Below, in pieces: positions 1-64,000 of a stretch of 64,000 nucleotides of DNA (positions within the stretch are counted from its first letter, which is position 1; every line of letters begins with the position of its first letter). The stretch covers positions 1 to 64,000 of the forward strand of contig CANPXL010000013.1 of assembly GCA_947586055.1 (NCBI GenBank), written 5' to 3'. Under the pieces are notes generated by a model. That model did no database searches. It saw nothing but the letters and a program-made list of their open reading frames with translations, and was not told where the DNA came from. This stretch comes from an uncultured Acetatifactor sp. Lineage in GTDB: Bacteria > Bacillota > Clostridia > Lachnospirales > Lachnospiraceae. The translations under genes were made by a program, and so were the position numbers.

Positions 1-16
1 ATGAAAGTCATTGAAC

Positions 17-78
17 TCACATATTTTTGTAAGTCATTGCTACTTTGATGATGGTTTACAAAAATATGTGATTTTTTT
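17..78 (+). terminator. Long AT-rich hairpin with T-run upstream of cspA
   Basis: Two 16-base arms (17-32 TCACATATTTTTGTAA and 56-71) are perfect reverse complements around a 23-base loop. Seven T follow at 72-78. This has the form of an intrinsic terminator for whatever lies left of the window. It may also be the 5' part of a cold-shock leader, because I cannot place a clear promoter between it and cspA. Confidence 0.7.
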
Positions 79-129
79 GTCCTACATGTTTAGAATACAA
101 AAACACTATATTTTTAAGGAGGTACTGAC

Positions 130-345
130 ATGAATAACGGTACAGTGAAGTGGTTCAACGCACAGAAAGGTTATGGTTTCATCACCAACGATGCTACCGG
201 CGAGGAGGTTTTCGTACACTTCTCCGCTATCAATGCCGAGGGCTTCAAGTCCCTGGAGGAAGGCCAGAAGGTTACCTTTGATACCGAGAGCGATCCTCAG
301 AACAGCAGCAAGATCCGCGCTACCAACGTTACGGTAGTAGCATAA
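130..345 (+). CDS. cspA: Cold-shock protein, CspA family
   Basis: A single OB-fold cold-shock domain of 71 residues, the usual family length. It binds RNA and single-stranded DNA and acts as an RNA chaperone in the cytoplasm. RNP1 is visible as KGYGFI (residues 13-18) and RNP2 as VFVHF (27-31). The start is fixed by AAGGAGG at 116-122, seven bases before the ATG. The gene is monocistronic in appearance: a strong hairpin precedes it and a GC-rich terminator follows 16 bases after the stop. The paralogue number in the genome is unknown, so the symbol denotes the family rather than a specific orthologue. Confidence 0.95.
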
Positions 346-361
346 GACCACAAAACAAAAG

Positions 362-400
362 GTTTCCCCCGGCGGATGATTTCGCCGGGGGAAACTTTTT
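362..400 (+). terminator. GC-rich intrinsic terminator between cspA and mntP
   Basis: Thirteen-base arms (362-374 GTTTCCCCCGGCG and 383-395) pair perfectly around an 8-base loop, followed by TTTTT at 396-400. The T-run touches the AAGGAG ribosome-binding site of mntP. Confidence 0.9.
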
Positions 401-412
401 AAGGAGAAAAAC

Positions 413-979
413 ATGACTCTGCTGACTTTGTTCATTACCGCCGTGGGCCTGTCCATGGACGCTTTCGCCGTCGCTGTCTGCAAGGGACTGGCCATTCGCA
501 AAATCACGCTGAAAAACGCCTGTCTCATAGGGCTCTGGTTCGGAAGCTTCCAGGCCGCCATGCCCCTTCTCGGTTTCCTTCTTGGCAGCCGCTTCAAACG
601 CTCCGTAGAAATCATGGATCACTGGATCGCTTTCATCCTGCTCGCGCTGATCGGCGTCAACATGATAAAAGAAGCCTTCTCCAAAGATCAGGAGAAGACC
701 GATGATTCTCTTTCCGCGAGATCCATGTTCCCGCTGGCTGTCGCTACCAGCATCGACGCGCTGGCCGTGGGCGTTACCTATGCCTTTCTGAAGGTTGACA
801 TTGTGCCCGCCGTCTCTCTGATCGGCGCCGTCACTTTCCTTCTCTCCGCTGCGGGCGTCAGAGTCGGGGCCGTGTTCGGCACCAAATACAAATCCAGGGC
901 GGAACTGGCCGGCGGCATCATCCTGATCCTGATCGGCAGTAAGATCCTGCTGGAACATCTGGGCATCCTCCGGCTCTGA
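413..979 (+). CDS. mntP: Manganese efflux pump MntP
   Basis: Putative Mn(II) exporter of 188 residues, the normal size, with six hydrophobic segments arranged as two DUF204 repeats. The conserved acidic residues sit in [10 protein letters not shown] (D16) and [10 protein letters not shown] (near residue 110), the hallmark pair of this family. AAGGAG at 401-406 sets the start. No separate promoter is visible between the cspA terminator and this gene, and no yybP-ykoY type leader can be placed there. Expression may therefore depend on read-through from cspA. Confidence 0.93.
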
Positions 980-1056
980 AACGCCGCGCCGCTCTTCCCT
1001 CTACAAAAAGACAGCTCTTCCCGTGCCGGAAATCCCCCGGACATCCTCCTGCGCCG

Positions 1057-2043
1057 TCACACCACAGGTATGCTCCCGACCCCCATCAACACGGAAATGA
1101 TCCACAAGATCAGCAGGTGCGCCGGATAGAACGCATAAAAGAAATATTTCAGCTTCAGCCCCCGGCGGCCGTTGTAGTAACCTGCCGGGACCACGGCGAG
1201 AAATGCCGTCACTTCATTGAAGGACATGGCTGTCAATACGGCGCAGCCGCCGCCCATCGCCAGCATATTGGACTTTCTGAAAAGATACATCACCGTGATG
1301 GTCAGCACTCCCGTTCCCGCGTAATCCGTCTTAAGAAGGTTTGCCGCCCACATACAGGAAGCCAGCGCCGCCAGGTCGGTTCCGGCGTTAAGCCACGCCT
1401 CCAGAGGTTTTCTTTTTTTCTGAAATACGGCATACAAAAGCAGCAAAACAAGCAATCCCAGACAAATCGCCGCGAACATCAGCCACTTCTCCAGCGCGAT
1501 CTGAAAGATTTCTTTCCGTCCGTCCTCAAAGTCAATCTTCACGGGCGCGTTTTTCATAAGGAACACGCCCGCCAGAACCGCTCCCGCCGTACAGAATGCC
1601 GCGCGCAGGCCGACAGGGATCCGATGGGCGGAAACGAACTCATAAGCGCACAGGGCCAGCATACCAAACAGCAGGGTAAAAAACACATTCTGATACTCGA
1701 ATTCCAGCACTTTTGCGCTGAAAGCCAGATCAAAGGGAATTTCAGACAGCAAGGCGAACATTCCCAGCCGCAGAGCATATTTCGTCTTATTTCTCGTCCT
1801 CCCCACTCCCTCTACCAAAAGAAAACAAAAGATAGGGAAGCCCAGCCTTCCGATGGAGCGCATGAAGGTATAAGCGGAATACAAGCTGTCGGACCATTCG
1901 GTGCGCAACATCCGTACCAGTATGGCCGCGGCGATGTGATCGATCAGCATCGTGATAATTCCGATCAGCTTCAGCGTACTGCCGCTGATGCCCTCCTCCT
2001 TCGGCCGATATAGCTTTCCCATTTCCTCGTATGTAAATGCCAT
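1057..2043 (-). CDS. TraX-family membrane acyltransferase
   Basis: A polytopic membrane protein of 328 residues with about eight hydrophobic stretches. Residues 25-50 (LKLIGIITMLIDHIAAAI) carry the family's early helix with the conserved MLIDH. TraX of F plasmids N-acetylates pilin; chromosomal homologues in Firmicutes are common and of unknown substrate. It is last in a minus-strand series with the ECF sigma factor, its partner and a response regulator, 53 bases after the regulator's stop, so it may be co-transcribed. It converges on mntP. Confidence 0.8.
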   Translation of the reverse strand: MAFTYEEMGKLYRPKEEGISGSTLKLIGIITMLIDHIAAAILVRMLRTEWSDSLYSAYTFMRSIGRLGFPIFCFLLVEGVGRTRNKTKYALRLGMFALLSEIPFDLAFSAKVLEFEYQNVFFTLLFGMLALCAYEFVSAHRIPVGLRAAFCTAGAVLAGVFLMKNAPVKIDFEDGRKEIFQIALEKWLMFAAICLGLLVLLLLYAVFQKKRKPLEAWLNAGTDLAALASCMWAANLLKTDYAGTGVLTITVMYLFRKSNMLAMGGGCAVLTAMSFNEVTAFLAVVPAGYYNGRRGLKLKYFFYAFYPAHLLILWIISVLMGVGSIPVV

Positions 2044-2096
2044 TGTCTGTATCTGTCCTTTCCGTCCGTCTTTTCCCGTTTTCGCCCGACCCGCGC

Positions 2097-2795
2097 TTAT
2101 CCGACTTTATAGCCGTTTCCCCAGACCGCTTTCAGATATCTGGGCTCGCGGGGATTATTTTCAATCTTTTCCCTGATATGGCGGATGTGTACGGCGATCG
2201 TATTGTCCGCTCCAATGGCCTGCATGTGCCAGATATTTTCATAGATCTGGCTGTTGGAAAGCACTTTCCCCCGCTGCTGTACCAGAAGTCTCAGGATCTT
2301 ATATTCAATCGGGGTCAGGCGAACATTTCTGCCTTCCACCGAGACCGCCCGGCAGGTATCGTCTATCATAAGGCCGTCCACCCTGTAAATACGGTCGGCG
2401 CCGGAGCACATGCCGACCAGCTGGGTGTACCGCCGCATCTGGGATTTGATTCTGGCAAGCAGTTCCAGAAGATTGCATTTCGTGGTGACATAATCGTCGG
2501 CGCCGGCTTCCAGCGCCATAATCTTCGCCGTTTCCGCACACTGGTCCGAGATCACGATCAGCGGGATGCTGCTGCGTTTTCTCAGACCGGCGATCAGTTC
2601 AATTCCCTTGTCCCAGCCTTTATCGTTCAGTTCCACGTCTACCAGCATCAGGTGGAACCGCTCCCTGTCCAGCGCGTTCCGAAGCTGTTCCACATCCGAT
2701 GCCACCGACATTTCCATTCCCTCACCGGCAAGCAGCGGAGCCATTTTCTCCGCAATCCCTGTCTTGTTGTTGAACACCAGAATCTTTTTGTCCAT
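2097..2795 (-). CDS. OmpR-type response regulator with degenerate receiver
   Basis: A 232-residue protein with an N-terminal receiver (1-118) and a C-terminal winged helix (about 130-230, ending ERYLKAVWGNGYKVG-like). The candidate phospho-acceptor is the Asp in MLVDVEL. The usual acidic pair after beta-strand 1 is replaced by Asn-Asn (VFNNKTG), and the Thr of strand 4 is Ser (VISDQ), so Mg-dependent phosphorylation is doubtful. No histidine kinase lies beside it. GGAGG precedes the ATG, and the gene starts 12 bases after the anti-sigma stop. Confidence 0.85.
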   Translation of the reverse strand: MDKKILVFNNKTGIAEKMAPLLAGEGMEMSVASDVEQLRNALDRERFHLMLVDVELNDKGWDKGIELIAGLRKRSSIPLIVISDQCAETAKIMALEAGADDYVTTKCNLLELLARIKSQMRRYTQLVGMCSGADRIYRVDGLMIDDTCRAVSVEGRNVRLTPIEYKILRLLVQQRGKVLSNSQIYENIWHMQAIGADNTIAVHIRHIREKIENNPREPRYLKAVWGNGYKVG

Positions 2796-2807
2796 CGTAT
2801 TCCTCCA

Positions 2808-3641
2808 TCAATCCACAAAATAAACCGACAGATCCAGCGTGTTGAGCACCTCTTCCGTCACATCCCCGGAAAATCCGGAAAAATCCAGCGTCAGATCTCT
2901 TCCGTTTACGGAGATCACCGCATGCGTGACTTTCGTCTCTTCTTCATCCACCGTATCGAACACTACAAAGTCAAATCCCTGACTGTTCGTATAAGTTCTC
3001 TCATTCCGGCTCTCGCCCATATAGGCCGTCCCCACACTGTACGCGACGGCCGCCCTGTGATCCTGCTGGTCCAGCCGGAAATACTTTCCCTCTCCCATCA
3101 TCAGGATGGTGACGCTGTCCTCCGCGACAATTACATTTTCCTCCGAAAACTCCGTGTCAAAAAGCGACCAGTCCGGAAGGGGGACCGTCACGGTTTCCGC
3201 CGCAAGAAATTCCTCCACAGAACCGTACTCCACCGGTTCGGCCATACTGTACTCCGCCGCTTCCGCTTCGCAGTCCTGCATCCCGGCAGCTTCGTCAGGG
3301 GCCTCTTTTCGGCTCATAGATACCCCCCCTGTTTTCATTTTGGCGTTCTCTTCCCCTGCGGCGGCGGACTGCGCGCCGTCATCCTGCCAGCCTGTCACCG
3401 TAAAGCCGGTGTCGTTTACCCGGATCTCGCCGCGGCGGCAGTTCAGCGCAAAAGCCGTGCCCGCTCCGCAGAGCAGAAACAGCGCTGCCGCCGTACCGCA
3501 CGCAGCCAGCCCACGCCTTCGCCTGTCGGACAGAAACCTGCGATGGGCAGCCCCGCTGTCCGTCCATCCGGCGTCCCCGTGAAACTCCGGCAGGCTTTCC
3601 ACCGCCTCGCGGTATGCATCCTGAAATCTACTCAAATTCAA
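2808..3641 (-). CDS. Putative anti-sigma factor, single-pass membrane protein
   Basis: A 277-residue protein with a short cytoplasmic N-terminus (1-43), one transmembrane segment (about 44-66, LAACGTAAALFLLCGAGTAF) and an acidic extracytoplasmic domain. Its first 14 bases overlap the end of the ECF sigma gene, the usual arrangement of a sigma factor and its regulator. I do not see the zinc-binding HxxxCxxC signature of ZAS-type anti-sigma factors, so the anti-sigma role is inferred from position and topology only. The outer domain is unfamiliar to me. Confidence 0.65.
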   Translation of the reverse strand: MNLSRFQDAYREAVESLPEFHGDAGWTDSGAAHRRFLSDRRRRGLAACGTAAALFLLCGAGTAFALNCRRGEIRVNDTGFTVTGWQDDGAQSAAAGEENAKMKTGGVSMSRKEAPDEAAGMQDCEAEAAEYSMAEPVEYGSVEEFLAAETVTVPLPDWSLFDTEFSEENVIVAEDSVTILMMGEGKYFRLDQQDHRAAVAYSVGTAYMGESRNERTYTNSQGFDFVVFDTVDEEETKVTHAVISVNGRDLTLDFSGFSGDVTEEVLNTLDLSVYFVD

Positions 3642-4209
3642 ATTCCTCCTTCAGAGAACGTCGAAGAAGCTCTCTTGCCCGGGTCAGCTGCGAGGTGACC
3701 GTCGACTCCGCCCGTCCCGTGACCCCGGCGATCTCCCGCACGGAAAGCTCCTGATAATAAAACAGATGGATCACATCCCGATATTTTTCGGGCAGGTCCC
3801 ACACGGCTTTCAGCAGCCGCCGGTTCCGTTCCTTCCTGATCGCGTCTTCCTCCGGTTCCGATCCCGTCTGGCCCGTTTTCTGTCTCTCCTGTGCCGCCTC
3901 CTGCCAGTCCCCGTCGCTCCTTTTTCTGAACCAGGCGCTTCGCCGGATCTTTCTGCAGGCGTTCAGCGTCACTTTCAAAAGCCACGCCTTCTCATGCTCA
4001 GGGCTTTCAAACGCCGTCCCATGCTTTACATACTGATAAAACGCTTCCTGAACCACATCCTCCGCGTCCTGTACGTTCTGAAGGCGTATCAGGCTGAGCC
4101 GGAACAGAATGTCCGCGTAGGCATCTATTTTCTGTTGTAATTCCCGATCCAACGCTCCCGCCCCGGTCATATCGTCTTCTCTGACACCCTTCTGAATATA
4201 ATATCCCAT
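3628..4209 (-). CDS. ECF-type RNA polymerase sigma factor
   Basis: A sigma-70 family protein of about 193 residues. Region 2 is readable around LIRLQNVQDAEDVVQEAF, and region 4 around YYQELSVREIAGVTGRAE with its helix-turn-helix. The open frame extends upstream to 4287, but that part encodes an unrelated hydrophobic peptide, so I start at the ATG at 4209; an ATG at 4170 is an alternative. It directs polymerase to a small regulon and is probably held by the overlapping downstream membrane protein. Upstream, GCAACTTT at about 4256-4263 resembles an ECF -35 element and could mean autoregulation; this is weak. Confidence 0.88.
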   Translation of the reverse strand: MGYYIQKGVREDDMTGAGALDRELQQKIDAYADILFRLSLIRLQNVQDAEDVVQEAFYQYVKHGTAFESPEHEKAWLLKVTLNACRKIRRSAWFRKRSDGDWQEAAQERQKTGQTGSEPEEDAIRKERNRRLLKAVWDLPEKYRDVIHLFYYQELSVREIAGVTGRAESTVTSQLTRARELLRRSLKEEFEFE

Positions 4210-4310
4210 AGTCTTTTCATTTACTGCAATCAATGTAACATTTCTTTGTATCAAAGTTGCATACAAAAACAGCAGAGCGAAAAACACTCTGCTGATACAC
4301 GCCGCATCTT

Positions 4311-5576
4311 TTAATTTTTTTTCTGTCCCCTGCGCTTTTTCCGTCCGCCTGCTTTTTGCTTTTCCGCCCGCCGCTGCGCATCCTGCCGCCGTCTCTCTTC
4401 CACGATGCGGAACACTTCCTCGTTCTGCCGGGACATCTCCTGCACCTCGATCATATCCTCTTCGTGAAGGGAGCGGAAACGGTTGATCCCCGAGAGCAGG
4501 ATCTTCGCGCTGTCCCTGACGCCGTCAAAAACGCCCTCCTGATACATGGAGTAGACCATCAGGCCAATGGGCACGGCAAGGATCATGCCGATCACACCGC
4601 CGATCTGGTATCCTACATACAGAAGGATCAGCGTCGGCAGGGGCGGCACGCCGATCGAATCTCCTACGATTTTGGGCTGAATCAGCTGCCGGGCCAGCTG
4701 CCCCACACACCACATAATCAGCAAACCTATCGCCACCTGATATTCTCCCGCAAAGACCTTGATCACCGCCCACGGGATCAGAATGGTGCCGGTTCCCAGA
4801 AAAGGAAGGAAATCCATGATCGCAATAAACAAAGCGATCAGCGCATAATAATTTACGCCGATGATTCCCAGCCCCACCACAAGAAGCAGATACATCCATA
4901 TTTCGATCTTCAGCTGCGCCTTTAAATACCCGCCCACCGATCTGACAAGGCTCTGACGTATCATCTCATAATAGAGCTGCAGCGTTGCGGGCGTATGTCT
5001 GTGAAACCAATCCCGGATCTGTTGATGCTCCGCCACAAAGAAATAAGCGGAGAGAAGCGCCATGATAACGCCGATCAGGAGCGTCGGCAGCTGCATGGCC
5101 AGATTGCCCGCAGCTTCTATCGTAGGCGTCCCGATCTTCCCCACCAGATCGCCGAGGTAACCCCCCAGCGAGTCCGTAAGGCTGGTCAGCGAAGCCTGTC
5201 CGTTGCCCGGCAGCTGTTTTAACAGCTTCCCCAGGCTTTCCCCCATGCGATTGATGTCGGCTTCCATTCCCGCCCACATATCGGGCAGCGCCTGCAGCAG
5301 ACCTCCCACCTGAGAGATCAGCCATACGCACACAAAATAAATCAGCAGCACCAGAAGTCCTATCACCGCAATGATCACAAAGGCGCTTCCGATCTTTCGC
5401 TTCAGCCGGATCTTTTCCTCAAAAAACCTTACAAGCGGAGATGCCATCAGAGCAATGATCCATCCCACCACAAACGGCAGAAAAAACATCAGCAATTTCG
5501 GCAGAAGAAAAATGACTGCCAAAGCTATGGCCAGTGCGACGGTCAGATTCACCAGCGCTTTACAGTATTTTTTCAT
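4311..5576 (-). CDS. AI-2E family permease (YtvI-like)
   Basis: A membrane protein of 421 residues with about seven or eight hydrophobic segments and the family core near LGIIGVNYYALIALFIAIMD, followed by LPFLGTGTILIPWAV. Such proteins include AI-2 exporters, a Na/H antiporter group and the sporulation protein YtvI; the substrate cannot be read. The basic tail (KAGGRKKRRGQKKN) is typical of the C-terminus. The start at 5576 has GGGGGT upstream; a longer frame to 5666 would overlap ysxC and has no ribosome-binding site. Confidence 0.85.
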   Translation of the reverse strand: MKKYCKALVNLTVALAIALAVIFLLPKLLMFFLPFVVGWIIALMASPLVRFFEEKIRLKRKIGSAFVIIAVIGLLVLLIYFVCVWLISQVGGLLQALPDMWAGMEADINRMGESLGKLLKQLPGNGQASLTSLTDSLGGYLGDLVGKIGTPTIEAAGNLAMQLPTLLIGVIMALLSAYFFVAEHQQIRDWFHRHTPATLQLYYEMIRQSLVRSVGGYLKAQLKIEIWMYLLLVVGLGIIGVNYYALIALFIAIMDFLPFLGTGTILIPWAVIKVFAGEYQVAIGLLIMWCVGQLARQLIQPKIVGDSIGVPPLPTLILLYVGYQIGGVIGMILAVPIGLMVYSMYQEGVFDGVRDSAKILLSGINRFRSLHEEDMIEVQEMSRQNEEVFRIVEERRRQDAQRRAEKQKAGGRKKRRGQKKN

Positions 5577-5619
5577 ATTCGTACCCCCATGATCGCCCTG
5601 TGTCCCTTCCGTGCGTTCC

Positions 5620-6213
5620 CTATCCTTCTTCCGCGAGAATGCGGTCGAGGATTTCATAGATCTCATCTCTTCCCTGCTTCGTCACCGCAGAAAACGGGAT
5701 CATGACCGTATCGGCGTCAGCCTTCAGCGTATCCCCGATCAGCTTCAGCTGCTTTCGGATCTGGCTGCGGTTGATCTTGTCCAGCTTTGTGGCGATGACA
5801 ATGGGACGCCGGCCGCTTTTCAGGATCCAGTCATACATGATGATGTCGTTCGCAGAGGGCGCGTGCCGAATGTCCACAAGGAGAAAAATCTGACGCAGCT
5901 GTCCCGACCGGTACAGATAATTTTCGATCATCTTTCCCCACCCGGCCTTGACGCTCTCGTTGGCCCTTGCGTATCCGTAACCCGGCAGATCCACAAAATA
6001 CAGCTGCCCGTTTATGTTGTAATAGTTGACGGTCTGGGTCTTGCCCGGCTGGGCGCTGGTCCGCGCCAGCGATTTCCGGTTCATCAGCGCGTTGATCAGC
6101 GAGGATTTTCCCACATTGCTCTTCCCCGCAAAAGCAACCTCCGGATGCCCGTTCTCCGGCAGCCGGCTCGTAACGCCGCACACCGTCTCCAGACTGACGT
6201 TTTTTATCACCAT
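5620..6213 (-). CDS. ysxC: Ribosome biogenesis GTPase YsxC/EngB
   Basis: A small TRAFAC GTPase of 197 residues needed for 50S subunit maturation. The G1 motif is GKSNVGKSS, G3 is DLPGYG, G4 is TKLDK and G5 is FSAV. GGGAGAAAGAG places the start at 6213; the upstream in-frame extension to 6375 overlaps the clpX end and is unlikely. It follows clpX, a common clostridial order. Confidence 0.95.
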   Translation of the reverse strand: MVIKNVSLETVCGVTSRLPENGHPEVAFAGKSNVGKSSLINALMNRKSLARTSAQPGKTQTVNYYNINGQLYFVDLPGYGYARANESVKAGWGKMIENYLYRSGQLRQIFLLVDIRHAPSANDIIMYDWILKSGRRPIVIATKLDKINRSQIRKQLKLIGDTLKADADTVMIPFSAVTKQGRDEIYEILDRILAEEG

Positions 6214-6262
6214 ACTCTTTCTCCCGGACCGTTCAATGTCCCCCGTCCGAAACACCGCACAG

Positions 6263-6283
6263 GCGCCGTCCGAAAGACGGCGC
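6263..6283 (-). terminator. Hairpin between clpX and ysxC
   Basis: Perfect 8-base arms GCGCCGTC (6263-6270) and GACGGCGC (6276-6283) enclose a 5-base loop just after the clpX stop. There is no T-run, so this is more likely an mRNA-stabilising or attenuating hairpin than a full terminator. Confidence 0.45.
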
Positions 6284-6296
6284 TGATCAGATACGG

Positions 6297-7556
6297 TCAG
6301 GCTCCTTTCGCTCCGTTCTGGCGGATGGTCAGCGGAGCGCTGCTGCCCTCCACCGCTTCCTTCGTAATCACGCATGCCTGAATGGTCTCGTCCGAAGGGA
6401 TCTCATACATCGTGTCCATCATCACGCTTTCCATGATGGAACGAAGCCCTCTGGCGCCCGTCTTTCGCTCAAACGCCTTGTCGGCAATGGCAAGGACCGC
6501 ATCGTCCTCAAATGTCAGCTCCACGTCGTCCATCCCGAACAGCTTCTGATACTGCTTGATCAGAGCGTTCTTCGGCTCTTTCAGGATACGGACCAGCGCA
6601 TCCCGGTCCAGTCCCCGCAGAGAAACGCAGATGGGAACCCTGCCCACAAATTCCGGGATCAATCCGAATTTCACCAGATCCTGCGGCGTCACTTCCTGCA
6701 GAAGATCGCTTATCTCCTTTGTATCCTTCCGGGACACTTCGGTGTTAAAGCCGATCGCCTTGCGATCCAGCCTTGCCTCCACGATCTTCTCCAGACCGTC
6801 GAACGCCCCTCCGCATATAAAAAGAATATTGGTGGTGTCGATGGTGATCAGTTCCTGATGGGGATGCTTTCTCCCGCCCTGCGGAGGCACGCTTGCCACA
6901 GTCCCCTCCACGATCTTCAAAAGCGCCTGCTGAACGCCTTCCCCCGATACATCTCTTGTGATGGATACGTTTTCACCCTTTTTTGTAATCTTGTCAATCT
7001 CGTCAATATAGATAATGCCGTACTGGGCGCGCTCCACGTCATAGTCGGCGGCCTGGATCAGTTTCAGAAGGATATTCTCCACGTCCTCGCCCACATAGCC
7101 CGCTTCCGTCAGCGTAGTGGCGTCCGCAATGGCAAACGGAACGTTGATGATCCTGGCCAGGGTCTGCGCCAGATACGTCTTTCCGGATCCGGTAGGTCCC
7201 ACCATGATGATATTGCTCTTCTGGAGTTCCACATCGTCCAGATCCTTCGGCGCCGTCACTCTTTTGTAATGGTTGTAGACGGAGACGGCCAGCACCTTCT
7301 TTGCCTCCTCCTGTCCCACCACATAATCATCCAGAAACTTCTTGATCTGCATGGGTTTCAGAAGATTGATGTCAGGGCGGCTGGTTTCCTCCTGCTCTTC
7401 ATCCTCCAGTTCCTCTTCCAGAATATCCGCACAGATATCGATGCACTCGTCACAGATGTAGACGCCCGCCGGCCCGGCGATCAGCTTGCGGACCTGACTC
7501 TGCGCCTTGTTGCAGAAAGAGCATCTGATATCGTTTCCCGTCATTTTTCCTGCCAT
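6297..7556 (-). CDS. clpX: ATP-dependent Clp protease ATP-binding subunit ClpX
   Basis: AAA+ unfoldase of 419 residues that feeds substrates to ClpP. The zinc-binding domain has C12, C15, C35 and C38. Walker A is GPTGSGKT and Walker B is IIYIDEID. The pore loop GYVGED and sensor region GLIPEFVGR are intact. It lies 35 bases after clpP and is probably co-transcribed with it. Confidence 0.97.
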
Positions 7557-7591
7557 TTCGTCACTTTACTCCTGTCAACTGCCTCTGCCTC

Positions 7592-8185
7592 TTATTTTAC
7601 CGCTTCATGGGATGTGATCACCATATCGATCAGACCGTAATCCAGCGCCTCCTGCGCGCTCATCCAGTTGTCGCGCTCCGTGTCGGCGCAGATCGTCTCA
7701 TAGTCCTTGCCCGTATGCTCCGCCAGCATGTGGTTGAGTTTTTCCCTTGTCTTTAAGATCTGCCGCGCGGTGATCTCGATCTCCGTCGCCTGCCCCTTCG
7801 CTCCGCCGGAAGGCTGATGGATCATAATTTCGGCGTTCGGCAGAGCGTAACGCTTGCCTTTGGTGCCTCCTGCAAGCAGAAAAGCGCCCATACTGGCCGC
7901 CATGCCGATGCACACCGTGGACACGTCGCACTTGATATAATTCATCGTGTCGTAGATCGCCATGCCCGCCGTGATGACCCCTCCGGGACTGTTGATATAA
8001 AGATGGATATCCTTCTCCGGATCTTCCGCCTCCAGAAACAAAAGCTGTGCCACTACAATGCTGGCAGAAGTATCGTTTACCTCTTCCCCTAAAAATATGA
8101 TCCTGTCTTTCAGAAGCCGGGAGTAAATGTCATACGACCTCTCTCCCTTGCTGGTCTGCTCGATGACATAAGGCACCAAACTCAT
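7592..8185 (-). CDS. clpP: ATP-dependent Clp protease proteolytic subunit ClpP
   Basis: Serine peptidase of 197 residues that forms the ClpXP/ClpAP barrel. The catalytic triad is S98 (GMAASMGA), H123 (MIHQP) and D172, exactly the usual spacing. GGAGG ahead of the ATG at 8185 excludes the longer in-frame extension to 8221. The N-terminal processing region is ordinary. It leads clpX from its own promoter. Confidence 0.97.
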
Positions 8186-8235
8186 GATAATTCCTCCGTT
8201 TCCTGATTTTTCCAACGCCAAAAAGTCTAAAATAC

Positions 8236-8264
8236 ATCTTATCCCTCAGCCGCGGTTTTTTCAA
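8236..8264 (-). promoter_or_regulatory. Sigma-A-type promoter of clpP
   Basis: On the minus strand TTGAAA (8259-8264), a 17-base spacer and TAAGAT (8236-8241) stand about 50 bases before the clpP start. I see no CtsR-like direct repeat here. Confidence 0.6.
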
Positions 8265-8337
8265 CGCATCTTCGCAGAATTAAGAAAAAATTAAGCACCG
8301 CCCGACCTTTGGGACTTTTTGCTTCATGACAGACACA

Positions 8338-8367
8338 GCGGCTGTGCCCCTCTGGGAGCACAACCGC
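8338..8367 (-). terminator. Hairpin after tig
   Basis: Ten-base arms GCGGCTGTGC (8338-8347) and GCACAACCGC (8358-8367) pair with one wobble, 25 bases after the tig stop. No T-run follows immediately; an AT-rich palindrome lies at about 8280-8297. Confidence 0.5.
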
Positions 8368-8391
8368 ACAATGTTCCTTTGTGAGAGAAAA

Positions 8392-9783
8392 TTATTCGGC
8401 GTCGGTGGATTCCGTCTCCGCCGCGTCCTTTTTCGTATCCTTCTTTGCCGTCTTCTTTGTCCCTTTTGCCGCGGTTTTCTTTGGAGCGGCCGGATCAGTC
8501 TCCTTGGCGTTCTCCACCACAAAATCCACGGCCTTTCTCACGGCAAGATCCTCCATGACCTGCTTTCTGCCGTTCTCTCCGAGAAGCTCCTTCACCTTGT
8601 CGGGCTCCATCTGGTAAGCCTCGCCCATGGTTTTGATCTCTTCTTCGTACTCTTCCTCGGAAGCGGCCAGATTCTCCGCCGCCGCAACGGCCTCCAGAAC
8701 AAGTCTCGACTGGATCCGCTTAAGCGCCTGAGGCTTCATCTGCTCCAGAAGCATCTGCGAGGTGGTTCCGGTAAATTTCATATACTGTTCCATGGAAATG
8801 CCCTGGGACTGCAGACGCTGCGCATATTCCTGCAGCATCTGTCTCTGCTGGGTCTCCAGCATGGCGTCCGGAATATCCATTTTCGCATCCTCGATCACAG
8901 CGTCAATTGCGGCGTCCTCTTTCCTGTTTCTGGCAGCCGTCGTCTTTCTCTCGGAGATCTTCTTTTTAATCTCCTCCCTGTATTCTTCGACAGTATCGCT
9001 TTCCTCGGACACTTCGCTCACAAAATCGTCATCCAGATCAGGCAGCTGCCTTTCCTGCAGCTTTTTCACGGTACACTGGAACACCGCGGCCTTTCCGGCA
9101 AGCTCCGCCGCCTGATAATCCTCGGGGAAAGTCACGTTTACATCGGTCTGCGCGCCGATCTGCGCCCCGATGAGCGCCTCCTCAAAGCCGGGAATAAACG
9201 CATGAGAGCCAATGGTCAGCGGATAATCCTCTCCCTTGCCGCCCTCAAAGGCCTTACCGTCCACAAATCCCTCGAAATCAATGGTGGCGATGTCTCCTTC
9301 CCGCACCGTTCTGTCGGTCACTTCCACCGTCCTGCTGTTCTTCTCCCTCTCTGCGTTGATCTCGGCGTCCACTTCCGCATCTGTCACATCCAGATCCGCC
9401 TTGTCTACCTTTACGCCCTTATATTTGCCCAGCGTCACTTCCGGCTTCAGCGCCACCTCGGCGGTGAAAATAAAAGGCTTGCCCGACTCGATCTGCACCA
9501 CGTCGATCTTCGGCGAAGAGACGATATTCTCCGTGCAGTTTTCCAGTTCCTTTTCGTAAGCGCTGGAAACCAGCTCATTGGCGGCGTCCTCATAGAACAC
9601 CTCCCTGCCGTACATCTGCTCGATCATTTTGCGGGGCGCCTTGCCCTTGCGGAAACCGGGAATGGTGATCCTGTTCCTGTTCTTTCTGTAGGCGTTTTCG
9701 ATGGCCTTCTCCAGTTCCTCCGCGGGTACTTCGATGGTCAGTTTCGCCATATTTTTTTCTGTTTTCTCCACCTGTAAACTCAT
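8392..9783 (-). CDS. tig: Trigger factor
   Basis: Ribosome-bound chaperone and peptidyl-prolyl isomerase of 463 residues. The ribosome-docking signature is GFRKGKAPRKMIEQ (about residues 42-55); the PPIase domain follows (near VREGDIATIDFEGFVDG), then the helical substrate-binding domain. The last 35 residues are a Lys/Ala-rich tail (KKTAAKGTKKTAKKD), seen in related clostridia. AAGGAGG sets the start at 9783. It lies upstream of clpP-clpX, the standard tig-clpP-clpX order. Confidence 0.96.
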   Translation of the reverse strand: MSLQVEKTEKNMAKLTIEVPAEELEKAIENAYRKNRNRITIPGFRKGKAPRKMIEQMYGREVFYEDAANELVSSAYEKELENCTENIVSSPKIDVVQIESGKPFIFTAEVALKPEVTLGKYKGVKVDKADLDVTDAEVDAEINAEREKNSRTVEVTDRTVREGDIATIDFEGFVDGKAFEGGKGEDYPLTIGSHAFIPGFEEALIGAQIGAQTDVNVTFPEDYQAAELAGKAAVFQCTVKKLQERQLPDLDDDFVSEVSEESDTVEEYREEIKKKISERKTTAARNRKEDAAIDAVIEDAKMDIPDAMLETQQRQMLQEYAQRLQSQGISMEQYMKFTGTTSQMLLEQMKPQALKRIQSRLVLEAVAAAENLAASEEEYEEEIKTMGEAYQMEPDKVKELLGENGRKQVMEDLAVRKAVDFVVENAKETDPAAPKKTAAKGTKKTAKKDTKKDAAETESTDAE

Positions 9784-9873
9784 TGATATGTTTCCTCCTT
9801 CATACTGCCTTTCTTCCTCTATCTTCTGCGGTTCAGCCCTGTAAAAGCCAAACATGGTCACAATCATTTTCAC

Positions 9874-9902
9874 ATTATACCACAATGCAGGAGAAAACAC
9901 AA
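9874..9902 (-). promoter_or_regulatory. Promoter of tig with extended -10
   Basis: TTGTGT (9897-9902), a 17-base spacer and TATAAT (9874-9879) on the minus strand, with TGG directly before the -10, making an extended -10. It lies about 90 bases before the tig ATG. Confidence 0.8.
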
Positions 9903-9937
9903 ATTCTTTTTTTGGGGGCGCTTTTCCGCCCGCCCTT

Positions 9938-10258
9938 TCAGGCGTTTTCTCTTCTGTACAGACATTTGCTGCTGACTCCGGGAAGCATCCCAAGTTTTCC
10001 GGACAGCGCGCTGACTATGCTCTGCGGCGCGTCCAGGACTACGCTGATAATGTGGATTCCCTTTTCCCGGTAGGGAAGCCCCATCCGCCCAATGACATAG
10101 CTTCCGTATTCATGCAGCAGGCCGTTGACCCTGGCCGCGGAATCCGAATCCTCCAGAATAATGCCCATCAGCGCCACCCTGTTTTCTTCCTGCGGCTTTC
10201 TTTCTGTTCCCGCTTCCTTCTCTGTCTGTTCCGTCTCCGTCTTTTCCATTCCCGTCAT
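9938..10258 (-). CDS. TM1266-family putative [FeFe]-hydrogenase system regulator
   Basis: A 106-residue protein. After a charged, poorly conserved N-terminus (1-25) it has the small ferredoxin-like/ACT-type fold of the TM1266 family: NRVALMGIILED..., then NGLLHEYGSYVIGRMGLPY and GIHIISVVLDAP. Family members usually sit with hydrogenase maturation genes (hydEFG), which are absent from this window. Its ATG overlaps the TGA of the upstream ABC gene (ATGA), so translation is coupled and the two products probably act together. Confidence 0.85.
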   Translation of the reverse strand: MTGMEKTETEQTEKEAGTERKPQEENRVALMGIILEDSDSAARVNGLLHEYGSYVIGRMGLPYREKGIHIISVVLDAPQSIVSALSGKLGMLPGVSSKCLYRRENA

Positions 10259-11676
10259 CCTTTCCCTTCTTCCTTCTGCATGTTGATATGCGTGGCGATG
10301 ATCAGCGTTCTGCCCTGCTGCCTGTCCCTGATATATTGTTCCGCTTTTTCTCTCGTCAGTGCATCCATCCCCGTAAAGGGTTCGTCCAGCAGCACAACCC
10401 CGGCGTCCGCTTCCATGGCGCGCGCCAGAGCCACCCGACGTTTCATCCCGCCGCTCAAATGCCGGCAGGGCTTTTCCAGATCATCCGCAGAAAGCAGCCT
10501 CTTCAGAGCCTCTGCCGCCCGTTCGGCATCTCCCACAACCATCTCCACGTTTTTTACCGCGCTGTAATCCATACACAGTCTGTCTTCCTGAAACATCATG
10601 CTCACAGCTTTCCTTCCACTGACTTCTCCGCTGTCCGGTTCCACAAGGCCGGCCAGGATCCTTAAGAGCGTCGTCTTTCCGCTGCCGGAAGGGCTGTTCA
10701 GAAAGTAAATTTTCCCCGGTTCGTAGACGGCCGATATTCCGGAAAGCACCGTCCTTTTTTCCCCAGACTCCCGCCCGAAGCTTTTGCCGAGATCCGAGAC
10801 CTCCAAAGGGCCCGGCGTCTCTCCCGCCGACGCCGGCGCGCCGCAGGCAGGCTGCCACGCAAAGAACCATTTCGCCAGCCGCAGAACGGCTTTTTCAAAT
10901 ACCGTGCTGAGCAGGATCACCGCCGCCGTCCATGCGAACACCCCCGCCGTGTCCAGATAGATCTTGGAGAGATATAACTTTCCGCCGATCGAAAGCGCCG
11001 GCGTTCCGATCACTTCCGCCGCCACACCCGACTTCCAGCACATTCCCAGAGAAAGCTTCAGGCTTCCCGACACGAAAGGTTCCAGCGCCGGCCGGTATAT
11101 ATAGAAAAACCGGGTGCGAAAGGGCAGCCGGAATACCTGCGCCATCTCCCGCAGTTCCCCGTCCGTGCTCTTTAATCCCTCCAGGAGATGAATATAGCTG
11201 TTGGGAAGCACTACAAGAAAGCAGATCGCCGCCGCCAGAAAGGAGGAACCCCACCAGATCAGGAGGATCACCACAAAAGAGGCGACGGGAACGGCCTTCA
11301 GCAGACTCATAAAAGGCGCAAGAAGCTGTTCTACCGCCGGGAAACGGCTGCTGAGGGCGGCCAGCGCCGCCCCTGCCGCAAATCCGGCCAGAAATCCCGC
11401 TCCGATCCGAACAAGACTCATGGCGACTGCCATATAAAATTCCCGTTCCCGCAAAAGCTCAGAAGCCCTTACCAGCGTTTCCCACGGCCCTACCACCAGC
11501 AGCCGGTTTCCCACTGCGGCCGCCAGCAGCTGCCACAGAAGCAGCCAGAACAAAATGACCGCCGCCTTTCTGACTTTTCCGGGTATTCTGTTTTTTCTGC
11601 AATCTCCCGCATCAACCGTCTTTTTCCGCACGATCCCCTGCTCCCGTATTGTCCGTAGAATCCGCGTTATCCGCAT
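10255..11676 (-). CDS. ABC importer, permease fused to ATPase
   Basis: A 473-residue fusion. Residues about 35-275 are a BPD-type permease like SsuC/TauC with the EAA-like loop near GELREMAQVFRLPFRTRFF. Residues about 290-473 are an ABC ATPase with P-loop SPSGSGKTT, signature HLSGGMKRR, Walker B VVLLDEP and switch His in IIATHI. The first Gly of the P-loop is Ser. Related importers normally encode these as two proteins. Substrates of this class include sulfonates, nitrate and thiamine precursors; the real one is not readable. The TM1266-like gene overlaps its end and the binding protein lies upstream. Confidence 0.88.
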   Translation of the reverse strand: MRITRILRTIREQGIVRKKTVDAGDCRKNRIPGKVRKAAVILFWLLLWQLLAAAVGNRLLVVGPWETLVRASELLREREFYMAVAMSLVRIGAGFLAGFAAGAALAALSSRFPAVEQLLAPFMSLLKAVPVASFVVILLIWWGSSFLAAAICFLVVLPNSYIHLLEGLKSTDGELREMAQVFRLPFRTRFFYIYRPALEPFVSGSLKLSLGMCWKSGVAAEVIGTPALSIGGKLYLSKIYLDTAGVFAWTAAVILLSTVFEKAVLRLAKWFFAWQPACGAPASAGETPGPLEVSDLGKSFGRESGEKRTVLSGISAVYEPGKIYFLNSPSGSGKTTLLRILAGLVEPDSGEVSGRKAVSMMFQEDRLCMDYSAVKNVEMVVGDAERAAEALKRLLSADDLEKPCRHLSGGMKRRVALARAMEADAGVVLLDEPFTGMDALTREKAEQYIRDRQQGRTLIIATHINMQKEEGKG

Positions 11677-11761
11677 CCCCTGTCTCCTGCGTCACAAACG
11701 CGGCCTCCTTCGTCATGTCCGCAGGCGGACAGTCTGACAGCCCCGCCTGTGGGCGATTCCG

Positions 11762-11780
11762 AAAAACCGGCCTTGCCGGC
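11762..11780 (-). terminator. Partial terminator between binding protein and permease-ATPase
   Basis: Minus-strand stem CCGGC-AAG-GCCGG followed by five T, starting five bases after the stop of the binding-protein gene. A second hairpin (CAGGCGG pairing with CCGCCTG) lies at about 11722-11751. Together they could let the binding protein be made in excess over the membrane component. Confidence 0.6.
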
Positions 11781-11785
11781 CAGAC

Positions 11786-12829
11786 TCATTGACCGCAGTC
11801 ATAAAAATCGTCCCCCGGCATCTGTCCGCCGATCATGGTCGGATCAAAGCCCGCCAGCACCTCCAGATATCCTGACAACGCCGTCTTCATGTCCTCGCCG
11901 GTCACGCACACAATATTGCAGTTGGGGATTGCCTGCTTCGCAACAGGTTCCTTGGCGACAATTCCGGCCTTCACGGCAAGCGCCGCCCCCGCGTCCGGAT
12001 CGGCATTCACCGCATCGACGCTCTCCGCATGCTCTTTCAGGAACGCCTTCACGGTGTCTGGATGCTCTTTCAGAAAATCTTTTCTCACGACGGTGACGCC
12101 GGTCACCATACCACTTCCGCCCTCGCCCTGCACTTTGTTCCACTCCCCGTTCAGATCCAGCGCAATATGCAGTTCCTGATTCTGAAGCAGCGCCGCCGTC
12201 ACAAAGGGCTGGGGAAGAAGACCGACTGCCGAGGGATCCTCCGCCAGCACCGCGGCCACCTCCGTCGGTTCCGATTTAAACTCCAGCGTATAATCGCTCT
12301 CGGATAAACCGTTCTTTTCCAGTACATATCGCAGAGACGCTTCAGGCGTGGTTCCCATGCCCGTGAGATAAATGGTCTTTCCGGCCAGATCCGCCACGGA
12401 AGTAATGTCCGCGTTTCCGGTGACTATGTACAGGACACCCAGCGTATTTACGTCGATAACAGCCACGCCGCCCTCCGTCTTCTGATAGAGCACCGCCGCC
12501 ACATTGGCGGGCACAAGGGCAATGTCCAGATCTCCCTGCGCCATCAGCGGTAAAAGTTCGTCGGCTCCCGTCGCCATCCGAAATTCATAGGAGTCATCCG
12601 TCTCCCCTTTTTCCGCCTTATCCATCAGAAACAGAATCCCCATGGAGGTAGGTCCTTTCAGGGAACCTACCCGCACGCTGACGGATTCTTTCTTTCCGCA
12701 GCCCGCACACAGCCCGCAGAGCAGCGCCATTCCCAGCGCCAGCGCCGCAATTCTCCGGAATCTCCCGAAGCCCTTTGTCGTCCTGCCTTCCCCTTTCGTC
12801 CTGCAGTTTCCGCTTTGTTCTCTTTTCAT
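11786..12829 (-). CDS. ABC transporter substrate-binding lipoprotein (NMT1/SsuA-like)
   Basis: A 347-residue precursor with a long basic N-terminus, hydrophobic segment (about 28-43) and probable lipidation Cys in CAGCGKK. The mature part begins with the family's VGSLKGPTSMGI ligand-loop motif and shows ADELLPLMAQGDLDIALVPAN. It would deliver a small organic ligand to the fused permease-ATPase. AAGGAGG fixes the start at 12829. Cys at position -3 of the lipobox is unusual. Confidence 0.88.
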   Translation of the reverse strand: MKREQSGNCRTKGEGRTTKGFGRFRRIAALALGMALLCGLCAGCGKKESVSVRVGSLKGPTSMGILFLMDKAEKGETDDSYEFRMATGADELLPLMAQGDLDIALVPANVAAVLYQKTEGGVAVIDVNTLGVLYIVTGNADITSVADLAGKTIYLTGMGTTPEASLRYVLEKNGLSESDYTLEFKSEPTEVAAVLAEDPSAVGLLPQPFVTAALLQNQELHIALDLNGEWNKVQGEGGSGMVTGVTVVRKDFLKEHPDTVKAFLKEHAESVDAVNADPDAGAALAVKAGIVAKEPVAKQAIPNCNIVCVTGEDMKTALSGYLEVLAGFDPTMIGGQMPGDDFYDCGQ

Positions 12830-12973
12830 TTTTTTCCTCCTTGCTCCCCGCCCGGGATCTCCTTCAGGCGGTTTCGGGCACAAAAAATAAGCCCTTTCCG
12901 CTCAGAACGAATCCCCGCAGGTCAGAATATGCTGTCCGGTCCCGGTCAGCCGCAGCTTTCCGGTTCCATTATT

Positions 12974-13002
12974 ACCATATCATGTTTTCCAAAATTCCGC
13001 AA
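12974..13002 (-). promoter_or_regulatory. Candidate promoter of the ABC importer operon
   Basis: TTGCGG (12997-13002), 17 bases, TATGGT (12974-12979) on the minus strand. This implies a leader of about 135 bases before the ATG at 12829. The leader is GC-rich and can fold (GGGC...GCCC around 12868-12892), but I do not recognise it as a known riboswitch. Confidence 0.45.
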
Positions 13003-13006
13003 CCCA

Positions 13007-13042
13007 CCCTAACCCTGTTTTGTAACCCTGACCCTGTTTTGT
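13007..13042. repeat. Pair of 17-bp direct repeats upstream of the ABC operon
   Basis: CCCTAACCCTGTTTTGT (13007-13023) and CCCTGACCCTGTTTTGT (13026-13042) differ at one base and start 19 bases apart. They lie just upstream of the candidate -35, where an activator would bind. Confidence 0.7.
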
Positions 13043-13110
13043 TATCGTTCTTCGCCAGAGACGGCATCTCTCCCGCAAGATAGGCATGCTGTTTGAGCTT
13101 TTTCCGTTTT

Positions 13111-13287
13111 TTAAATACTCCTTAAGTTAAGTTCGAGGGTCAGGGCAGCCAGTTCTCCGGGGGAGCTCGTCATGTACTGCAAGAACACCTGATGAAAGGC
13201 GAATGTGCCGGTGGATACGACCATCGGCACACGATGTTTCCATGCGTTTCGCTTTCCCAAAAAGCAGACGAAATCTGTATATCCCCA
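13111..13287 (-). pseudogene. Possible relic of an unknown coding sequence
   Basis: An open minus-strand frame of 58 codons with protein-like composition (FLGKRNAWKHRVP, then STGTFAFHQVFLQYMTSSPG and ELAALTLELNLRSI before TAA). It begins after an in-frame TGA and has no start with a ribosome-binding site; the first ATG is internal. I do not recognise it. It lies 60 bases downstream of the Rpn gene and may be the 3' end of a lost gene. Confidence 0.35.
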
Positions 13288-13346
13288 TCAACCAAAGGTT
13301 TTGAATCCTTCGTCAGGGAAGGCATCCATACCAAATGTGATACCGG

Positions 13347-14564
13347 TTATGTATGGTATGTCTCTTCCAGCCAGCGGGAAACTGCCGTCTCTTCCGGTCC
13401 GCAGGCCGCAATCGCTTCGCAGATCCGGTAAATCTGAGCTTCGTCCGCCAGAAGATCCTCAGCGATCTTCTCCGGCTTCTCTCCCTTCTGAAGCTTGCCC
13501 CAGACCTGATGGATCAGAAGACGGCGTTCCCCCTGGGTTCGGCCCTGTTCCAGACCCTGTTCCAGTCCCTGCGTCAGGCCTTGTCTTCTGCCCTGTTCCA
13601 GTCCGCGCTCCATGCCATCCTCCACGCCCTCCTCGTACCTCACCTCCAGGGCGTCATCCATGTTAAACTGCGTAAACAGCATATTCTCCACCTCCGACCC
13701 ATGCTTCGTCACGAAGTCCGAAAAAATCCCTTCCCTCACACTGTCCCTCACTGCAAGGGTAACCGCACCGTCGCGGTCCTGACCTTCCTTTATGTATGCC
13801 CTCACCCGTTCGATGAACCAGGAATACTCATACAGCGGCACGCACTCCTGAAGAAGCCTGTGTCCCGCCGGAAGATTGATGTTGATCATCCTCACCTTCA
13901 ATTCTAACATAGGATCTTTTGTTTTGACAATATACCCGTCCGAAAGTTTTAATACTTTTTCACCGGGTACGTCCCTTGTCCCGTTGTAAAACAGATAAAA
14001 CTCCGGCGTGGGGATCGGGACGCGCTTCTCCCGGTACAGGTTCCGGTCCTGCAGAAGCTTCTCCATGGTGCGGCCGTAATAGAGCATGCTCCGCAGAGGC
14101 ATGTTCTCGTTGATCGTGGACTGGTGCTCGCTGATGACCAGCATCCGCTCCTTTACGGTAAAGCCCAGATCGTTTTTGCGTGCCAAAAACAGCACGCCCT
14201 CCAGCGTGGTGATCTGGATATCCTCCGGGGCGGTCTCTTCGCCGGAGAGGGCCGTATAGAGCTTGGCGGCATTTTCCGGTTCGCTGAAAAGAGCCGTGAA
14301 CACGTCGGACTTTAACTCCCGGTTGGACACTTTGGGGATTCTTTCTCCGGCTCTGCCTTTGGTTTTGGTTTGGGCTCCGATTTTTATTCCGATCCCAGTT
14401 TGAGTTCCGTTTTTGGTTCCGTGCCCGGTTTTGTTTCTATTTCTGTTTGTTGTTCCGTCTTCTGCCCGGTTTTTCGTTCCGTCCTTCCCTTTGTCTTCTG
14501 TTCCGTCCTTTGTTCCGTTTCTCCTTCCGTCCTTTCCTCCGTTTTTCGTTTCGTCCTCTGTCAT
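13347..14564 (-). CDS. Rpn-family recombination-promoting nuclease / putative transposase
   Basis: A 405-residue protein of the PD-(D/E)XK Rpn group, whose members cut DNA and raise RecA-independent recombination. The core starts near residue 77 (NRELKSDVFTALFS), with ITTLEGVLFLARKNDLGFTV and MLVISEHQS matching the nuclease region and MLYYGRTMEKLL following. The C-terminus has Gly-Leu-Glu-Gln-Gly repeats (GLEQGRRQGLTQGLEQG), usual for the group. Residues 6-70 are a low-complexity Gly/Thr/Lys/Asn tract. AGGAGGAG sets the start at 14564. Confidence 0.85.
   Translation of the reverse strand: MTEDETKNGGKDGRRNGTKDGTEDKGKDGTKNRAEDGTTNRNRNKTGHGTKNGTQTGIGIKIGAQTKTKGRAGERIPKVSNRELKSDVFTALFSEPENAAKLYTALSGEETAPEDIQITTLEGVLFLARKNDLGFTVKERMLVISEHQSTINENMPLRSMLYYGRTMEKLLQDRNLYREKRVPIPTPEFYLFYNGTRDVPGEKVLKLSDGYIVKTKDPMLELKVRMININLPAGHRLLQECVPLYEYSWFIERVRAYIKEGQDRDGAVTLAVRDSVREGIFSDFVTKHGSEVENMLFTQFNMDDALEVRYEEGVEDGMERGLEQGRRQGLTQGLEQGLEQGRTQGERRLLIHQVWGKLQKGEKPEKIAEDLLADEAQIYRICEAIAACGPEETAVSRWLEETYHT
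14370..14550 (-). repeat. Degenerate short tandem repeats inside the Rpn gene
   Basis: The 5' part of the Rpn gene is built from imperfect 12- to 18-base units giving GT/KNG/DGT peptide repeats (for example GTKDGTEDKGKDGTKNRAED). Such a tract is prone to slippage and could switch the gene in and out of frame. Confidence 0.6.
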
Positions 14565-14658
14565 AGGCAGACTCCTCCTGTGAGATGAATTGTTGTCTTG
14601 AAAAATGCCGCAGAAATTGCGTGAAATAAAGAAGATTTGATTTTTCAAGGATAACTTG

Positions 14659-14687
14659 ATTGTATCAGGAAAAGAAGATTTTGTAAA
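14659..14687 (-). promoter_or_regulatory. Promoter of the Rpn-family gene
   Basis: TTTACA (14682-14687), a 17-base spacer and TACAAT (14659-14664) on the minus strand, about 95 bases before the start codon. Confidence 0.65.
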
Positions 14688-15028
14688 GAAAAATTCATCT
14701 GAATAAAAGCTTACCATAATTTCAGATAGCAATGCATCTATAGACTAACATATCAGAAAATTTTTTATTACATCTGGATGATATACACTGAAAGGAGAAA
14801 CATCATATTTTTGCAGTGCCAGACGATGAGCTGTAACATAATCTATTCCTCCACTCATGTAAAATCTTTTATCGGAGCCAGATTGTCATATCTATCCACT
14901 TCAAACTTCAATTTCCATATTTTCATCGCTGATATTCCACCTCCTGCAACCATTTTAATAAGTTATGCAATTTATAGCAAGAACTCTATGTCGAATGATA
15001 GCGTAAATTTTAAAACTATTTTTATTGC
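14688..15028. other. AT-rich intergenic stretch without a gene
   Basis: Base composition drops sharply to AT-rich compared with both sides. A plus-strand open frame exists (from 14778) but it has no ribosome-binding site, reads through the terminator and antisense to the receiver gene, and looks non-coding. I see nothing else. Confidence 0.6.
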
Positions 15029-15056
15029 AAAAAACAGAGACTCTCCCGAATCTCTG
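15029..15056 (-). terminator. Terminator of the lone receiver gene
   Basis: Arms CAGAGA (15035-15040) and TCTCTG (15051-15056) with a run of six T on the minus strand (15029-15034), 60 bases after the stop. Confidence 0.75.
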
Positions 15057-15115
15057 CTCTTTTGGTTGCTTTCTTCTTTCCGCAATCATGTTAAGATAGG
15101 CCAGTTTTCCTTCCC

Positions 15116-15508
15116 TCACGTACTCTCGCCCAGCGTCTTTTGCACCTTACTCATAAAAACATCTTCCACAATGGGCTTTACCGCATAGTCCCTGGCGCCG
15201 TAAAAGACCGCCTTCATCACGTCCTCCTTTTCATGGCTGGACGTGAGAAAGATCACAGGCAGAACGTTGATATCCTGATAAAGATTCCTGATCTGGCGCA
15301 GAAGCTGATAGCCGTTGATATCCGGCATTTCCACATCCAGAATGATCAGAGACGGCCTTTCCGGTTTCTCCCGAAGATACTGCAGGGCCCGCATCCCCTT
15401 GGCAAAGGGGACAAAATCGTATTTTCCCCCCAAAAGTTCCGTCAGTCTTTTCAGAATGATCGGGCTGTCGTCCACCGCCACGATCCGTTTTCTGTTTCCG
15501 TTTTCCAT
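15116..15508 (-). CDS. Stand-alone CheY-like receiver protein
   Basis: A 130-residue single receiver domain with no output domain. The acid pair is intact (VAVDDSP), the phospho-acceptor Asp is in LIILDVEMPDINGYQ, the Thr is in IFLTSSH and the Lys is in AVKPI. It lies 12 bases downstream of the truncated hybrid kinase, so it was probably a phosphotransfer partner of that kinase, perhaps through its HPt domain. Confidence 0.88.
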   Translation of the reverse strand: MENGNRKRIVAVDDSPIILKRLTELLGGKYDFVPFAKGMRALQYLREKPERPSLIILDVEMPDINGYQLLRQIRNLYQDINVLPVIFLTSSHEKEDVMKAVFYGARDYAVKPIVEDVFMSKVQKTLGEST

Positions 15509-15520
15509 ATCCTTGCTCCT

Positions 15521-17077
15521 TCAGCTTTTTAATATCTCGATTGCCTTCTCTTCGTCAAATTCTTCCTCTATGGCCAGCACAGCGTCCCTTATTTTCCGGT
15601 GCATCTCCGGATTCAGCGGCTGTTCCAGCCACGCCTTCATCTGCTCCGTGGCCTGGGGCGTCTGGAATTCATCCAGCAGCTTTATCACCCTGTCAAGTTC
15701 CTCCTGGGAAATCTCAATTGTTTCGTCTCCGCTCACGGCGGCATATTTTTCCGGTTCGTCCTGCCGGTACTCATGATAAAACACGTCAAAGCTCTGACGG
15801 CACCTTTCCCATTCCTGTGCCAGTTCGTCCCAGTGTTCTCTGGCGTATTCGATCTGCCCCGCCTTTCCCGCTTTCTCATGTTCAAAGGCAATGTCCGCCA
15901 GACGGTCTGCTCCCAGCATTCTGGCGTTCCCCTTCAGACCGTGGGTCAGCACGCCGTATTCGGCAATTTCTCCCTTCTCCAGAAGCTCCCTGATCCTTTG
16001 TTCCTGCTGCTCTTTTCCCTTTAGGAACATCTCGATCAGATCCAGATATACGTCTCTGTTTCCGCCCGCATAGTTGAGACCCTGCCTGATGGAAATGCCC
16101 TGCTGCAGGTAGGTTTCCTCCTGCCTGGTCAGGGGCTCTTCCCCTTTTTCTTCCCGGGGCGTCTCCCCTTTGGTTTCCTCCGACATCGCTTCCCCCGTCC
16201 GGATCAGATCGGGAGGAAGATAAGCCGCGACCGTCTTCTCCAGCAGTTCGCCCTCAATGGGTTTGGTCAGGAAATCCACAAACCCTTCCTTTAAATACAT
16301 CTCCTTCGCCCCCGTGATGGCGTTGGCGGTGAGCACGATGACCGGCGTATCCTCATTCGGGCAGTCAGCGAGCATCTTCATGGCATGAAGCGTCTCGATA
16401 CCGTCCATCTCCGGCATCATGTGGTCCATAAAGATGATATGATATTTTTCTTTCATGACCAGATCCAGACACGCCCTGCCGGAATCCGCCGTGACGATCT
16501 TTATCTTCGTCCGCTTTAAGAGCGCCTGGAACACCGCAAGGTTCATGGCGTTGTCATCCACCACCAGCACTTTTGCATCCGGCGCCTCAAAGCTTTTCTT
16601 TCCGACTTCCGCGGTGGGCCTGCGGCGGTTCCGTATTTCCTCAAAGCTCCCCACCGGCGTCTCGTCTGTGATATCCTGAGGGATCGTGACGGTAAAGGTA
16701 GAACCCTTCTGGTAGACGCTGTCCACCTTCATTTCCCCGTTCATCAGCTCCAGCAGCGACATGGTGATGTTCATTCCCAGTCCGGTGCCCTCGATATTGC
16801 GGTTTTTCTTCTCGTCCAGCCTCTGGAACTTCTCAAACAGCTTCTCGATGTCCTCCTCCTTGATCCCCATGCCCGTATCCTTCACGGAAGCGATAAGGAT
16901 CAGCTTTTTCTCCGACACCTTCCGGTAGGAGATCTCCATCTCCACGCTGCCCTGAGGCGTATACTTTACGGCGTTGGTCAGCAGGTTCGTCAGGATCTGC
17001 TTGATCCGCAGATCGTCTCCGTACAGTCCCGATGGCATGTCGGGAGCCAGCCGGAACGTAATGGCGAGTCCCTTTTC
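15521..17077 (-). pseudogene. Hybrid histidine kinase, 5' half missing
   Basis: The 3' portion of a hybrid sensor kinase: end of the region after the His box (EKGLAITFRLAPD), N-box (LTNLLTNAVKYT), G-boxes (DTGMGIKEEDIEKLFEKF, GTGLGM), a receiver (VLVVDDNAMNLAVF, phospho-Asp in IIFMDHMMPEMDG, TKPIEG) and an HPt domain with His in THGLKGNARMLG. Sensor, HAMP/PAS and the phospho-accepting HisKA helix are absent: similarity ends near 17077, where an oppositely oriented kinase fragment begins. An ATG at 17038 could start a 505-residue product, but no promoter or ribosome-binding site is apparent. Confidence 0.85.
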
Positions 17078-17610
17078 AGGTGGCCGCCCTCCAGCTGCTG
17101 GCGGTTCAAAAAAATTACGCGGAGCTTGAACGCACTCTGAAACAGCTGGACGGCAGTATGGACCAGATGTCCACGCAGCACTACAGCGCCAATCTCACCG
17201 TAAACGTCATTCTGCAGAACGCCGCCTCAAGAGCCGCCGATCTCGGCATCGACTTCCACGCTTCGGCGCCGCTGCCGGAGACGCTTAAGATCGACGTGAG
17301 CGACCTGTGCTCCCTGCTCATCAATATGCTGGACAATGCCCTGGAAGCGGCATCCGCGGCGGAAGGCGCAAGGGAGATCGACATCAGCATAAAGATCTCT
17401 CAGGGCTTTCTTGCCGTAAAATGCGAAAACACTTACTCCGGCCCTCTGACTGCGGACGAGAGCGGACAGCTGCAAAGCACAAAACCCGACCCGGAATACC
17501 ACGGCATCGGCATCGCGCAGATGCAGAACGTAGTAAAAAAATACAACGGCATGCTGGATATCTCCCACACCGACGAACGTTTTACCGTGGCGGCGGCGCT
17601 TGGCATATAG
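17077..17610 (+). pseudogene. GHKL (AgrC/NatK-like) sensor kinase, 5' half missing
   Basis: The 3' portion of a quorum-type GHKL kinase. It opens directly after where the His box should be (QVAALQLLAVQKNYAELERT), then has the N-box LLINMLDNALEAA and G-box HGIGIAQMQNVVKKYNG. The membrane sensor region and phospho-accepting His are absent. A GTG at 17080 is the first possible start, without a ribosome-binding site. It meets the hybrid kinase fragment head to head at 17077. Confidence 0.82.
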
Positions 17611-17827
17611 AGACAAAAAAGCGGCGCAGACAAGCGGTTTTCATTTTTTAACAAAAAATCGGTCTGATTTTCTTCCCCAAAAGTTACCAACATATTTTCT
17701 TTTCTCAGGGCCATAATAAGACCAAGATAAGTTGCAGCAGGCGCTTGAACTGATTTTTTCAGGATAAGTGCCCACGGCACTTGTCTTGAAGATAGAGAAA
17801 ATATACAAAGTATTGGAGGTGAAAAAA

Positions 17828-18028
17828 ATGACCGGTAACAGAAGTAATAAGGTAGAAGTGCCTGAAGCAAAGGCAGCAATGGACCGTTTCAAGACTGAGG
17901 TCGCATCCGAGCTGGGCGTGAACCTGAAGGAGGGTTACAACGGTGACCTTACCTCTCGTGAAGCTGGTTCCATCGGCGGTGAGATGGTTCGTCGTATGAT
18001 CAAAAAGCAGGAAGAGCAGATGAAGTAA
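17828..18028 (+). CDS. Alpha/beta-type small acid-soluble spore protein
   Basis: A 66-residue DNA-binding spore protein that coats and protects spore DNA. Both family signatures are present: KTEVASELGVNL (including the germination-protease cleavage region around TEVASE) and GDLTSREAGSIGGEMVRRMI. GGAGGTG precedes the ATG at 17828 by six bases. Expression is expected from SigG in the forespore, though I cannot assign a clean SigG promoter. A shared terminator follows. Confidence 0.95.
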   Translation: MTGNRSNKVEVPEAKAAMDRFKTEVASELGVNLKEGYNGDLTSREAGSIGGEMVRRMIKKQEEQMK

Positions 18029-18063
18029 GGCTCCCCGGGCTGAGAAATAAGAAAAACAAAGGC

Positions 18064-18097
18064 GGCGCGGCTTCCATAAAGAAGCCGTGTCGTTTTT
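18064..18097. terminator. Bidirectional terminator between spore protein and kinase genes
   Basis: Eleven-base arms GGCGCGGCTTC (18064-18074) and GAAGCCGTGTC (18081-18091) pair with wobbles. GTTTTT follows on the plus strand, and a T-rich run lies on the minus strand below 18064. It serves the convergent genes on both sides. Confidence 0.85.
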
Positions 18098-18116
18098 ATT
18101 TCCGCCTTCGCCCGCG

Positions 18117-18965
18117 TCATCCGTTTTTATAATTGCTCTCCCATACATTCCGCACACAGCTGACGCGTCGCCGCCGATATCCCTTTCTTCCCGGAAGCAC
18201 CGGACCGGCATGCGAGCCGGAAGCCAGAAGCGCCTGCGTCACCTCCTGCATATCAGAGAGACGATCTTCCGGCGCCGGCGCGACGCAGGCTGCGATTACC
18301 CGCTCCAGTCCGCCGGAGACGTTTTCTCCCGCCATTTTCTCCAGGAGCTTCCCCAGCCCGTACACGTCGCTGGCAGGCGAAAGGACGCCGCCTTCCCTCA
18401 GCTGTTCCGGGGCCGCAAAGCCCGGCGTCCCCGCTCTGCTCTCATCGGGACAGCGCAGCGGGCAGGCGCAGCCCATGTCCAGAAGCCTGACTCTGCCGTC
18501 CTGCCGGATCATGACGTTTGCCGGCTTCAGATCCCTGTACAGCAAAGGCTCGGGGAGCTGATGAAGAAAACGAAGCCCCTGGGCCAGCTCCATTCCCACC
18601 CGGAGCGTCTGTCCGACGGAAAATCCGCCTCTATGCTGCAGATGCCGCTCCAGACTTAAGCCGCAGATATACTCCATGAGAAGGCAGGTTCTCTCTCCCG
18701 CCTCCCACAGTGCGTAAAATTCCGGAAAAAGCGGATGGGCAGCGGCGGCCAGCATTTTGCTCTCCCTGCGGGCCAGTTCCTTCTGTCGCGAAACCTTACA
18801 GGCGGCGCTTTTTCCCGTTCTGTTCTCCGTCGCAAGATAAACCTCGCAGAAAGCGCCCTGTCCGATGCGCCGCCCTGCCCGCCATCCGTATCCGGAAAGC
18901 AGATCCGCAATATCGCCAGGTACCTTTTCCATACAGGGTGCCCCGCTGTTTTCCATCATAGTCAT
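18117..18965 (-). CDS. Hanks-type Ser/Thr protein kinase
   Basis: A soluble kinase of about 282 residues with no membrane segment or PASTA repeats. The glycine loop is IGQGAFCEVYLA, the ATP Lys is in AACKVSRQ, the catalytic loop is YRDLKPANVM, and GTPGFAAPEQL serves as the APE motif. The DFG motif reads DMG (LLDMGCA). All catalytic residues are kept, so activity is likely. The start at 18965 has AAAAGGA upstream; earlier in-frame sequence is intergenic repeat. The degenerate phosphatase lies just upstream on the same strand, suggesting a signalling pair. Confidence 0.87.
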   Translation of the reverse strand: MTMMENSGAPCMEKVPGDIADLLSGYGWRAGRRIGQGAFCEVYLATENRTGKSAACKVSRQKELARRESKMLAAAAHPLFPEFYALWEAGERTCLLMEYICGLSLERHLQHRGGFSVGQTLRVGMELAQGLRFLHQLPEPLLYRDLKPANVMIRQDGRVRLLDMGCACPLRCPDESRAGTPGFAAPEQLREGGVLSPASDVYGLGKLLEKMAGENVSGGLERVIAACVAPAPEDRLSDMQEVTQALLASGSHAGPVLPGRKGYRRRRVSCVRNVWESNYKNG

Positions 18966-19000
18966 ACCGTCCTTTTTTATTTTGATTTTTTGGGGTGACA

Positions 19001-19048
19001 GTTTGGCCCGCGCCATTCGCAAAGCCGCGCTGACGCGCGATCCGTCCC
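19001..19048. repeat. End fragment of the dispersed palindromic element
   Basis: About 45 bases match one end of the repeats at 35295 and 37571 (shared core GCCCGCGCCATTCGC then AAAGCCGCGCTGACGCGC), then similarity stops. The fragment lies between the phosphatase stop and the kinase start. Confidence 0.7.
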
Positions 19049-19071
19049 CCGACATATCCCTGCAAAAAAAT

Positions 19072-19755
19072 TCAGGGCCCAGACAGCACGATTCCGGCCG
19101 CCATGTCCCGTCCGCCCAGCGTCTCGCAGCGCTGTCCCAGCTCGTAAAGACGCCGCCGGATCCTGCTTTCGTCTTCCAGCTCGTCCACATACAGACATTC
19201 CCTGATATCGCTGTCCGCAAGAAACCGGCAGAATGTGTCCGTCGCCAGTAAAATTCCCACATCCCGCTGCAGAATGCCCTGACGCATCCCGGGAAGGCCC
19301 GCGGCGGACGTCCCTTTTTCCGTTACGTCCGAAAGGCACCGCACGCTTCCCCGTCCCATATCCCTGTTCAGCAGAAAAATCTTCTGCCCGCCTCTGGAAA
19401 AAAGGAGAAAACAGTCGTCCACGCAGAAAATGCCGGATACGGGCTGGCGGTTTTTCCCCCGCGTCAGTCCGCCGGCCTCCAGTTCTTCGTCCAGACGGCC
19501 CAGCCGGCTTTTCATATCCCGTTCCAGAACGGAAATCGACCGCTCCGGGTCACGGGCGAGACGCCGAAAGGGAAGTCCGCGGAACCACCTCAAAAGCTGT
19601 CCGGTCAGATAAGCGCCGGCTCTCCCCTGAGATTCGTTCCCGCCGGCGCACAGCGCCAGAAAACAGAACGGAACCTTCCGGTAACAATAATGCTGAAGCA
19701 GCAGCGCGCTGTGATTTTCCGCGCCCTGCCAGTAAGAAACTGCTGTGAGATTCAT
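19072..19755 (-). CDS. Degenerate PP2C-like protein
   Basis: A 227-residue protein whose layout resembles PP2C phosphatases: CFLALCAGGNESQGRAGAYLT aligns with the usual ADGMGG motif, GIFCVDDCFLLFSRGG with the second strand pair, VGILLATDTFCRFL with the third and LGGRDMAAGIVL with the last. The first metal-binding Asp (of DGMGG) is missing, while a late TD and RDM remain. It may be an inactive regulatory relative. It is upstream of the kinase in the same direction. The family call is by pattern only and could be wrong. Confidence 0.55.
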   Translation of the reverse strand: MNLTAVSYWQGAENHSALLLQHYCYRKVPFCFLALCAGGNESQGRAGAYLTGQLLRWFRGLPFRRLARDPERSISVLERDMKSRLGRLDEELEAGGLTRGKNRQPVSGIFCVDDCFLLFSRGGQKIFLLNRDMGRGSVRCLSDVTEKGTSAAGLPGMRQGILQRDVGILLATDTFCRFLADSDIRECLYVDELEDESRIRRRLYELGQRCETLGGRDMAAGIVLSGP

Positions 19756-19806
19756 GGAAACGCCTTCCTGGCGGGGCGGATACGCACAGCGCATCCGCCC
19801 GCCGGA

Positions 19807-20874
19807 TCAGTGATGAAAGATGTTGACAATGTCGTTAAAGAAGATCAGAACCATCAAGACCATAAAAAACATCATGCCCGCGAAATGAACCATTCCTTCT
19901 TTTTCCGGCGGGATCGGTTTTCTGCGGATGACCTCCACCAGAAGAAATACCAGCCTGCCGCCGTCCAGCGCGGGGATGGGAAGCAGGTTCAGAATACCGA
20001 GATTTACCGAAAGCATCAGGGTGATATTGAGCATGCTGAGAACAACGCTCTTCCAGCCGTAATCTTTGGCCTGTTCATAGGTTTTTCCCACCACGTTCAC
20101 CGCGATCCCCACCGGGCCCGCCACATCCTGTCTGCTCACCCGGCCGGTAAACAGCATCCCCAGACTCTTGTACGTTGCCTTCACGGAATATCGCATCTCA
20201 TACCAGGCATATTGAAACGTCCGCAGCCCCTTGGGTTCCACGAACTCTCCGTTGGCAACCCCCAGCAGATAGGTTCCGGAGGTCTCGTCGTACCGGGGAG
20301 TGACCGTCGCCGTATGCCGTTTCCCGTCTCTCTCATAGACCACCGTAAGGTCGCCGCCCCGGTAGGAGGCCATCATATAAAGGGAGATCTCCTGGTACAG
20401 GCACATCTTTTCGCCGTTTATGGAGAGGATCCGGTCGCCGTCCTGAAGGCCCGCCTCCGCCGCGCCGCCGCCCTCCAGCACCTGTGTCGCAACAGGATCC
20501 CGAATGGCGATCTCCTCAGACATATTGACCATGATAAAGGCAATGACAAACGCGAGAATAAAATTGAAAAGGGGACCTGCCACCACCGTGGAGATCCTGC
20601 CCCATACGGGCGCTTTCAGAAAAGAGCCCTCTCCGGGTTCTCCGTCCTTCTCCGCAAGTCCGTCCTCCCCCTCAAACATGCAGGCTCCGCCGATGGGGAA
20701 CAGTTTCAGGGAATATTTCGTCTCCTTCTTTTTCACCGACACAAGAGTAGGGCCCATACCCACAGAAAATTCCACCACGTGAATCCCGTTGGCCTTCGCC
20801 AACAGAAAATGACCGAACTCATGGGCAATCACCACCACGCCGAATATCAAAATGAACCAAAGCAACGTCACCAT
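19807..20874 (-). CDS. rseP: RIP metalloprotease RseP
   Basis: Site-2 type intramembrane zinc protease of 355 residues. HEFGH lies near residue 18, a PDZ domain spans about 115-200, and the second metal-binding motif is LLPIPALDGGR. It cleaves membrane-bound regulators such as anti-sigma factors. The start at 20874 has AGGAAGGA upstream and overlaps the dxr stop by seven bases; the longer frame to 20901 has no ribosome-binding site. It may process the anti-sigma candidate at 2808, which is only an inference. Confidence 0.95.
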   Translation of the reverse strand: MVTLLWFILIFGVVVIAHEFGHFLLAKANGIHVVEFSVGMGPTLVSVKKKETKYSLKLFPIGGACMFEGEDGLAEKDGEPGEGSFLKAPVWGRISTVVAGPLFNFILAFVIAFIMVNMSEEIAIRDPVATQVLEGGGAAEAGLQDGDRILSINGEKMCLYQEISLYMMASYRGGDLTVVYERDGKRHTATVTPRYDETSGTYLLGVANGEFVEPKGLRTFQYAWYEMRYSVKATYKSLGMLFTGRVSRQDVAGPVGIAVNVVGKTYEQAKDYGWKSVVLSMLNITLMLSVNLGILNLLPIPALDGGRLVFLLVEVIRRKPIPPEKEGMVHFAGMMFFMVLMVLIFFNDIVNIFHH

Positions 20875-22043
20875 CCGCAATTTATCCTTCCTGCAATCCA
20901 TGCATAGGTCTGGCGTTCCGTCTCCAGGATCTGCTCCACTGTGGGATTTTCGATGACGGTATGCCGCTCCATGGCGCTCTCGATCAGCTCCGGGATCTGC
21001 AGATACGAGATCTTTCTGTCCAGGAAAAGCGCCACGGCCTTTTCATTGGCCGCGTTGAACACGGTGGGCATGCTGCCGCCCTGTCCCGCCGCCCGGTAAG
21101 CCAGTTTCAGTCCCGGAAACGTTTTCGTGTCCGGTTTCTCAAAAGTCAGTGTTCCCAGTTCAAAGAGATCCATGCGGCTGCCGCCCATGGGCCTGCGGTC
21201 CGGGTAAAACAGCGCGTATTGAATGGGAAGCTTCATATCCGGCAGCCCCATCTGGCCGATGACGGCGCCGTCCACAAACTGAACGGCGGAGTGGAGAATA
21301 CTCTGCGGATGCACAACCACCTGGATCCTGTCGGGTTCCACGCCGAACAGCCACCCTGCCTCCATCACTTCCAGCCCTTTGTTCACCAGCGTGGACGAAT
21401 CCACGGTGATCTTGCGGCCCATGGACCAGTTCGGATGCTTCAGGGCGTCCTCCACCTGTATTTCCGCAAGCTGCCGTCTTGTCCTGCCCCGGAAGGGCCC
21501 GCCGGAAGCTGTCAGAAGGATCTTTTCGATCCTGTGGGCCGGCTCGCCGTTCAGCGACTGGAAGATGGCGCTGTGTTCGCTGTCCACAGGCAGAATGGAC
21601 ACGCCCTTTTTTGCGGCGAGGGGCATGATGAGATGTCCCGCGGTCACAAGCGTCTCCTTATTGGCCAGCGCGATGTCCTTGCCCGCTTCGATGGCGGCGA
21701 TGGTGGGTCTAATGCCAATCATGCCCACAACGGCTGTCACCAATACGGAAATTTCCGGCAGCGCCGCAATCTCCAGAAGCCCTTCCATGCCGGATACCAC
21801 CTTCACGTCCAGATCGGATACCCTCGTCTTCAGATCGCGCGCCGCCTCGGGCGACCACATTCCCGCTACCTTCGGCCGGAACATGCGGATCTGGGCTTCC
21901 AGCTTTTCCACGCTGCTTCCCGCCGCAAGCGCGGCCACCTTCAGTTCCGGGTTGCTGCGGACGACCTCCAGAGTCTGGGTCCCGATGGAACCGGTAGACC
22001 CCAATATCGCTATGGTTTTTTCATGATGCGCTGCTTCCTTCAT
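20868..22043 (-). CDS. dxr: 1-deoxy-D-xylulose 5-phosphate reductoisomerase
   Basis: Second enzyme of the non-mevalonate isoprenoid pathway, converting DXP to MEP with NADPH. Length is 391 residues, normal. The nucleotide motif is GSTGSIG (15-21), and metal/substrate sites are in PVDSEHSAIFQ, TASGGPFR, HPNWSMG and NKGLEVMEA. GGAGAAACAGG precedes the start. It is in the cdsA-dxr-rseP series. Confidence 0.97.
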   Translation of the reverse strand: MKEAAHHEKTIAILGSTGSIGTQTLEVVRSNPELKVAALAAGSSVEKLEAQIRMFRPKVAGMWSPEAARDLKTRVSDLDVKVVSGMEGLLEIAALPEISVLVTAVVGMIGIRPTIAAIEAGKDIALANKETLVTAGHLIMPLAAKKGVSILPVDSEHSAIFQSLNGEPAHRIEKILLTASGGPFRGRTRRQLAEIQVEDALKHPNWSMGRKITVDSSTLVNKGLEVMEAGWLFGVEPDRIQVVVHPQSILHSAVQFVDGAVIGQMGLPDMKLPIQYALFYPDRRPMGGSRMDLFELGTLTFEKPDTKTFPGLKLAYRAAGQGGSMPTVFNAANEKAVALFLDRKISYLQIPELIESAMERHTVIENPTVEQILETERQTYAWIAGRINCGW

Positions 22044-22096
22044 CCTGTTTCTCCGCCCTTACGCCGCTCCGTCTCCCGGTTTTCTCCGTCCGCCCG

Positions 22097-22924
22097 CTAT
22101 GAGACGGGCAGCAGATATACTGTCAGGAAATAAATCATAGGAGCCGTTACGATCACACTGTCAAAACGGTCCATGATTCCCCCGTGCCCCGGGATCAGTT
22201 TTCCGTAATCCTTGATATTGTTGTTCCGCTTGATGGCGGAAGCCGCAAGGTCTCCCACCATGCTCATCACCGCTCCGGCGCCGCAGATCGCGGCGATCTG
22301 CCAGCTCACGGCCCGGGCCTCCATCGCCTTTTCCACAAAAAAATGACCGTACAGCCAGCCGAGCAGCGCAGCGCCCAAAACGCCGCCGATACAGCCCTCC
22401 AGAGATTTCTTTGGACTGAGCACCGGAAAGATCTTTTTCCTGCCGATCAGCATCCCCGTCACATAAGCGCAGGTGTCGCAGCCCCAGGAGCTGATCAGGA
22501 TCAGCCAGACCGTAAAGATGCCATAGCCGCTTTCCCTTGTCAGATACAAAAAAGACAGCATGACGGGCGCATAGAGGAACGCGAACACAACCGCCGACAC
22601 CTGCTCCCAGCGGTATCTGGGAAACGCCGCCACATACGCCAGCATCTCCAGAAGGAACAAGCCCACGACACACAAAAAGAGCAGGCCGGGATCCCTGGAA
22701 AAATACAGACACAGATAGTAGGCGGTAACGCCCGCCATTCCCAGCAGCTCCGGCAAATTCGTTTTTTTCTCGTCGTCGGCGGCTTTCAGGGCTCTGGTCA
22801 GTTCCCGGAGCGCCACAAGCGAGATCAGCCATAGAATCAGCGCAAGGGGAATCCCTCCAAAGCTCAGCGCCGCAAGCGCTATAATCACCAGCACGATTCC
22901 GCTGGCCAGTCTTGTCAGGAACAT
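22097..22924 (-). CDS. cdsA: Phosphatidate cytidylyltransferase
   Basis: A 275-residue membrane enzyme making CDP-diacylglycerol for phospholipid synthesis. It has about seven hydrophobic segments and the C-terminal CdsA signature (SAIKRNNNIKDYGKLIPGHG, then GIMDRFDS). AAAGGAGG precedes the ATG, which directly follows uppS. It supplies the PgsA substrate made use of at 38523. Confidence 0.96.
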   Translation of the reverse strand: MFLTRLASGIVLVIIALAALSFGGIPLALILWLISLVALRELTRALKAADDEKKTNLPELLGMAGVTAYYLCLYFSRDPGLLFLCVVGLFLLEMLAYVAAFPRYRWEQVSAVVFAFLYAPVMLSFLYLTRESGYGIFTVWLILISSWGCDTCAYVTGMLIGRKKIFPVLSPKKSLEGCIGGVLGAALLGWLYGHFFVEKAMEARAVSWQIAAICGAGAVMSMVGDLAASAIKRNNNIKDYGKLIPGHGGIMDRFDSVIVTAPMIYFLTVYLLPVS

Positions 22925-22928
22925 TACG

Positions 22929-23648
22929 TTATTCCTCCTTTAAGCCGCCGTATTTTCTGTCTCTACGATTATATGCTTCGACGGCTTTTATCAATTCGTC
23001 ACGGGTAAAATCAGGCCACGCAACCGGCGTAAAGTAAAACTCCGTATAGGCAAGCTGCCAGAGAAGAAAATTGGAAATCCTCTGCTCGTTGCAGGTGCGG
23101 ATCAGCAGATCCGGATCCGGTATTCCCGCCGTATCCAGAAGACCGCTTACGGTATCCGCATTCACCTCCTCCGGAAGAACCTGTCCCGCCGCCGCCTGCG
23201 CGGCCAGCGTTTTCGCGGCTCTTACGATCTCGTCCCTGCCGCCGTAATTGATGGCGATCTGAAAATGAAGACCGTCGTTATCCTTTGTGGCTTCCTCCAG
23301 TTCCCCTATCCTTTCCCGGATATCCGGGTCCAGCCGGGATTTATCGCCCAGAACCCGCACGCACATGCGGTTCTTTTCCGCCGTTTTCAGGCAGTTCTTC
23401 ATATAGTCCCGCAATAGCTTCATCAGGGCGTCCACCTCGTCTTTGGGGCGGTTCCAGTTCTCCGTGGAGAAAGCGTAGACCGTCAGGTAGCGGATTCCCA
23501 TTTTATAGGCTTCCTCGCAGATAACCTCAACCGTCTTCGCCCCCTGGACATGCCCGTAATTGCGCGGCATATGTCTCGCTTTGGCCCACCGGCCGTTTCC
23601 GTCCAGAATAATGGCCACATGTCTGGGCATTATCAGCTCTTCGCTCAT
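22929..23648 (-). CDS. uppS: Undecaprenyl diphosphate synthase
   Basis: A cis-prenyltransferase of 239 residues making the C55 lipid carrier for cell-wall synthesis. The diphosphate-binding motif is MDGNGRWA-like (IILDGNGRWAKAR), followed by FSTENWNRP and the C-terminal RTCNEQRISNFLLWQ, where Asn replaces the more common Gly. GAGAGG lies nine bases before the ATG at 23648; an ATG at 23657 is an alternative. Confidence 0.95.
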   Translation of the reverse strand: MSEELIMPRHVAIILDGNGRWAKARHMPRNYGHVQGAKTVEVICEEAYKMGIRYLTVYAFSTENWNRPKDEVDALMKLLRDYMKNCLKTAEKNRMCVRVLGDKSRLDPDIRERIGELEEATKDNDGLHFQIAINYGGRDEIVRAAKTLAAQAAAGQVLPEEVNADTVSGLLDTAGIPDPDLLIRTCNEQRISNFLLWQLAYTEFYFTPVAWPDFTRDELIKAVEAYNRRDRKYGGLKEE

Positions 23649-23739
23649 ATTCGGCATCCTCTCGATCCCGCCGGCAGACCGGGGGAGCGGAAATTTCTCC
23701 GCTCCCCCGGTGCGGGCGTCCTTCTTTTTCCCGCCGTCT

Positions 23740-24291
23740 TTATACCGTCATGATCTCTTTTGATTTCGTTTCCATCAGGGCGTCGATATCCTTGATATAC
23801 CTGTCCGTAATCTTCTGCAGCTGTTCCTCCAGCTGTTTGATCTCATCCTCGGAAACCTCCGTTTTCGCCAGCTTCTTAAACGCTTCGTTTCCGTCGCGGC
23901 GGATATTGCGGATCGCCACCTTGGCGTCTTCCGCTTTCTTCTTTACGTCCTTTACAAGGTCTTTTCTCCGCTCCTGCGTCAGTTCCGGAAACACCAGCCG
24001 GATCACGTTCCCGTCATTGGAGGGGTTGATCCCCACATCCGAAGTCTGAATCGCCTTCTCGATCTCTTTGATCAGGGACTTCTCCCAGGGTGCGATCTGT
24101 ATTACGCGCGCTTCCGGGACGGTGACGTTGCCCACCTGCTGAATGGGCGTCGGCGTCCCGTAATAATTGACCCGGATCCTGTCAAGGACGTGGGGATTTG
24201 CCCTTCCCGCGCGGACGGAAGCATAATCCGTCTCCAGAAAATCCACGGTTTTTTTCATCCTGTCGTCATACTGCTGTAATCTGGCATCCAT
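23740..24291 (-). CDS. frr: Ribosome recycling factor
   Basis: A 183-residue factor that with EF-G splits post-termination ribosomes. It starts MDARLQQYDDRM and shows RAGRANPHVLDRIRVNYYG and PPLTQERR-like FPELTQERRKDLVK. GGGAGG sets the start at 24291. It is 20 bases after pyrH, the usual pair. Confidence 0.97.
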   Translation of the reverse strand: MDARLQQYDDRMKKTVDFLETDYASVRAGRANPHVLDRIRVNYYGTPTPIQQVGNVTVPEARVIQIAPWEKSLIKEIEKAIQTSDVGINPSNDGNVIRLVFPELTQERRKDLVKDVKKKAEDAKVAIRNIRRDGNEAFKKLAKTEVSEDEIKQLEEQLQKITDRYIKDIDALMETKSKEIMTV

Positions 24292-24311
24292 ATTTTTCCT
24301 CCCTCTCTGTT

Positions 24312-25007
24312 TTACACGGTAACCCTGGTACCGTTGAATCCGCCTTTCAGCGCGTTGACAATACTGTTCTCCCCTTCCAGCCCGAACACCCACATAGGCA
24401 TCCTGTTGTCTCTGGCAAGAATAGAGGCGGTCATATCCACAACCTGCAGATTTTTGGAGATGACCTCATCGATCGTAACCTCGTCATACTTCCTTGCCGC
24501 CGGGTTTTTGTTGGGATCGTCATCGTACACACCATCGATGGATTTTGCCAGCAGGATCACATCCGCTTCCACCTCGACGGCTCTCAGCACCACGCCCGTG
24601 TCGGTGGAAAAATAGGGATGTCCCGTACCTCCCGCGAAAAAAACAACCTGTCCTTCCTCAAAGTACCTGTTTGCCAGGTCCTTGGAAAAAAGTTCGGTGA
24701 AGGATCCGCACGCAAAGGGCGTAAGGATGCTGGTCTTCATCCCCACCGACCGAAAAATCTCCGATACATAGATACAGTTCATGACGGTGGCCAGCATACC
24801 GATCTGGTCCGCCTTCGTGCGGTCGATGTTCTCGCTGGTGCGGCCGCGCCAGAAATTGCCGCCTCCGATCACAATGCCCGTCTGAAAACCGTCCTCCGAC
24901 AGTTCCCTGACCTGCAGCGCTACCTTCCGGACGGTCGTCTCGTCAAATCCGGTCTTCTTCTCTCCCGCCAGTGCCTCGCCGCTGAGCTTCAACAGAATTC
25001 TCTGCAT
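24312..25007 (-). CDS. pyrH: UMP kinase
   Basis: Amino-acid-kinase-fold enzyme of 231 residues phosphorylating UMP. LKLSGEAL (6-13), IGGGNFWRG and STDTGVVLRAVE, then AKSIDGVYDDDP, are diagnostic. Its ATG overlaps the TAA of the bactofilin gene (TAATG), indicating translational coupling. Confidence 0.97.
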   Translation of the reverse strand: MQRILLKLSGEALAGEKKTGFDETTVRKVALQVRELSEDGFQTGIVIGGGNFWRGRTSENIDRTKADQIGMLATVMNCIYVSEIFRSVGMKTSILTPFACGSFTELFSKDLANRYFEEGQVVFFAGGTGHPYFSTDTGVVLRAVEVEADVILLAKSIDGVYDDDPNKNPAARKYDEVTIDEVISKNLQVVDMTASILARDNRMPMWVFGLEGENSIVNALKGGFNGTRVTV

Positions 25008-26131
25008 TATTTCGCCCTGCCCTTCCGCTCCACGACATCGGGCTTGTACTCGTCAAAGAACGAAGTGGGGCTTACGTCCGCATAGCACTGAGAGCACATT
25101 CCTTCGATGACGGCTCCGTTATTGATCTGGACGGACTTGGACTTGATGTTGCCCATCACAATGGCGGAAGCATCCAGGATCACGGGGCCGCGCACATCGA
25201 TATCGCCCTTTACGGCTCCCGCGATAGCCGCGCTCGCAGCGCTGATATTGCCGATGACCACAGAACTTGCGCCGATCTTAACCGCGCCCTCGCTGTTGAT
25301 TTCTCCGTTGATCTTCGCGCTCTCCGCGTAAACCTCCGCCGCCTTGGAATTGCCGTTGATATGTCCGGTAATGTTCAGTTTCCCGTAAGCGTCTATATTT
25401 CCGTTCACGGTACCGGTCACATCGATGGAACCCTCCGTAAAGATGTCGCCCGTGATGCTCATTCCCTCCGTGATAACGCTTGTCTCGTCCACTGCAATTC
25501 TCTCTGTGCTGCTCTCCATGATGTTTTCTGCTCCTTTCCTTTCCTCCGTCCGGTCCTTTTCCTCAACCGTATCTGTCTCTTCCAGCGTCTGCGTCAGTTC
25601 CGTCTCTCCCAGCTCTTCCGGCGTCTGCGTCAGTTCCAGCGCTTCCGTCTCTTCCGCCGTCTGCGTCAGTTCCGCCTCTTGCGGGATTTCCGGCGTTTCC
25701 GCCTCTTCTGCCTGCGTCAGTTCCCACGCTTCCGCAGAAGCCGTCATTTCCGACGCTTCCGACGAGACATCTGCCGGCGGGGCTTCTTCCGGTTCGCTTT
25801 GGAACGGCTCCTGTTCCTCCCCGGACATTTCCTCCGGGAGTTCTTCCCCGGTCTCCCGTATCTCCTCCGGTTCCTTCTTTTCTTCCTCCTGCAGTCCGGT
25901 CTCGTCAACCTTGTCCAGCATCTGTGCAAGAAGCTCTTCCATCAGAGGATCTCCCGGCGTTGACAGGCCGTCGTAATCCGCGGGCGTTTCATCCGCAGCC
26001 GCGGCCGCTTCCTGCCGTTCCTCCGTCTCCGCTGCGGCCGCTTCCTTTTCTTTTTTCAGCCGCTCGTCCTCGGTTTTCAGTTCGTTCACTGCCTGCGACA
26101 GATCCTCTTTTAAATCAGAGAAAAAACCCAT
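25007..26131 (-). CDS. Bactofilin with long acidic repeat region
   Basis: A 374-residue polymer-forming cytoskeletal protein. Residues 1-20 hold an amphipathic GFFSDLKEDLSQAV helix, about 25-210 are a Glu-rich disordered region with repeats of the ELTQTxEE type, and about 215-340 are the beta-helical bactofilin domain (GDIFTEGSIDVTGTVNGN onward, repeated). A CxxC lies near the end (MCSQCYA). Bactofilins scaffold envelope enzymes; here the upstream overlapping gene is a polysaccharide deacetylase. GGAGGT nine bases upstream favours ATG at 26131 over GTG at 26137. Confidence 0.9.
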   Translation of the reverse strand: MGFFSDLKEDLSQAVNELKTEDERLKKEKEAAAAETEERQEAAAAADETPADYDGLSTPGDPLMEELLAQMLDKVDETGLQEEEKKEPEEIRETGEELPEEMSGEEQEPFQSEPEEAPPADVSSEASEMTASAEAWELTQAEEAETPEIPQEAELTQTAEETEALELTQTPEELGETELTQTLEETDTVEEKDRTEERKGAENIMESSTERIAVDETSVITEGMSITGDIFTEGSIDVTGTVNGNIDAYGKLNITGHINGNSKAAEVYAESAKINGEINSEGAVKIGASSVVIGNISAASAAIAGAVKGDIDVRGPVILDASAIVMGNIKSKSVQINNGAVIEGMCSQCYADVSPTSFFDEYKPDVVERKGRAK

Positions 26132-26133
26132 AC

Positions 26134-27156
26134 TCACTCAACCTCCATTCCGTTCTTTTCATCCAAATGTATGTGCTGAACCGGCGTTGTGTCCTCCGTG
26201 ATCGGCAGGATCACGGTGTCCTCCATTGCCAGAATGCTTTCTATGATCTCCGGCAGGGCTTCCACCGTAGTCGGCTTTCCCGCCGCGTCATGCAGCAGAA
26301 GGACGGTCGTTTCCCTCTTTTCGATCCCATCCAGCGAATTTTCCACAAGCTCATCCACCGTCAGAAGCTTTCGCCCACCGTCCCCGGAAGCGGCGTTCCA
26401 GTCAAAAAAGCGCACGTCCCAGCTCAAAAGATATTCCGCGAATTCATGCATGTCGATATCGCTTACGGTGTTGGAACTTCCTCCGGGAAAGCGATAGACG
26501 CTGCTTACGACCCCCGTCACTTCCTCCAGATAGCCGCGCAGCTTCACAAAATCTTCCGCAAAACTTTCCACGGACGAATAGATATCCGCATAACGATGGC
26601 TGTAAGAATGCATTCCCAGCGTATGACCCCGCGCCACGATATCCCTCAGGGCATCCTGCGCCCATTCGCCTTCCTTTCCCACAACAAAGAAGGTCGCCTT
26701 CACGTTATATTCATCCAGAATATCCAGAATTTTTTCTGTGTTGGAACTGGGGCCGTCGTCAAATGTGAGATAAACCTTATGAGCCGCGTTTCTTTCGGCA
26801 TCCTCCTGATCCGCTCCCCCGCCGGCTGCCACCGCGCCTTCCCCTGCGGACGCCGCCGCAGATCGGGCCTCTTCCTCCGGATCGGTCTCCCGCCGGGCCT
26901 CTTCCTCCGGCTCGGACGATTTCTGCATCAGCGCCTGTACCTGCGCCTTCAGAAGGGCATTCTCGCCTGCGACCGTCTCCACCCTTGCGGACAGTTTTTC
27001 CAGCGTTTTGCTCAGGCTCTCCAGCCTGCAGAAAAGGAACACGCACAGCGCCGCCGGTATCAGAAAAAGCAGGAACCGCATCAGAACAATACCTTTTTTC
27101 AGCCACTTTACACGCCTTTTCCTGTATTCCGCTTTCCGCACATCCGCTGCCGGCAT
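26134..27156 (-). CDS. NodB-type polysaccharide deacetylase, membrane-anchored
   Basis: A signal-anchor (about residues 23-45), a coiled coil (about 45-85), an acidic linker and a NodB domain (about 130-320). Motif 1 is LTFDDGPSS, motif 2 is HSYSH, motif 3 is RFPGGSS and the last motif is LLLHDAAG. It likely deacetylates peptidoglycan or another wall glycan outside the cell. An extended -10 at 27193 leaves only about nine bases before an ATG at 27177, so I prefer 27156 (AGGT upstream). Its 3' end meets the bactofilin start. Confidence 0.9.
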   Translation of the reverse strand: MPAADVRKAEYRKRRVKWLKKGIVLMRFLLFLIPAALCVFLFCRLESLSKTLEKLSARVETVAGENALLKAQVQALMQKSSEPEEEARRETDPEEEARSAAASAGEGAVAAGGGADQEDAERNAAHKVYLTFDDGPSSNTEKILDILDEYNVKATFFVVGKEGEWAQDALRDIVARGHTLGMHSYSHRYADIYSSVESFAEDFVKLRGYLEEVTGVVSSVYRFPGGSSNTVSDIDMHEFAEYLLSWDVRFFDWNAASGDGGRKLLTVDELVENSLDGIEKRETTVLLLHDAAGKPTTVEALPEIIESILAMEDTVILPITEDTTPVQHIHLDEKNGMEVE

Positions 27157-27192
27157 AATATTACCTGAACTTTTCATAGACTTTCATGTTTT

Positions 27193-27201
27193 AGTATATC
27201 A
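27193..27201 (-). promoter_or_regulatory. Extended -10 promoter of the deacetylase operon
   Basis: TGATATACT on the minus strand is an extended -10 (TGnTATACT). The -35 is weak (TTTCCA 16 bases upstream). It would drive the deacetylase, bactofilin and pyrH. Confidence 0.55.
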
Positions 27202-27228
27202 TATTCCGCTTTGTTGGAAAAGAAAAAA

Positions 27229-27262
27229 ATAAAAAAAGGACACACAAAATGCCCTTTTTTTA
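27229..27262. terminator. A/T-arm hairpin after the FeoB-associated gene
   Basis: Runs of seven A plus GG and their complement CC plus seven T flank a short loop, giving T-runs on both strands. It fits a bidirectional terminator, serving the small gene that ends at 27269. Confidence 0.6.
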
Positions 27263-27268
27263 TTTTTG

Positions 27269-27451
27269 TCATTTTCCGGTGCGCTCTGTCGGCATGCTCC
27301 TGCATCCGTCACAGTTTCCGGTACAGCCCGTACAGCCCCCGCAGCCGCAGCTGCGCCGGCCGCTGCGGCGGTTTCGGATCTGTCCGCGCACAATGCAAAA
27401 AACGATCACCGCAAGGATCAGGATGATAATGATATCTGCCAGATGTGGCAT
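27269..27451 (-). CDS. FeoB-associated Cys-rich membrane protein
   Basis: A 60-residue protein with one transmembrane helix (ADIIIILILAVIVFCIV), a basic stretch and a Cys-rich tail (CGCGGCTGCTGNCDGC). It matches the small proteins that accompany the ferrous iron transporter FeoB, but no feoA or feoB lies in this window. GGGAGG nine bases upstream sets the start. A consensus promoter with a Fur-type box precedes it. Confidence 0.85.
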   Translation of the reverse strand: MPHLADIIIILILAVIVFCIVRGQIRNRRSGRRSCGCGGCTGCTGNCDGCRSMPTERTGK

Positions 27452-27472
27452 AACTGCCGCCCTCCCGTTTCG

Positions 27473-27817
27473 TTATTGAGAACCATTCTCATTTCTAGAA
27501 TAGGGCTTTTTTTTCCGTTTGTCAAGCGGCATTTTCTGTCTGCCGCGGACCGCACCGGGCACCGCCGTCTCCCGAAAATGGCCGCAGATATATCTTCTGT
27601 AATACAAATCGGGACTTGCGCTTTCCCGAAACCGGTACCATATCTCCTCCGGTACATCCGCATAGCAGCGGACTCTTCCAGTGCGGATCATCCTGACCGC
27701 CAGAAGCGCCCGCTGGGCGTCATATCCGATGGAATCGATGTAAGTACTGCAAAATCCAAATGCCACCGCGATCTCTTCCTCCCCAAAATCGTTACATTTT
27801 ACTCCGCCTGCTCTCAT
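27473..27817 (-). CDS. KTSC-domain protein
   Basis: A protein of about 114 residues. STYIDSIGYDAQRALLAVRM..., DVPEEIWYRFRESASPDLYY and RRYICGHF fit the KTSC domain, a small fold also found fused to lysyl-tRNA synthetases and of unknown function. The start at 27817 has GAGGAAAA upstream; the frame opens earlier with a TTG at 27913. The 3' end runs through the Fur-type promoter of the next gene, giving a basic tail (KMPLDKRKKKPYSRN), so the last 30 residues may not be conserved. Confidence 0.7.
   Translation of the reverse strand: MRAGGVKCNDFGEEEIAVAFGFCSTYIDSIGYDAQRALLAVRMIRTGRVRCYADVPEEIWYRFRESASPDLYYRRYICGHFRETAVPGAVRGRQKMPLDKRKKKPYSRNENGSQ
27477..27491. promoter_or_regulatory. Fur-type operator
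   Basis: TGAGAACCATTCTCA is a 7-1-7 inverted repeat close to the Fur consensus TGATAATnATTATCA (11 of 14 arm bases). It sits directly downstream of the -10 of the FeoB-associated gene, at the expected start of transcription. Confidence 0.75.
27497..27525 (-). promoter_or_regulatory. Promoter of the FeoB-associated gene
   Basis: TTGACA (27520-27525), 17-base spacer, TATTCT (27497-27502) on the minus strand: a perfect -35 and good -10, lying inside the 3' end of the KTSC gene. Confidence 0.85.
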
Positions 27818-28005
27818 TTTTCCTCTTTTCCGCTGTTCTCCAGCCTGTATTTTTTTGGGAGACTCACCGGCATCCTTTCCCCTGCCGGCGCCTGTTTTTC
27901 TTCCGCGAAACAATATAGCATCAAATGGACGGCCCGAATGGATCTTTCACCAAAAGTGAGATTTTAAACTCCGGCGCGCGGCGTTTTACATGTTTGGTAA
28001 ATCTC

Positions 28006-28034
28006 TTGCACTATCCGAAACGATATACTATAAT
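28006..28034 (+). promoter_or_regulatory. Promoter of the DAHP synthase gene
   Basis: TTGCAC (28006-28011), 17 bases, TATAAT (28029-28034). The leader is about 57 bases, too short for a T-box; none is seen. Confidence 0.85.
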
Positions 28035-28097
28035 GGAAGCGTTTGAACGGCAGATATGGCCGATTCCACAGGTCAAGGAAAGGAACGTTGAGGTAAA

Positions 28098-29126
28098 ATG
28101 AGTTTTGAATTTGTAAAAAAACTTCCCACACCGGACGAAATCCGCGCGGATTTTCCGCTTCCCGAAAAACTCGCCGCAATCAAGAGGGAGCGCGACAGGG
28201 AAATCACCGACGTGATCACGGGAAAAAGCTCTAAATTTCTCGTCATCATCGGGCCCTGTTCCGCCGACAACGAGGATTCCGTGTGCGAGTACGTCACCCG
28301 TCTGGCAAAGGTAAACGAAAAGGTCAGGGACCGGCTGATCCTGATCCCCAGAATCTACACAAACAAGCCCCGTACTACCGGAGAAGGGTACAAGGGCATC
28401 GTCCATCAGCCGGATCCCGAAAAGAAACCCGACTTTCTCGCGGGGCTTATCGCAATGAGGAAAATGCACATCCGCGCCATTGAGGAATCGGGACTCACGG
28501 CGGCGGACGAAATGCTGTACCCGGAAAACTGGCGGTATCTGTCGGATATCCTGTCCTACGTCGCCATCGGCGCCCGCTCCGTGGAGGACCAGCAGCATCG
28601 GCTGACCGTCAGCGGCTTCGACGTGGCCGCAGGCATGAAAAATCCCACCAGCGGCGACCTTGCCGTCATGCTGAACTCCGTCTATGCAGCCCAGCATCCC
28701 CATTCCTTCATCTATCGGGGCTGGGAGGTAAAAACCACGGGCAACGAACTGACCCACACCGTGCTTCGCGGCGCTACCAACAAACACGGGAACAATATGC
28801 CCAACTATCATTATGAGGACCTGAATCTGCTGCTGGAAATGTACGGAAAAATGGACCTGAAGAACCCCGCCTGTGTCATTGACTCCAACCATTCCAACTC
28901 CGGCAAGCAGTTTGAACAGCAGATCCGTATCGTGAAAGAGGTCATGCACAGCCGGAAGCTGAACAGTGATATCCACAAACTGGTAAAAGGCGTCATGATC
29001 GAAAGCTACCTCGTGGAGGGCTGTCAGAAAGTCGGGGGAGGCGTTTACGGAAAATCCATCACGGACCCCTGTCTCGGATGGGAAGATTCGGAAAAACTGA
29101 TCTACGATATCGCGGAATACGAATAA
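28098..29126 (+). CDS. 3-deoxy-7-phosphoheptulonate synthase, class I (AroF/G/H type)
   Basis: A 342-residue DAHP synthase, first step of the shikimate pathway (PEP plus erythrose 4-phosphate). IGPCSADNE, RIYTNKPRTTGEGYKG, MKNPTSGD, RGATNKHGNNMPNYHYED and DSNHSNSGKQFEQQ are the active-site stretches, with metal ligands Cys, His, Glu and Asp present. Full length like the E. coli isozymes, including the N-terminal allosteric region. GAGGT precedes the ATG. Monocistronic, with its own promoter and terminator. Confidence 0.95.
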   Translation: MSFEFVKKLPTPDEIRADFPLPEKLAAIKRERDREITDVITGKSSKFLVIIGPCSADNEDSVCEYVTRLAKVNEKVRDRLILIPRIYTNKPRTTGEGYKGIVHQPDPEKKPDFLAGLIAMRKMHIRAIEESGLTAADEMLYPENWRYLSDILSYVAIGARSVEDQQHRLTVSGFDVAAGMKNPTSGDLAVMLNSVYAAQHPHSFIYRGWEVKTTGNELTHTVLRGATNKHGNNMPNYHYEDLNLLLEMYGKMDLKNPACVIDSNHSNSGKQFEQQIRIVKEVMHSRKLNSDIHKLVKGVMIESYLVEGCQKVGGGVYGKSITDPCLGWEDSEKLIYDIAEYE

Positions 29127-29130
29127 AAAG

Positions 29131-29149
29131 GGGCGGGAGACGCCCGCCC
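29131..29149. terminator. Bidirectional terminator between DAHP synthase and spoIIM genes
   Basis: Arms GGGCGGG (29131-29137) and CCCGCCC (29143-29149). On the minus strand the stem is followed by CTTTTTATT, a good terminator; on the plus strand by TTAAAATATTTT. Each flanking stop codon is within a few bases. Confidence 0.88.
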
Positions 29150-29752
29150 TTAAAATATTTTCAGGTATCCCAGCAGAACCGCCGGGTTCACATAAGCTTC
29201 CAGCAGGCATCCCCCTGTCACAGCCGCAAGAATCCCCAAAAGCGCCGCCAGCTTTTTCACCCAGTACCCCCTGCCTTCCTCTGCGGCGCTTTTCCCATAG
29301 ATTCCGCGGTAAAGCGTCTCGCACCATGCGATCAGCGCCAGAACCGCCGGCACATACAGCAGATAATGGGGAAACAGCGCCACCACCCCCAGAAAGATTC
29401 CCTTGACGCCGTAGCGAAGCGTCAGCGCGGAAAAAAACATGCCGGCGCTCATCCCGTACCAGATTACGGTGCCCACGCACAGGACGAGCCCCAGGTAGGT
29501 CGTGGCAAGCAGCGCAAGCCACAGAAGGCGCACAAGCCGCTCTCTGAGCACATAAGAAAAGAGAGCATTGCCGTCTACGGTCATGTATTTCATGGTATAT
29601 AAAATCTTCTCGTCAAACAATCCCGTATTTTCCAGCAAAGCGCTCTTTGCGATGTTCATTATCAGCATACCGGCCAGCAGACTGACGCAAAAAAGGGGCA
29701 GTACGGGGAGCCTTGCCCCCCGGAACCACGATTTCCCGATCTGAAGCCGCAT
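29150..29752 (-). CDS. spoIIM: SpoIIM-like stage II sporulation membrane protein
   Basis: A 200-residue protein with five hydrophobic segments. LAGMLIMNIAKSALL, then GTVIWYGMSAGMFFSALTLRYGVKGIFL and LFPHYLLYVPAVLALI, match the SpoIIM domain. In Bacillus it is part of the DMP peptidoglycan machine needed for forespore engulfment. GGAGGAAG sets the start at 29752. It follows the NUDIX gene in the same direction. Confidence 0.88.
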   Translation of the reverse strand: MRLQIGKSWFRGARLPVLPLFCVSLLAGMLIMNIAKSALLENTGLFDEKILYTMKYMTVDGNALFSYVLRERLVRLLWLALLATTYLGLVLCVGTVIWYGMSAGMFFSALTLRYGVKGIFLGVVALFPHYLLYVPAVLALIAWCETLYRGIYGKSAAEEGRGYWVKKLAALLGILAAVTGGCLLEAYVNPAVLLGYLKIF

Positions 29753-29850
29753 ATTTCTTCCTCCGTCCCGCCGCGCAGGGGATCCCGGCACGGTATGCGC
29801 GGGCCGGCGTCCCTTTTTCTCCCTCAATATGTATGCGGCGGCGGACAGAT

Positions 29851-30396
29851 TTATACATGCTCTCCGCCGTACCTGGCAAGGTAGGTCAGGATGCCGCAGA
29901 TCGTCTTGGAATCCTGAATCTTACAGTCGAAGATCATCCTTTTAAGTTCCTCCGGCGTATACGTTTCCACGTTGAGATATTCGTCTTCGTCCAGATGCTG
30001 TTTCCCCGGCTTTAACCCTCTTGCCACGTAAATATCGATCTTTTCATTGCAGAAGGCAACGGTCGTATAGATGGAGTTCAGAAGTTCCAGACTTTCACAG
30101 GTATAACCCGTCTCTTCCTCCAGCTCCCGTCTGGCCGCGCAGTCTGTGGGTTCCTCTCTTCCGTTTAAACCGCCAGCGGGGATCTCCAGCGTTTCCCGTT
30201 CCAGTGCGTTCCGATACTGGCGCACCATCAACAGTTTTCCGTCGCCTCTGACCGCTACCACCGCAGCGGCCCCCTTGTGGTCGATCAGATCCCATTTTGC
30301 CACATTGCCGTTGGGAATCTGCATGGTGTCCTTATAATAATCGATGACGGTTCCCTTTGCCACCAGCTCCCGCTTCAATCTCTTATATCCGTCCAT
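29851..30396 (-). CDS. NUDIX hydrolase, ADP-ribose pyrophosphatase type
   Basis: A 181-residue enzyme. The Nudix box reads G-GLNGREEPTDCAARRELEEETGY, with all catalytic Glu. The surrounding VVAVRGDGKLLMVRQYR and LEIPAGG are typical of ADP-ribose hydrolases. AAGGTG precedes ATG at 30396. This gene is next to spoIIM in many clostridia, supporting a shared transcript with it. Confidence 0.93.
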   Translation of the reverse strand: MDGYKRLKRELVAKGTVIDYYKDTMQIPNGNVAKWDLIDHKGAAAVVAVRGDGKLLMVRQYRNALERETLEIPAGGLNGREEPTDCAARRELEEETGYTCESLELLNSIYTTVAFCNEKIDIYVARGLKPGKQHLDEDEYLNVETYTPEELKRMIFDCKIQDSKTICGILTYLARYGGEHV

Positions 30397-30438
30397 TTTT
30401 TCACCTTCTGCTTCATACTGACTGATCCGGCGCATCCG

Positions 30439-31746
30439 TTATCTTCCGGCCGCCCTCTCGTTTTTGCGTTCCAACAGTTTCTCCACACTGACAAGCTTCA
30501 CACAGAGCACGAAAAGATCCGTTGCCATGGCCATTTCCTCCGGCGTCGGGAAGGAAGGCGCAATCCGGATGTTGCTGTCTTTGGGATCCTTTCCGTAAGG
30601 GTACGTCGCGCCCGCGCCGGTAAGCACAACCCCGGCTTCCTTACATTTTGCCACGATGGCCTTTGCGCAGCCTTCCATCGCCTCAAAGGAGATAAAATAG
30701 CCGCCGTTCGGCCTGGTCCACTCTCCGATGCCAAGACCGCTCAGTTCACTGTCCAGCACCTCAAGGACCGCTTCAAACTTGGGGCGCATCCAGGACGCAT
30801 GCTTTTTCATGTGCTCCCGGATCCCGTTGATATCCTTGAAATAGCGCACGTGGCGCAGCTGGTTCACCTTGTCGTGTCCGATGGTCTGAATCTTCATGCT
30901 CTTTCTGATCTCGGCAAGATTCGCTTCAGAAGCCGCTACCGCCGATATGCCGCCGCCCGCATAGCTGACCTTTGAGGTGGAACAAAATTCATACACCAGA
31001 TCGGGATTTCCCACCTCCGCGCAAAGGCTCAGGATTTCCGCCAGCTCATCCTGTCTGTCCTCGTAGAGATCGTGAACGGCGTAAGCATTGTCCCAGAAAA
31101 TCCTAAAATCCTCCGCCGCGGGCTTCAGGCGGGCGAAACGCCTGACCGTCTCGTCGGAATAAGTATAACCCTGGGGGTTGGAATATTTCGGCACGCACCA
31201 GATCCCCTTTATGGCGTCGTCCTCCGACACCAGCCGTTCCACCAGATCCATATCCGGCCCCTCCGGCGTCATGGGAACCGTGATCATTTCGATGCCAAAG
31301 TGCTCGGTGATCGCAAAATGCCTGTCGTAACCGGGTACGGGACAGAGAAACTTTACCCGATCCAGTCTGCACCAGGGGGTGCTGCCCAGAACGCCGTGGG
31401 TCATCGCCCGGGAAACCGCGTCGTACATAATGGTCAGGCTGGCGTTTCCGCAGACGATCACGTGTTCCGCGGGTACCCCCATCATATCTCCCATCAGCTT
31501 TTTCGCCTCAAAAATGCCGTCCATCTCGCCGTAGTTTCTCACGTCGGTTCCGTCCTCCGCCCTGAGAAGGCTTTGTGAATTCAGCGCGTCGAGAAATTCA
31601 TTTCCCATGTCAAGCTGGGCAACAGACGGTTTTCCTCTGGACATGTCCAGTTTCAGTCCTCTCTTTTTCGCGTCCTCGTAATCCGCCGACAGCTGCTCCC
31701 GCAGCGATAACAGTTCCTCTTTGCTCAACTCCTGAAATGCCTTCAT
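30439..31746 (-). CDS. PLP-dependent aspartate-type aminotransferase (PF12897-like)
   Basis: A 435-residue class I/II aminotransferase of the clostridial aspartate/putative aminotransferase group. SRGKPSVAQLDMG at the N-terminus is diagnostic; WCVPKYSNPQGYTY and IFWDNAYAVHDL hold cofactor residues, and the PLP Lys is in STSKVSYAGGG. NGGYFISFE carries a substrate Arg neighbourhood. GGAGG precedes ATG at 31746. Substrate is not certain. Confidence 0.9.
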   Translation of the reverse strand: MKAFQELSKEELLSLREQLSADYEDAKKRGLKLDMSRGKPSVAQLDMGNEFLDALNSQSLLRAEDGTDVRNYGEMDGIFEAKKLMGDMMGVPAEHVIVCGNASLTIMYDAVSRAMTHGVLGSTPWCRLDRVKFLCPVPGYDRHFAITEHFGIEMITVPMTPEGPDMDLVERLVSEDDAIKGIWCVPKYSNPQGYTYSDETVRRFARLKPAAEDFRIFWDNAYAVHDLYEDRQDELAEILSLCAEVGNPDLVYEFCSTSKVSYAGGGISAVAASEANLAEIRKSMKIQTIGHDKVNQLRHVRYFKDINGIREHMKKHASWMRPKFEAVLEVLDSELSGLGIGEWTRPNGGYFISFEAMEGCAKAIVAKCKEAGVVLTGAGATYPYGKDPKDSNIRIAPSFPTPEEMAMATDLFVLCVKLVSVEKLLERKNERAAGR

Positions 31747-31857
31747 GTTTCCTCCATCCCGGCCGCTTTGCCGCTCTCCCGGACAGGCGCCCTGACTTTC
31801 TCTTATTTCTCTGTTTTTTACGTCCTGCATAATCGTATACAATCATACACCTGCTAT

Positions 31858-31886
31858 AATATACTATATGCGGCAGAATTTCACAA
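31858..31886 (-). promoter_or_regulatory. Promoter of the aminotransferase operon
   Basis: TTGTGA (31881-31886), 17 bases, TATATT (31858-31863) on the minus strand, about 110 bases before the start. Confidence 0.6.
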
Positions 31887-32102
31887 GAGAAAAAAGAAAC
31901 AAAGAATCAAAAAATAATGTTAAAAATACAGTGCAAATTGCACCGGAAGCGCCGGAATCATTTGTCAGGGACATAATGTAACATATCTAAAATACCTGAA
32001 AACTTTGCATTTTCCAGCATTTTCAGGCGGGCGTTTTCTATTCGGCATGGGTGGAAATGTCGTGAAAAATTCGATTGACCGTCTTAACGGGCAGTAGATT
32101 TC
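31887..32102. other. AT-rich divergent intergenic region
   Basis: No gene seen. It holds a perfect palindrome GTGCAAATTGCAC at about 31932-31944 and GCATTTTCCAGCATTTTC-like repeats near 32008-32025. Nothing further can be assigned. Confidence 0.5.
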
Positions 32103-32128
32103 TTCACATTTGGGTGATATAATGTGAA
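32103..32128 (+). promoter_or_regulatory. Extended -10 promoter inside an inverted repeat
   Basis: TGATATAAT (32115-32123) is an extended -10. It is bracketed by TTCACATT (32103-32110) and AATGTGAA (32121-32128), perfect complements that could be an operator. Confidence 0.55.
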
Positions 32129-32180
32129 ATGTCGAGCGGGCGACTGTTCGACAAATCGAGCGTTTGGGGAGATATGGAGA

Positions 32181-32336
32181 ATGTTAGTAAAAGCCACGAA
32201 AGAAGATATTGAGCAGTATATGGATTTTGCTTACTCTCTCGCAATGGATCAGACAAAATCCGGCTATCCTCTTTGGTCAGATGGTATTTCTACAAAAGAG
32301 GAATTTGCATGGAAGGAAACAATAACCTATGAATAA
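32181..32336 (+). pseudogene. Truncated GNAT acetyltransferase
   Basis: Fifty-one residues beginning MLVKATKEDIEQYMDFAYSL and continuing MDQTKSGYPLWSDGI, like the N-terminus of GNAT N-acetyltransferases, then a stop. The acetyl-CoA-binding core is missing. GGGGAGA lies upstream of the ATG. The 3' end overlaps the next gene by eight bases, so it may persist only as an upstream reading frame. Confidence 0.6.
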
Positions 32337-32523
32337 AGTTTATGTGCTGCAAATCATCTTTATCATTGTTCAGGTTTTCGCGGTTATTCCATTGACAGCA
32401 GCGGTGTTTGGAGATATGAATCCTGACATTATCTCAGCTTCAGCGATTGTAATTTGGGTGGGCATGCTTGGAAACACAATATGCGCGATTATCAGAGCCG
32501 TTCAAGAATCGAAAAAGAAATAA
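32329..32523 (+). CDS. Small two-helix membrane protein
   Basis: A 64-residue protein with two hydrophobic helices (about 4-26 and 37-57) and a lysine tail (ESKKK). GAAGGAAAC lies upstream of the ATG, inside the truncated acetyltransferase frame. I do not recognise the family. Confidence 0.6.
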   Translation: MNKVYVLQIIFIIVQVFAVIPLTAAVFGDMNPDIISASAIVIWVGMLGNTICAIIRAVQESKKK

Positions 32524-32760
32524 ATTCCTGTTTCTCGTTCCAGCCATCCCTTTTCCTCTGCCCATAAAGGAAGCCGGGAAGCCCGGCCCTGCGAAAAACA
32601 TCGGCGGCCCGACCTTTGATATTTACATCCATTTCATCCAGACAAGTAGAGAAACCTTTCCCGACAAGGTTGTGCGCCTTATCCACAAAGAACCCGATGA
32701 TATAACCGAATGAAAGAAAATGATTTTTTGTCCCTTATTGACAAGTCCCGAATGGGTCTT
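32524..32760. other. Gene-poor stretch with a possible 3' coding remnant
   Basis: The plus strand stays open from about 32602 to a TGA at 32711, encoding FDIYIHFIQTSRETFP and DKVVRLIHKEPDDITE, which looks protein-like but has no start. It could be the tail of a deleted gene. The rest is unremarkable. Confidence 0.35.
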
Positions 32761-33153
32761 TCACCGTATCTTAAAATGTTTTTTAATCCTGTCGGAGCAT
32801 ATCACTTTGCCTTTAACGGCGATGCTTTCAACATTTTCAATCACGAGGTCATCAAGCTCGCTGTCGATACCCAATAGGCCATAACCTTTGATTTTTATCT
32901 TGATCTGGTTTTCTTTTGCTTTCAGCAATTCTTCTTTTTCAAGAGACATCACTCCGATAAACCATCTGAAATCCAGATCACTTTGCTGCCTGTTCATCTC
33001 TTCGATGACCGATTTCTTCTCATTAAGCGCCTGCCTTACAGCCTGATTGATAAAATCGCTTCGGTTGGAAAAATACCCTTTATCGACCAGCAGGTCAATT
33101 TGAGATAGTGTTGCAATGTTCATGTTGACGGACACCTTTTCGCTTGTTTCCAT
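32761..33153 (-). CDS. Ribbon-helix-helix (CopG-type) regulator
   Basis: A 130-residue protein. Residues 1-45 form a ribbon-helix-helix: KVSVNMNIATLSQIDLLVDK then YFSNRSDFINQAVRQAL. The C-terminal part (about 50-130), with IKIKGYGLLGIDSELD and KHFKIR, is unfamiliar and may be a sensor or oligomerisation domain. GGAGG precedes the ATG at 33153. No toxin gene is evident downstream, so an antitoxin role is not supported. Confidence 0.75.
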   Translation of the reverse strand: METSEKVSVNMNIATLSQIDLLVDKGYFSNRSDFINQAVRQALNEKKSVIEEMNRQQSDLDFRWFIGVMSLEKEELLKAKENQIKIKIKGYGLLGIDSELDDLVIENVESIAVKGKVICSDRIKKHFKIR

Positions 33154-33171
33154 AAAGATACCTCCATACTC

Positions 33172-33195
33172 TATATGCTCCAATTAGAGCATATA
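33172..33195. promoter_or_regulatory. Palindromic operator of the ribbon-helix-helix gene
   Basis: Perfect arms TATATGCTC (33172-33180) and GAGCATATA (33187-33195) six bases apart, 19 bases before the start codon and overlapping AT-rich promoter sequence. This is the expected form of an autoregulatory site. Confidence 0.7.
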
Positions 33196-33414
33196 TAGAA
33201 TATCGTATATTTTCGTTTTTGTCAAGAGAACATGCAGAAAGTCTGTATTGCAATGAAAACGTTTTGTAATTTACAGTTTAGCGATAACGGCAAATGTAGT
33301 CTATCAGTCTATTTTCATTTCGATAACGGGGACAAATGCTCCCGCATGAACCCACCAAAATCAAACGCCCGGAACCGCCGGACGCCGCCCGGCACGGAGC
33401 CGGACGCACGGCGC
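33196..33414. other. Intergenic region between regulator and rny
   Basis: No gene seen. A short near-repeat occurs (GCGATAACGGCAAATG at about 33283 and CGATAACGGGGACAAATG at about 33321). The right half is GC-rich and precedes the rny terminator. Confidence 0.5.
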
Positions 33415-33446
33415 AAAAAAGAGGATACTCCGTCCGGAATACCCTC
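33415..33446 (-). terminator. Terminator of rny
   Basis: Minus-strand stem GAGGGTATTCC...GGAGTATCCTC (11-base arms with two G-U pairs, 4-base loop) followed by six T (33415-33420). Confidence 0.88.
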
Positions 33447-33516
33447 TTCCTTTTCCCGCATGCGCGGTTTTTGTTGTTATGAAATTTTCATGTTACGCCT
33501 TAAACTGGCAATGGCA

Positions 33517-35073
33517 TTACTTGGCATAATCGATCACGCGGCTCTCGCGGATCACATTCACCTTGATCTGACCGGGATATTCCAGTTCAGCTTCGATCTG
33601 CTTGGAGATATCGCGGGCGAGCAGTACCATGTCGGCATCTGAGATCTGCTCGGGCACTACCATAACACGAACTTCACGACCAGCCTGAATAGCAAAAGAC
33701 TTGTCTACACCTTTGAAATTGTTTGTGATTTCTTCCAACTGGGTCAGTCTGCTGGTATATGTTTCCAGCGTTTCCCTTCTTGCTCCCGGTCTTGCAGCGG
33801 ATATCGTATCGGCAGCCTGTACAATACATGCGATCAGAGACGTAGGCTCCACATCTCCGTGGTGAGATTCCACGGCGTTGATCACAGTCGCGTTCTCCTT
33901 ATATTTCCGGCAGAGCTCGACGCCCAGCTGGATATGAGAACCCTCCATCTCATGGTCCACGGACTTACCGATGTCATGGAGAAGACCTGCACGTTTTGCA
34001 AGCCTTACGTCCAGTCCCATTTCGGAGGCGAGCAGACCCGAAAGCTGCGCAACCTCAATGGAGTGTTTCAGAGCGTTCTGACCGTAACTGGTTCGGAATT
34101 TCATCTTACCCAGCAGTCTGACAAGTTCGGGGTGAATGCCATGCACGCCGACTTCCAGCGTCGCGGCTTCGCCTTCCTCCTTCATCATGACCTCTACTTC
34201 CTTCTGGGCTTTTTCCACCATCTCTTCGATTCTGGCGGGATGAATCCGCCCATCGACGATCAGCTTTTCCAGAGCGATCCTTGCCACCTCCCGGCGGATC
34301 GGATCAAATCCGGACAGAATCACTGCTTCGGGGGTGTCGTCTATGATCAGATCCACACCTGTCATTGTCTCGAGAGTCCTGATGTTGCGGCCCTCCCGGC
34401 CAATGATCCTTCCCTTCATCTCATCGCTTGGAAGCTGTACGACGGAGATTGTAGTCTCAGAGACATGATCCGCTGCGCATCTCTGGATTGCAGATACCAC
34501 ATACTCCTTCGCCTTTTTGTCCGCTTCTTCCTTGGCCCGACTCTCCATTTCCTTGATCATCACGGCCGTTTCATGTTTTACTTCATCTTCAACAATTTTC
34601 AACAAGTAGTCTTTTGCCTGTTCAGAGGTTAATCCTGAAATTCTTTCCAGTTCCTGTACGCGCTGTTCGTTCAGCTTCGCGACCTCCTCCTTCATCTTAC
34701 TGAGGGATTCTTCTTTCGCCGCAAGACTGTTCTCACGTTTTTCCAGCGCTTCCGCCTTCTTGTCGATGTTCTCTTCCTTCTGCTGGACTCTGCGTTCAGA
34801 ACGCTGAACCTCCGCCCTCCGTTCCTTGATCTCCTTGTCAAGTTCATTCTTTGCTCGAATGGATTCTTCCTTGACCTCAAGAAGCGACTCACGTTTCTTT
34901 TCTTCCGCAGTCTTCAGAGCATCATCAATGATCTCTCTCGCCTTTTCCTCTGCGTTGCCGATGGTTGCGGCCGATGACTTCTTCTGATGTCTGGAATAGA
35001 GCTTGATCGTCAGCGGTATCACAATCACGCAGGTGATGGCGAAAGCTACCAATACCAAAATAGCGTTTTCCAT
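33517..35073 (-). CDS. rny: Ribonuclease Y
   Basis: Membrane-anchored endoribonuclease of 518 residues that starts bulk mRNA decay. The order is an N-terminal transmembrane helix (3-27), a long coiled coil (about 35-200), a KH domain ([22 protein letters not shown]) and an HD domain ([12 protein letters not shown]). [27 protein letters not shown] is the typical metal-site follow-up. AAGGAGG supports the ATG at 35073. Confidence 0.97.
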
Positions 35074-35214
35074 CTGCAGGAGCACCTCCTTATTAAATTT
35101 TCATTGTACACTCAGCCGCGAACCGCTCCCGCCGATCGCGGTTTATATAGAATGTATGTACCTGTCCCTTTCGGGACGCTGAAAACATTCTAACAAGCAA
35201 TCTACAACACTTCA
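35074..35214 (-). promoter_or_regulatory. Structured 5' leader of rny
   Basis: The transcript from the promoter at 35215 has a leader of about 135 bases. It contains GTCCCGAAAGGGAC (stem GTCCC/GGGAC) and a second GC-rich fold around CCGCGATCGGCGGG and AGCGGTTCGCGG. It could be a site of autoregulation by RNase Y; no known motif is recognised. Confidence 0.4.
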
Positions 35215-35243
35215 ATTTTATATGTACTTTTCCATAATGTCAA
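35215..35243 (-). promoter_or_regulatory. Promoter of rny
   Basis: TTGACA (35238-35243), 17 bases, TAAAAT (35215-35220) on the minus strand. Confidence 0.85.
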
Positions 35244-35294
35244 GTAAAAGATTCTGTCCGCTACCCAAACAGGTACCCATTACTCAAACAGGCA

Positions 35295-35453
35295 AACAGT
35301 TCAGGCCGCGCCATTCGCAAAGCCGCGCAGGCGCGCTCTTCTGCGCTGCGCGCCTGCCTTTGCTCATGAAATGGTGCTCCCTCGACAGCCATACACAGCG
35401 AAAAATTCGTGCAAGCACGATTTTCCGCTGTATCGGCTGCCGGCTGAACTGTT
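35295..35453 (+). repeat. Palindromic dispersed element, copy 1 (MITE-like)
   Basis: A 159-bp element ending in AACAGTTCAG and its perfect complement CTGAACTGTT. It contains a GC-rich hairpin (GCAGGCGCGC pairing with GCGCGCCTGC), a linker TTTGCTCATGAAATGG and a long hairpin (AGCCATACACAGCG...GCACGATTTTCCGC). It has no gene. Its right end covers the stop codon of recX. The inverted copy is at 37571-37730. Confidence 0.85.
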
Positions 35454-36060
35454 ACTCAAACAGCGCTTTTCTCACGGCTTCTCCCGCAAACCCTCTGCGC
35501 ATCAGAAAGGCTCCCTGACGCCGGATCTCCTTTTCATCCGCGGTTTCCGGATCAAAGCCGCGCTTTTCCAGCAGCTTCCGGATCATGGCCTGCTCGTCCT
35601 GCCTTCCTCCCTGCGCTTCCCATTCCTGCCACGCTTTCTTCGCGGTTTCCGGATCAATTCCCCTGGCCGCCAGATCCTGTTCGATCCTTCGGCGGCTCCG
35701 GCTGTTTTCATGTCCGGTGATATAGGCTGTGGCGTATCGCAGATCGTCGGTATAGTGAAAACTCTCCACATAAGCCAGGGCGTCCGCGATGATCTCTTCC
35801 GGATACCCGCCGTCGCGCAGCTTGTCGTGAAGCTGCCTTACCGTGTACTCGCGCCCCTTCAGCAGATTCATGGCCCGCAGTCTGGCACGTCTGGGCAGGA
35901 TCTGCTTCACGATGGTTTCATAATCCTGCGGCGCAAGTTCCTCTCCCTCCGCGACGTGAAAAGAACGCAGTTCGCCTTTGTACAATACAAAGGCGAACTG
36001 CTCTTCAAGATATACCCGGCTGCGGGATTTTGTCAGTTCTTCTATCCGTGTCACTTTCAT
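35452..36060 (-). CDS. recX: RecX regulatory protein
   Basis: A 202-residue modulator of RecA filaments. It has the RecX three-helix repeats: RARLRAMNLLKGREYTVRQL, DDLRYATAYITGH, RRRIEQDLAARGID and the final RRGFAGEAVRKAL. It follows recA in the same direction with a 126-base gap that includes a CTGCGGG/CCCGCAG hairpin at 36158-36175. The stop codon lies inside the end of the palindromic element. Confidence 0.9.
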   Translation of the reverse strand: MKVTRIEELTKSRSRVYLEEQFAFVLYKGELRSFHVAEGEELAPQDYETIVKQILPRRARLRAMNLLKGREYTVRQLHDKLRDGGYPEEIIADALAYVESFHYTDDLRYATAYITGHENSRSRRRIEQDLAARGIDPETAKKAWQEWEAQGGRQDEQAMIRKLLEKRGFDPETADEKEIRRQGAFLMRRGFAGEAVRKALFE

Positions 36061-36186
36061 TCTCGTCTCAGCTTCCGCGGACGTCCTTCCAACGCCCTGT
36101 TTCCGTATTATTTCCGCATTACTTATTATTTCCCATTTTTCCCCGGGATGCCCCTTTCTGCGGGCGTCCCCGCAGGCTGCGCCGTC

Positions 36187-37224
36187 TTACGCCTGCGTCT
36201 TCTCGCCGTCCGGCTTCTCCTGCTCCTTTTTGTCAAAACCGTAATGCGCCCGGACCTTCGCCGCAATCTCGTCACACACCTGAGGATTGTCCTTCAGATA
36301 CTGCTTTGCATTCTCACGTCCCTGGCCGATCTTGTTTCCCTCGTAGGCATACCACGCCCCCGACTTCACCACAATGTCAAGATCCGCAGCCAGATCCAGG
36401 ATATCCCCGACCATGGAAATGCCCTCTCCGAACATGATATCAAATTCCGCTTCCTTAAAAGGCGGCGCAACCTTGTTCTTCACCACCTTGACCCGGGTCC
36501 GGTTGCCGATAACCTCGCCGCCCTGCTTCAGGGATTCGATCCGGCGCACATCCATACGCACGGAAGCATAAAATTTCAGGGCCCGGCCGCCCGTGGTCGT
36601 CTCGGGATTTCCGAACATGACGCCGATCTTTTCCCGGAGCTGATTGATAAAGACCACCGTACAGTTGGATTTGCTGATGATGGCGGTCAGTTTTCTCAGT
36701 GCCTGGGACATCAGGCGCGCCTGCAGACCCACATGGCTGTCGCCCATATCGCCGTCGATCTCCGCCTTGGGGACCAGAGCCGCCACAGAGTCCACCACAA
36801 CAATGTCAATGGCGCCGGACCGCACCATGGTCTCCGCGATCTCCATGGCCTGCTCGCCGTTGTCGGGCTGGGAAATATACAGGTTATCGATATCCACGCC
36901 GATATTCTTCGCATAGACAGGGTCAAGCGCATGCTCTGCGTCAATGAACCCCGCGATACCGCCCCTCTTCTGCACTTCCGCAATCATGTGAAGGGTGACG
37001 GTAGTCTTGCCGCTGGACTCCGGGCCGTAGATCTCCACGATCCGCCCTTTGGGAATCCCGCCCAGTCCCAGCGCAATGTCAAGACTCAGGGAACCGGTGG
37101 GAATCGTTTCCACATTCATCTGCGCGGTGGGATCGCCCAGCTTCATGATGGCCCCCCTGCCGTACTGTTTTTCAATCTGGCTGATGGCCGCGTCCAATGC
37201 TTTCAGCTTTTCTTCTCTTTCCAT
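36187..37224 (-). CDS. recA: Recombinase RecA
   Basis: A 345-residue recombinase with Walker [10 protein letters not shown], Walker [11 protein letters not shown], the L1/L2 loops ([28 protein letters not shown]) and an acidic/KKEQEK tail. AAAGGAG precedes the ATG. It is SOS-controlled through two LexA-type boxes in its promoter and leader. Confidence 0.98.
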
Positions 37225-37246
37225 TCCAAACTCTCCTTTTCCAAGA

Positions 37247-37258
37247 GAACAAATGTTT
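37247..37258. promoter_or_regulatory. LexA (SOS) box 2 of recA
   Basis: GAACAAATGTTT fits the Gram-positive LexA core GAAC-N4-GTTY. It lies between the promoter and the ribosome-binding site. Confidence 0.75.
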
Positions 37259-37274
37259 GCATTCCGTTTATCAC

Positions 37275-37303
37275 AGAATAAAACATCTGTTCGGTTTTGT
37301 CAA
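37275..37303 (-). promoter_or_regulatory. Promoter of recA
   Basis: TTGACA (37298-37303), 17 bases, TATTCT (37275-37280) on the minus strand, with LexA box 1 inside the spacer. Confidence 0.85.
37281..37292. promoter_or_regulatory. LexA (SOS) box 1 of recA
   Basis: On the minus strand GAACAGATGTTT (GAAC-N4-GTTT), filling the promoter spacer so that LexA would block polymerase directly. Confidence 0.85.
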
Positions 37304-37570
37304 CATTTTTTTGCTGTTGCTTTCGATTTCCTCTGCAGCTACCGAAACATAATCTTACTATAGTCCGTTTTATGTACCATAAACTTCCCTCAAAGGCGTC
37401 TCACCTCCCCGTTTTCAAAATTTTCTCTGAAACCTGTGGCGAAACTGCCGGAAGAAAAAGACATTCTCCCCGAATCGGAAGAATCATGATTACGAATGAC
37501 AGATAAATGACAGATATCAGATAAAAACAGTTTATCACAGAATTGCCGGACAGGCAACAAAAACATACAG
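37304..37570. other. Non-coding stretch upstream of recA
   Basis: No gene seen. It is AT-richer than its surroundings. GATAAATGACAGATATCAGATAA near 37501-37523 contains short repeats. The minus-strand open frame across this region (37401-37835) translates the palindromic element and is not a credible gene. Confidence 0.5.
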
Positions 37571-37730
37571 CCAGTTCAGCCGGCAGCCGTATTCGGCGGA
37601 AAATTGTGCTCGCACAAATTTTACGCTGGATACGGCTGTCGAGAGAGCGCCATTTCATGAGCAAAGACAGGCGCGCCAGCGCCGGACAGCGCGTCAGCGC
37701 GGCTTTGCGAATGGCGCGGGCTGAACCGTT
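37571..37730 (-). repeat. Palindromic dispersed element, copy 2 (MITE-like)
   Basis: Reverse-oriented partner of 35295-35453. Read on the minus strand it starts AACGGTTCAGCCCGCGCC and ends GGCTGCCGGCTGAACTGG. It shares the linker TTTGCTCATGAAATGG and both hairpins. In the long hairpin TTTGTGC/GCACAA replaces TTCGTGC/GCACGA of copy 1, a paired change that keeps the stem. Confidence 0.85.
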
Positions 37731-37859
37731 ACACTCCTTAAACCTGCAGTTCTGCCGCTCCCGCCGCTCACGGCGTCCGCCCCGGCCAAAATGCCCGCAG
37801 CGGCCTCTGCGTCCCCGTCTGCGACAATTCGACAATTCAATTCATATCATACACGCTTC

Positions 37860-38519
37860 TCATACTTGCTTCCGCGGCTTCCGCGCCAGACAGCTGTCCA
37901 GCAGCCGCAGCGCCTCTTCCACGGCGGCGTCCCTGATCTGCCTTCGGCTGCCTGTGAGACGACATTCTTTTACCGTGGTCTTCCCCTTTACGGTGCAGGC
38001 GATATAGACCAGACCTACCGGCTTTTCGGGCGTGCCGCCTCCCGGCCCCGCGATGCCGGTGACCGCCAAAGCCGCATCCGCCCCGGCCGCATCCGCCGCG
38101 CCCTCGGCCATTTCCCTTGCCGTCTGGGGACTCACGGCCCCGAACTTTTTCAGGGTCTTCTTCCTAACGCCCGTCAGTTTTCTCTTCGCCTTGTTCGCGT
38201 AGGTGACAACGCTCTCTCTGAAGACATCTGACGCGCCTGCCACATTGACGATCCTTCCGGAAAGAAGCCCGCCGGTACAGGATTCCGCACAGGTAAGCGT
38301 ATAGCCCCGTTCCGCCAGATGTGACACCACCGACTCTTCCAGTGTCATATCCTGTGTCCCCACACGGACCCGCTGTCCGAAAGCCGCTTCCAGATCCTTC
38401 AGCGCCGGCGAAAGCATCGCCCGCGCCTGCTTCCATTCTTCCTCTGTTCCCTGAAATTCCATCCAGAATGCCTGCTTTACGTCCGTTGCATCCTGCTCTG
38501 GTTTTACGTTCTGTTCCAT
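37860..38519 (-). CDS. CinA C-terminal family protein (nicotinamide-nucleotide amidase type)
   Basis: A 219-residue protein. Residues about 58-215 are the CinA C-terminal amidase domain (LTCAESCTGGLLSGRI, VSPQTAREMAEGA, GIAGPGGGTPEKPVGLVYIA). Residues 25-57 resemble the linker of full CinA, but the N-terminal molybdopterin-binding-like domain is absent. The enzyme deamidates NMN. It lies just after pgsA and upstream of recA, an order also seen with full-length cinA elsewhere. AAAGGAG overlaps the pgsA end. Confidence 0.88.
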   Translation of the reverse strand: MEQNVKPEQDATDVKQAFWMEFQGTEEEWKQARAMLSPALKDLEAAFGQRVRVGTQDMTLEESVVSHLAERGYTLTCAESCTGGLLSGRIVNVAGASDVFRESVVTYANKAKRKLTGVRKKTLKKFGAVSPQTAREMAEGAADAAGADAALAVTGIAGPGGGTPEKPVGLVYIACTVKGKTTVKECRLTGSRRQIRDAAVEEALRLLDSCLARKPRKQV

Positions 38520-38522
38520 CCG

Positions 38523-39107
38523 CTACTTCTGCTCCTTTAAAACGCCACGGTTCCGGATCAGATAATCAATTAATGACACAACCGTCAAGATCAGGGCCAC
38601 CCACATGACTATCTGAGTCAATCCATTGAGCCATGGAAACCATGATATTCCGCCCGGCACATTCACCAGCATCAGACAGACCATGACCATCTGAAAGACG
38701 GTCTTGAATTTCCCCCAGTAGCTTGCCGCGATCACAACGCCGTTGTCGGAAGCGACCAGGCGAAAGCCGCTGATGATAAACTCTCTCGCTATAATAATAA
38801 TCACCGCCCACGCCGGGATCCTGTCCATCTCCACCAGCGCGATCAGCGCGGAACAGACAAGCAGCTTGTCCGCCAGAGGATCCATAAACTTTCCAAAGTC
38901 CGTGATCAGATGATACTTTCTTGCGATCTTTCCGTCCGCAAGATCCGTCAGGCTTGCCAGAATGAAAACAGCCAGCGCGGCCGCGTTGGGGATCAGAACA
39001 TTTTCCCCGAACCAGCCCTCGTTCCCCCCAAGCAGAAGGATGACGAAGGGCACGATCAGTATTACCCTGAAAATGGTCAGCTTATTCGGCAGATTCATTT
39101 TTTTCAT
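38523..39107 (-). CDS. pgsA: CDP-diacylglycerol--glycerol-3-phosphate 3-phosphatidyltransferase
   Basis: A 194-residue membrane enzyme making phosphatidylglycerol phosphate. The CDP-alcohol transferase motif is complete: DLADGKIARKYHLITDFGKF then MDPLADKLL. NLPNKLTIFRVILIPF-like start is typical. GGAGAG precedes the ATG at 39107, which overlaps the rimO end by 26 bases. Confidence 0.95.
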   Translation of the reverse strand: MKKMNLPNKLTIFRVILIVPFVILLLGGNEGWFGENVLIPNAAALAVFILASLTDLADGKIARKYHLITDFGKFMDPLADKLLVCSALIALVEMDRIPAWAVIIIIAREFIISGFRLVASDNGVVIAASYWGKFKTVFQMVMVCLMLVNVPGGISWFPWLNGLTQIVMWVALILTVVSLIDYLIRNRGVLKEQK

Positions 39108-40428
39108 GATACATCTCTCCTATCAGATCATATTCATTGGATCCCGTAACGACTACCTTCACAAAGTCTCCCGTCATAAGACTCTCCGTGGTATTCAAAA
39201 ACAGATATCCGTCCACATTGGGCGCGTCCCGGTAGGTTCTCGTCACATACACGTCTTCGTCCGCGGCCTTTCCCTCCACCATCACGGTGAGCGTTCGCCC
39301 GATCATCTCTTCCGCCTTTTCAAAGGCGATGGCCTGCTGCAGTTCCATCAGCTCGTCCCGACGTCTGCATTTCTGTTCCTCCGGAATCTGCTCCGGCATC
39401 CCGGCCGCCGCCGTATCTTCCTCCTGTGAGTAGGGGAACACTCCCAGACGGTCAAACTCCATCTCATTCACAAACCGGTAAAGTTCCTCATGGTCCTCCT
39501 GGGTCTCTCCCGGAAACCCGCTGATCAGCGTGGTCCGCAGACAGATATCGGGGATCCGCTCCCGCAGCCTTCCGATACAGTCCCGCAGCTTTTCCTGATC
39601 GGTCCTGCGCCCCATCCGTCTGAGCACCCCATCGGAGGCGTGCTGGATGGGAATGTCCAGATAATGACAGATCTTCGGTTCCGCGGCAATGGTTTCAATC
39701 AGTTCCTCCGTGATCTCTTCCGGATAGCAATACAAAAGCCTGATCCAGCGGATGCCTTCTATGGACGCCAGCTGCTTAAGCAGCGCCGGCAGGCGTTTTT
39801 CCCCGTAAAGATCCACGCCGTAAAGCGTAGTCTCCTGCGCCACCAGGATCAGTTCCCTGACGCCTCCTTCCGCGAGCGTCCGCGCCTGCGCGGTAAGTTC
39901 CTCCATGGGAACGCTCCGGTAGGCGCCCCGGACTTTGGGAATGACACAATAAGTACAGCGCTTGTCACACCCCTCCGCAATCTTCAGATACGCAAAATGT
40001 CCGCCCGTGGTCACGACGCGCCCGCGCCGCAGGCACGGCGCCGCATTCAGGTCACGGTAGTGATCCCCGCCCTTTCCCGCAAGCGCTTCCTCCACCGCCG
40101 CCGCAATCTCTTCTATGGCTGTGGTGCCTACCAGCGCATCCACCTCCGGAATTTCCCTGCGGATCTCCTCCCGGTACCGCTGCGCGAGACATCCCGCCGC
40201 GATCAGGCATTTCAGCCGTCCGTCTTTTTTCCGCTCCCCCAGTTCCAGCAGCGTGTTGATGCTTTCTTCCTTTGCGTCGCCGATAAAGCAGCAGGTATTC
40301 ACCACCGCGACGTCCGCTTCCGACTCGTCGTCCGTAAAAGAATACCCTCTGTCCTGAAGCATTCCCAGCATCATTTCCGTATCCACCAGATTTTTGTCAC
40401 AGCCCAGAGATACAAACAGTATGTTCAT
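39082..40428 (-). CDS. rimO: Ribosomal protein S12 methylthiotransferase RimO
   Basis: Radical-SAM methylthiotransferase of 448 residues acting on an Asp of ribosomal protein S12. The N-terminal MTTase domain begins VSLGCDKNLVDTE, which distinguishes RimO from MiaB. The radical-SAM cluster is in CDKRCTYCVIPKVRG, and a TRAM domain ends the protein (YVTRTYRDAPNVDGYLFL). GGGAAGGG precedes the start. Confidence 0.96.
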   Translation of the reverse strand: MNILFVSLGCDKNLVDTEMMLGMLQDRGYSFTDDESEADVAVVNTCCFIGDAKEESINTLLELGERKKDGRLKCLIAAGCLAQRYREEIRREIPEVDALVGTTAIEEIAAAVEEALAGKGGDHYRDLNAAPCLRRGRVVTTGGHFAYLKIAEGCDKRCTYCVIPKVRGAYRSVPMEELTAQARTLAEGGVRELILVAQETTLYGVDLYGEKRLPALLKQLASIEGIRWIRLLYCYPEEITEELIETIAAEPKICHYLDIPIQHASDGVLRRMGRRTDQEKLRDCIGRLRERIPDICLRTTLISGFPGETQEDHEELYRFVNEMEFDRLGVFPYSQEEDTAAAGMPEQIPEEQKCRRRDELMELQQAIAFEKAEEMIGRTLTVMVEGKAADEDVYVTRTYRDAPNVDGYLFLNTTESLMTGDFVKVVVTGSNEYDLIGEMYHEKNESAE

Positions 40429-40451
40429 GCTACCCTTCCCGATAACTGAAA

Positions 40452-40521
40452 GGGCCGCTGCAAAATACAGTTTCGCTTCTCACACAAAAAGGAACGTATG
40501 AGCGGTATTTTGCAGCAGCCC
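40452..40521. repeat. Long perfect-arm palindrome between rpoZ and rimO
   Basis: GGGCCGCTGCAAAATAC (40452-40468) pairs with GTATTTTGCAGCAGCCC (40505-40521) at 16 of 17 positions, the exception being a wobble. The 36-base loop contains a smaller complementary pair. Little T-run follows on either strand, so it is more than a simple terminator. Confidence 0.75.
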
Positions 40522-40570
40522 GAAATGCCGAAGTATGCAGCCGGATCCGATCCGGCAGTCCTCCGGCTTT

Positions 40571-40807
40571 TTACTCCTCTTCGTCGCCCAGAATCTTGAT
40601 CTTGCCCTGATTCAGTTCTTCCACTGCCACGGAAAGCGCTTTCCTGTCCTTGCCGTCCACAAGCGGCTCTTCGCCGGAAATAAGCTGACGGGCTCTCTTT
40701 GACGTCGCCATCACAATGGAATAGCGGCTGTTCACCACGGGAGTCTCTCCGGGCTCCACATCGCTGTTTACGACCTTCATCAAATCGGAATAAGACGGAT
40801 GTAACAT
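40571..40807 (-). CDS. rpoZ: DNA-directed RNA polymerase omega subunit
   Basis: A 78-residue subunit that helps fold the beta' subunit. LHPSYSDLMKVVN and SRYSIVMATSKRARQLI are the family's N-terminal helix and binding motif. It follows gmk by two bases, the classical clostridial arrangement. AAAGGAG precedes the start. Confidence 0.94.
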   Translation of the reverse strand: MLHPSYSDLMKVVNSDVEPGETPVVNSRYSIVMATSKRARQLISGEEPLVDGKDRKALSVAVEELNQGKIKILGDEEE

Positions 40808-40809
40808 AA

Positions 40810-41445
40810 TTATTCTGCTCCTTTCGCGAAATCCTGCAGTTCTGTTCTGATTTCCCTGATCAATTTTTTTCTTCTGACCGGAGCCCGCCGCGCAGCATCC
40901 ACCAGCCGGTGGATCTCGTCGATACAGGTCTCCAGATCATCGTTTACTACAATATAATCATAGGCCTCCATGCCTTCTGATTCCTCGACCGCACGGGCAA
41001 GGCGTCCCGCAATCGCTTCCGAAGTCTCCGTCCCTCTCTGCTCCAGCCTGCGCTTCAGCTCCGCCGCGCTGGGCGGCGTAACAAAGATCAGCAGGCTTTC
41101 CGGAAACTTTTCCTTTATCTTCAACGCTCCCTGAATTTCAATTTCCAGAATCACATTCCTGCCCTCGGCCATCTGTTTCTCCACATAAGCCCTGGGCGTT
41201 CCATAATAATTTCCGCAGTAGGAAGCGTATTCGATCAGGCCGTCGTTTTTGATAGTCTCCTCAAACCCCTGTCTGTCCGTGAAAAAATATTCCACGCCGT
41301 CCCGCTCCCCTTCCCGGGGGGCTCTGGTGGTCATGGAGACAGACAGCGCGTAACTGTCATACTTCCGCAGAAGCCCCTTCACCAGCGTTCCCTTTCCGGC
41401 TCCCGAAAATCCGGACAGTACCATAAGGATTCCCTTTGGCTCCAT
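40810..41445 (-). CDS. gmk: Guanylate kinase
   Basis: A 211-residue enzyme converting GMP to GDP. P-loop LSGFSGAGKGT, GMP-binding SMTTRAPREGERDGVEYFF and VILEIEIQGA are clear. GGAGG precedes the ATG, two bases after remA. It also affects (p)ppGpp balance. Confidence 0.97.
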   Translation of the reverse strand: MEPKGILMVLSGFSGAGKGTLVKGLLRKYDSYALSVSMTTRAPREGERDGVEYFFTDRQGFEETIKNDGLIEYASYCGNYYGTPRAYVEKQMAEGRNVILEIEIQGALKIKEKFPESLLIFVTPPSAAELKRRLEQRGTETSEAIAGRLARAVEESEGMEAYDYIVVNDDLETCIDEIHRLVDAARRAPVRRKKLIREIRTELQDFAKGAE

Positions 41446-41447
41446 CT

Positions 41448-41720
41448 TTAATCCTCCCCGCCGTTTTCCGGCAAAAAAGCGCCGTCCTGTACGGCCTGTA
41501 CCCGCCCCGCAATCGTCTCCGGAAGAAGCGCCGAAAGGACCACCTGGCTGTTTTCCATGACCAGAACGGCTTTTGTCTTCCTTCCCTGCGTTGCGTCAAT
41601 GGCAAGTCCCTTTTCCTTCGCCCCCTGGATCAGCCGCTTTATCGGCGCCGAATCCGGGCTGACAATGGCGATGATCTTGGAGGTGTTTACAATATTTCCA
41701 AATCCGACATGGATCAGCAT
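41448..41720 (-). CDS. remA: RemA family (DUF370) regulator
   Basis: A 90-residue protein matching RemA, a DNA-binding activator of matrix genes in Bacillus. GFGNIVNTSKIIAIVSPDSAPIKRLI and DATQGRKTKAVLVME are the conserved halves. It lies between yicC and gmk as in many Firmicutes. AAAGGTG is the likely ribosome-binding site. Confidence 0.93.
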   Translation of the reverse strand: MLIHVGFGNIVNTSKIIAIVSPDSAPIKRLIQGAKEKGLAIDATQGRKTKAVLVMENSQVVLSALLPETIAGRVQAVQDGAFLPENGGED

Positions 41721-41758
41721 AACGACAATTTCACACCTTTCCGCATTCCCCGCGCCGT

Positions 41759-42637
41759 CTACTCGATATTCTGTATCTGCTCCCTGACCTTCTCGATCTG
41801 GGTCTTCAGGTCCACGGCGCAGTTCGTAATTTCCAGATCATTGGATTTTGACAGGATGGTGTTCGCCTCGCGGTTCATCTCCTGCGCCATAAAATCCAGC
41901 TTTCTTCCCATGGAGCCGCCCTCCCCGAGAATGGACTTCGTGGTCTGAATATGGCTGCGGAGCCGGACGATCTCCTCGTCCACACAGACCCGGTCCGCAA
42001 AGACCGTGACTTCCGTCAGCAGCCGTCCTTCGTCCACCGCCCTGTCCTGCAGCAGCTCCCTGACCTTACTTTCCAGCTTCTGACGGTATTCCTCCACCAG
42101 CTTCGGCCAGCGCTCTTCTATGAAGTCCACCTGTCTGAGCATGCCGTCCAGCTTTTCGTTCAGATCCTCCCTCAGATGCTCCCCTTCCGTGAGTCTTGTC
42201 TGCACAAAGGCTTCTGCGGCGCCCCGCACCGCCCGCTGCAGCTCCTTCCAGAGCGCTTCCTCATCAACGGCGGCTTCCTCCATCGTAAACACTTCCGGAT
42301 ACTTCGACAATGTGGAAACCCTGATATCGTTTTCCAGCCCGAATTCCTCCGCCATCCCGCGCAGATATCCCAGGTATTCCCTCGCAAGTTCACGGTTATA
42401 ATGAACCGTCGAAGGCTTTTCCGAGTAATCCTCGTAGGAAATAAATACATCCACCTTGCCGCGTTCCATATACCGTTTCAGTTCGCCCCGGACGGCAGCT
42501 TCAAAGAAATTCAATGCTTTCGGCATCTTAATGCTCACATCCAGATAGCGGTGGTTCACGGATTTCATCTCAACCGTGAACTTCCTGTCGTTCTCGGCGA
42601 TCTCGCATCGGCCGAAACCTGTCATGCTCTTTATCAT
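41759..42637 (-). CDS. yicC: YicC-family endoribonuclease
   Basis: A 292-residue YicC/YloC-type protein, recently shown to be an endoribonuclease family. MIKSMTGFGRCE at the start and IKMPKALNFFEAAVRGELKR, FMAQEMNREANTILSKS, with VREQIQNIE at the end are diagnostic. GGGAG five bases upstream places the start at 42637. First gene of yicC-remA-gmk-rpoZ. Confidence 0.94.
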   Translation of the reverse strand: MIKSMTGFGRCEIAENDRKFTVEMKSVNHRYLDVSIKMPKALNFFEAAVRGELKRYMERGKVDVFISYEDYSEKPSTVHYNRELAREYLGYLRGMAEEFGLENDIRVSTLSKYPEVFTMEEAAVDEEALWKELQRAVRGAAEAFVQTRLTEGEHLREDLNEKLDGMLRQVDFIEERWPKLVEEYRQKLESKVRELLQDRAVDEGRLLTEVTVFADRVCVDEEIVRLRSHIQTTKSILGEGGSMGRKLDFMAQEMNREANTILSKSNDLEITNCAVDLKTQIEKVREQIQNIE

Positions 42638-42685
42638 GCGCGCTCCCATCCGGGCAACGGGTCACATTGCCACATATATTAGTTT

Positions 42686-42714
42686 ATTATAAAATAAGTT
42701 TCAGAAAGCGTCAA
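42686..42714 (-). promoter_or_regulatory. Promoter of the yicC-remA-gmk-rpoZ operon
   Basis: TTGACG (42709-42714), 17 bases, TATAAT (42686-42691) on the minus strand. Confidence 0.88.
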
Positions 42715-42758
42715 GGGCGAAGGAGCCACATTTTCCCAACGGCGGTCTGTTTTTTCTC

Positions 42759-42788
42759 TTGCCAACCGCCCGCTGTCCGTGCCATAAT
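42759..42788 (+). promoter_or_regulatory. Promoter of rqcH
   Basis: TTGCCA (42759-42764), 18 bases, CATAAT (42783-42788), 46 bases before the ATG; divergent from the yicC promoter. Confidence 0.7.
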
Positions 42789-42834
42789 ACATGTCGGAAG
42801 ACAAAACCTGATTTTTTCTGTAAGGAGACATTTT

Positions 42835-44583
42835 ATGGCATTCGACGGCGTTACCATAGCAGGCGTAGTATCGGAACTGAAAAAGAGACTGATCGGCGGC
42901 AGGCTTTCCAGAATCGCCCAGCCGGAGGAAGACGAGCTGCTTCTGACCATAAAGCAGCCCGATGCCCAGTACCGGCTTCTTCTTTCGGCCAACGCATCCC
43001 TGCCCCTGATCTATCTGACGGAAACCAATAAGCCCAGTCCTCTCTCCGCCCCCAATTTCTGTATGCTGCTGCGCAAGCACCTGCAGAACGGACGCATCGT
43101 GGAAATCACTCAGCCCGGCCTGGAGCGCATTGTCCGCATTACCGTGGAACATCTGGACGAGATGGGCGATCTGCGCCGCAGAATACTTGTGGCTGAAATC
43201 ATGGGAAAACACAGCAACCTCATCTTCTGCGACGAAAACGACGTGATCATCGACAGCATCAAGCATATTTCCGCGGCCGTGAGCTCTCTGCGGGAAGTCC
43301 TGCCCGGCAAGCCCTATTTTGTGGCCGAAACGCAGCATAAGCAAAACGCTCTTGAGACGGACGAAAACGCCTTTTACGCCACGCTTACCGCGAAACCCGC
43401 CCCCGTGTACAAGGCCCTGTACGGCAGCTTTACGGGCATCTCCCCCATTCTTGCGCAGGAATTATGCCATCGCGCAAAAATAGACTCGGATCTGCCCACG
43501 GCAGATCTGGACGAGGGCGCATGGAAACGGCTGACGCAGGTTTTTCTGGAGATGGCGGACGATATCCGGAGCGAGCGCTTTTCCCCCTGCATCGCCTATT
43601 CCGGCGCGCGTCCCGTAGAATTTTCAGCCCTGCCTCTTACCATGTACTGTTCGGGCGCGGATTCCATCAAGACCTTTTCCTCCCTGTCCGTTCTTCTGGA
43701 GCACTATTACGCGGAAAAGGACGCGCTTACCCGCATCCGCCAGAAGTCCGCGGCTCTTCGCCATATCGTGCAGACCGCTCTGGAGCGGAATGTCAGAAAG
43801 TATGATCTGCAGCTTCAGCAGATCCGTGACACACAAAAGCGCGAAACTTTCCGCATTTACGGCGAACTGCTGAACACTTACGGCTACGGCTGCCCTCCGG
43901 GCGCCGACTCCCTGGAGGCAGTCAATTATTACAGCGGGGAAACGGTAACCATTCCTCTGGATCCCGCCCTTACCCCGTCGGAAAACGCCAAACTCTATTT
44001 TGAAAAATACGGAAAGATGAAGCGCACCTTTGAGACGCTCACAGAACTGACCAAAGAGGTCAAAGCGGAAATCGATCATCTCGAGACCGTCAGCGCTTCC
44101 CTTGACATCGCCGTAAAGGAAGAGGATCTGGCGCAGATCAGGGACGAACTTGCCGACAGCGGTTACATCCGCAGAAAAAGCGGCGCGAAAAAGCAAAAGA
44201 TCACCAGCCGGCCCTTCCACTATCTCTCCGGCGACGGATTCCATATCTATGTGGGAAAAAACAATTACCAGAACGATCAGCTGACCTTCCAGTTCGCCTC
44301 CGGAAACGACTGGTGGTTCCACGCGAAGCATATGCCCGGTTCCCATGTGATCGTAAAAATGGGGAACGCCCGGGAACTGCCGGACCGCACCTTTGAGGAA
44401 GCCGCAAGGCTGGCCGCCTACTATTCAAAGGGCCGGGATCAGGAGAAGGTGGAAATCGACTACGTCCAGAAAAAGCATGTAAAAAAGCCCGGAGGGGCAA
44501 AACCGGGCTTTGTCGTCTATTACACCAACTTCTCCATGGCCATCGACAGCAATATCCAGGGGATCCAAAAACTGGAGGATTAA
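42835..44583 (+). CDS. rqcH: RqcH, ribosome-associated quality control (NFACT) protein
   Basis: A 582-residue NFACT protein that tags stalled nascent chains with alanine tails on 50S subunits. The NFACT-N domain starts MAFDGVTIAGVVSELKKRL, followed by long coiled coils (about 280-440) and the NFACT-R domain with DGFHIYVGKNNYQND, GNDWWFHAKHMPGSHV and AAYYSKGRDQEKVEIDY. AAGGAG sets the ATG at 42835; the open frame upstream covers promoter DNA. Formerly called fibronectin-binding protein. Confidence 0.95.
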   Translation: MAFDGVTIAGVVSELKKRLIGGRLSRIAQPEEDELLLTIKQPDAQYRLLLSANASLPLIYLTETNKPSPLSAPNFCMLLRKHLQNGRIVEITQPGLERIVRITVEHLDEMGDLRRRILVAEIMGKHSNLIFCDENDVIIDSIKHISAAVSSLREVLPGKPYFVAETQHKQNALETDENAFYATLTAKPAPVYKALYGSFTGISPILAQELCHRAKIDSDLPTADLDEGAWKRLTQVFLEMADDIRSERFSPCIAYSGARPVEFSALPLTMYCSGADSIKTFSSLSVLLEHYYAEKDALTRIRQKSAALRHIVQTALERNVRKYDLQLQQIRDTQKRETFRIYGELLNTYGYGCPPGADSLEAVNYYSGETVTIPLDPALTPSENAKLYFEKYGKMKRTFETLTELTKEVKAEIDHLETVSASLDIAVKEEDLAQIRDELADSGYIRRKSGAKKQKITSRPFHYLSGDGFHIYVGKNNYQNDQLTFQFASGNDWWFHAKHMPGSHVIVKMGNARELPDRTFEEAARLAAYYSKGRDQEKVEIDYVQKKHVKKPGGAKPGFVVYYTNFSMAIDSNIQGIQKLED

Positions 44584-44592
44584 TCCCGCTCT

Positions 44593-46257
44593 TTACCGCA
44601 ACAGCCGCGTCTTTTTCGCTACCTTTACCAGAAGATACCCCTTTGGCATGGCTCTCAGATCCCGCTCCGTCACGCCGCGCAGCAAAAGCAGCATGACAAA
44701 ATACACGCACGCTCCCACTATCACCGCCACGACCACAGCGATCTTCGGCGACGCAGTCAACAGCAGCAGCGTCTCATAAACCGCCCATGCGGCCGCGCCC
44801 ATGACTCCCGCCGCAAGAGCCGGGATCACAAAGGTCCTCTTCACCTCCTGCCGGTATCCCACCGCCCTTCTCACCGCCCTCTGGTTCAACAGGCACATAG
44901 TCCCGGAATACACGGTACTGGCAATGGCAATCCCGTACAGATCAAGCTTCGTAAAAAAGAGAAGGCTTATGGCCGTCACGGTCTGCACCGCCAGCGCGAT
45001 TCCCGCGTTGACAATGGGCGTATTCAGCTTTCCCAGTCCCTGCAGCACCTGGCTGTTCAGGGTAGAAAGCGCATAGAAAACCACCGACGGCGCCAGCGCC
45101 ATCAGAAATCCCGTCGCCAGATTTTCCGCTTCCCCGGAGTTGGAAAAGAACAGCAGGCCAGTCACCGGTCTTGCCAGCACAAACAGACCCACCGCGCAGG
45201 GAATGGAGATCAGCATGGTCGTCTTGGACGCCAGCCCGATGGTACGTCTTACGCCCTTCTCGTCCCCCGCGGCAGTCAGCTGCGCCACCGACGGAAGCAG
45301 CGCCGCGGCCATGGCGGAAGCAAAGGCCAGCGGAATGTTGGAGATCGTCTGCGCCTGTCCGGAAAAGATCCCCCACCTTGAAGAGATCTCCACCCCGCTC
45401 ACATCCCTGACGCCCGGCAGCAGCTTCGTGTACACGGTGGTGTTCACGGTTCCGCTCAGATTATAGACCGCCGTGCTTAAGATAAAAGGGGTTACAACGC
45501 CTGTGATGGTCCTTACCATGCTGCCCCAGGAGTCCACCTCTGTGTGTCTGTCCCTGCGGATCCGGCCGTGTATGATCTCCCGGTTGAGCATATAGATCCC
45601 CGTCATGAAAAGCAGCGCCGTCAGAACGCCGGCGCCGGTTCCCAGCGCGCTTCCGATGGCGCCGAAGGTAGCACGCTTCACCTGCCCGGCCTCGTCCGCC
45701 GGAACCTCGAGACCGCCCATCGCCCCCCGGATCAGCAGATAAGCCGCTCCCACGGTGACAACGGCGTTGGCGATCTGTTCCAGAATCTGGGAGACGGAAG
45801 TCTGCGCCATGCTTTTGTGGGCCTGAAAATAGCCCCGCAGCACGCCCAGAATCCCATAGATAAAGATTGTCGGCGCAAAGGTCCGAAGCACGGGGACCGT
45901 CTCCTTCGCCACAAAAAGCCCCGCGCCGAAAAACAGGAACAGGCTGGCAACGCCCCCCACAACGAGCACATATCCCAGCGCGCAGAGAAAAAACCTGTGG
46001 GCATTCCGGTATTCCTTCAGCGCCAGCTTCTGTGCGATGACCTTTGAAATGGCGGAGGGAATGCTGTAAGAGGAAATCAGCAGGATAATGGTGTAATAGG
46101 GGTAGGCGGTCTGGTAATACCCAAGTCCCAGATCTCCGATGACAGCATGCATAGGGCTCCTGTAAAGGAGCCCTATGATCCTGCTGATGATTCCGGCCGC
46201 AGCCAGAATCCCCGCCTGCGCAATTAAATTATTCTTTCCGTTCTCTTTGTCAGACAT
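44593..46257 (-). CDS. SpoVB/MurJ-type polysaccharide flippase
   Basis: A 554-residue MOP-superfamily exporter with about 14 transmembrane segments. AGIISRIIGLLYRSPM near the start and GVLRGYFQAHKSMAQTSVSQILEQI are typical of SpoVB-like lipid II or polysaccharide flippases. It starts four bases after the glgA stop, so the two may share a transcript. Whether it moves lipid II or another lipid-linked sugar cannot be read. It converges on rqcH. Confidence 0.88.
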   Translation of the reverse strand: MSDKENGKNNLIAQAGILAAAGIISRIIGLLYRSPMHAVIGDLGLGYYQTAYPYYTIILLISSYSIPSAISKVIAQKLALKEYRNAHRFFLCALGYVLVVGGVASLFLFFGAGLFVAKETVPVLRTFAPTIFIYGILGVLRGYFQAHKSMAQTSVSQILEQIANAVVTVGAAYLLIRGAMGGLEVPADEAGQVKRATFGAIGSALGTGAGVLTALLFMTGIYMLNREIIHGRIRRDRHTEVDSWGSMVRTITGVVTPFILSTAVYNLSGTVNTTVYTKLLPGVRDVSGVEISSRWGIFSGQAQTISNIPLAFASAMAAALLPSVAQLTAAGDEKGVRRTIGLASKTTMLISIPCAVGLFVLARPVTGLLFFSNSGEAENLATGFLMALAPSVVFYALSTLNSQVLQGLGKLNTPIVNAGIALAVQTVTAISLLFFTKLDLYGIAIASTVYSGTMCLLNQRAVRRAVGYRQEVKRTFVIPALAAGVMGAAAWAVYETLLLLTASPKIAVVVAVIVGACVYFVMLLLLRGVTERDLRAMPKGYLLVKVAKKTRLLR

Positions 46258-46261
46258 GCCC

Positions 46262-47707
46262 TTAACCAATCAGCCAGTCATACATTTCCTGATACTTCGC
46301 GGCAGACACATGCCAGGAAAAATCCGCCGCCATCGCTCTGTCAACCAGCTTGTTCCACTCCCGTTTTCTATCATAATAGATATGCTCGGCATAGCGGATC
46401 GTATTCAACATTTCGTGGGCATTATAATTCGTAAAGCTGAAACCTGTTCCGGTACTCTCGTACTCGTTGTAGGGCTGTACGGTATCCTTCAGGCCGCCGG
46501 TCTCTCTCACGATGGGAATGGTTCCGTACCGCAGAGCCATCAGCTGGCTCAAACCGCAGGGTTCAAACAGCGAAGGCATCAGGAACGCGTCGCAGGCCGC
46601 ATAGATCTTATGGGACAGAGCGTCGGAGTAATAGATGTTGGCCGATACCTTGTCGTTGTATTTCCAGTCGAAATGCCGGAACATATTCTCATAGCGCTCT
46701 TCGCCGGTTCCCAGCACCACAAGCTGAATATCGTCCTGGCAGAGTTCATCCATCACATAGGCGATCAGATCCAGCCCCTTCTGGTCCGTCAGTCTGGAGA
46801 CAAGGCCGATCATCATCTTCTTCTCATCCTGGCAGAGCCCCAGCTCCCGCTGGAGATCCTTCTTGTTCTTTCCCTTCTCCTTCCGGAAATTTACGGCATT
46901 GTAAGGATAGGGAATGTGCGGATCCGTCTGAGGATCGAAATCCGTATAGTCAATCCCATTCACAATTCCCCGCAGATCGCCGCTTCTCGCTCTCAGAAGC
47001 CCGTCGAGCCCTTCTCCGTAGAAGGGCGTCTTGATTTCCTCCGCATAAGTGTCGCTCACCGTAGTCACGGCGTCCGCATAGACGATCCCGCCCTTCAGCA
47101 GATTTGCGTCCTTATAGGCCTCCAGCTTGTCGGGAGTAAAATAATACTCGGGCAGCCCCGTGATGTTCTGAACCGTCTTCGTATCCCACTTGCCCTGAAA
47201 CTTCAGATTATGTATGGTAATTACTGACTTGATCCCCCGGAAGAAATCGCCGTCATGGAAACGTTCCTTCAGATAAACGGGAATCAGTCCGGTCTGCCAG
47301 TCATGACAATGGATCACGTCGGGACAGAACCCGATCACCGGCAGGGCGGAGAGCACGGCCTTGGAAAAGAACGCGTACCGCTCGATCTCCCATCTGGGAT
47401 CGTCTGTGTACGGCTTCGGCCCGCTGAAATAACTCTCATTGTCAATAAAATAATAATGTACGCCCTCTTCCTCGGCTTCCAGGATGCCAACATAGACGCT
47501 TTTCCAGTTGAAGTCCAGATAAAAATGGTTCACATAACGCATTTTATCCTTCATCTCCTGCTTCATGCAGTCATACTTTGGAATGATCACCCTCACGTCG
47601 AAGTACTTTTTATCAATGCATTTCGGCAGCGAACCCACTACGTCGGCCAGACCTCCTGTTTTGATAAACGGTACTCCCTCTGATGCCGCGAACAAAATTT
47701 TTTTCAT
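46262..47707 (-). CDS. glgA: Glycogen synthase
   Basis: A GT5 enzyme of 481 residues that extends alpha-1,4-glucan from ADP-glucose. ASEGVPFIKTGGLADVVGSLPK carries the KTGGL motif, DVIHCHDWQTG and GLVSRLTDQKGLDL follow, and PSLFEPCGLSQLMALRYGTIPIVRETGGLKDT is the C-terminal active-site stretch. GGAGGGG precedes the ATG at 47707. No other glycogen genes are adjacent. Confidence 0.96.
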   Translation of the reverse strand: MKKILFAASEGVPFIKTGGLADVVGSLPKCIDKKYFDVRVIIPKYDCMKQEMKDKMRYVNHFYLDFNWKSVYVGILEAEEEGVHYYFIDNESYFSGPKPYTDDPRWEIERYAFFSKAVLSALPVIGFCPDVIHCHDWQTGLIPVYLKERFHDGDFFRGIKSVITIHNLKFQGKWDTKTVQNITGLPEYYFTPDKLEAYKDANLLKGGIVYADAVTTVSDTYAEEIKTPFYGEGLDGLLRARSGDLRGIVNGIDYTDFDPQTDPHIPYPYNAVNFRKEKGKNKKDLQRELGLCQDEKKMMIGLVSRLTDQKGLDLIAYVMDELCQDDIQLVVLGTGEERYENMFRHFDWKYNDKVSANIYYSDALSHKIYAACDAFLMPSLFEPCGLSQLMALRYGTIPIVRETGGLKDTVQPYNEYESTGTGFSFTNYNAHEMLNTIRYAEHIYYDRKREWNKLVDRAMAADFSWHVSAAKYQEMYDWLIG

Positions 47708-47718
47708 CAAAAGCCCCT

Positions 47719-47774
47719 CCACGGAATTAATCTATCGCCTACACAAACATTATACATCAAGATTAATTCGGTGG
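47719..47774. promoter_or_regulatory. Inverted repeat enclosing the glgA promoter
   Basis: CCACGGAATTAATC (47719-47732) and GATTAATTCGGTGG (47761-47774) pair at 13 of 14 positions. The right arm overlaps the -35 (TTTCCA, 47772-47777); TATAAT (47749-47754) lies in the loop with a 17-base spacer. The left arm touches the ribosome-binding site. It could be an operator or an RNA/DNA fold. Confidence 0.65.
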
Positions 47775-47891
47775 AAAGCATTTTCTTCCGGGCGGAGCGA
47801 TCCAGTTTCCCCCGCGCGGCAATCCCCTTCCGCGAGGCGGGCCTTCGCCCTGAAGCGGACCGTCTCGGAAAAGCTGCGCCGTCAGGCGGTC

Positions 47892-48413
47892 TCAGACTTT
47901 GTAGGAGAGCCGGATCCTGTCCGCGATCAGCGCTATGAACTCGGAATTCGTGGGTTTTCCCTTTCCCGTGTCTATGGTATAGCCGAAAAGCGCGTCCAGC
48001 GTCTCCATCCGCCCTCTGCTCCAGGCGACTTCAATCGCATGCCGGATTGCCCGCTCCACGCGGCTCGGCGTGGTCTGGAACCGTTTTGCGATAGTGGGAT
48101 AGAGAATCTTGGTAATGGAACTGATCATCCCCGGGTCCTCCACCGACATCATGATCGCTTCTCTCAGATACTGGTACCCCTTGATATGCGCGGGCACTCC
48201 GATCTCGTGGATCATATTTGTCACGTCCTGTTCCAGATCCCGGTGCATCGGTTCCTGCTTCTGCTGCTCATGAGACGTCTTCGCCGCGCCCGTCCCCTTT
48301 GCGGAAGGAACCGTTATCATGATCTGAAACTCCTTGTCGGCATTCATCAGATCGCCCAGTATCTTATATATTTTTTCGTTGTCCTTTGTAGCCGTAATGT
48401 TCAACTGTTCCAT
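47892..48413 (-). CDS. Spo0A C-terminal effector-domain protein without receiver
   Basis: A 173-residue protein. Residues about 62-173 are the Spo0A DNA-binding domain: [51 protein letters not shown] and [18 protein letters not shown], including the recognition helix. In place of the phospho-receiver it has a short N-terminus ([18 protein letters not shown]). It should bind 0A-like sites without phosphorylation. GGGAGG sets the start at 48413. It is upstream of glgA. Confidence 0.9.
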
Positions 48414-48512
48414 CAAACTACCTCCCTGGCATAAATCGTTCTTTTTCGGTGGCAGCCGTCGCGTCATTTTCCTTCATTTCGTGCTTAGCCTTCAAAATCA
48501 GTCACCTTTTAC

Positions 48513-48542
48513 ATTATAAAAGATAAAGTTTTGAAACGGCAA
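48513..48542 (-). promoter_or_regulatory. Promoter of the Spo0A-C gene
   Basis: TTGCCG (48537-48542), 18 bases, TATAAT (48513-48518) on the minus strand, about 100 bases before the start. Confidence 0.7.
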
Positions 48543-48639
48543 CCATATCTCATCGCACTTTTCGTTTGGAGTCGTCAAAATATGCGGCAATCCCCTCTAT
48601 TTTTTCTCCTTTCCCCATAATTCCGGAAAAAATTACAAG

Positions 48640-50253
48640 TCATATTTCCCTGATCCTGCGCCTGACCTCCAGAATCATCCCCGGCGGCACGCTGAGCTCG
48701 TCAATTCCCATCTGCAGAAAGCGCTGGGTAAAATCCGTGTCTGCGGCCAGTTCCCCGCAGATTCCGATCCGGATCCCCGCCGCGTGTGCATTCTCCGCCG
48801 CCATCTCCACCAGCCGGAGCACGGCGCGGTGTTTCGGATCCCGAAAGCGTTCCAGCCCGTCGTTCTGTCTGTCCAGCGCCAGCGCATACTGGGTAAGGTC
48901 GTTGGTTCCGACGCTGAAAAAATCCACTTCCTTCGCAAGCAGATCGCTTAAAAGAGCGGCCGCGGGCGTCTCGATCATAATTCCCGTCGGGACTCTGTCC
49001 GCAAACCGCGTCCCCTCCCGTTCCAGTTCCCGCCTGACCTGCTGCTCCAGCGCGCGAAGGCTCCGCACTTCTTCCACGGAAGTGATCATGGGATACAGAA
49101 CGCTCAGCTTCCCGTAAAGTCCCGCCCGGTAAAGCGCCCGCAACTGGGTCTTTAAAAGTTCCGGGCGCTCCAGGCCCAGGCGGACGGCGCGCATTCCCAG
49201 CGCGGGATTTTCTTCTCTCTTTGCCGCAAGCCAGGGCACACGTTTGTCGGCGCCGATGTCAAACGTCCGAATGACGACTTCCCGTCCCCCCATCCGCTCA
49301 AGCGCCTGCCTGTAAAAGGAAAACTGGCTTTCCTCGTCCGGCGCGGACTGACTGTCCAGATACAGGATCTCGCTTCGCAGAAGGCCGATTCCTCCCGCGT
49401 CGTTCGCCACGGCGGCGTCCACATCCGCAAGGCTGCCCGCGTTGGCATAAAGCCTGATCCTCTTTCCGTTCCTCGTGATGTCCTTTTTCCCCTTCAGCTT
49501 CTGGAGCATTTCCCGATGGCGCTCCGATTCCCGTTTCTTTTCCTCCATGGCGGAAAGCGTCGCCTCGTCCGGATCGATATAGAGCGTACCGGTAAAACCG
49601 TCCACCACGGCGAGCTTTCCGCCGCACTCCGGCCCCAGCCCGGGCCCCAGCTTCATCACCGACGGCAGGCCCATGCTTCTGGCCAAAACCGCGGTGTGCG
49701 AATGTGTGCTGCCCCTGCTCAGCGCAAATCCCAGTACGCCCTCGGAAAGCTGGGCGGCCTGGCTGGGCAGAAGATCTTCCGCCGCCAGAATAAAAGGCTC
49801 CCCCCGTCTTTCCGAAAGCCTGGCGCCGCCGCTCAATGCCTCCAGAAGACGGCCGGCCACGTCCTGCACGTCCCCCGCTCTCTCCCTGACATAAGCGTCC
49901 TCCACGGCCTCAAGCTCCCCCGCGATGCGTTTTCCCGCTTCCTGCACCGCATATTCCGCATTTACGCTCTCTTCCCGGATCATCTTCCGCACGGCGCCCG
50001 AAAATTTCTCGTCCGTGAGCAAAAGCTCCTGCACCTGAAATATAGCGGCGTTTGCCTCTCCCACGGTCCTGATGCTCCGCTCATACAAATCCGCGAGCTG
50101 CCGTCTGGCCGTCTGAATCGCCGCTTCATACCGCTGAAGCTGCGCCTGACAATCTTCTACGACAAGCCGCGGCGTCTCGCGATTCCCGCCGTAATACACC
50201 AGTCTGCCGATGCAGATATCCCGATATACCCCTTTCCCCTGAAGCGTAACCAT
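48640..50253 (-). CDS. ptsI: Phosphoenolpyruvate-protein phosphotransferase (PTS enzyme I)
   Basis: A 537-residue enzyme I that passes phosphate from PEP to HPr. The swivelling His domain has SRGSTHSHTAVLARSMGLP with the active His; the PEP-binding barrel has GGIGLLRSEILYL, NPALGMRAVRLGL, MIETPAA, DFFSVGTNDLTQY and the catalytic Cys in GICGELA. It is about 35 residues shorter than typical enzyme I, and ptsH is not adjacent. AAGGAAAGGA precedes the start. Confidence 0.92.
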   Translation of the reverse strand: MVTLQGKGVYRDICIGRLVYYGGNRETPRLVVEDCQAQLQRYEAAIQTARRQLADLYERSIRTVGEANAAIFQVQELLLTDEKFSGAVRKMIREESVNAEYAVQEAGKRIAGELEAVEDAYVRERAGDVQDVAGRLLEALSGGARLSERRGEPFILAAEDLLPSQAAQLSEGVLGFALSRGSTHSHTAVLARSMGLPSVMKLGPGLGPECGGKLAVVDGFTGTLYIDPDEATLSAMEEKKRESERHREMLQKLKGKKDITRNGKRIRLYANAGSLADVDAAVANDAGGIGLLRSEILYLDSQSAPDEESQFSFYRQALERMGGREVVIRTFDIGADKRVPWLAAKREENPALGMRAVRLGLERPELLKTQLRALYRAGLYGKLSVLYPMITSVEEVRSLRALEQQVRRELEREGTRFADRVPTGIMIETPAAALLSDLLAKEVDFFSVGTNDLTQYALALDRQNDGLERFRDPKHRAVLRLVEMAAENAHAAGIRIGICGELAADTDFTQRFLQMGIDELSVPPGMILEVRRRIREI

Positions 50254-50371
50254 AACTTATCCTTTCCTTCTCTCCCGGCGGTCTCCGGCTGGCAGACCCA
50301 CATTTTCCGGCAACGGTTTCCGCGGTCGCCTGCAAATCGAAAACAGTCCTCCTTCAAAGCGCTGACGCTTT

Positions 50372-51373
50372 TCACGGCTTACAGCGTCCGCAGGGTTCAT
50401 ACCCCCTGTCAATGACCTCCTGCCTGCTGCCGACAAACATTTCTTTATTTTCGTCCCTGATATCCCGGACGCTCTCACAGGATTCCCTGTGGAACTTCTT
50501 TGTATTGGTATTCAGAAAATAGACTGTTTGGCCGTCTTCTTCAACGCCGCCGGACGGCGCGCTTTCTTCCACGTCCGGAAAACCAAAGGAGTCCTCCGGG
50601 GCGAGCCGGCTTTCCCCGTCGCTGTAGGAGATCTCTATCCCCGGCTGAACGTTAAAGGCGTAGACGCAGAAACGGATGCCCTCTCCTTCGTCTTCAACGG
50701 AATACGCTTCCATCAATACGCCCCTGGCTACCAGCTCGTTCTCTGCGAACACAGGCGTCACCCGGTACAGCACATGATTTCCCGTTTCTTTTACGTAAGA
50801 CGCCACCCGGTTCTCAAAAGGCAGCATTCCCTCAACATTCAGATACCTGGTTCCCGTGATCAGATTCCTCTCGTTGGCGTTTTCTCCCGCCAGCTCAAAA
50901 GCGATGAGATGACACCGGTTGTACAGGTAATTTCCCTCCACACAGTCGTATTTCACCAGATGCCAGCCGGAGGGCTTCACCTGTCCTATCGCTCCCCGTT
51001 CCTCCTTCGGCAGCGTTTCCGGCGAAATATTTGCAAAGGCCGGGCCGCACCTCCCCAGCCCGTCCAGCTCTGTATATTTTTCAAATTCGTCCGTGCCGAT
51101 CTCGCTCTCCGTAAAAAAAGGCACATTTCCGTTGATCTCACAGCATGGCTCTCCGGAATAGGGAAGAGCCAGCACCGTATCCAACAAATCCGCCCCTGCG
51201 CCGGGGCCGCCGTCAGCAGTCTCCTTTGCATCCGAAACGGCAGAATCAACACTCTGCACGGAAGCCGTGGGTTCCGGCCCGTCAGATTCCGTGCGTCTGT
51301 CACCAACATAAGCCCACGCCAGGCCAAGGAGCACTACAAGCAGTACCGGCAGCATCCGCCCTGTTTTTTTCAT
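50372..51373 (-). CDS. DNA/RNA non-specific endonuclease with membrane anchor
   Basis: A 333-residue protein with an N-terminal signal anchor (6-22), a low-complexity linker, a non-specific nuclease domain (about 75-245) and a C-terminal Cys-rich domain. The catalytic motif is NRCHLIAFELAGENANERNL, with the metal-binding His and Asn kept. The tail (FHRESCESVRDI...GYEPCGRCKP) looks like an Ada-type metal-binding module. It is exported and divergent from holA, close to comEC, so a role in processing incoming DNA is possible. Confidence 0.87.
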   Translation of the reverse strand: MKKTGRMLPVLLVVLLGLAWAYVGDRRTESDGPEPTASVQSVDSAVSDAKETADGGPGAGADLLDTVLALPYSGEPCCEINGNVPFFTESEIGTDEFEKYTELDGLGRCGPAFANISPETLPKEERGAIGQVKPSGWHLVKYDCVEGNYLYNRCHLIAFELAGENANERNLITGTRYLNVEGMLPFENRVASYVKETGNHVLYRVTPVFAENELVARGVLMEAYSVEDEGEGIRFCVYAFNVQPGIEISYSDGESRLAPEDSFGFPDVEESAPSGGVEEDGQTVYFLNTNTKKFHRESCESVRDIRDENKEMFVGSRQEVIDRGYEPCGRCKP

Positions 51374-51604
51374 CCGTCCCCGCCACCCCTGTCTTCTCTC
51401 TTTTCCCTTTTGCCAGAACGCATACCCTTTCCATTACCCAGTATAGCAAAAGCAAAACCTGCTTTCAATGGTTTCTTCCTCCCAGGGCAGCACACCGGTG
51501 ACATCCAGGCCGTTCCCGGGCCGCCAAAACGCCCGCTTCCGACAGCGGCTCCGCCCGGCGCACAAAAGGCCCCTTTCAGTCGGTCTCAGACACAAAAGGA
51601 AGGA

Positions 51605-51633
51605 TTGCCGCCGCCCCATTTCTGTTATATAAT
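51605..51633 (+). promoter_or_regulatory. Promoter of holA
   Basis: TTGCCG (51605-51610), 17 bases, TATAAT (51628-51633), 28 bases before the ATG. Confidence 0.8.
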
Positions 51634-51661
51634 AACATTACAGCCAAAGCGGAGAGACGTC

Positions 51662-52636
51662 ATGAAACAGATCAACGAAGACATCAGACAGAACCATCTC
51701 AGACCGTGCTATCTCCTTTACGGAGAAGAGCGGTATCTGCGCCGCCAGTACAGAGAACGCCTTCAGAAGGCGCTCTGCGGGGACGGCGACAATATGAATA
51801 CCCATTTTTACGAGGGAAAGGACATCCCGGTAGGAGAGATCATCGATCTGGCGGAGACCCTCCCCTTCCTTGCCGACCGCCGGGTCATCTTTATTACCGA
51901 CAGCGGGCTTTTCAAATCCGGCGGCGAAAAGATGGCGGAATATCTTGCGCAGCCCAGCGAGACCGCGTTCTTCGTGTTCACGGAAAGCGAAGTGGACAAG
52001 CGCAGCAAACTCTTTAAAACCGTGCAGTCGAAGGGATACGCCGCGGAATTTACCGTACAGGACGAAAACACCCTGAAACGCTGGATCGCCGGCGTGCTGG
52101 CCAGGGACGGGAAGCGGATTTCGGAAGACACCGTCCGGCTTCTGCTGACAAAGACCGGCACGGACATGGACAATATCCAGTCGGAACTGGAAAAACTGAT
52201 CTGCTACTGCATGGATCGGGAAGTGATTACAGACTCCGACGTAGAGTGCGTCTGCACCACTCAGGTGAGCAGTCATATCTTTGACATGATCAACGCCATT
52301 GCGGAAAAAAAGCCCCAGCGCGCCCTGACGCTTTATTACGACCTGCTGGCCCTGAAGGAGCCTCCCATGCGGATCCTGTTTCTGATCGCGCGACAGTGCA
52401 ACCTTCTGCTTCAGGCGAAGGAGCTGAAATCCATGGGCTACGACAACCGTGCCGTGGGAAGCCGTCTCGGCGTCCCGCCCTTCATCGCCGGAAAATACCT
52501 GACGCAGGCCTCCCGTTTTTCCACGCCCGCTCTCCGCAGCGCGGTGGAACAATGCGTGGAAGCGGAGGAAGCGGTCAAAAGCGGCCGCATGAACGACCGG
52601 ATGAGCGTGGAAATGCTGATCCTGTCCGTTTTGTAA
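51662..52636 (+). CDS. holA: DNA polymerase III delta subunit
   Basis: Clamp-loader wrench subunit of 324 residues. RPCYLLYGEERYLRRQY opens domain I; FLADRRVIFITDSGLF, KRWIAGVLARDGKRI and SSHIFDMINAIAEKKPQRAL mark later domains. GGAGAG precedes the ATG at 51662; the long frame upstream is antisense to the nuclease. It is convergent with comEC. Confidence 0.93.
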   Translation: MKQINEDIRQNHLRPCYLLYGEERYLRRQYRERLQKALCGDGDNMNTHFYEGKDIPVGEIIDLAETLPFLADRRVIFITDSGLFKSGGEKMAEYLAQPSETAFFVFTESEVDKRSKLFKTVQSKGYAAEFTVQDENTLKRWIAGVLARDGKRISEDTVRLLLTKTGTDMDNIQSELEKLICYCMDREVITDSDVECVCTTQVSSHIFDMINAIAEKKPQRALTLYYDLLALKEPPMRILFLIARQCNLLLQAKELKSMGYDNRAVGSRLGVPPFIAGKYLTQASRFSTPALRSAVEQCVEAEEAVKSGRMNDRMSVEMLILSVL

Positions 52637-52649
52637 TCCCAGATTTTCT

Positions 52650-55007
52650 TCATCCCCCGGGGACAAACAGCCCGACGCGGATGCCGTTTTCTTCCGGCCA
52701 TACCGAAACGGCTCCCCTCTCGGCGGTTCCAATCACGGTACTGCCCGCCCTGTCAAGCCGCTCCAAAAGCGCCGGGTGGGGATGGCCGTACCGGTTTTTT
52801 CTGCCGCAGGAAATGACCGCAAGCTCCGGGTGCAGTCTCTCCAGCAGTTCTTCCGAAGTTGCCCCGCCTGAGCCGTGATGAGCCACCTTCAGCACGTCGA
52901 TCTTTCCGATCCCCTGCCGCTCCAGCTCTTCCAGAAGCGCCCTTTCCCCTTCTCCCTCCACGTCCCCTGTGAGCAGCAGCGAAGCGCCGTCTGGAAAAAA
53001 TTTCACATAAAAACACTCCGAGTACGCGTTGGGTTCTTCCTCTTGCCAGCCCTGTGCGGGATGGAGGCACCAAAATTCCGCGTTATCGCATTTCCAGCTG
53101 TCTCCGGCGCAGACATACCGGATTTCCACAGAATCGCCCATCCCTTCCTCCGCCGCCTTCAGAAGCTCCGTAAACTGTTCTTTTTTCAGTTTGTCAGCCA
53201 CATCGGGAAGAACGATCCGGCGCACCGATATTCCGCTTTTCTCTCCCATTTCCAGCAGTTCCTTAATTCCGTTGATATGATCCTCGTCCGGATGGGAGAC
53301 AAAAACCGCGTCCAGCGTCCGGATCCCGTTATATTTCAGAAACGGCGCCAGGACATATTCCCCCACCCCGGAGCGGCTTGAACTGCCGCAGTCGAAGAGA
53401 TACGTCTCTCCGGAACCTGTCTGAACGACGATACAGTCCCCCTGCCCCACATCCAGAAACGTCACGCAGGGCCCCCGGTCCGTCCGGATCCCAAGCAGGG
53501 CCACGGCGAAGACAAGCGCCGCGGCCGTCAGCGCGCGGTTTCGTTTCCGGACGCAACCCGTCTCCCTTTCCTTTCCCGTCCGCCTTTGTCCCTGACACAG
53601 TTTTTTCGCCGCGGCCACAATCGCTCCCAGCGCCGGATAATATACCGCGATCTGCCAAATTTTTGGTCTGCCCGGATTCCAGAGGGAAAAAGGCATGTTT
53701 CCGCAAAGCCTGCAGAGCCGTTCGTACCATTGCAGAATCAGGCCGGCAGCCGCGGCCGCGGGAGAAGCCCACGGAAACAAAAGCAGCAAAATTCCCGACA
53801 GCATCAGCGGCTTTACAAGCGGAAGCACCAGCAGGTTCAGCCAGACCGAGCAGACCGGCGCCTCGTAATAATACCAAAGCTGTACCGGCAGGGTCGTCAG
53901 CGTCACGGCCAGGCTGGCCGCAAAAGACTGCCGCAGCCAGCCTCCCGCCCTCTCTCCCGCTCTTCTGATCCTTTCTCTGCTGACCGGGACGGGCGTTTCG
54001 GTCCGTTCTCCCTCCCGGGACGCCGCAAGCGCAGGTCCCAGAACGCCCGCTCCCAGCACCGACGCGTAGGAGAGAAGAAAACCGCTTTGCTGCAGATAAT
54101 AAGGGTTCTTCCATACCATCAGCGCTCCCATGACTCCCAGCGCCGTCAGCATGTCGTAAGTCCTTCCCAGAATCTCCCCCAGCATACGGATCAGGTACAT
54201 TCCGATGGCCCTGCAGGCTGAAACGCCAAATCCGGTCAGCGCGCCGTACAAAAGCAGGAAGACGCTCCCCAGGGCCGCTGCCGCCCAGACCGGCGCTCTA
54301 AGACGCCGGAGAAGTCTGTACAGGCTCATTCCCAGGATGGTGATATGGAGAGAAGAAATACTCAGAATATGCAGGATACCGCTCTGCCGGTACAGATCCT
54401 GCGTCGTCTCGGAGAGATCTGTCCGATCCCCCAGAAGAAGCGCGCACAGAACGCCGGCTTCCTCCCCGGGCAGCGCCCGTTTCAGGCGTTCTTCCAGAAA
54501 AAGCCGGAAACCGTACAGACGCTCCCGCACCGGCCAGTATTCCTCCCCCGCCGCCAGAAGTTCCGCACGGGTCAGCCTGCCGCCCACCCCCATAGAACGA
54601 TAATAGGCTGCCGCGTCAAATTCCCCGGGATTTGTGGCGCTCTGCATGGGCGTAAAACGTCCCCGGAGGGTAACGCGGCATCCCAGAGGAAGCTCTGTTC
54701 CTTCCAGCTTACAGATGATATTGTCGGTACATGAAAGGTTTTGCCGGGACGATCCGGCATTTGATCCTCCGCCTTCAGGCGGATCCTCAGATTCATTGAA
54801 TGTCTGCATACAGACTGAAATGTCCTGCAGATAACAGGTATCGCTGTCTTTTCTGTACACCTGCCCGGAGACTGTCAGCGCGTCGCATATCCCCAGGCTC
54901 TGTGCGTCGGTCACGCCCGGCGAAACGGGGTCGTCCCCTCCCGTTTTCATCCTGATCCAGACGACAACCACCAGGAAAACGGCAGCCCAGAAGAGCGGTC
55001 GCCTCAT
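52650..55007 (-). CDS. comEC: DNA internalization competence protein ComEC/Rec2
   Basis: A 785-residue competence channel. The N-terminal OB-like DUF4131 region, the Competence domain with many membrane helices (GILHILSISSLHITILG), and a C-terminal metallo-beta-lactamase-like domain (CIVVQTGSGETYLFDCG, VSHPDEDHINGIKEL, VLKVAHHGSGGATSEE) are all present. This is full length and intact, moving single-stranded DNA through the membrane. Confidence 0.93.
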   Translation of the reverse strand: MRRPLFWAAVFLVVVVWIRMKTGGDDPVSPGVTDAQSLGICDALTVSGQVYRKDSDTCYLQDISVCMQTFNESEDPPEGGGSNAGSSRQNLSCTDNIICKLEGTELPLGCRVTLRGRFTPMQSATNPGEFDAAAYYRSMGVGGRLTRAELLAAGEEYWPVRERLYGFRLFLEERLKRALPGEEAGVLCALLLGDRTDLSETTQDLYRQSGILHILSISSLHITILGMSLYRLLRRLRAPVWAAAALGSVFLLLYGALTGFGVSACRAIGMYLIRMLGEILGRTYDMLTALGVMGALMVWKNPYYLQQSGFLLSYASVLGAGVLGPALAASREGERTETPVPVSRERIRRAGERAGGWLRQSFAASLAVTLTTLPVQLWYYYEAPVCSVWLNLLVLPLVKPLMLSGILLLLFPWASPAAAAAGLILQWYERLCRLCGNMPFSLWNPGRPKIWQIAVYYPALGAIVAAAKKLCQGQRRTGKERETGCVRKRNRALTAAALVFAVALLGIRTDRGPCVTFLDVGQGDCIVVQTGSGETYLFDCGSSSRSGVGEYVLAPFLKYNGIRTLDAVFVSHPDEDHINGIKELLEMGEKSGISVRRIVLPDVADKLKKEQFTELLKAAEEGMGDSVEIRYVCAGDSWKCDNAEFWCLHPAQGWQEEEPNAYSECFYVKFFPDGASLLLTGDVEGEGERALLEELERQGIGKIDVLKVAHHGSGGATSEELLERLHPELAVISCGRKNRYGHPHPALLERLDRAGSTVIGTAERGAVSVWPEENGIRVGLFVPGG

Positions 55008-55053
55008 CCTCGCAGATTCCCCCTTTATTCCCCCTGATTCCGGCCCTGCCGGA

Positions 55054-56007
55054 TCATTTCTCCAACGTTGTCACGATATCAAGATTCCGCTCAAATACGG
55101 AAGTCTCAAAAGAATCCGGCACTTCGCCGTTTACAAGAATCTGAACTTTATTGATGTTGCTCAGTTCCACCAGCGAATTGACAATAGAATACACCGATTC
55201 CTCGGTAGGGACATTGTTTACAACCGTCAGGAAGCTGTCGCTTAAATTCACAAAACAGACGCCATCCTTGGTGGTCACATTGATCACCTTGGTGTCCGGG
55301 TTGATGCTGGGGTACAGATCCTGCGCCTGCCCGCCGGGCCCGGCGATCAGTTCCTCCACCACAAATCGTTCCAGCTGCATGCTGGTGGAATAATATTTTT
55401 CGCGGTACGTTCCGATCAGGCTCTGTCCGTCCCCGGACGCGAAATAGAGCTTGACTCTGGCAAGTTCATAAGTGTTGATCTCGTTGCCGTCGTTGTTGAT
55501 AAACTGCTCCGCGTTCATCCAGCCCACCGGTCGCCCCAGGCTGTCATACAGCTGGTTTCCTTCCACGGTGATTCCCACATAACTGATATTTTCCAGCTGG
55601 GTCAGCGTCTTGACGATCGCCGCCCGTACCAGCACCTCTGTGGTCGCAGGCAGCTCCAGATAAGCCGCGTCCACATCCAGCAGAAGCGTCACGCCCTCGA
55701 TCTTCATGTCGAGCAGCTGAAAACCCATGGCAAAGGGCGCCTTGTACTCCAGTTTTTCCGGGTTTTCCGACAAATACCGGATCAGCTCTTCCAGCTTTCC
55801 CTCCCCGGTGTCCGACTCCAGCTCTTTCCAATGCTGTTCCACTTTCGTCTCCGAATTGCTCACATAGTACACCGGCCATGCGTTTTCCCCGTAGGGTTCC
55901 TTCTGCCCGCAGGCCGCCAGCAGAAGCAGGCAGCCCAAAAGCAGCGCCGTCAAAACCGACGCGCTTCTTATGACAGTATGACCTTTGCTGAAACCGGATT
56001 CTGTCAT
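55054..56007 (-). CDS. GerMN-domain lipoprotein
   Basis: A 317-residue lipoprotein with signal peptide and lipobox LLAACGQ. Two GerMN (sporulation and spore germination) repeats are visible: one around residues 90-160 (ending NAEQFINN) and one around 190-300 (ERFVVEELIAGPG, VNVTTKDGVCFVNLS). It follows the sensor kinase in the same direction and may act as its extracytoplasmic partner, taking the position of the YycH/YycI proteins; this is inferred. Confidence 0.88.
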   Translation of the reverse strand: MTESGFSKGHTVIRSASVLTALLLGCLLLLAACGQKEPYGENAWPVYYVSNSETKVEQHWKELESDTGEGKLEELIRYLSENPEKLEYKAPFAMGFQLLDMKIEGVTLLLDVDAAYLELPATTEVLVRAAIVKTLTQLENISYVGITVEGNQLYDSLGRPVGWMNAEQFINNDGNEINTYELARVKLYFASGDGQSLIGTYREKYYSTSMQLERFVVEELIAGPGGQAQDLYPSINPDTKVINVTTKDGVCFVNLSDSFLTVVNNVPTEESVYSIVNSLVELSNINKVQILVNGEVPDSFETSVFERNLDIVTTLEK

Positions 56008-56072
56008 GTTCCTTTCCTTCCCATCCGTCTTTCCAGGCGTCTTAAGCCGGGCGCCGCCTGCAGGATATCTTC

Positions 56073-57593
56073 TCAGGTCGCCGGGGGCGTCCTGTTGAGA
56101 GACGCGGTCAGCGGGATCTTTGCGGTAAACGTAGATCCCTCGCCCTCCACGCTGGTCACCGTGACGGACCCTCTGTGCATAAGCACCGCGCTTTTTGTGA
56201 TGGCAAGCCCCAGCCCTGTGCCGCCGATTTCTCTGGAATGGGATTTATCCACGCGGTAAAATCTCTCGTAGATATGCGCGAGGGAATCTTCCGGAATGCC
56301 AAGCCCGGAATCGCTGACGGCAAGCGTAAAATACTGATGGTCCGCATCCAGCTCCACCCGCACCCAGCCGTGCTCCTTGTTGTACTTGATGGCGTTCTCC
56401 ACCAGATTGGTGATGATCAGCGTCATCTTGACTTCATCCACCTCCGCCGTCACAGGTCTCATGCTCTCAAAAACGACCTCCACGTCTTTTTTTCGGGCGA
56501 GAGGACGCAGTCTCTTCAAAATCAGCTCCGCCAGATCGTTGATATTTACCGAAGCGACATTGAGCTCCTGAACCTTTTTATCCATCTTCACCAGAGCCAG
56601 CAGATCCGTGATGATCCGGTTCTCCCTGTCTATCTCGGAGACAATGTCCTCCATGAATTCCCTGTAAAGTTCAGCCGGCGCGTCTCCCTGCACAAGGAGG
56701 GAATCGGCCAGCACCTTCATGGATGCCATGGGCGTTTTCAGTTCATGGGACACGTTCGCCACAAATTCCTGTCTGGAATCGTCCAGCGCCTTCATTCTCT
56801 TTAACAGCTGGTTAAAGGCGTCCACGATATTTGCCGTCTCCAGATACCCCGGAACCGATATGCTCTCGTCCGTATACCCCGCCTGCACTTCGTTGATCGC
56901 CTCCGTCACCCTGTTTAACGGTTTGGAGAGCAGGATCGCCAGCAGGATCGCCACCGCAATGACGCAGACGAATATCAGGCTCTCGATGAGTACGGCCTGC
57001 CTGCTCAGCATATCCATTGTGCCGACGATGGCCTCGTTGGAAATGCTGGTAAGCATCACGCCCATAATGCGCCCGGCTCCGCCCGTGTCGCCTTCCTCCG
57101 TCGTAACTCCCGTGTCTATGATCGGCACGGTCATTTCAATATATCCGTGCTCCCTGTTGTAATAGGATGTGTTTTCCCCGTGAAAGCAGCGGATAACTTC
57201 CTCCGAGATGATCGTCTTTCCCTCGCTGAGCCCGTAAGTGTCCTTTACCACCCTCAGACCGGCGTCCACGACAAGGACCCGTCCCTCATACAGATCCGAG
57301 ATCGTCTCAAGCTCCGCGTCGATCCTGTTTCGGGAATCCAGGGAATTCCTCTCATCCGGCAGACTGCTGCCCAGATAGTTGTTGCTGACCAGATGGCTGC
57401 CGACCACGCGCAGCTGATTCTGCACGGTCGCAACCCGCTGCTCTACCGCCCGTTCTTCGTAATTATCCAGTATTCCAAATCGCATGATAATACAGGGAAC
57501 CACACCGGCCAGCAATATGATCATAAAGATGCGCGCCCTCAGGCTGCGCAGAGAAACGAGCTGTCTCAGCTCATGGATCCATTCCGCAATCAT
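56073..57593 (-). CDS. Sensor histidine kinase (WalK/VicK-like)
   Basis: A 506-residue kinase with two transmembrane helices (about 20-42 and 198-220), an extracellular sensor domain, HAMP (about 220-272), HisKA with FVANVSHELKTPMASM, and HATPase with ITNLVENAIKYN, DSGLGIPED, IYERFYRVDKSHSR and GTGLGLAI. It lacks the PAS domain of true WalK. It follows its regulator directly. Likely target is cell-wall metabolism. Confidence 0.92.
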   Translation of the reverse strand: MIAEWIHELRQLVSLRSLRARIFMIILLAGVVPCIIMRFGILDNYEERAVEQRVATVQNQLRVVGSHLVSNNYLGSSLPDERNSLDSRNRIDAELETISDLYEGRVLVVDAGLRVVKDTYGLSEGKTIISEEVIRCFHGENTSYYNREHGYIEMTVPIIDTGVTTEEGDTGGAGRIMGVMLTSISNEAIVGTMDMLSRQAVLIESLIFVCVIAVAILLAILLSKPLNRVTEAINEVQAGYTDESISVPGYLETANIVDAFNQLLKRMKALDDSRQEFVANVSHELKTPMASMKVLADSLLVQGDAPAELYREFMEDIVSEIDRENRIITDLLALVKMDKKVQELNVASVNINDLAELILKRLRPLARKKDVEVVFESMRPVTAEVDEVKMTLIITNLVENAIKYNKEHGWVRVELDADHQYFTLAVSDSGLGIPEDSLAHIYERFYRVDKSHSREIGGTGLGLAITKSAVLMHRGSVTVTSVEGEGSTFTAKIPLTASLNRTPPAT

Positions 57594-57611
57594 CTGGTTT
57601 TACGCTCTCAC

Positions 57612-58313
57612 TCAGGTATTCAGGAAATAATAGCCCACGCCCCACTTGGTATGTACATATTTCGGTTCGCTCGGGTTCTGCTCGATCTTTTCCCGCAGGC
57701 GCCTGATGTGGACGTCGACGGTGCGCACGTCTCCCGGGTAGTCGGAACCCCATACCAGCTCCAGCAGGCTTTCCCTGCTGTACACCTTGTTGGGATTGAG
57801 CATCAAGAGCTCCAGCACTTCAAACTCCTTGGCAGTCAGGCCGATCTCACGGCCCTCAATGTACGCTCTTCTGCCCTCGCAGTCCAGCTTCATGCCTCCG
57901 CTCTCCAGCACCTTGGGAACAGGCGCGGATTCCCCCAGCACCCGCTTCGGCTCGATGCGGCGCATGATGGCCTTAATGCGCGCTTTCACCTCAAGAATAT
58001 TAAAGGGCTTCGTAATATAGTCGTCCGCGCCGTACTCCAGACCGAGAATCTTGTCCATATCGTCCCCCTTCGCGGTAAGCATGATAATGGGGACACTGGA
58101 AAACTCCCGGATCTGCTGACACACTTCAAAACCGGTGAGCTTCGGCAGCATGACGTCGAGAAGGATGATGTCGTATTTATTGTTCCGCGCGTATTCCAGC
58201 GCCTCTTCCCCGTCATAAGCGCAGTCCACTTCCATGTCATCCTGTTCCAGACTGAAGCGGAGCCCCTTTACGATCAGTTTCTCGTCGTCCACCACCAAAG
58301 CTCTTCTGGCCAT
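57612..58313 (-). CDS. OmpR-family response regulator (WalR/VicR-like)
   Basis: A 233-residue regulator with complete receiver residues (VVDDEK, phospho-Asp in IILLDVMLPK, Thr in MLTAKGDD, Lys in ITKPFN) and a winged-helix output domain ending EPKYVHTKWGVGYYF. GAGGGTGG supports ATG at 58313. Cognate kinase starts 18 bases after its stop. Confidence 0.94.
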   Translation of the reverse strand: MARRALVVDDEKLIVKGLRFSLEQDDMEVDCAYDGEEALEYARNNKYDIILLDVMLPKLTGFEVCQQIREFSSVPIIMLTAKGDDMDKILGLEYGADDYITKPFNILEVKARIKAIMRRIEPKRVLGESAPVPKVLESGGMKLDCEGRRAYIEGREIGLTAKEFEVLELLMLNPNKVYSRESLLELVWGSDYPGDVRTVDVHIRRLREKIEQNPSEPKYVHTKWGVGYYFLNT

Positions 58314-58348
58314 TCTGTTCCACCCTCTCATTCCGCCGCCCGGCGCGG

Positions 58349-58975
58349 CTATCTCACTTTTATTTTGTCGCTGATCCTGCCGTAGACGCTGTCCTTGATG
58401 CCGGACACCTTCATAATGTCCTCGCAGTTTTCAAACGCGCCGTTTGCGTCCCGGTAAGCGATAATGTCCCTTGCTCTTGCCTCCCCGATTCCCGGCAAAG
58501 TACACAGAGCGGCAATATCGGCCGTATTGATATTGACGCGGCCGTCGCCGGCCTCCTGCGAAGCAGCCCCCTGCGCCTCTTCCGTCGTGGGAAAATACAG
58601 CTTCTGCCCGTCCTGCACCGGTTCCGCCAGATTTACGAAATCTCTTCCGGCATTTTCCGAAAAACCGCCCGCCGCGTCCAGCGCATCCTGCGCTCTGCTT
58701 CCCTCCGGAAGCGACACGACGCCCGGATTTTCCACCGCGCCGCAGACATGAACCAGAATCGCCTTCTCCGCATCCTGTCCGCCTTCACGCCCGTCCTGCC
58801 CGGAACTGTCCCCTGTCTCTGTGAACAGCTCCGCGCTCTCCGTCCCGCCGGCGCCGCCCTGCGCTTTTCTTCCGATCAGGATCTCGTTCTTCCCGGCATG
58901 CGTCCCGCAGCCGCACAGAAACAGACACAGGATCAGACTCGCCAAATACTTCATTCCATCGTTTCTTTTCACCAT
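58349..58975 (-). CDS. comEA: ComEA-like DNA-binding lipoprotein
   Basis: A 208-residue protein with signal peptide and possible lipobox (LFLCGCG), an SLBB domain (about 75-135, ILVHVCGAVENPGVVSLP) and a C-terminal helix-hairpin-helix pair (VNINTADIAALCTLPGIGEARARDI). It captures DNA at the surface and hands it to ComEC. The start at 58975 has GGAGAGG upstream. It precedes the two-component genes. Confidence 0.9.
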   Translation of the reverse strand: MVKRNDGMKYLASLILCLFLCGCGTHAGKNEILIGRKAQGGAGGTESAELFTETGDSSGQDGREGGQDAEKAILVHVCGAVENPGVVSLPEGSRAQDALDAAGGFSENAGRDFVNLAEPVQDGQKLYFPTTEEAQGAASQEAGDGRVNINTADIAALCTLPGIGEARARDIIAYRDANGAFENCEDIMKVSGIKDSVYGRISDKIKVR

Positions 58976-59089
58976 AGTTCCTCTCCTTCCTCCGCTCTTT
59001 CGCGGGGATGAAAAGGACTGCCTCTCTATGCTGATAAAATTAATTGTAATGGAAACCACGGTAATTTACAAGGGCGATTTTCAAAAAGT

Positions 59090-59521
59090 TCACTTCCATT
59101 TGAAAATAATGATGCCTGCCACGGCAACCAGCATACCGACGCCCTTTCTCCACTCCCAGGGCTGCTTTTCCACGCCGAACCAGCCGAGAAGTTCGATGAC
59201 GTACGCCACCAGAAGCTGCGCCGTCACGATCAGCATCACCGCCCTGGCCGGTCCCAGCAGATCCATGCTGCGGATGACGGTATAAGTGATGAACGCGCCG
59301 ATGGCTCCTCCCAGCAGCATGTATTTCGGCTGAACCCGAAACACCTGAAGAAGACTGCTGCGGTCCGTGGCAAGCCATGCTCCCAGACAGACCACAAGCG
59401 CCGAGAGCTGAACAAACGCGCTTGCCGTCCAGATGCTGGACGCTTTCGTCACCTGTGTGTTAAAGACTCCCTGCACGCTCATCAGCGCGCCGGAAATCAG
59501 CGCGATTAAAAAACCGATCAT
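59090..59521 (-). CDS. DMT-family permease (YdcZ/DUF606)
   Basis: A 143-residue membrane protein with five hydrophobic segments. LIALISGALMSVQGVFNTQV and IGAFITYTVIRSMDLLGPARA match the DUF606 half-size transporters. Substrate is unknown. AGGTG favours ATG at 59521 over 59542. No second subunit gene is adjacent, so it would act as a homodimer. Confidence 0.85.
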   Translation of the reverse strand: MIGFLIALISGALMSVQGVFNTQVTKASSIWTASAFVQLSALVVCLGAWLATDRSSLLQVFRVQPKYMLLGGAIGAFITYTVIRSMDLLGPARAVMLIVTAQLLVAYVIELLGWFGVEKQPWEWRKGVGMLVAVAGIIIFKWK

Positions 59522-59579
59522 GTCATACACCTGCCTTTTCATTTTTAGTCAGTGTATCCCATGATCGGTTAATTATTCG

Positions 59580-60980
59580 TCACTGCGCCACGACGCCCGC
59601 ACCAAGCTGGAAGGAAATCTGCTGTTCCAGTTCTTCCACCAGAGTCTCCACATCTCCCTCGTTCCAGACCATGGCGAACAGCCTCTCCAGATACAGCCAG
59701 TAGTTTCCGGTCTCCATCATCTTCGGCAGCGGAATGCTGTCGGCGTACTCCTGCTTAAAGATCCAGACGGCGCCGTCCTCCGCATTGGCGTTTAAGTTCG
59801 CCGCTATCTTTCCCGTCCTCGGATACAGCATTTCCGCACAGTCGTCCACCAGAAACGCGGCGAAACGATTGGCAAGCTCCCTGTGAGCGGAATACCCGTT
59901 TACGGCGACCGTATTTGTGACGGACATGGAGCGGCTCTTTTGTTCTGCGCTTACATCCGGCATCAGCGCAAACCCGTATTCAAAGTCCAGACTCCCGTCC
60001 TCCTTCGCCTGCGCCAGTCTCGCGGCCGCATCCGTAGTCGCAATGGTAAACACCAGTTTCCCGTCCATAAAATCCTGTATCACGCTTTCGTAAGTCACCG
60101 TATCCGACTCTATGGAAAAGAACTGGTTCAGCGCCTTATAGACCTCCAGACAGCTCACGGTGTCCGGATTCGCAATATCGACCAGCGCGCTGTCGTCCCC
60201 CGACTCGCCTCCCACCGTCATATAGTTTCCCACGATCCAGTAGTTATAAAAGATATCCGACACATCCCATTTCATGATGTCGACGCCTTCCGGTACATCG
60301 AAGGTATCCGCGATGTTCAGGATATCGTCCACGGTGGCGGGAATTGCCCTGCCCCGGTATTCCTCGGTCTTCTGGGCCAGGACGGTCTCATCCACCGCAA
60401 TTCCCGTGGAATCCTCCGCCGGTTCTCCGTCCTCGGAGCCGTCGCCCAGCAGCTCCCTCTGAGCGCTCTGGGCCGCCCACTCGTTCAGGTACGTTTCATT
60501 GTACAAGAGGACGCTGGTCTGAAAAAAGAGCGGATACGCCACCAGCTTTCCCCGATACGTCACTGACGCCAGCGCCGCCGGAGGGAAATGTCCGGAATCG
60601 CAGACCTCTTCCACATCGTCGATCTCGCTTGCAAGTCCTGCCAGATAAGCCTTTTCCAGCGCTTCATGGCTGACCAGATAGACGTCCGGCACCTGATCCG
60701 AATGGAGGGAGGCCTGATTCACCGCCTCCAGATATTCACTGTCGGAAGCCAGAACCGGAATCACGCGCACATCCTCTTTTTCCCCGAACGTCACGGCGGC
60801 GCTGTTCACAAAATCGGTCATGGAATCGTCCGTATACCAGAAATAGATGGTCTCTCTGGAGTCGGCAAAAAGGAACGGATCCTTTTTGATCTCGCCCGGT
60901 TCCCGCGTCCCCCCGTACAAAAGAGCGGCAGCCATGGCTGCCACGGCTGTCACTGCGATCAATCTTTGTTTTAAATGCAT
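59580..60980 (-). CDS. Orphan extracellular solute-binding protein, family 1
   Basis: A 466-residue sugar-type binding protein. ETIYFWYTDDSMTDFVNSAA near the start, PDVYLVSHEALEKAYLAGL and FVFTIATTDAAARL-like later regions fit the family. The signal region (7-22) lacks a lipobox Cys, which is unusual, so it may stay anchored by its helix. No permease genes are next to it. It starts two bases after the argD stop, so it is probably at the end of the arginine operon transcript. Confidence 0.85.
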   Translation of the reverse strand: MHLKQRLIAVTAVAAMAAALLYGGTREPGEIKKDPFLFADSRETIYFWYTDDSMTDFVNSAAVTFGEKEDVRVIPVLASDSEYLEAVNQASLHSDQVPDVYLVSHEALEKAYLAGLASEIDDVEEVCDSGHFPPAALASVTYRGKLVAYPLFFQTSVLLYNETYLNEWAAQSAQRELLGDGSEDGEPAEDSTGIAVDETVLAQKTEEYRGRAIPATVDDILNIADTFDVPEGVDIMKWDVSDIFYNYWIVGNYMTVGGESGDDSALVDIANPDTVSCLEVYKALNQFFSIESDTVTYESVIQDFMDGKLVFTIATTDAAARLAQAKEDGSLDFEYGFALMPDVSAEQKSRSMSVTNTVAVNGYSAHRELANRFAAFLVDDCAEMLYPRTGKIAANLNANAEDGAVWIFKQEYADSIPLPKMMETGNYWLYLERLFAMVWNEGDVETLVEELEQQISFQLGAGVVAQ

Positions 60981-60982
60981 GG

Positions 60983-62179
60983 TTATCTCCCGATACAGGT
61001 ATCCAGAACAGCAATCATTTCATCCACATGTTCCCTTGTAATGACGAGAGGCGGAACAAAACGAATGATCTCGGCGCCGGCGTTGATCAGGATCAGCCCC
61101 TTTTCCATGGCCCGGTCGATAATGTCCCTGACGGGCCGGTCGAAGACAAGCCCCCGCATCAGTCCCGCGCCTCTGAGTTCCGTGATGCAGTCATGCTTCC
61201 CTTTCAGCTCTTCCAGCCGCTGTTCCAGATAGGGCGCCACCTCTCTTACATTCTCTATTATATGGTCCTTTTCAAATAAATCAAGCACTTTTTCCACAGC
61301 CGCGCAGGCCAGCGGGTTGCCGCCGTAAGTAGTTCCGTGGTCCCCCGCGGAAAGAGAATGGGCGGCTGTCTTTTCCGTCATCAGGAACGCGCCCACGGGC
61401 ACTCCGCAGCCAAGCGCCTTCGCCGTGGTCATGATGTCCGGCTTTACACCGAACTTCTGCCACGCATACATATATCCCGTTCTTCCCATCCCGCACTGGA
61501 TCTCGTCCAGGATCAAAAGGATATCCCTTTCGTCGCAGAGCGCTCTCACCTGCCGGAGAAACTCCCCGTCCGCGGGAACCAGCCCGCCTTCTCCCTGTAC
61601 AGTCTCCAAAATAATCGCACAGGTCCTGTCCGTCACCTGTTCCGTTACGCTTCCGAAGTCATTCAGGTCGGCAAATTTCACATGGCCGATCATGGGCTCA
61701 AAGGCTTCCCGGTATTTTGGATTTCCCGTGACGGAAAGCGCGCCGAAGGTCCTGCCGTGAAAAGAATGGTTCATGGCAATGATCTCATGATCCGTGCGTC
61801 CGTCCTTTAAGTAAGCGTACTTTCGCGCCGCCTTCAGCGCGCCCTCCACGGCTTCCGCGCCGGAGTTGGTAAAGAACACCCGGTCCATGCCGGAGATTTT
61901 TTTCAGCTTCCGCGCCGCCTCGACGGCAGGCACGTTGTAATAATAGTTGGAGGTATGGATCACCTTGTCGATCTGGGCTTTCAGGGCGTCGTTGTACTCC
62001 CGGTTCCCGTACCCCAGCGCAAACACCGCGATGCCGGCGCAGAAATCCAGATATTTTTTCCCGTCGGTGTCATAGAGATACACGCCCTCCCCCCGGTCCA
62101 GAACGATCTGGTAACGGTTGTAGGTGTGGAGAAGATCGCGTTCCGCCTCCTCGATATATGCTTTCATGGTCTCGCTCAT
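60983..62179 (-). CDS. argD: Acetylornithine aminotransferase
   Basis: A 398-residue PLP enzyme of arginine synthesis. FTNSGAEAVEGALKAARKYA, HSFHGRTFGALSVTG, ILDEIQCGMGRTGY and the PLP Lys in MTTAKALGCGVPVGA are clear. AAAAGGAG precedes the start. It follows argB by 49 bases. Confidence 0.95.
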   Translation of the reverse strand: MSETMKAYIEEAERDLLHTYNRYQIVLDRGEGVYLYDTDGKKYLDFCAGIAVFALGYGNREYNDALKAQIDKVIHTSNYYYNVPAVEAARKLKKISGMDRVFFTNSGAEAVEGALKAARKYAYLKDGRTDHEIIAMNHSFHGRTFGALSVTGNPKYREAFEPMIGHVKFADLNDFGSVTEQVTDRTCAIILETVQGEGGLVPADGEFLRQVRALCDERDILLILDEIQCGMGRTGYMYAWQKFGVKPDIMTTAKALGCGVPVGAFLMTEKTAAHSLSAGDHGTTYGGNPLACAAVEKVLDLFEKDHIIENVREVAPYLEQRLEELKGKHDCITELRGAGLMRGLVFDRPVRDIIDRAMEKGLILINAGAEIIRFVPPLVITREHVDEMIAVLDTCIGR

Positions 62180-62228
62180 AACTGACTCCTTTTCCCACGC
62201 CTTTGCACCGGCGTATTTTATGCTCCGC

Positions 62229-63152
62229 TCAGTGATCCTGACAGAAGCTGTCCCTCTTTACGCCGGTGGCAAGATTATCGTCATCCGCGATGATGGCGGT
62301 CCCGATGCCCTGTTTCGTAAAGATCTCCAGCAGCAGACAGTGGGGAACCCTGCCGTCCAGAATGTGGACGCGGCTCACGCCGTTTCGGATGGCGGAAGTG
62401 CAGTTGTTCAGCTTCGGCAGCATCCCTCCGCCGATGATCCCGCTTTCGATCAGCCGATCCGCCTCGGACGCCGTAAGTCTGGAGATAAAGCTCTCCCTGT
62501 CGTTGATATCCCGGTAAAGCCCTTCAATGTCCGTCAGGAACACAAGCTTATCCGCCCCCACCGCTTTCGCAATGGCGCAGGCCGCGTCGTCTGCATTGAC
62601 ATTGTAGGTGTGGTAGTCGCTTCCCAGCCCGATGGGCGCCACAATGGGCAGGAAATCATTTTCCAGAAGGTCATAGAGCACCTTTGGATCCACCTGCGTC
62701 ACGTCTCCCACGTAACCGATATCCTGACCGTCGGCGTATTTTTTCTCCACCTTCAGAAGGCCGCCGTCCTTGCCGCTGACGCCGACCGCCCTGACGCCCA
62801 GCTCCTGAACCATAGTCACAAGGCTTTTATTCACCTTGTTCAGCACCATTTCCGCGATCTCCATGGTCTCTTCGTCGGTGACCCGAAGACCGTTGACAAA
62901 CCGGGCTTCCTTTCCGACCTTTCCCACCCAGCGGCTGATCTCCTTCCCGCCGCCGTGGACGATGATGGGTTTGAACCCCACCAGTTTCAAGAGAGTGACG
63001 TCCTTGATGACGTTCTTCTGAAGTTCCTCGTTGCTCATGGCGCTGCCGCCGTATTTGACCACGATGATCTTACGGTTGAAGCGCTGGATATAGGGAAGCG
63101 CCTCGATGAGGACTTCCGCTTTCTGAAGAACCTGCTGCATGTCTTTTTCCAT
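62229..63152 (-). CDS. argB: Acetylglutamate kinase
   Basis: A 307-residue amino-acid kinase. [39 protein letters not shown] and [26 protein letters not shown] are the ATP- and substrate-binding stretches. The N-terminal helix ([21 protein letters not shown]) is the one linked to arginine feedback in hexameric forms, so inhibition by arginine is likely. GAAAGGA precedes the start. Confidence 0.96.
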
Positions 63153-63203
63153 AGTGTGCGATCCTTTCCTGAAGTCCGGCTGCCTTTGCCGGAATGTTCC
63201 TTT

Positions 63204-64000
63204 TCAGCTGCGGTAATCGGCGTTGATCCTGACGTAGTCGTAACTTAAGTCGCAGCCCCATGCAGTGGCTTCGGCGTCGCCTGCATGCATGTCCGCCAGC
63301 ACGGTAACCTCAGGGGCGGACAGGATTTTCGTCGCTTCTTCCTCGCTGTAGTCCAGCGCACAGCCAGCGCTGTAAATATGAAGAGAACCCGCTTCGCTCT
63401 CGAAATAAAGATCCACGTTCTCCGGATCAAATACTGCGCCGGAATAGCCCAGTGCGCAGAGGAAGCGGCCGAAGTTTGCGTCATGCCCGAAAATGGCGGC
63501 CTTGCTCAGGGAGGAACAGATCACGGATTTTGCCAGCGTCCTTGCGTCCTGCTTGCTGGCCGCCCCCACGACCCTGCACTCAAACAGGGCGGTGGCGCCT
63601 TCGCCGTCGCCCGCCATTTTTCTGGCAAGGAATGTGGTAACGAAATGCAGCGCCTGACAGAAGGCATCGTAATCCGGCCCTTCCGCTGTGATCTCTTCAT
63701 TGCCCGCGAGACCGTTCGCCAGAATCAGCAGGGTATCGTTGGTGCTGGTGTCGCCGTCCACGGAGATCATGTTAAAGGAATCCACCACATCGGCGCTTAA
63801 AGCCTTCTGCAGCATTTCCTTTGAAATCTTCGCATCCGTGGTCAGAAAGGCAAGCATGGTGCACATATTGGGATGGATCATGCCGGAGCCCTTGCACATC
63901 CCGCCAAGCGTCACGGTCCTGCCCCCAAGCTCCAGCTGCACCGCGATCTCCTTTGGAACCGTGTCCGTGGTCATGATGGCTCTCGCCGCATCGTGTCCCG
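63204..64000 (-). CDS. argJ: Glutamate N-acetyltransferase ArgJ, 5' end beyond window
   Basis: About 265 C-terminal residues; the frame stays open to the window edge (AARAIMTTDTVPKE). Bifunctional ArgJ makes N-acetylglutamate and recycles acetyl from acetylornithine. The self-cleavage site is KGSGMIHPNMCTMLAFLTTDA: the nucleophile Thr is present, but the preceding residue is Cys rather than the usual Ala. EGATALFECRVVGA and FGRFLCALGYSGA follow. It is upstream of argB and argD in one operon. Confidence 0.94.
   Translation of the reverse strand, partial: GHDAARAIMTTDTVPKEIAVQLELGGRTVTLGGMCKGSGMIHPNMCTMLAFLTTDAKISKEMLQKALSADVVDSFNMISVDGDTSTNDTLLILANGLAGNEEITAEGPDYDAFCQALHFVTTFLARKMAGDGEGATALFECRVVGAASKQDARTLAKSVICSSLSKAAIFGHDANFGRFLCALGYSGAVFDPENVDLYFESEAGSLHIYSAGCALDYSEEEATKILSAPEVTVLADMHAGDAEATAWGCDLSYDYVRINADYRS

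Follow-up and report, generated by a model that had tools for sequence, protein, structure and literature searches.

Two copies of a palindromic element, one in each orientation, bracket recX-recA in the stretch of DNA analysed here (64,000 nucleotides of an uncultured Acetatifactor sp. genome, hereafter the window). What brought them there, and what keeps their hairpins paired? The initial annotation read the copies as a non-autonomous mobile element or a structured RNA and suggested that they might flip the genes between them. We find that the element is a MITE of the ordinary kind with an unusual interior, which covaries like an RNA, does not favour G.U pairs and is shared with a catalogued RNA family.

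Results

The element pair in the window

The two copies lie where the annotation had placed them, and their complete ends extend to the limits given in Table 1. They are 87% identical, in opposite orientation and 2.1 kb apart, and the inverted arms between them (86, 54 and 18 nt) are 86–100% complementary. Both carry the terminal repeats, the linker TTTGCTCATGAAATGG, which is exact in each (35359–35374 in copy 1, 37650–37665 in copy 2), and the paired change noted earlier in the hairpin, TTCGTGC/GCACGA in copy 1 against TTTGTGC/GCACAA in copy 2. By itself the linker is weak evidence, since among 100 shuffled versions of the window 18 contain two or more hits with up to three mismatches. As described, copy 1 covers the end of recX: the stop codon TAA (TTA at 35452–35454) falls within its terminal GTTAC. 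Copy 2 is not in the set of copies with a target duplication.

In the consensus fold, the long stem of the P2 domain is interrupted by a conserved TC/TC internal loop that bears two small hairpins, and the P3 domain is a hairpin whose sequence varies while its pairing is conserved. A fragment reported near 19001 proved to be a truncated 5′ half, with the 22-base 5′ pattern at 18999–19020 (two mismatches). Allowing up to three mismatches, this pattern occurs 61 times in the window's own genome and its reversed control not once, so the fragment stands above chance. Within the recX coding sequence, the arms of a further inverted repeat match perfectly over 16 bp around a 3-base loop (window 35967–36001).

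Table 1 Features of the window, with coordinates in window positions
Feature	Position	Strand	Details	Evidence
Truncated 5′ half of element	18999..19046	+		pattern and family matches
Left 8-bp target-site duplication TCAAACAG, copy 1	35284..35291	.	8/8 identical; left boundary one base off	
Copy 1, mobile element	35293..35455	+	full length; ends ..AACAGTTCAG / CTGAACTGTTAC; left end with one extra base	
P2 domain, copy 1	35308..35377	+	contains the linker	consensus fold
P3 domain, copy 1	35382..35443	+	long hairpin, tip GTGCAAGCAC	consensus fold, covariation
recX	35452..36060	-		ORF; RecX domains
Right 8-bp target-site duplication TCAAACAG, copy 1	35456..35463	.	within recX reading frame	
recA	36187..37224	-	between copies 1 and 2	ORF and domain search
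Copy 2, mobile element	37568..37732	-	intact end GTAACGGTTCAG at 37721-37732; other end decayed	

A dispersed family with target-site duplications

BLAST against the own genome (2.8 Mb, 57 contigs) revealed a dispersed, multicopy family with 73 matches, 40 of them at least 118 bases long; six of the shorter ones are the long hairpin hitting itself on the opposite strand. BLAST found the element in 16 of 61 genomes and a covariance model, given 78 of at least 113 genome loci as search input, matched 92 of 138 genomes of the genus, the own genome being counted in both. Among the matches listed, the 22-base pattern also occurs in Eisenbergiella, Catenibacillus scindens and uncultured Lachnospiraceae records, and a search of viral contigs gave one chance-like match. 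We analysed a first set of 77 distinct copies and a second set comprising the best 76 or the best 80 of 121 model matches, depending on the analysis. The copies are mostly intergenic, with none of 77 in the first set and one of 76 in the second inside a predicted gene.

The element measures 163 bp and has 12-bp inverted ends, GTAACAGTTCAG / CTGAACTGTTAC. Across the 77 copies, identity between the flanks adjoining GTAAC...GTTAC peaks at 8 bp, and at least 7 of these 8 flanking bases are identical in 24 copies, against a mean of 1.1 and a maximum of 5 in shuffles. The own genome alone contributes 9 such copies out of 32. In the second set, drawn from named genomes, 24 of 80 copies have such flanks, 13 of them perfect. 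Target-site duplications of 8 bp thus accompany about a third of the copies, and a clear duplication is absent from roughly two thirds. Some copies, including ones in Eisenbergiella-titled records, have the alternative ends GTTACAGTTCACTC around the same core; duplications were seen in 2 of the 14 copies classed with these ends. The family accordingly has the hallmarks of a MITE: terminal inverted repeats, duplications of a fixed 8-bp length, and many dispersed copies without a transposase.

Several side observations concern the surroundings and variants of the element. Where a gene points toward its 3′ end, the stop codon often lies 7 nt or less from that end (12 of 21, and 11 of 23 in the second set), which is rarer for genes pointing toward its 5′ end (4 of 41 and 4 of 26). 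Tandem arrays of the 5′ domain alone occur in two genomes, the own genome G000 (C37:18270-18650, C17:15438-15675, C9:61178-61494 and C24:9063-9219; L002, L003, L020 and L064) and G029 (L086 and L033); each array has its own linker and, in the cases read, lies upstream of one full copy. Such single-module arrays beside a full copy are reminiscent of BOX. In a minimal 38-bp version (G000 C2:137298-137335, L324), a remnant of only 14 bp separates the two terminal repeats, and L334 (G006 C1:1268880-1268966) lacks P2 but retains its terminal stem and long P3 hairpin.

IS66-family transposons with similar ends

Ends that begin with GTAA are typical of IS66-type elements, and the window element combines GTAA ends with 8-bp duplications. 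An excerpt of PMC3281130 lists Paracoccus IS66 members with duplications of this length. Within the genus, the single-contig genome G006 (L105 and L127) holds IS66-family transposons of 1817 bp with ends GTAACTATTCAG and duplications ATTTTTAT and AAAAAAAC, and G017 (L103) holds one of 2202 bp with ends GTTACAGTTCAG / GTTACTGTTCAG and duplication CCGATTTT. These ends are one or two bases off those of the element, and the duplications are again of 8 bp. The transposase of the 1817-bp transposon is IS66 by NCBIfam, over the cut-off; that of the 2202-bp transposon falls below it (166 against 180 bits) and passes Pfam PF03050. A further IS66 locus, L114, has ends GTTACTTTTCAT, and most of the remaining loci yielded no readable pair of ends flanked by a duplication. 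Insertion sequences of this family with a single large transposase, labelled ISBst12-like, resemble the element in their GTWAC..TTCAG ends and 8-bp duplications; they differ from it in that the element has no transposase gene, and the folded core was matched in none of 18 IS66 transposon loci at E 1.

Candidate autonomous partners with similar ends thus occur in the same genus, but none was found in the own genome, a draft estimated as 97% complete, where a domain search returned no IS66 transposase. Among the exact ends listed for this genome, the only facing pairs 0.8–6 kb apart involve ends of complete copies, and 13 unexplained ends, each read for about 200 bases, led to no autonomous partner. 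Of the 138 genomes of the genus, 31 have IS66 domains, and of the 31 genomes listed with at least 10 model matches, 5 do; the latter share is no higher than the former, so the abundance of the element has no association with IS66. Related short elements in G006 do have a candidate partner in the same genome. Five were read there, with ends exactly those of the resident transposon, and three of them match the model of the window family (E 2.4e-8, 3.8e-5 and 2.6e-4), while by eye none of the five has a target duplication. Since three of five short elements have the core and none of the 18 transposon loci does, the core travels with IS66-like ends and yet is unlike a transposon remnant.

A REP/RAYT-like identity was rejected, as 8-bp duplications do not fit it and Y1 (PF01797) matches in the own genome amount to two pieces. 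They lie near a contig start (G000 C55:267-607; L092 and L093) and form an interrupted IS200/IS605-like Y1 transposase, one piece of which contains a stop.

Relationship to Clostridiales-1 RNA

At Rfam gathering scores no family matched in the window, and Clostridiales-1 RNA (RF01699) was absent from 20 diverse loci. A permissive scan aligned both window copies, on the minus strand of the element, with the whole RF01699 model (1–166 of 166) at 37.3 and 32.5 bits, below the gathering cut-off of 48. Other copies scored 29.9 to 44 bits, all under the gathering score (the best, 44.0 bits, at L032); of 9 loci given in one scan, 5 matched and 4 did not, and of 12 in another, 11 matched and 1 did not. 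Conversely, a model built from the family only, R1, finds 11 of 30 RF01699 loci at their place (E 2e-8 to 0.04); a twelfth match lies elsewhere. Judged by a fold that spans the whole model, the core of the element is homologous to Clostridiales-1. The two have in common a GTGCTTGCAC-type tip, an ATGAGNA..NCGAAT core, several copies per genome and no preference for G.U; the window element differs in scoring below the gathering threshold and in lacking the third domain, GGATTGCGGGAG....

RF01699 itself, which scores above its cut-off in 92 genomes of the order out of 392, frequently in as many as the seven candidates scored, bears repeats at its borders. A right end could be recognised at 13 of the 30 loci, with a boundary picked after viewing the flanks; of these, 8 have perfect 7-bp and 2 perfect 8-bp repeats; shuffled flanks give 0.15 perfect 7-bp repeats, at most 2. 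The end types are different, GTAAC with 8-bp duplications in the window element and GATGCC..CATC with 7- or 8-bp repeats in 10 of the 13 RF01699 loci. At these 13 loci (among L366–L386) the end lies about 30 nt past the Rfam model, mostly as ..CAACATC, and the model may be short there. Clostridiales-1 was described by Weinberg 2010 (PMC2864571), and an excerpt of that paper gives it no mobile role. An open-licence literature search returned no work that deals with IS66 MITEs in Lachnospiraceae or treats Clostridiales-1 as a transposon.

Covariation and the nature of the folded molecule

Nine helices with 50 pairs make up the consensus fold. The paired changes first noticed between the two window copies extend to many copies and lie far above chance: 33 of the 50 pairs have changes on both sides, and the covariation score of 0.281 compares with 0.109 for shuffles and no more than 0.068 for slid partners. 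The unpaired parts, namely the TC/TC internal loop, ATGAG and a GCTTGC-type tip (read on the minus strand), are nearly invariant. We rejected a small minus-strand gene (GAGGGAG, 9 nt, ATGAGCAAA), as a stop interrupts it in 61 of 144 copies and the reading frame up to the end of the element differs between copies (85, 32 and 27); the ATGAGCAAA of this would-be start signal is present in 141 of 149 distinct copies.

These paired changes could have arisen by mutation only, with template switching copying one hairpin arm onto the other and no selection on structure, an account that we regard as possible though not probable. Template switching is said to maintain hairpins in an excerpt of PMC8794818, and between nearest neighbours in our family double changes that keep the pair outnumber single ones by 116 to 42 (120 to 43 in another count). 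RNase P of the same genus, however, also has more kept doubles than singles (141 to 75), so that this excess alone is weak evidence. Template switching should tend to pair or invert the TC/TC loop and the tips, yet these are nearly invariant, and the core remains recognisable behind different ends, which also speaks against this account.

The other candidate is a functional structured RNA that is spread by transposition, with selection acting on RNA from one strand of active copies. Strong covariation, conserved unpaired positions and matches that span a whole Rfam sRNA model in a single orientation would all suit it, as would the orientation bias of codirectional copies in the first set (32 to 16), but this bias was not reproduced in the second (23 to 20). 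The composition of the stems also argues against it. G.U cells stand to A.C cells as 125 to 90 in the element and 116 to 120 in the second set, against 334 to 6 in RNase P (29 of 30 loci kept), our sole RNA control. As shares of all pairs, G.U and A.C make up 3.3% and 2.3% in the element, 3.1% and 3.2% in the second set, and 11.9% and 0.2% in RNase P. Without the columns in which G.U is commonest, the respective values are 1.5% and 2.4%, 1.5% and 3.2%, and 2.9% and 0.2%; like for like, the gap in G.U is only twofold (1.5% against 2.9%), and A.C gives the clearer contrast (2.4–3.2% against 0.2%). Single changes that keep a standard pair, via G.U, stand to those that break it as 42 to 129 in the element and 55 to 152 in the second set, against 75 to 16 in RNase P, in a comparison of nearest neighbours at equal divergence (0.11) to which free decay after insertion would add A.C and broken pairs whatever the molecule.

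RF01699 shows the same trait (30 members, 24 pairs), with G.U at 1.0% and A.C at 0.6% (7 to 4) and 165 two-sided against 7 one-sided changes. A.C on one strand is G.U on the other, so neither strand of the element looks RNA-like. A measure based on each molecule's own folding was set aside, as it gave RNase P 12.3% G.U but its reverse complement 9.5%, and a comparison of hairpin tips singled out no strand. We infer that the pairing pattern favours DNA over RNA, without amounting to proof. Selection on an RNA would be expected to favour G.U; neither strand of the element shows such a preference, a pattern that fits with DNA being constrained or corrected. Of the selection on structure proposed by the annotation, the paired changes thus stand, whereas the G.U preference seen in RNase P of the same genus is missing, and we consider a functional RNA unlikely.

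recA loci of relatives

We compared 30 recA loci, some of them truncated at contig ends. Full copies occur only in that of the window; the other 29 hold at most a single weak match of 86 bp, which is in L155 at a greater distance from recA. The nearest relative, G035, has the recX-recA segment and both flanks collinear with the window without either copy, the break points being not base-exact. The suggested flipping of recX-recA is unsupported, because the genes are collinear with this relative. Two inverted copies 2.1 kb apart are the arrangement that an invertible switch would need, but with that collinearity and with copies 87% identical, recombination between them is very improbable as an explanation of the pair. 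That the copies are chance palindromes or leftovers of a decayed insertion sequence is scarcely credible: some are indeed truncated or decayed, but their ends number 61 against none in the control, they have target duplications, and the core is missing from all 18 IS66 loci.

Discussion

The proposal of a non-autonomous mobile element has held up, given the many copies, the 8-bp duplications, the empty recA loci in relatives and the transposons with similar ends. The pair around recX-recA probably represents two insertions of a 163-bp MITE that uses an IS66 transposase in trans, with a fold kept as DNA and a core found behind different kinds of end. In such a mechanism, an IS66-family transposase would move the element in trans. 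The fold would be kept at the DNA level, either by template-switch repair of palindromes or by recognition of a DNA hairpin or cruciform; recognition is pointed to by the near-invariance of the unpaired TC/TC loop, ATGAG and the GCTTGC-type tip. Different kinds of transposon end would have come to carry a single folded core.

The pneumococcal BOX and RUP repeats, as described in excerpts of PMC3049150 and PMC10969869, are likewise small, dispersed and folded; the window element, likened to them by description and not by sequence, differs in its IS66-like ends with 8-bp duplications. In an excerpt of PMC11109978, mobile or repeat candidates of the MRSC-65-2 type are similarly drawn as RNA, present in dozens of copies and possibly DNA-acting, with a different motif (conserved UYCCGG).

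More tentatively, Clostridiales-1 as a whole may be a folded DNA module that sits on unrelated ends (GTAAC with 8 bp, GATGCC with 7 bp) and is kept because its hairpin DNA, with a fixed mismatched internal loop, is recognised in transposition or replication. For RF01699, the partner to be expected would be an autonomous transposon with ends like GATGYYRGGGTCAAAAGG. If this is true, genomes of one gut bacterial order would share a mobility enhancer that is independent of any one transposase. Covariation is a main criterion for accepting candidate RNAs, and here a strongly covarying family, homologous to an Rfam sRNA, bears transposon scars and does not prefer G.U. Should further controls bear out the contrast, comparing G.U with A.C cells might help to tell folded mobile DNA apart from RNA among catalogued motifs, and this abundant family of Lachnospiraceae would be useful for studying how one fold joins different transposon ends.
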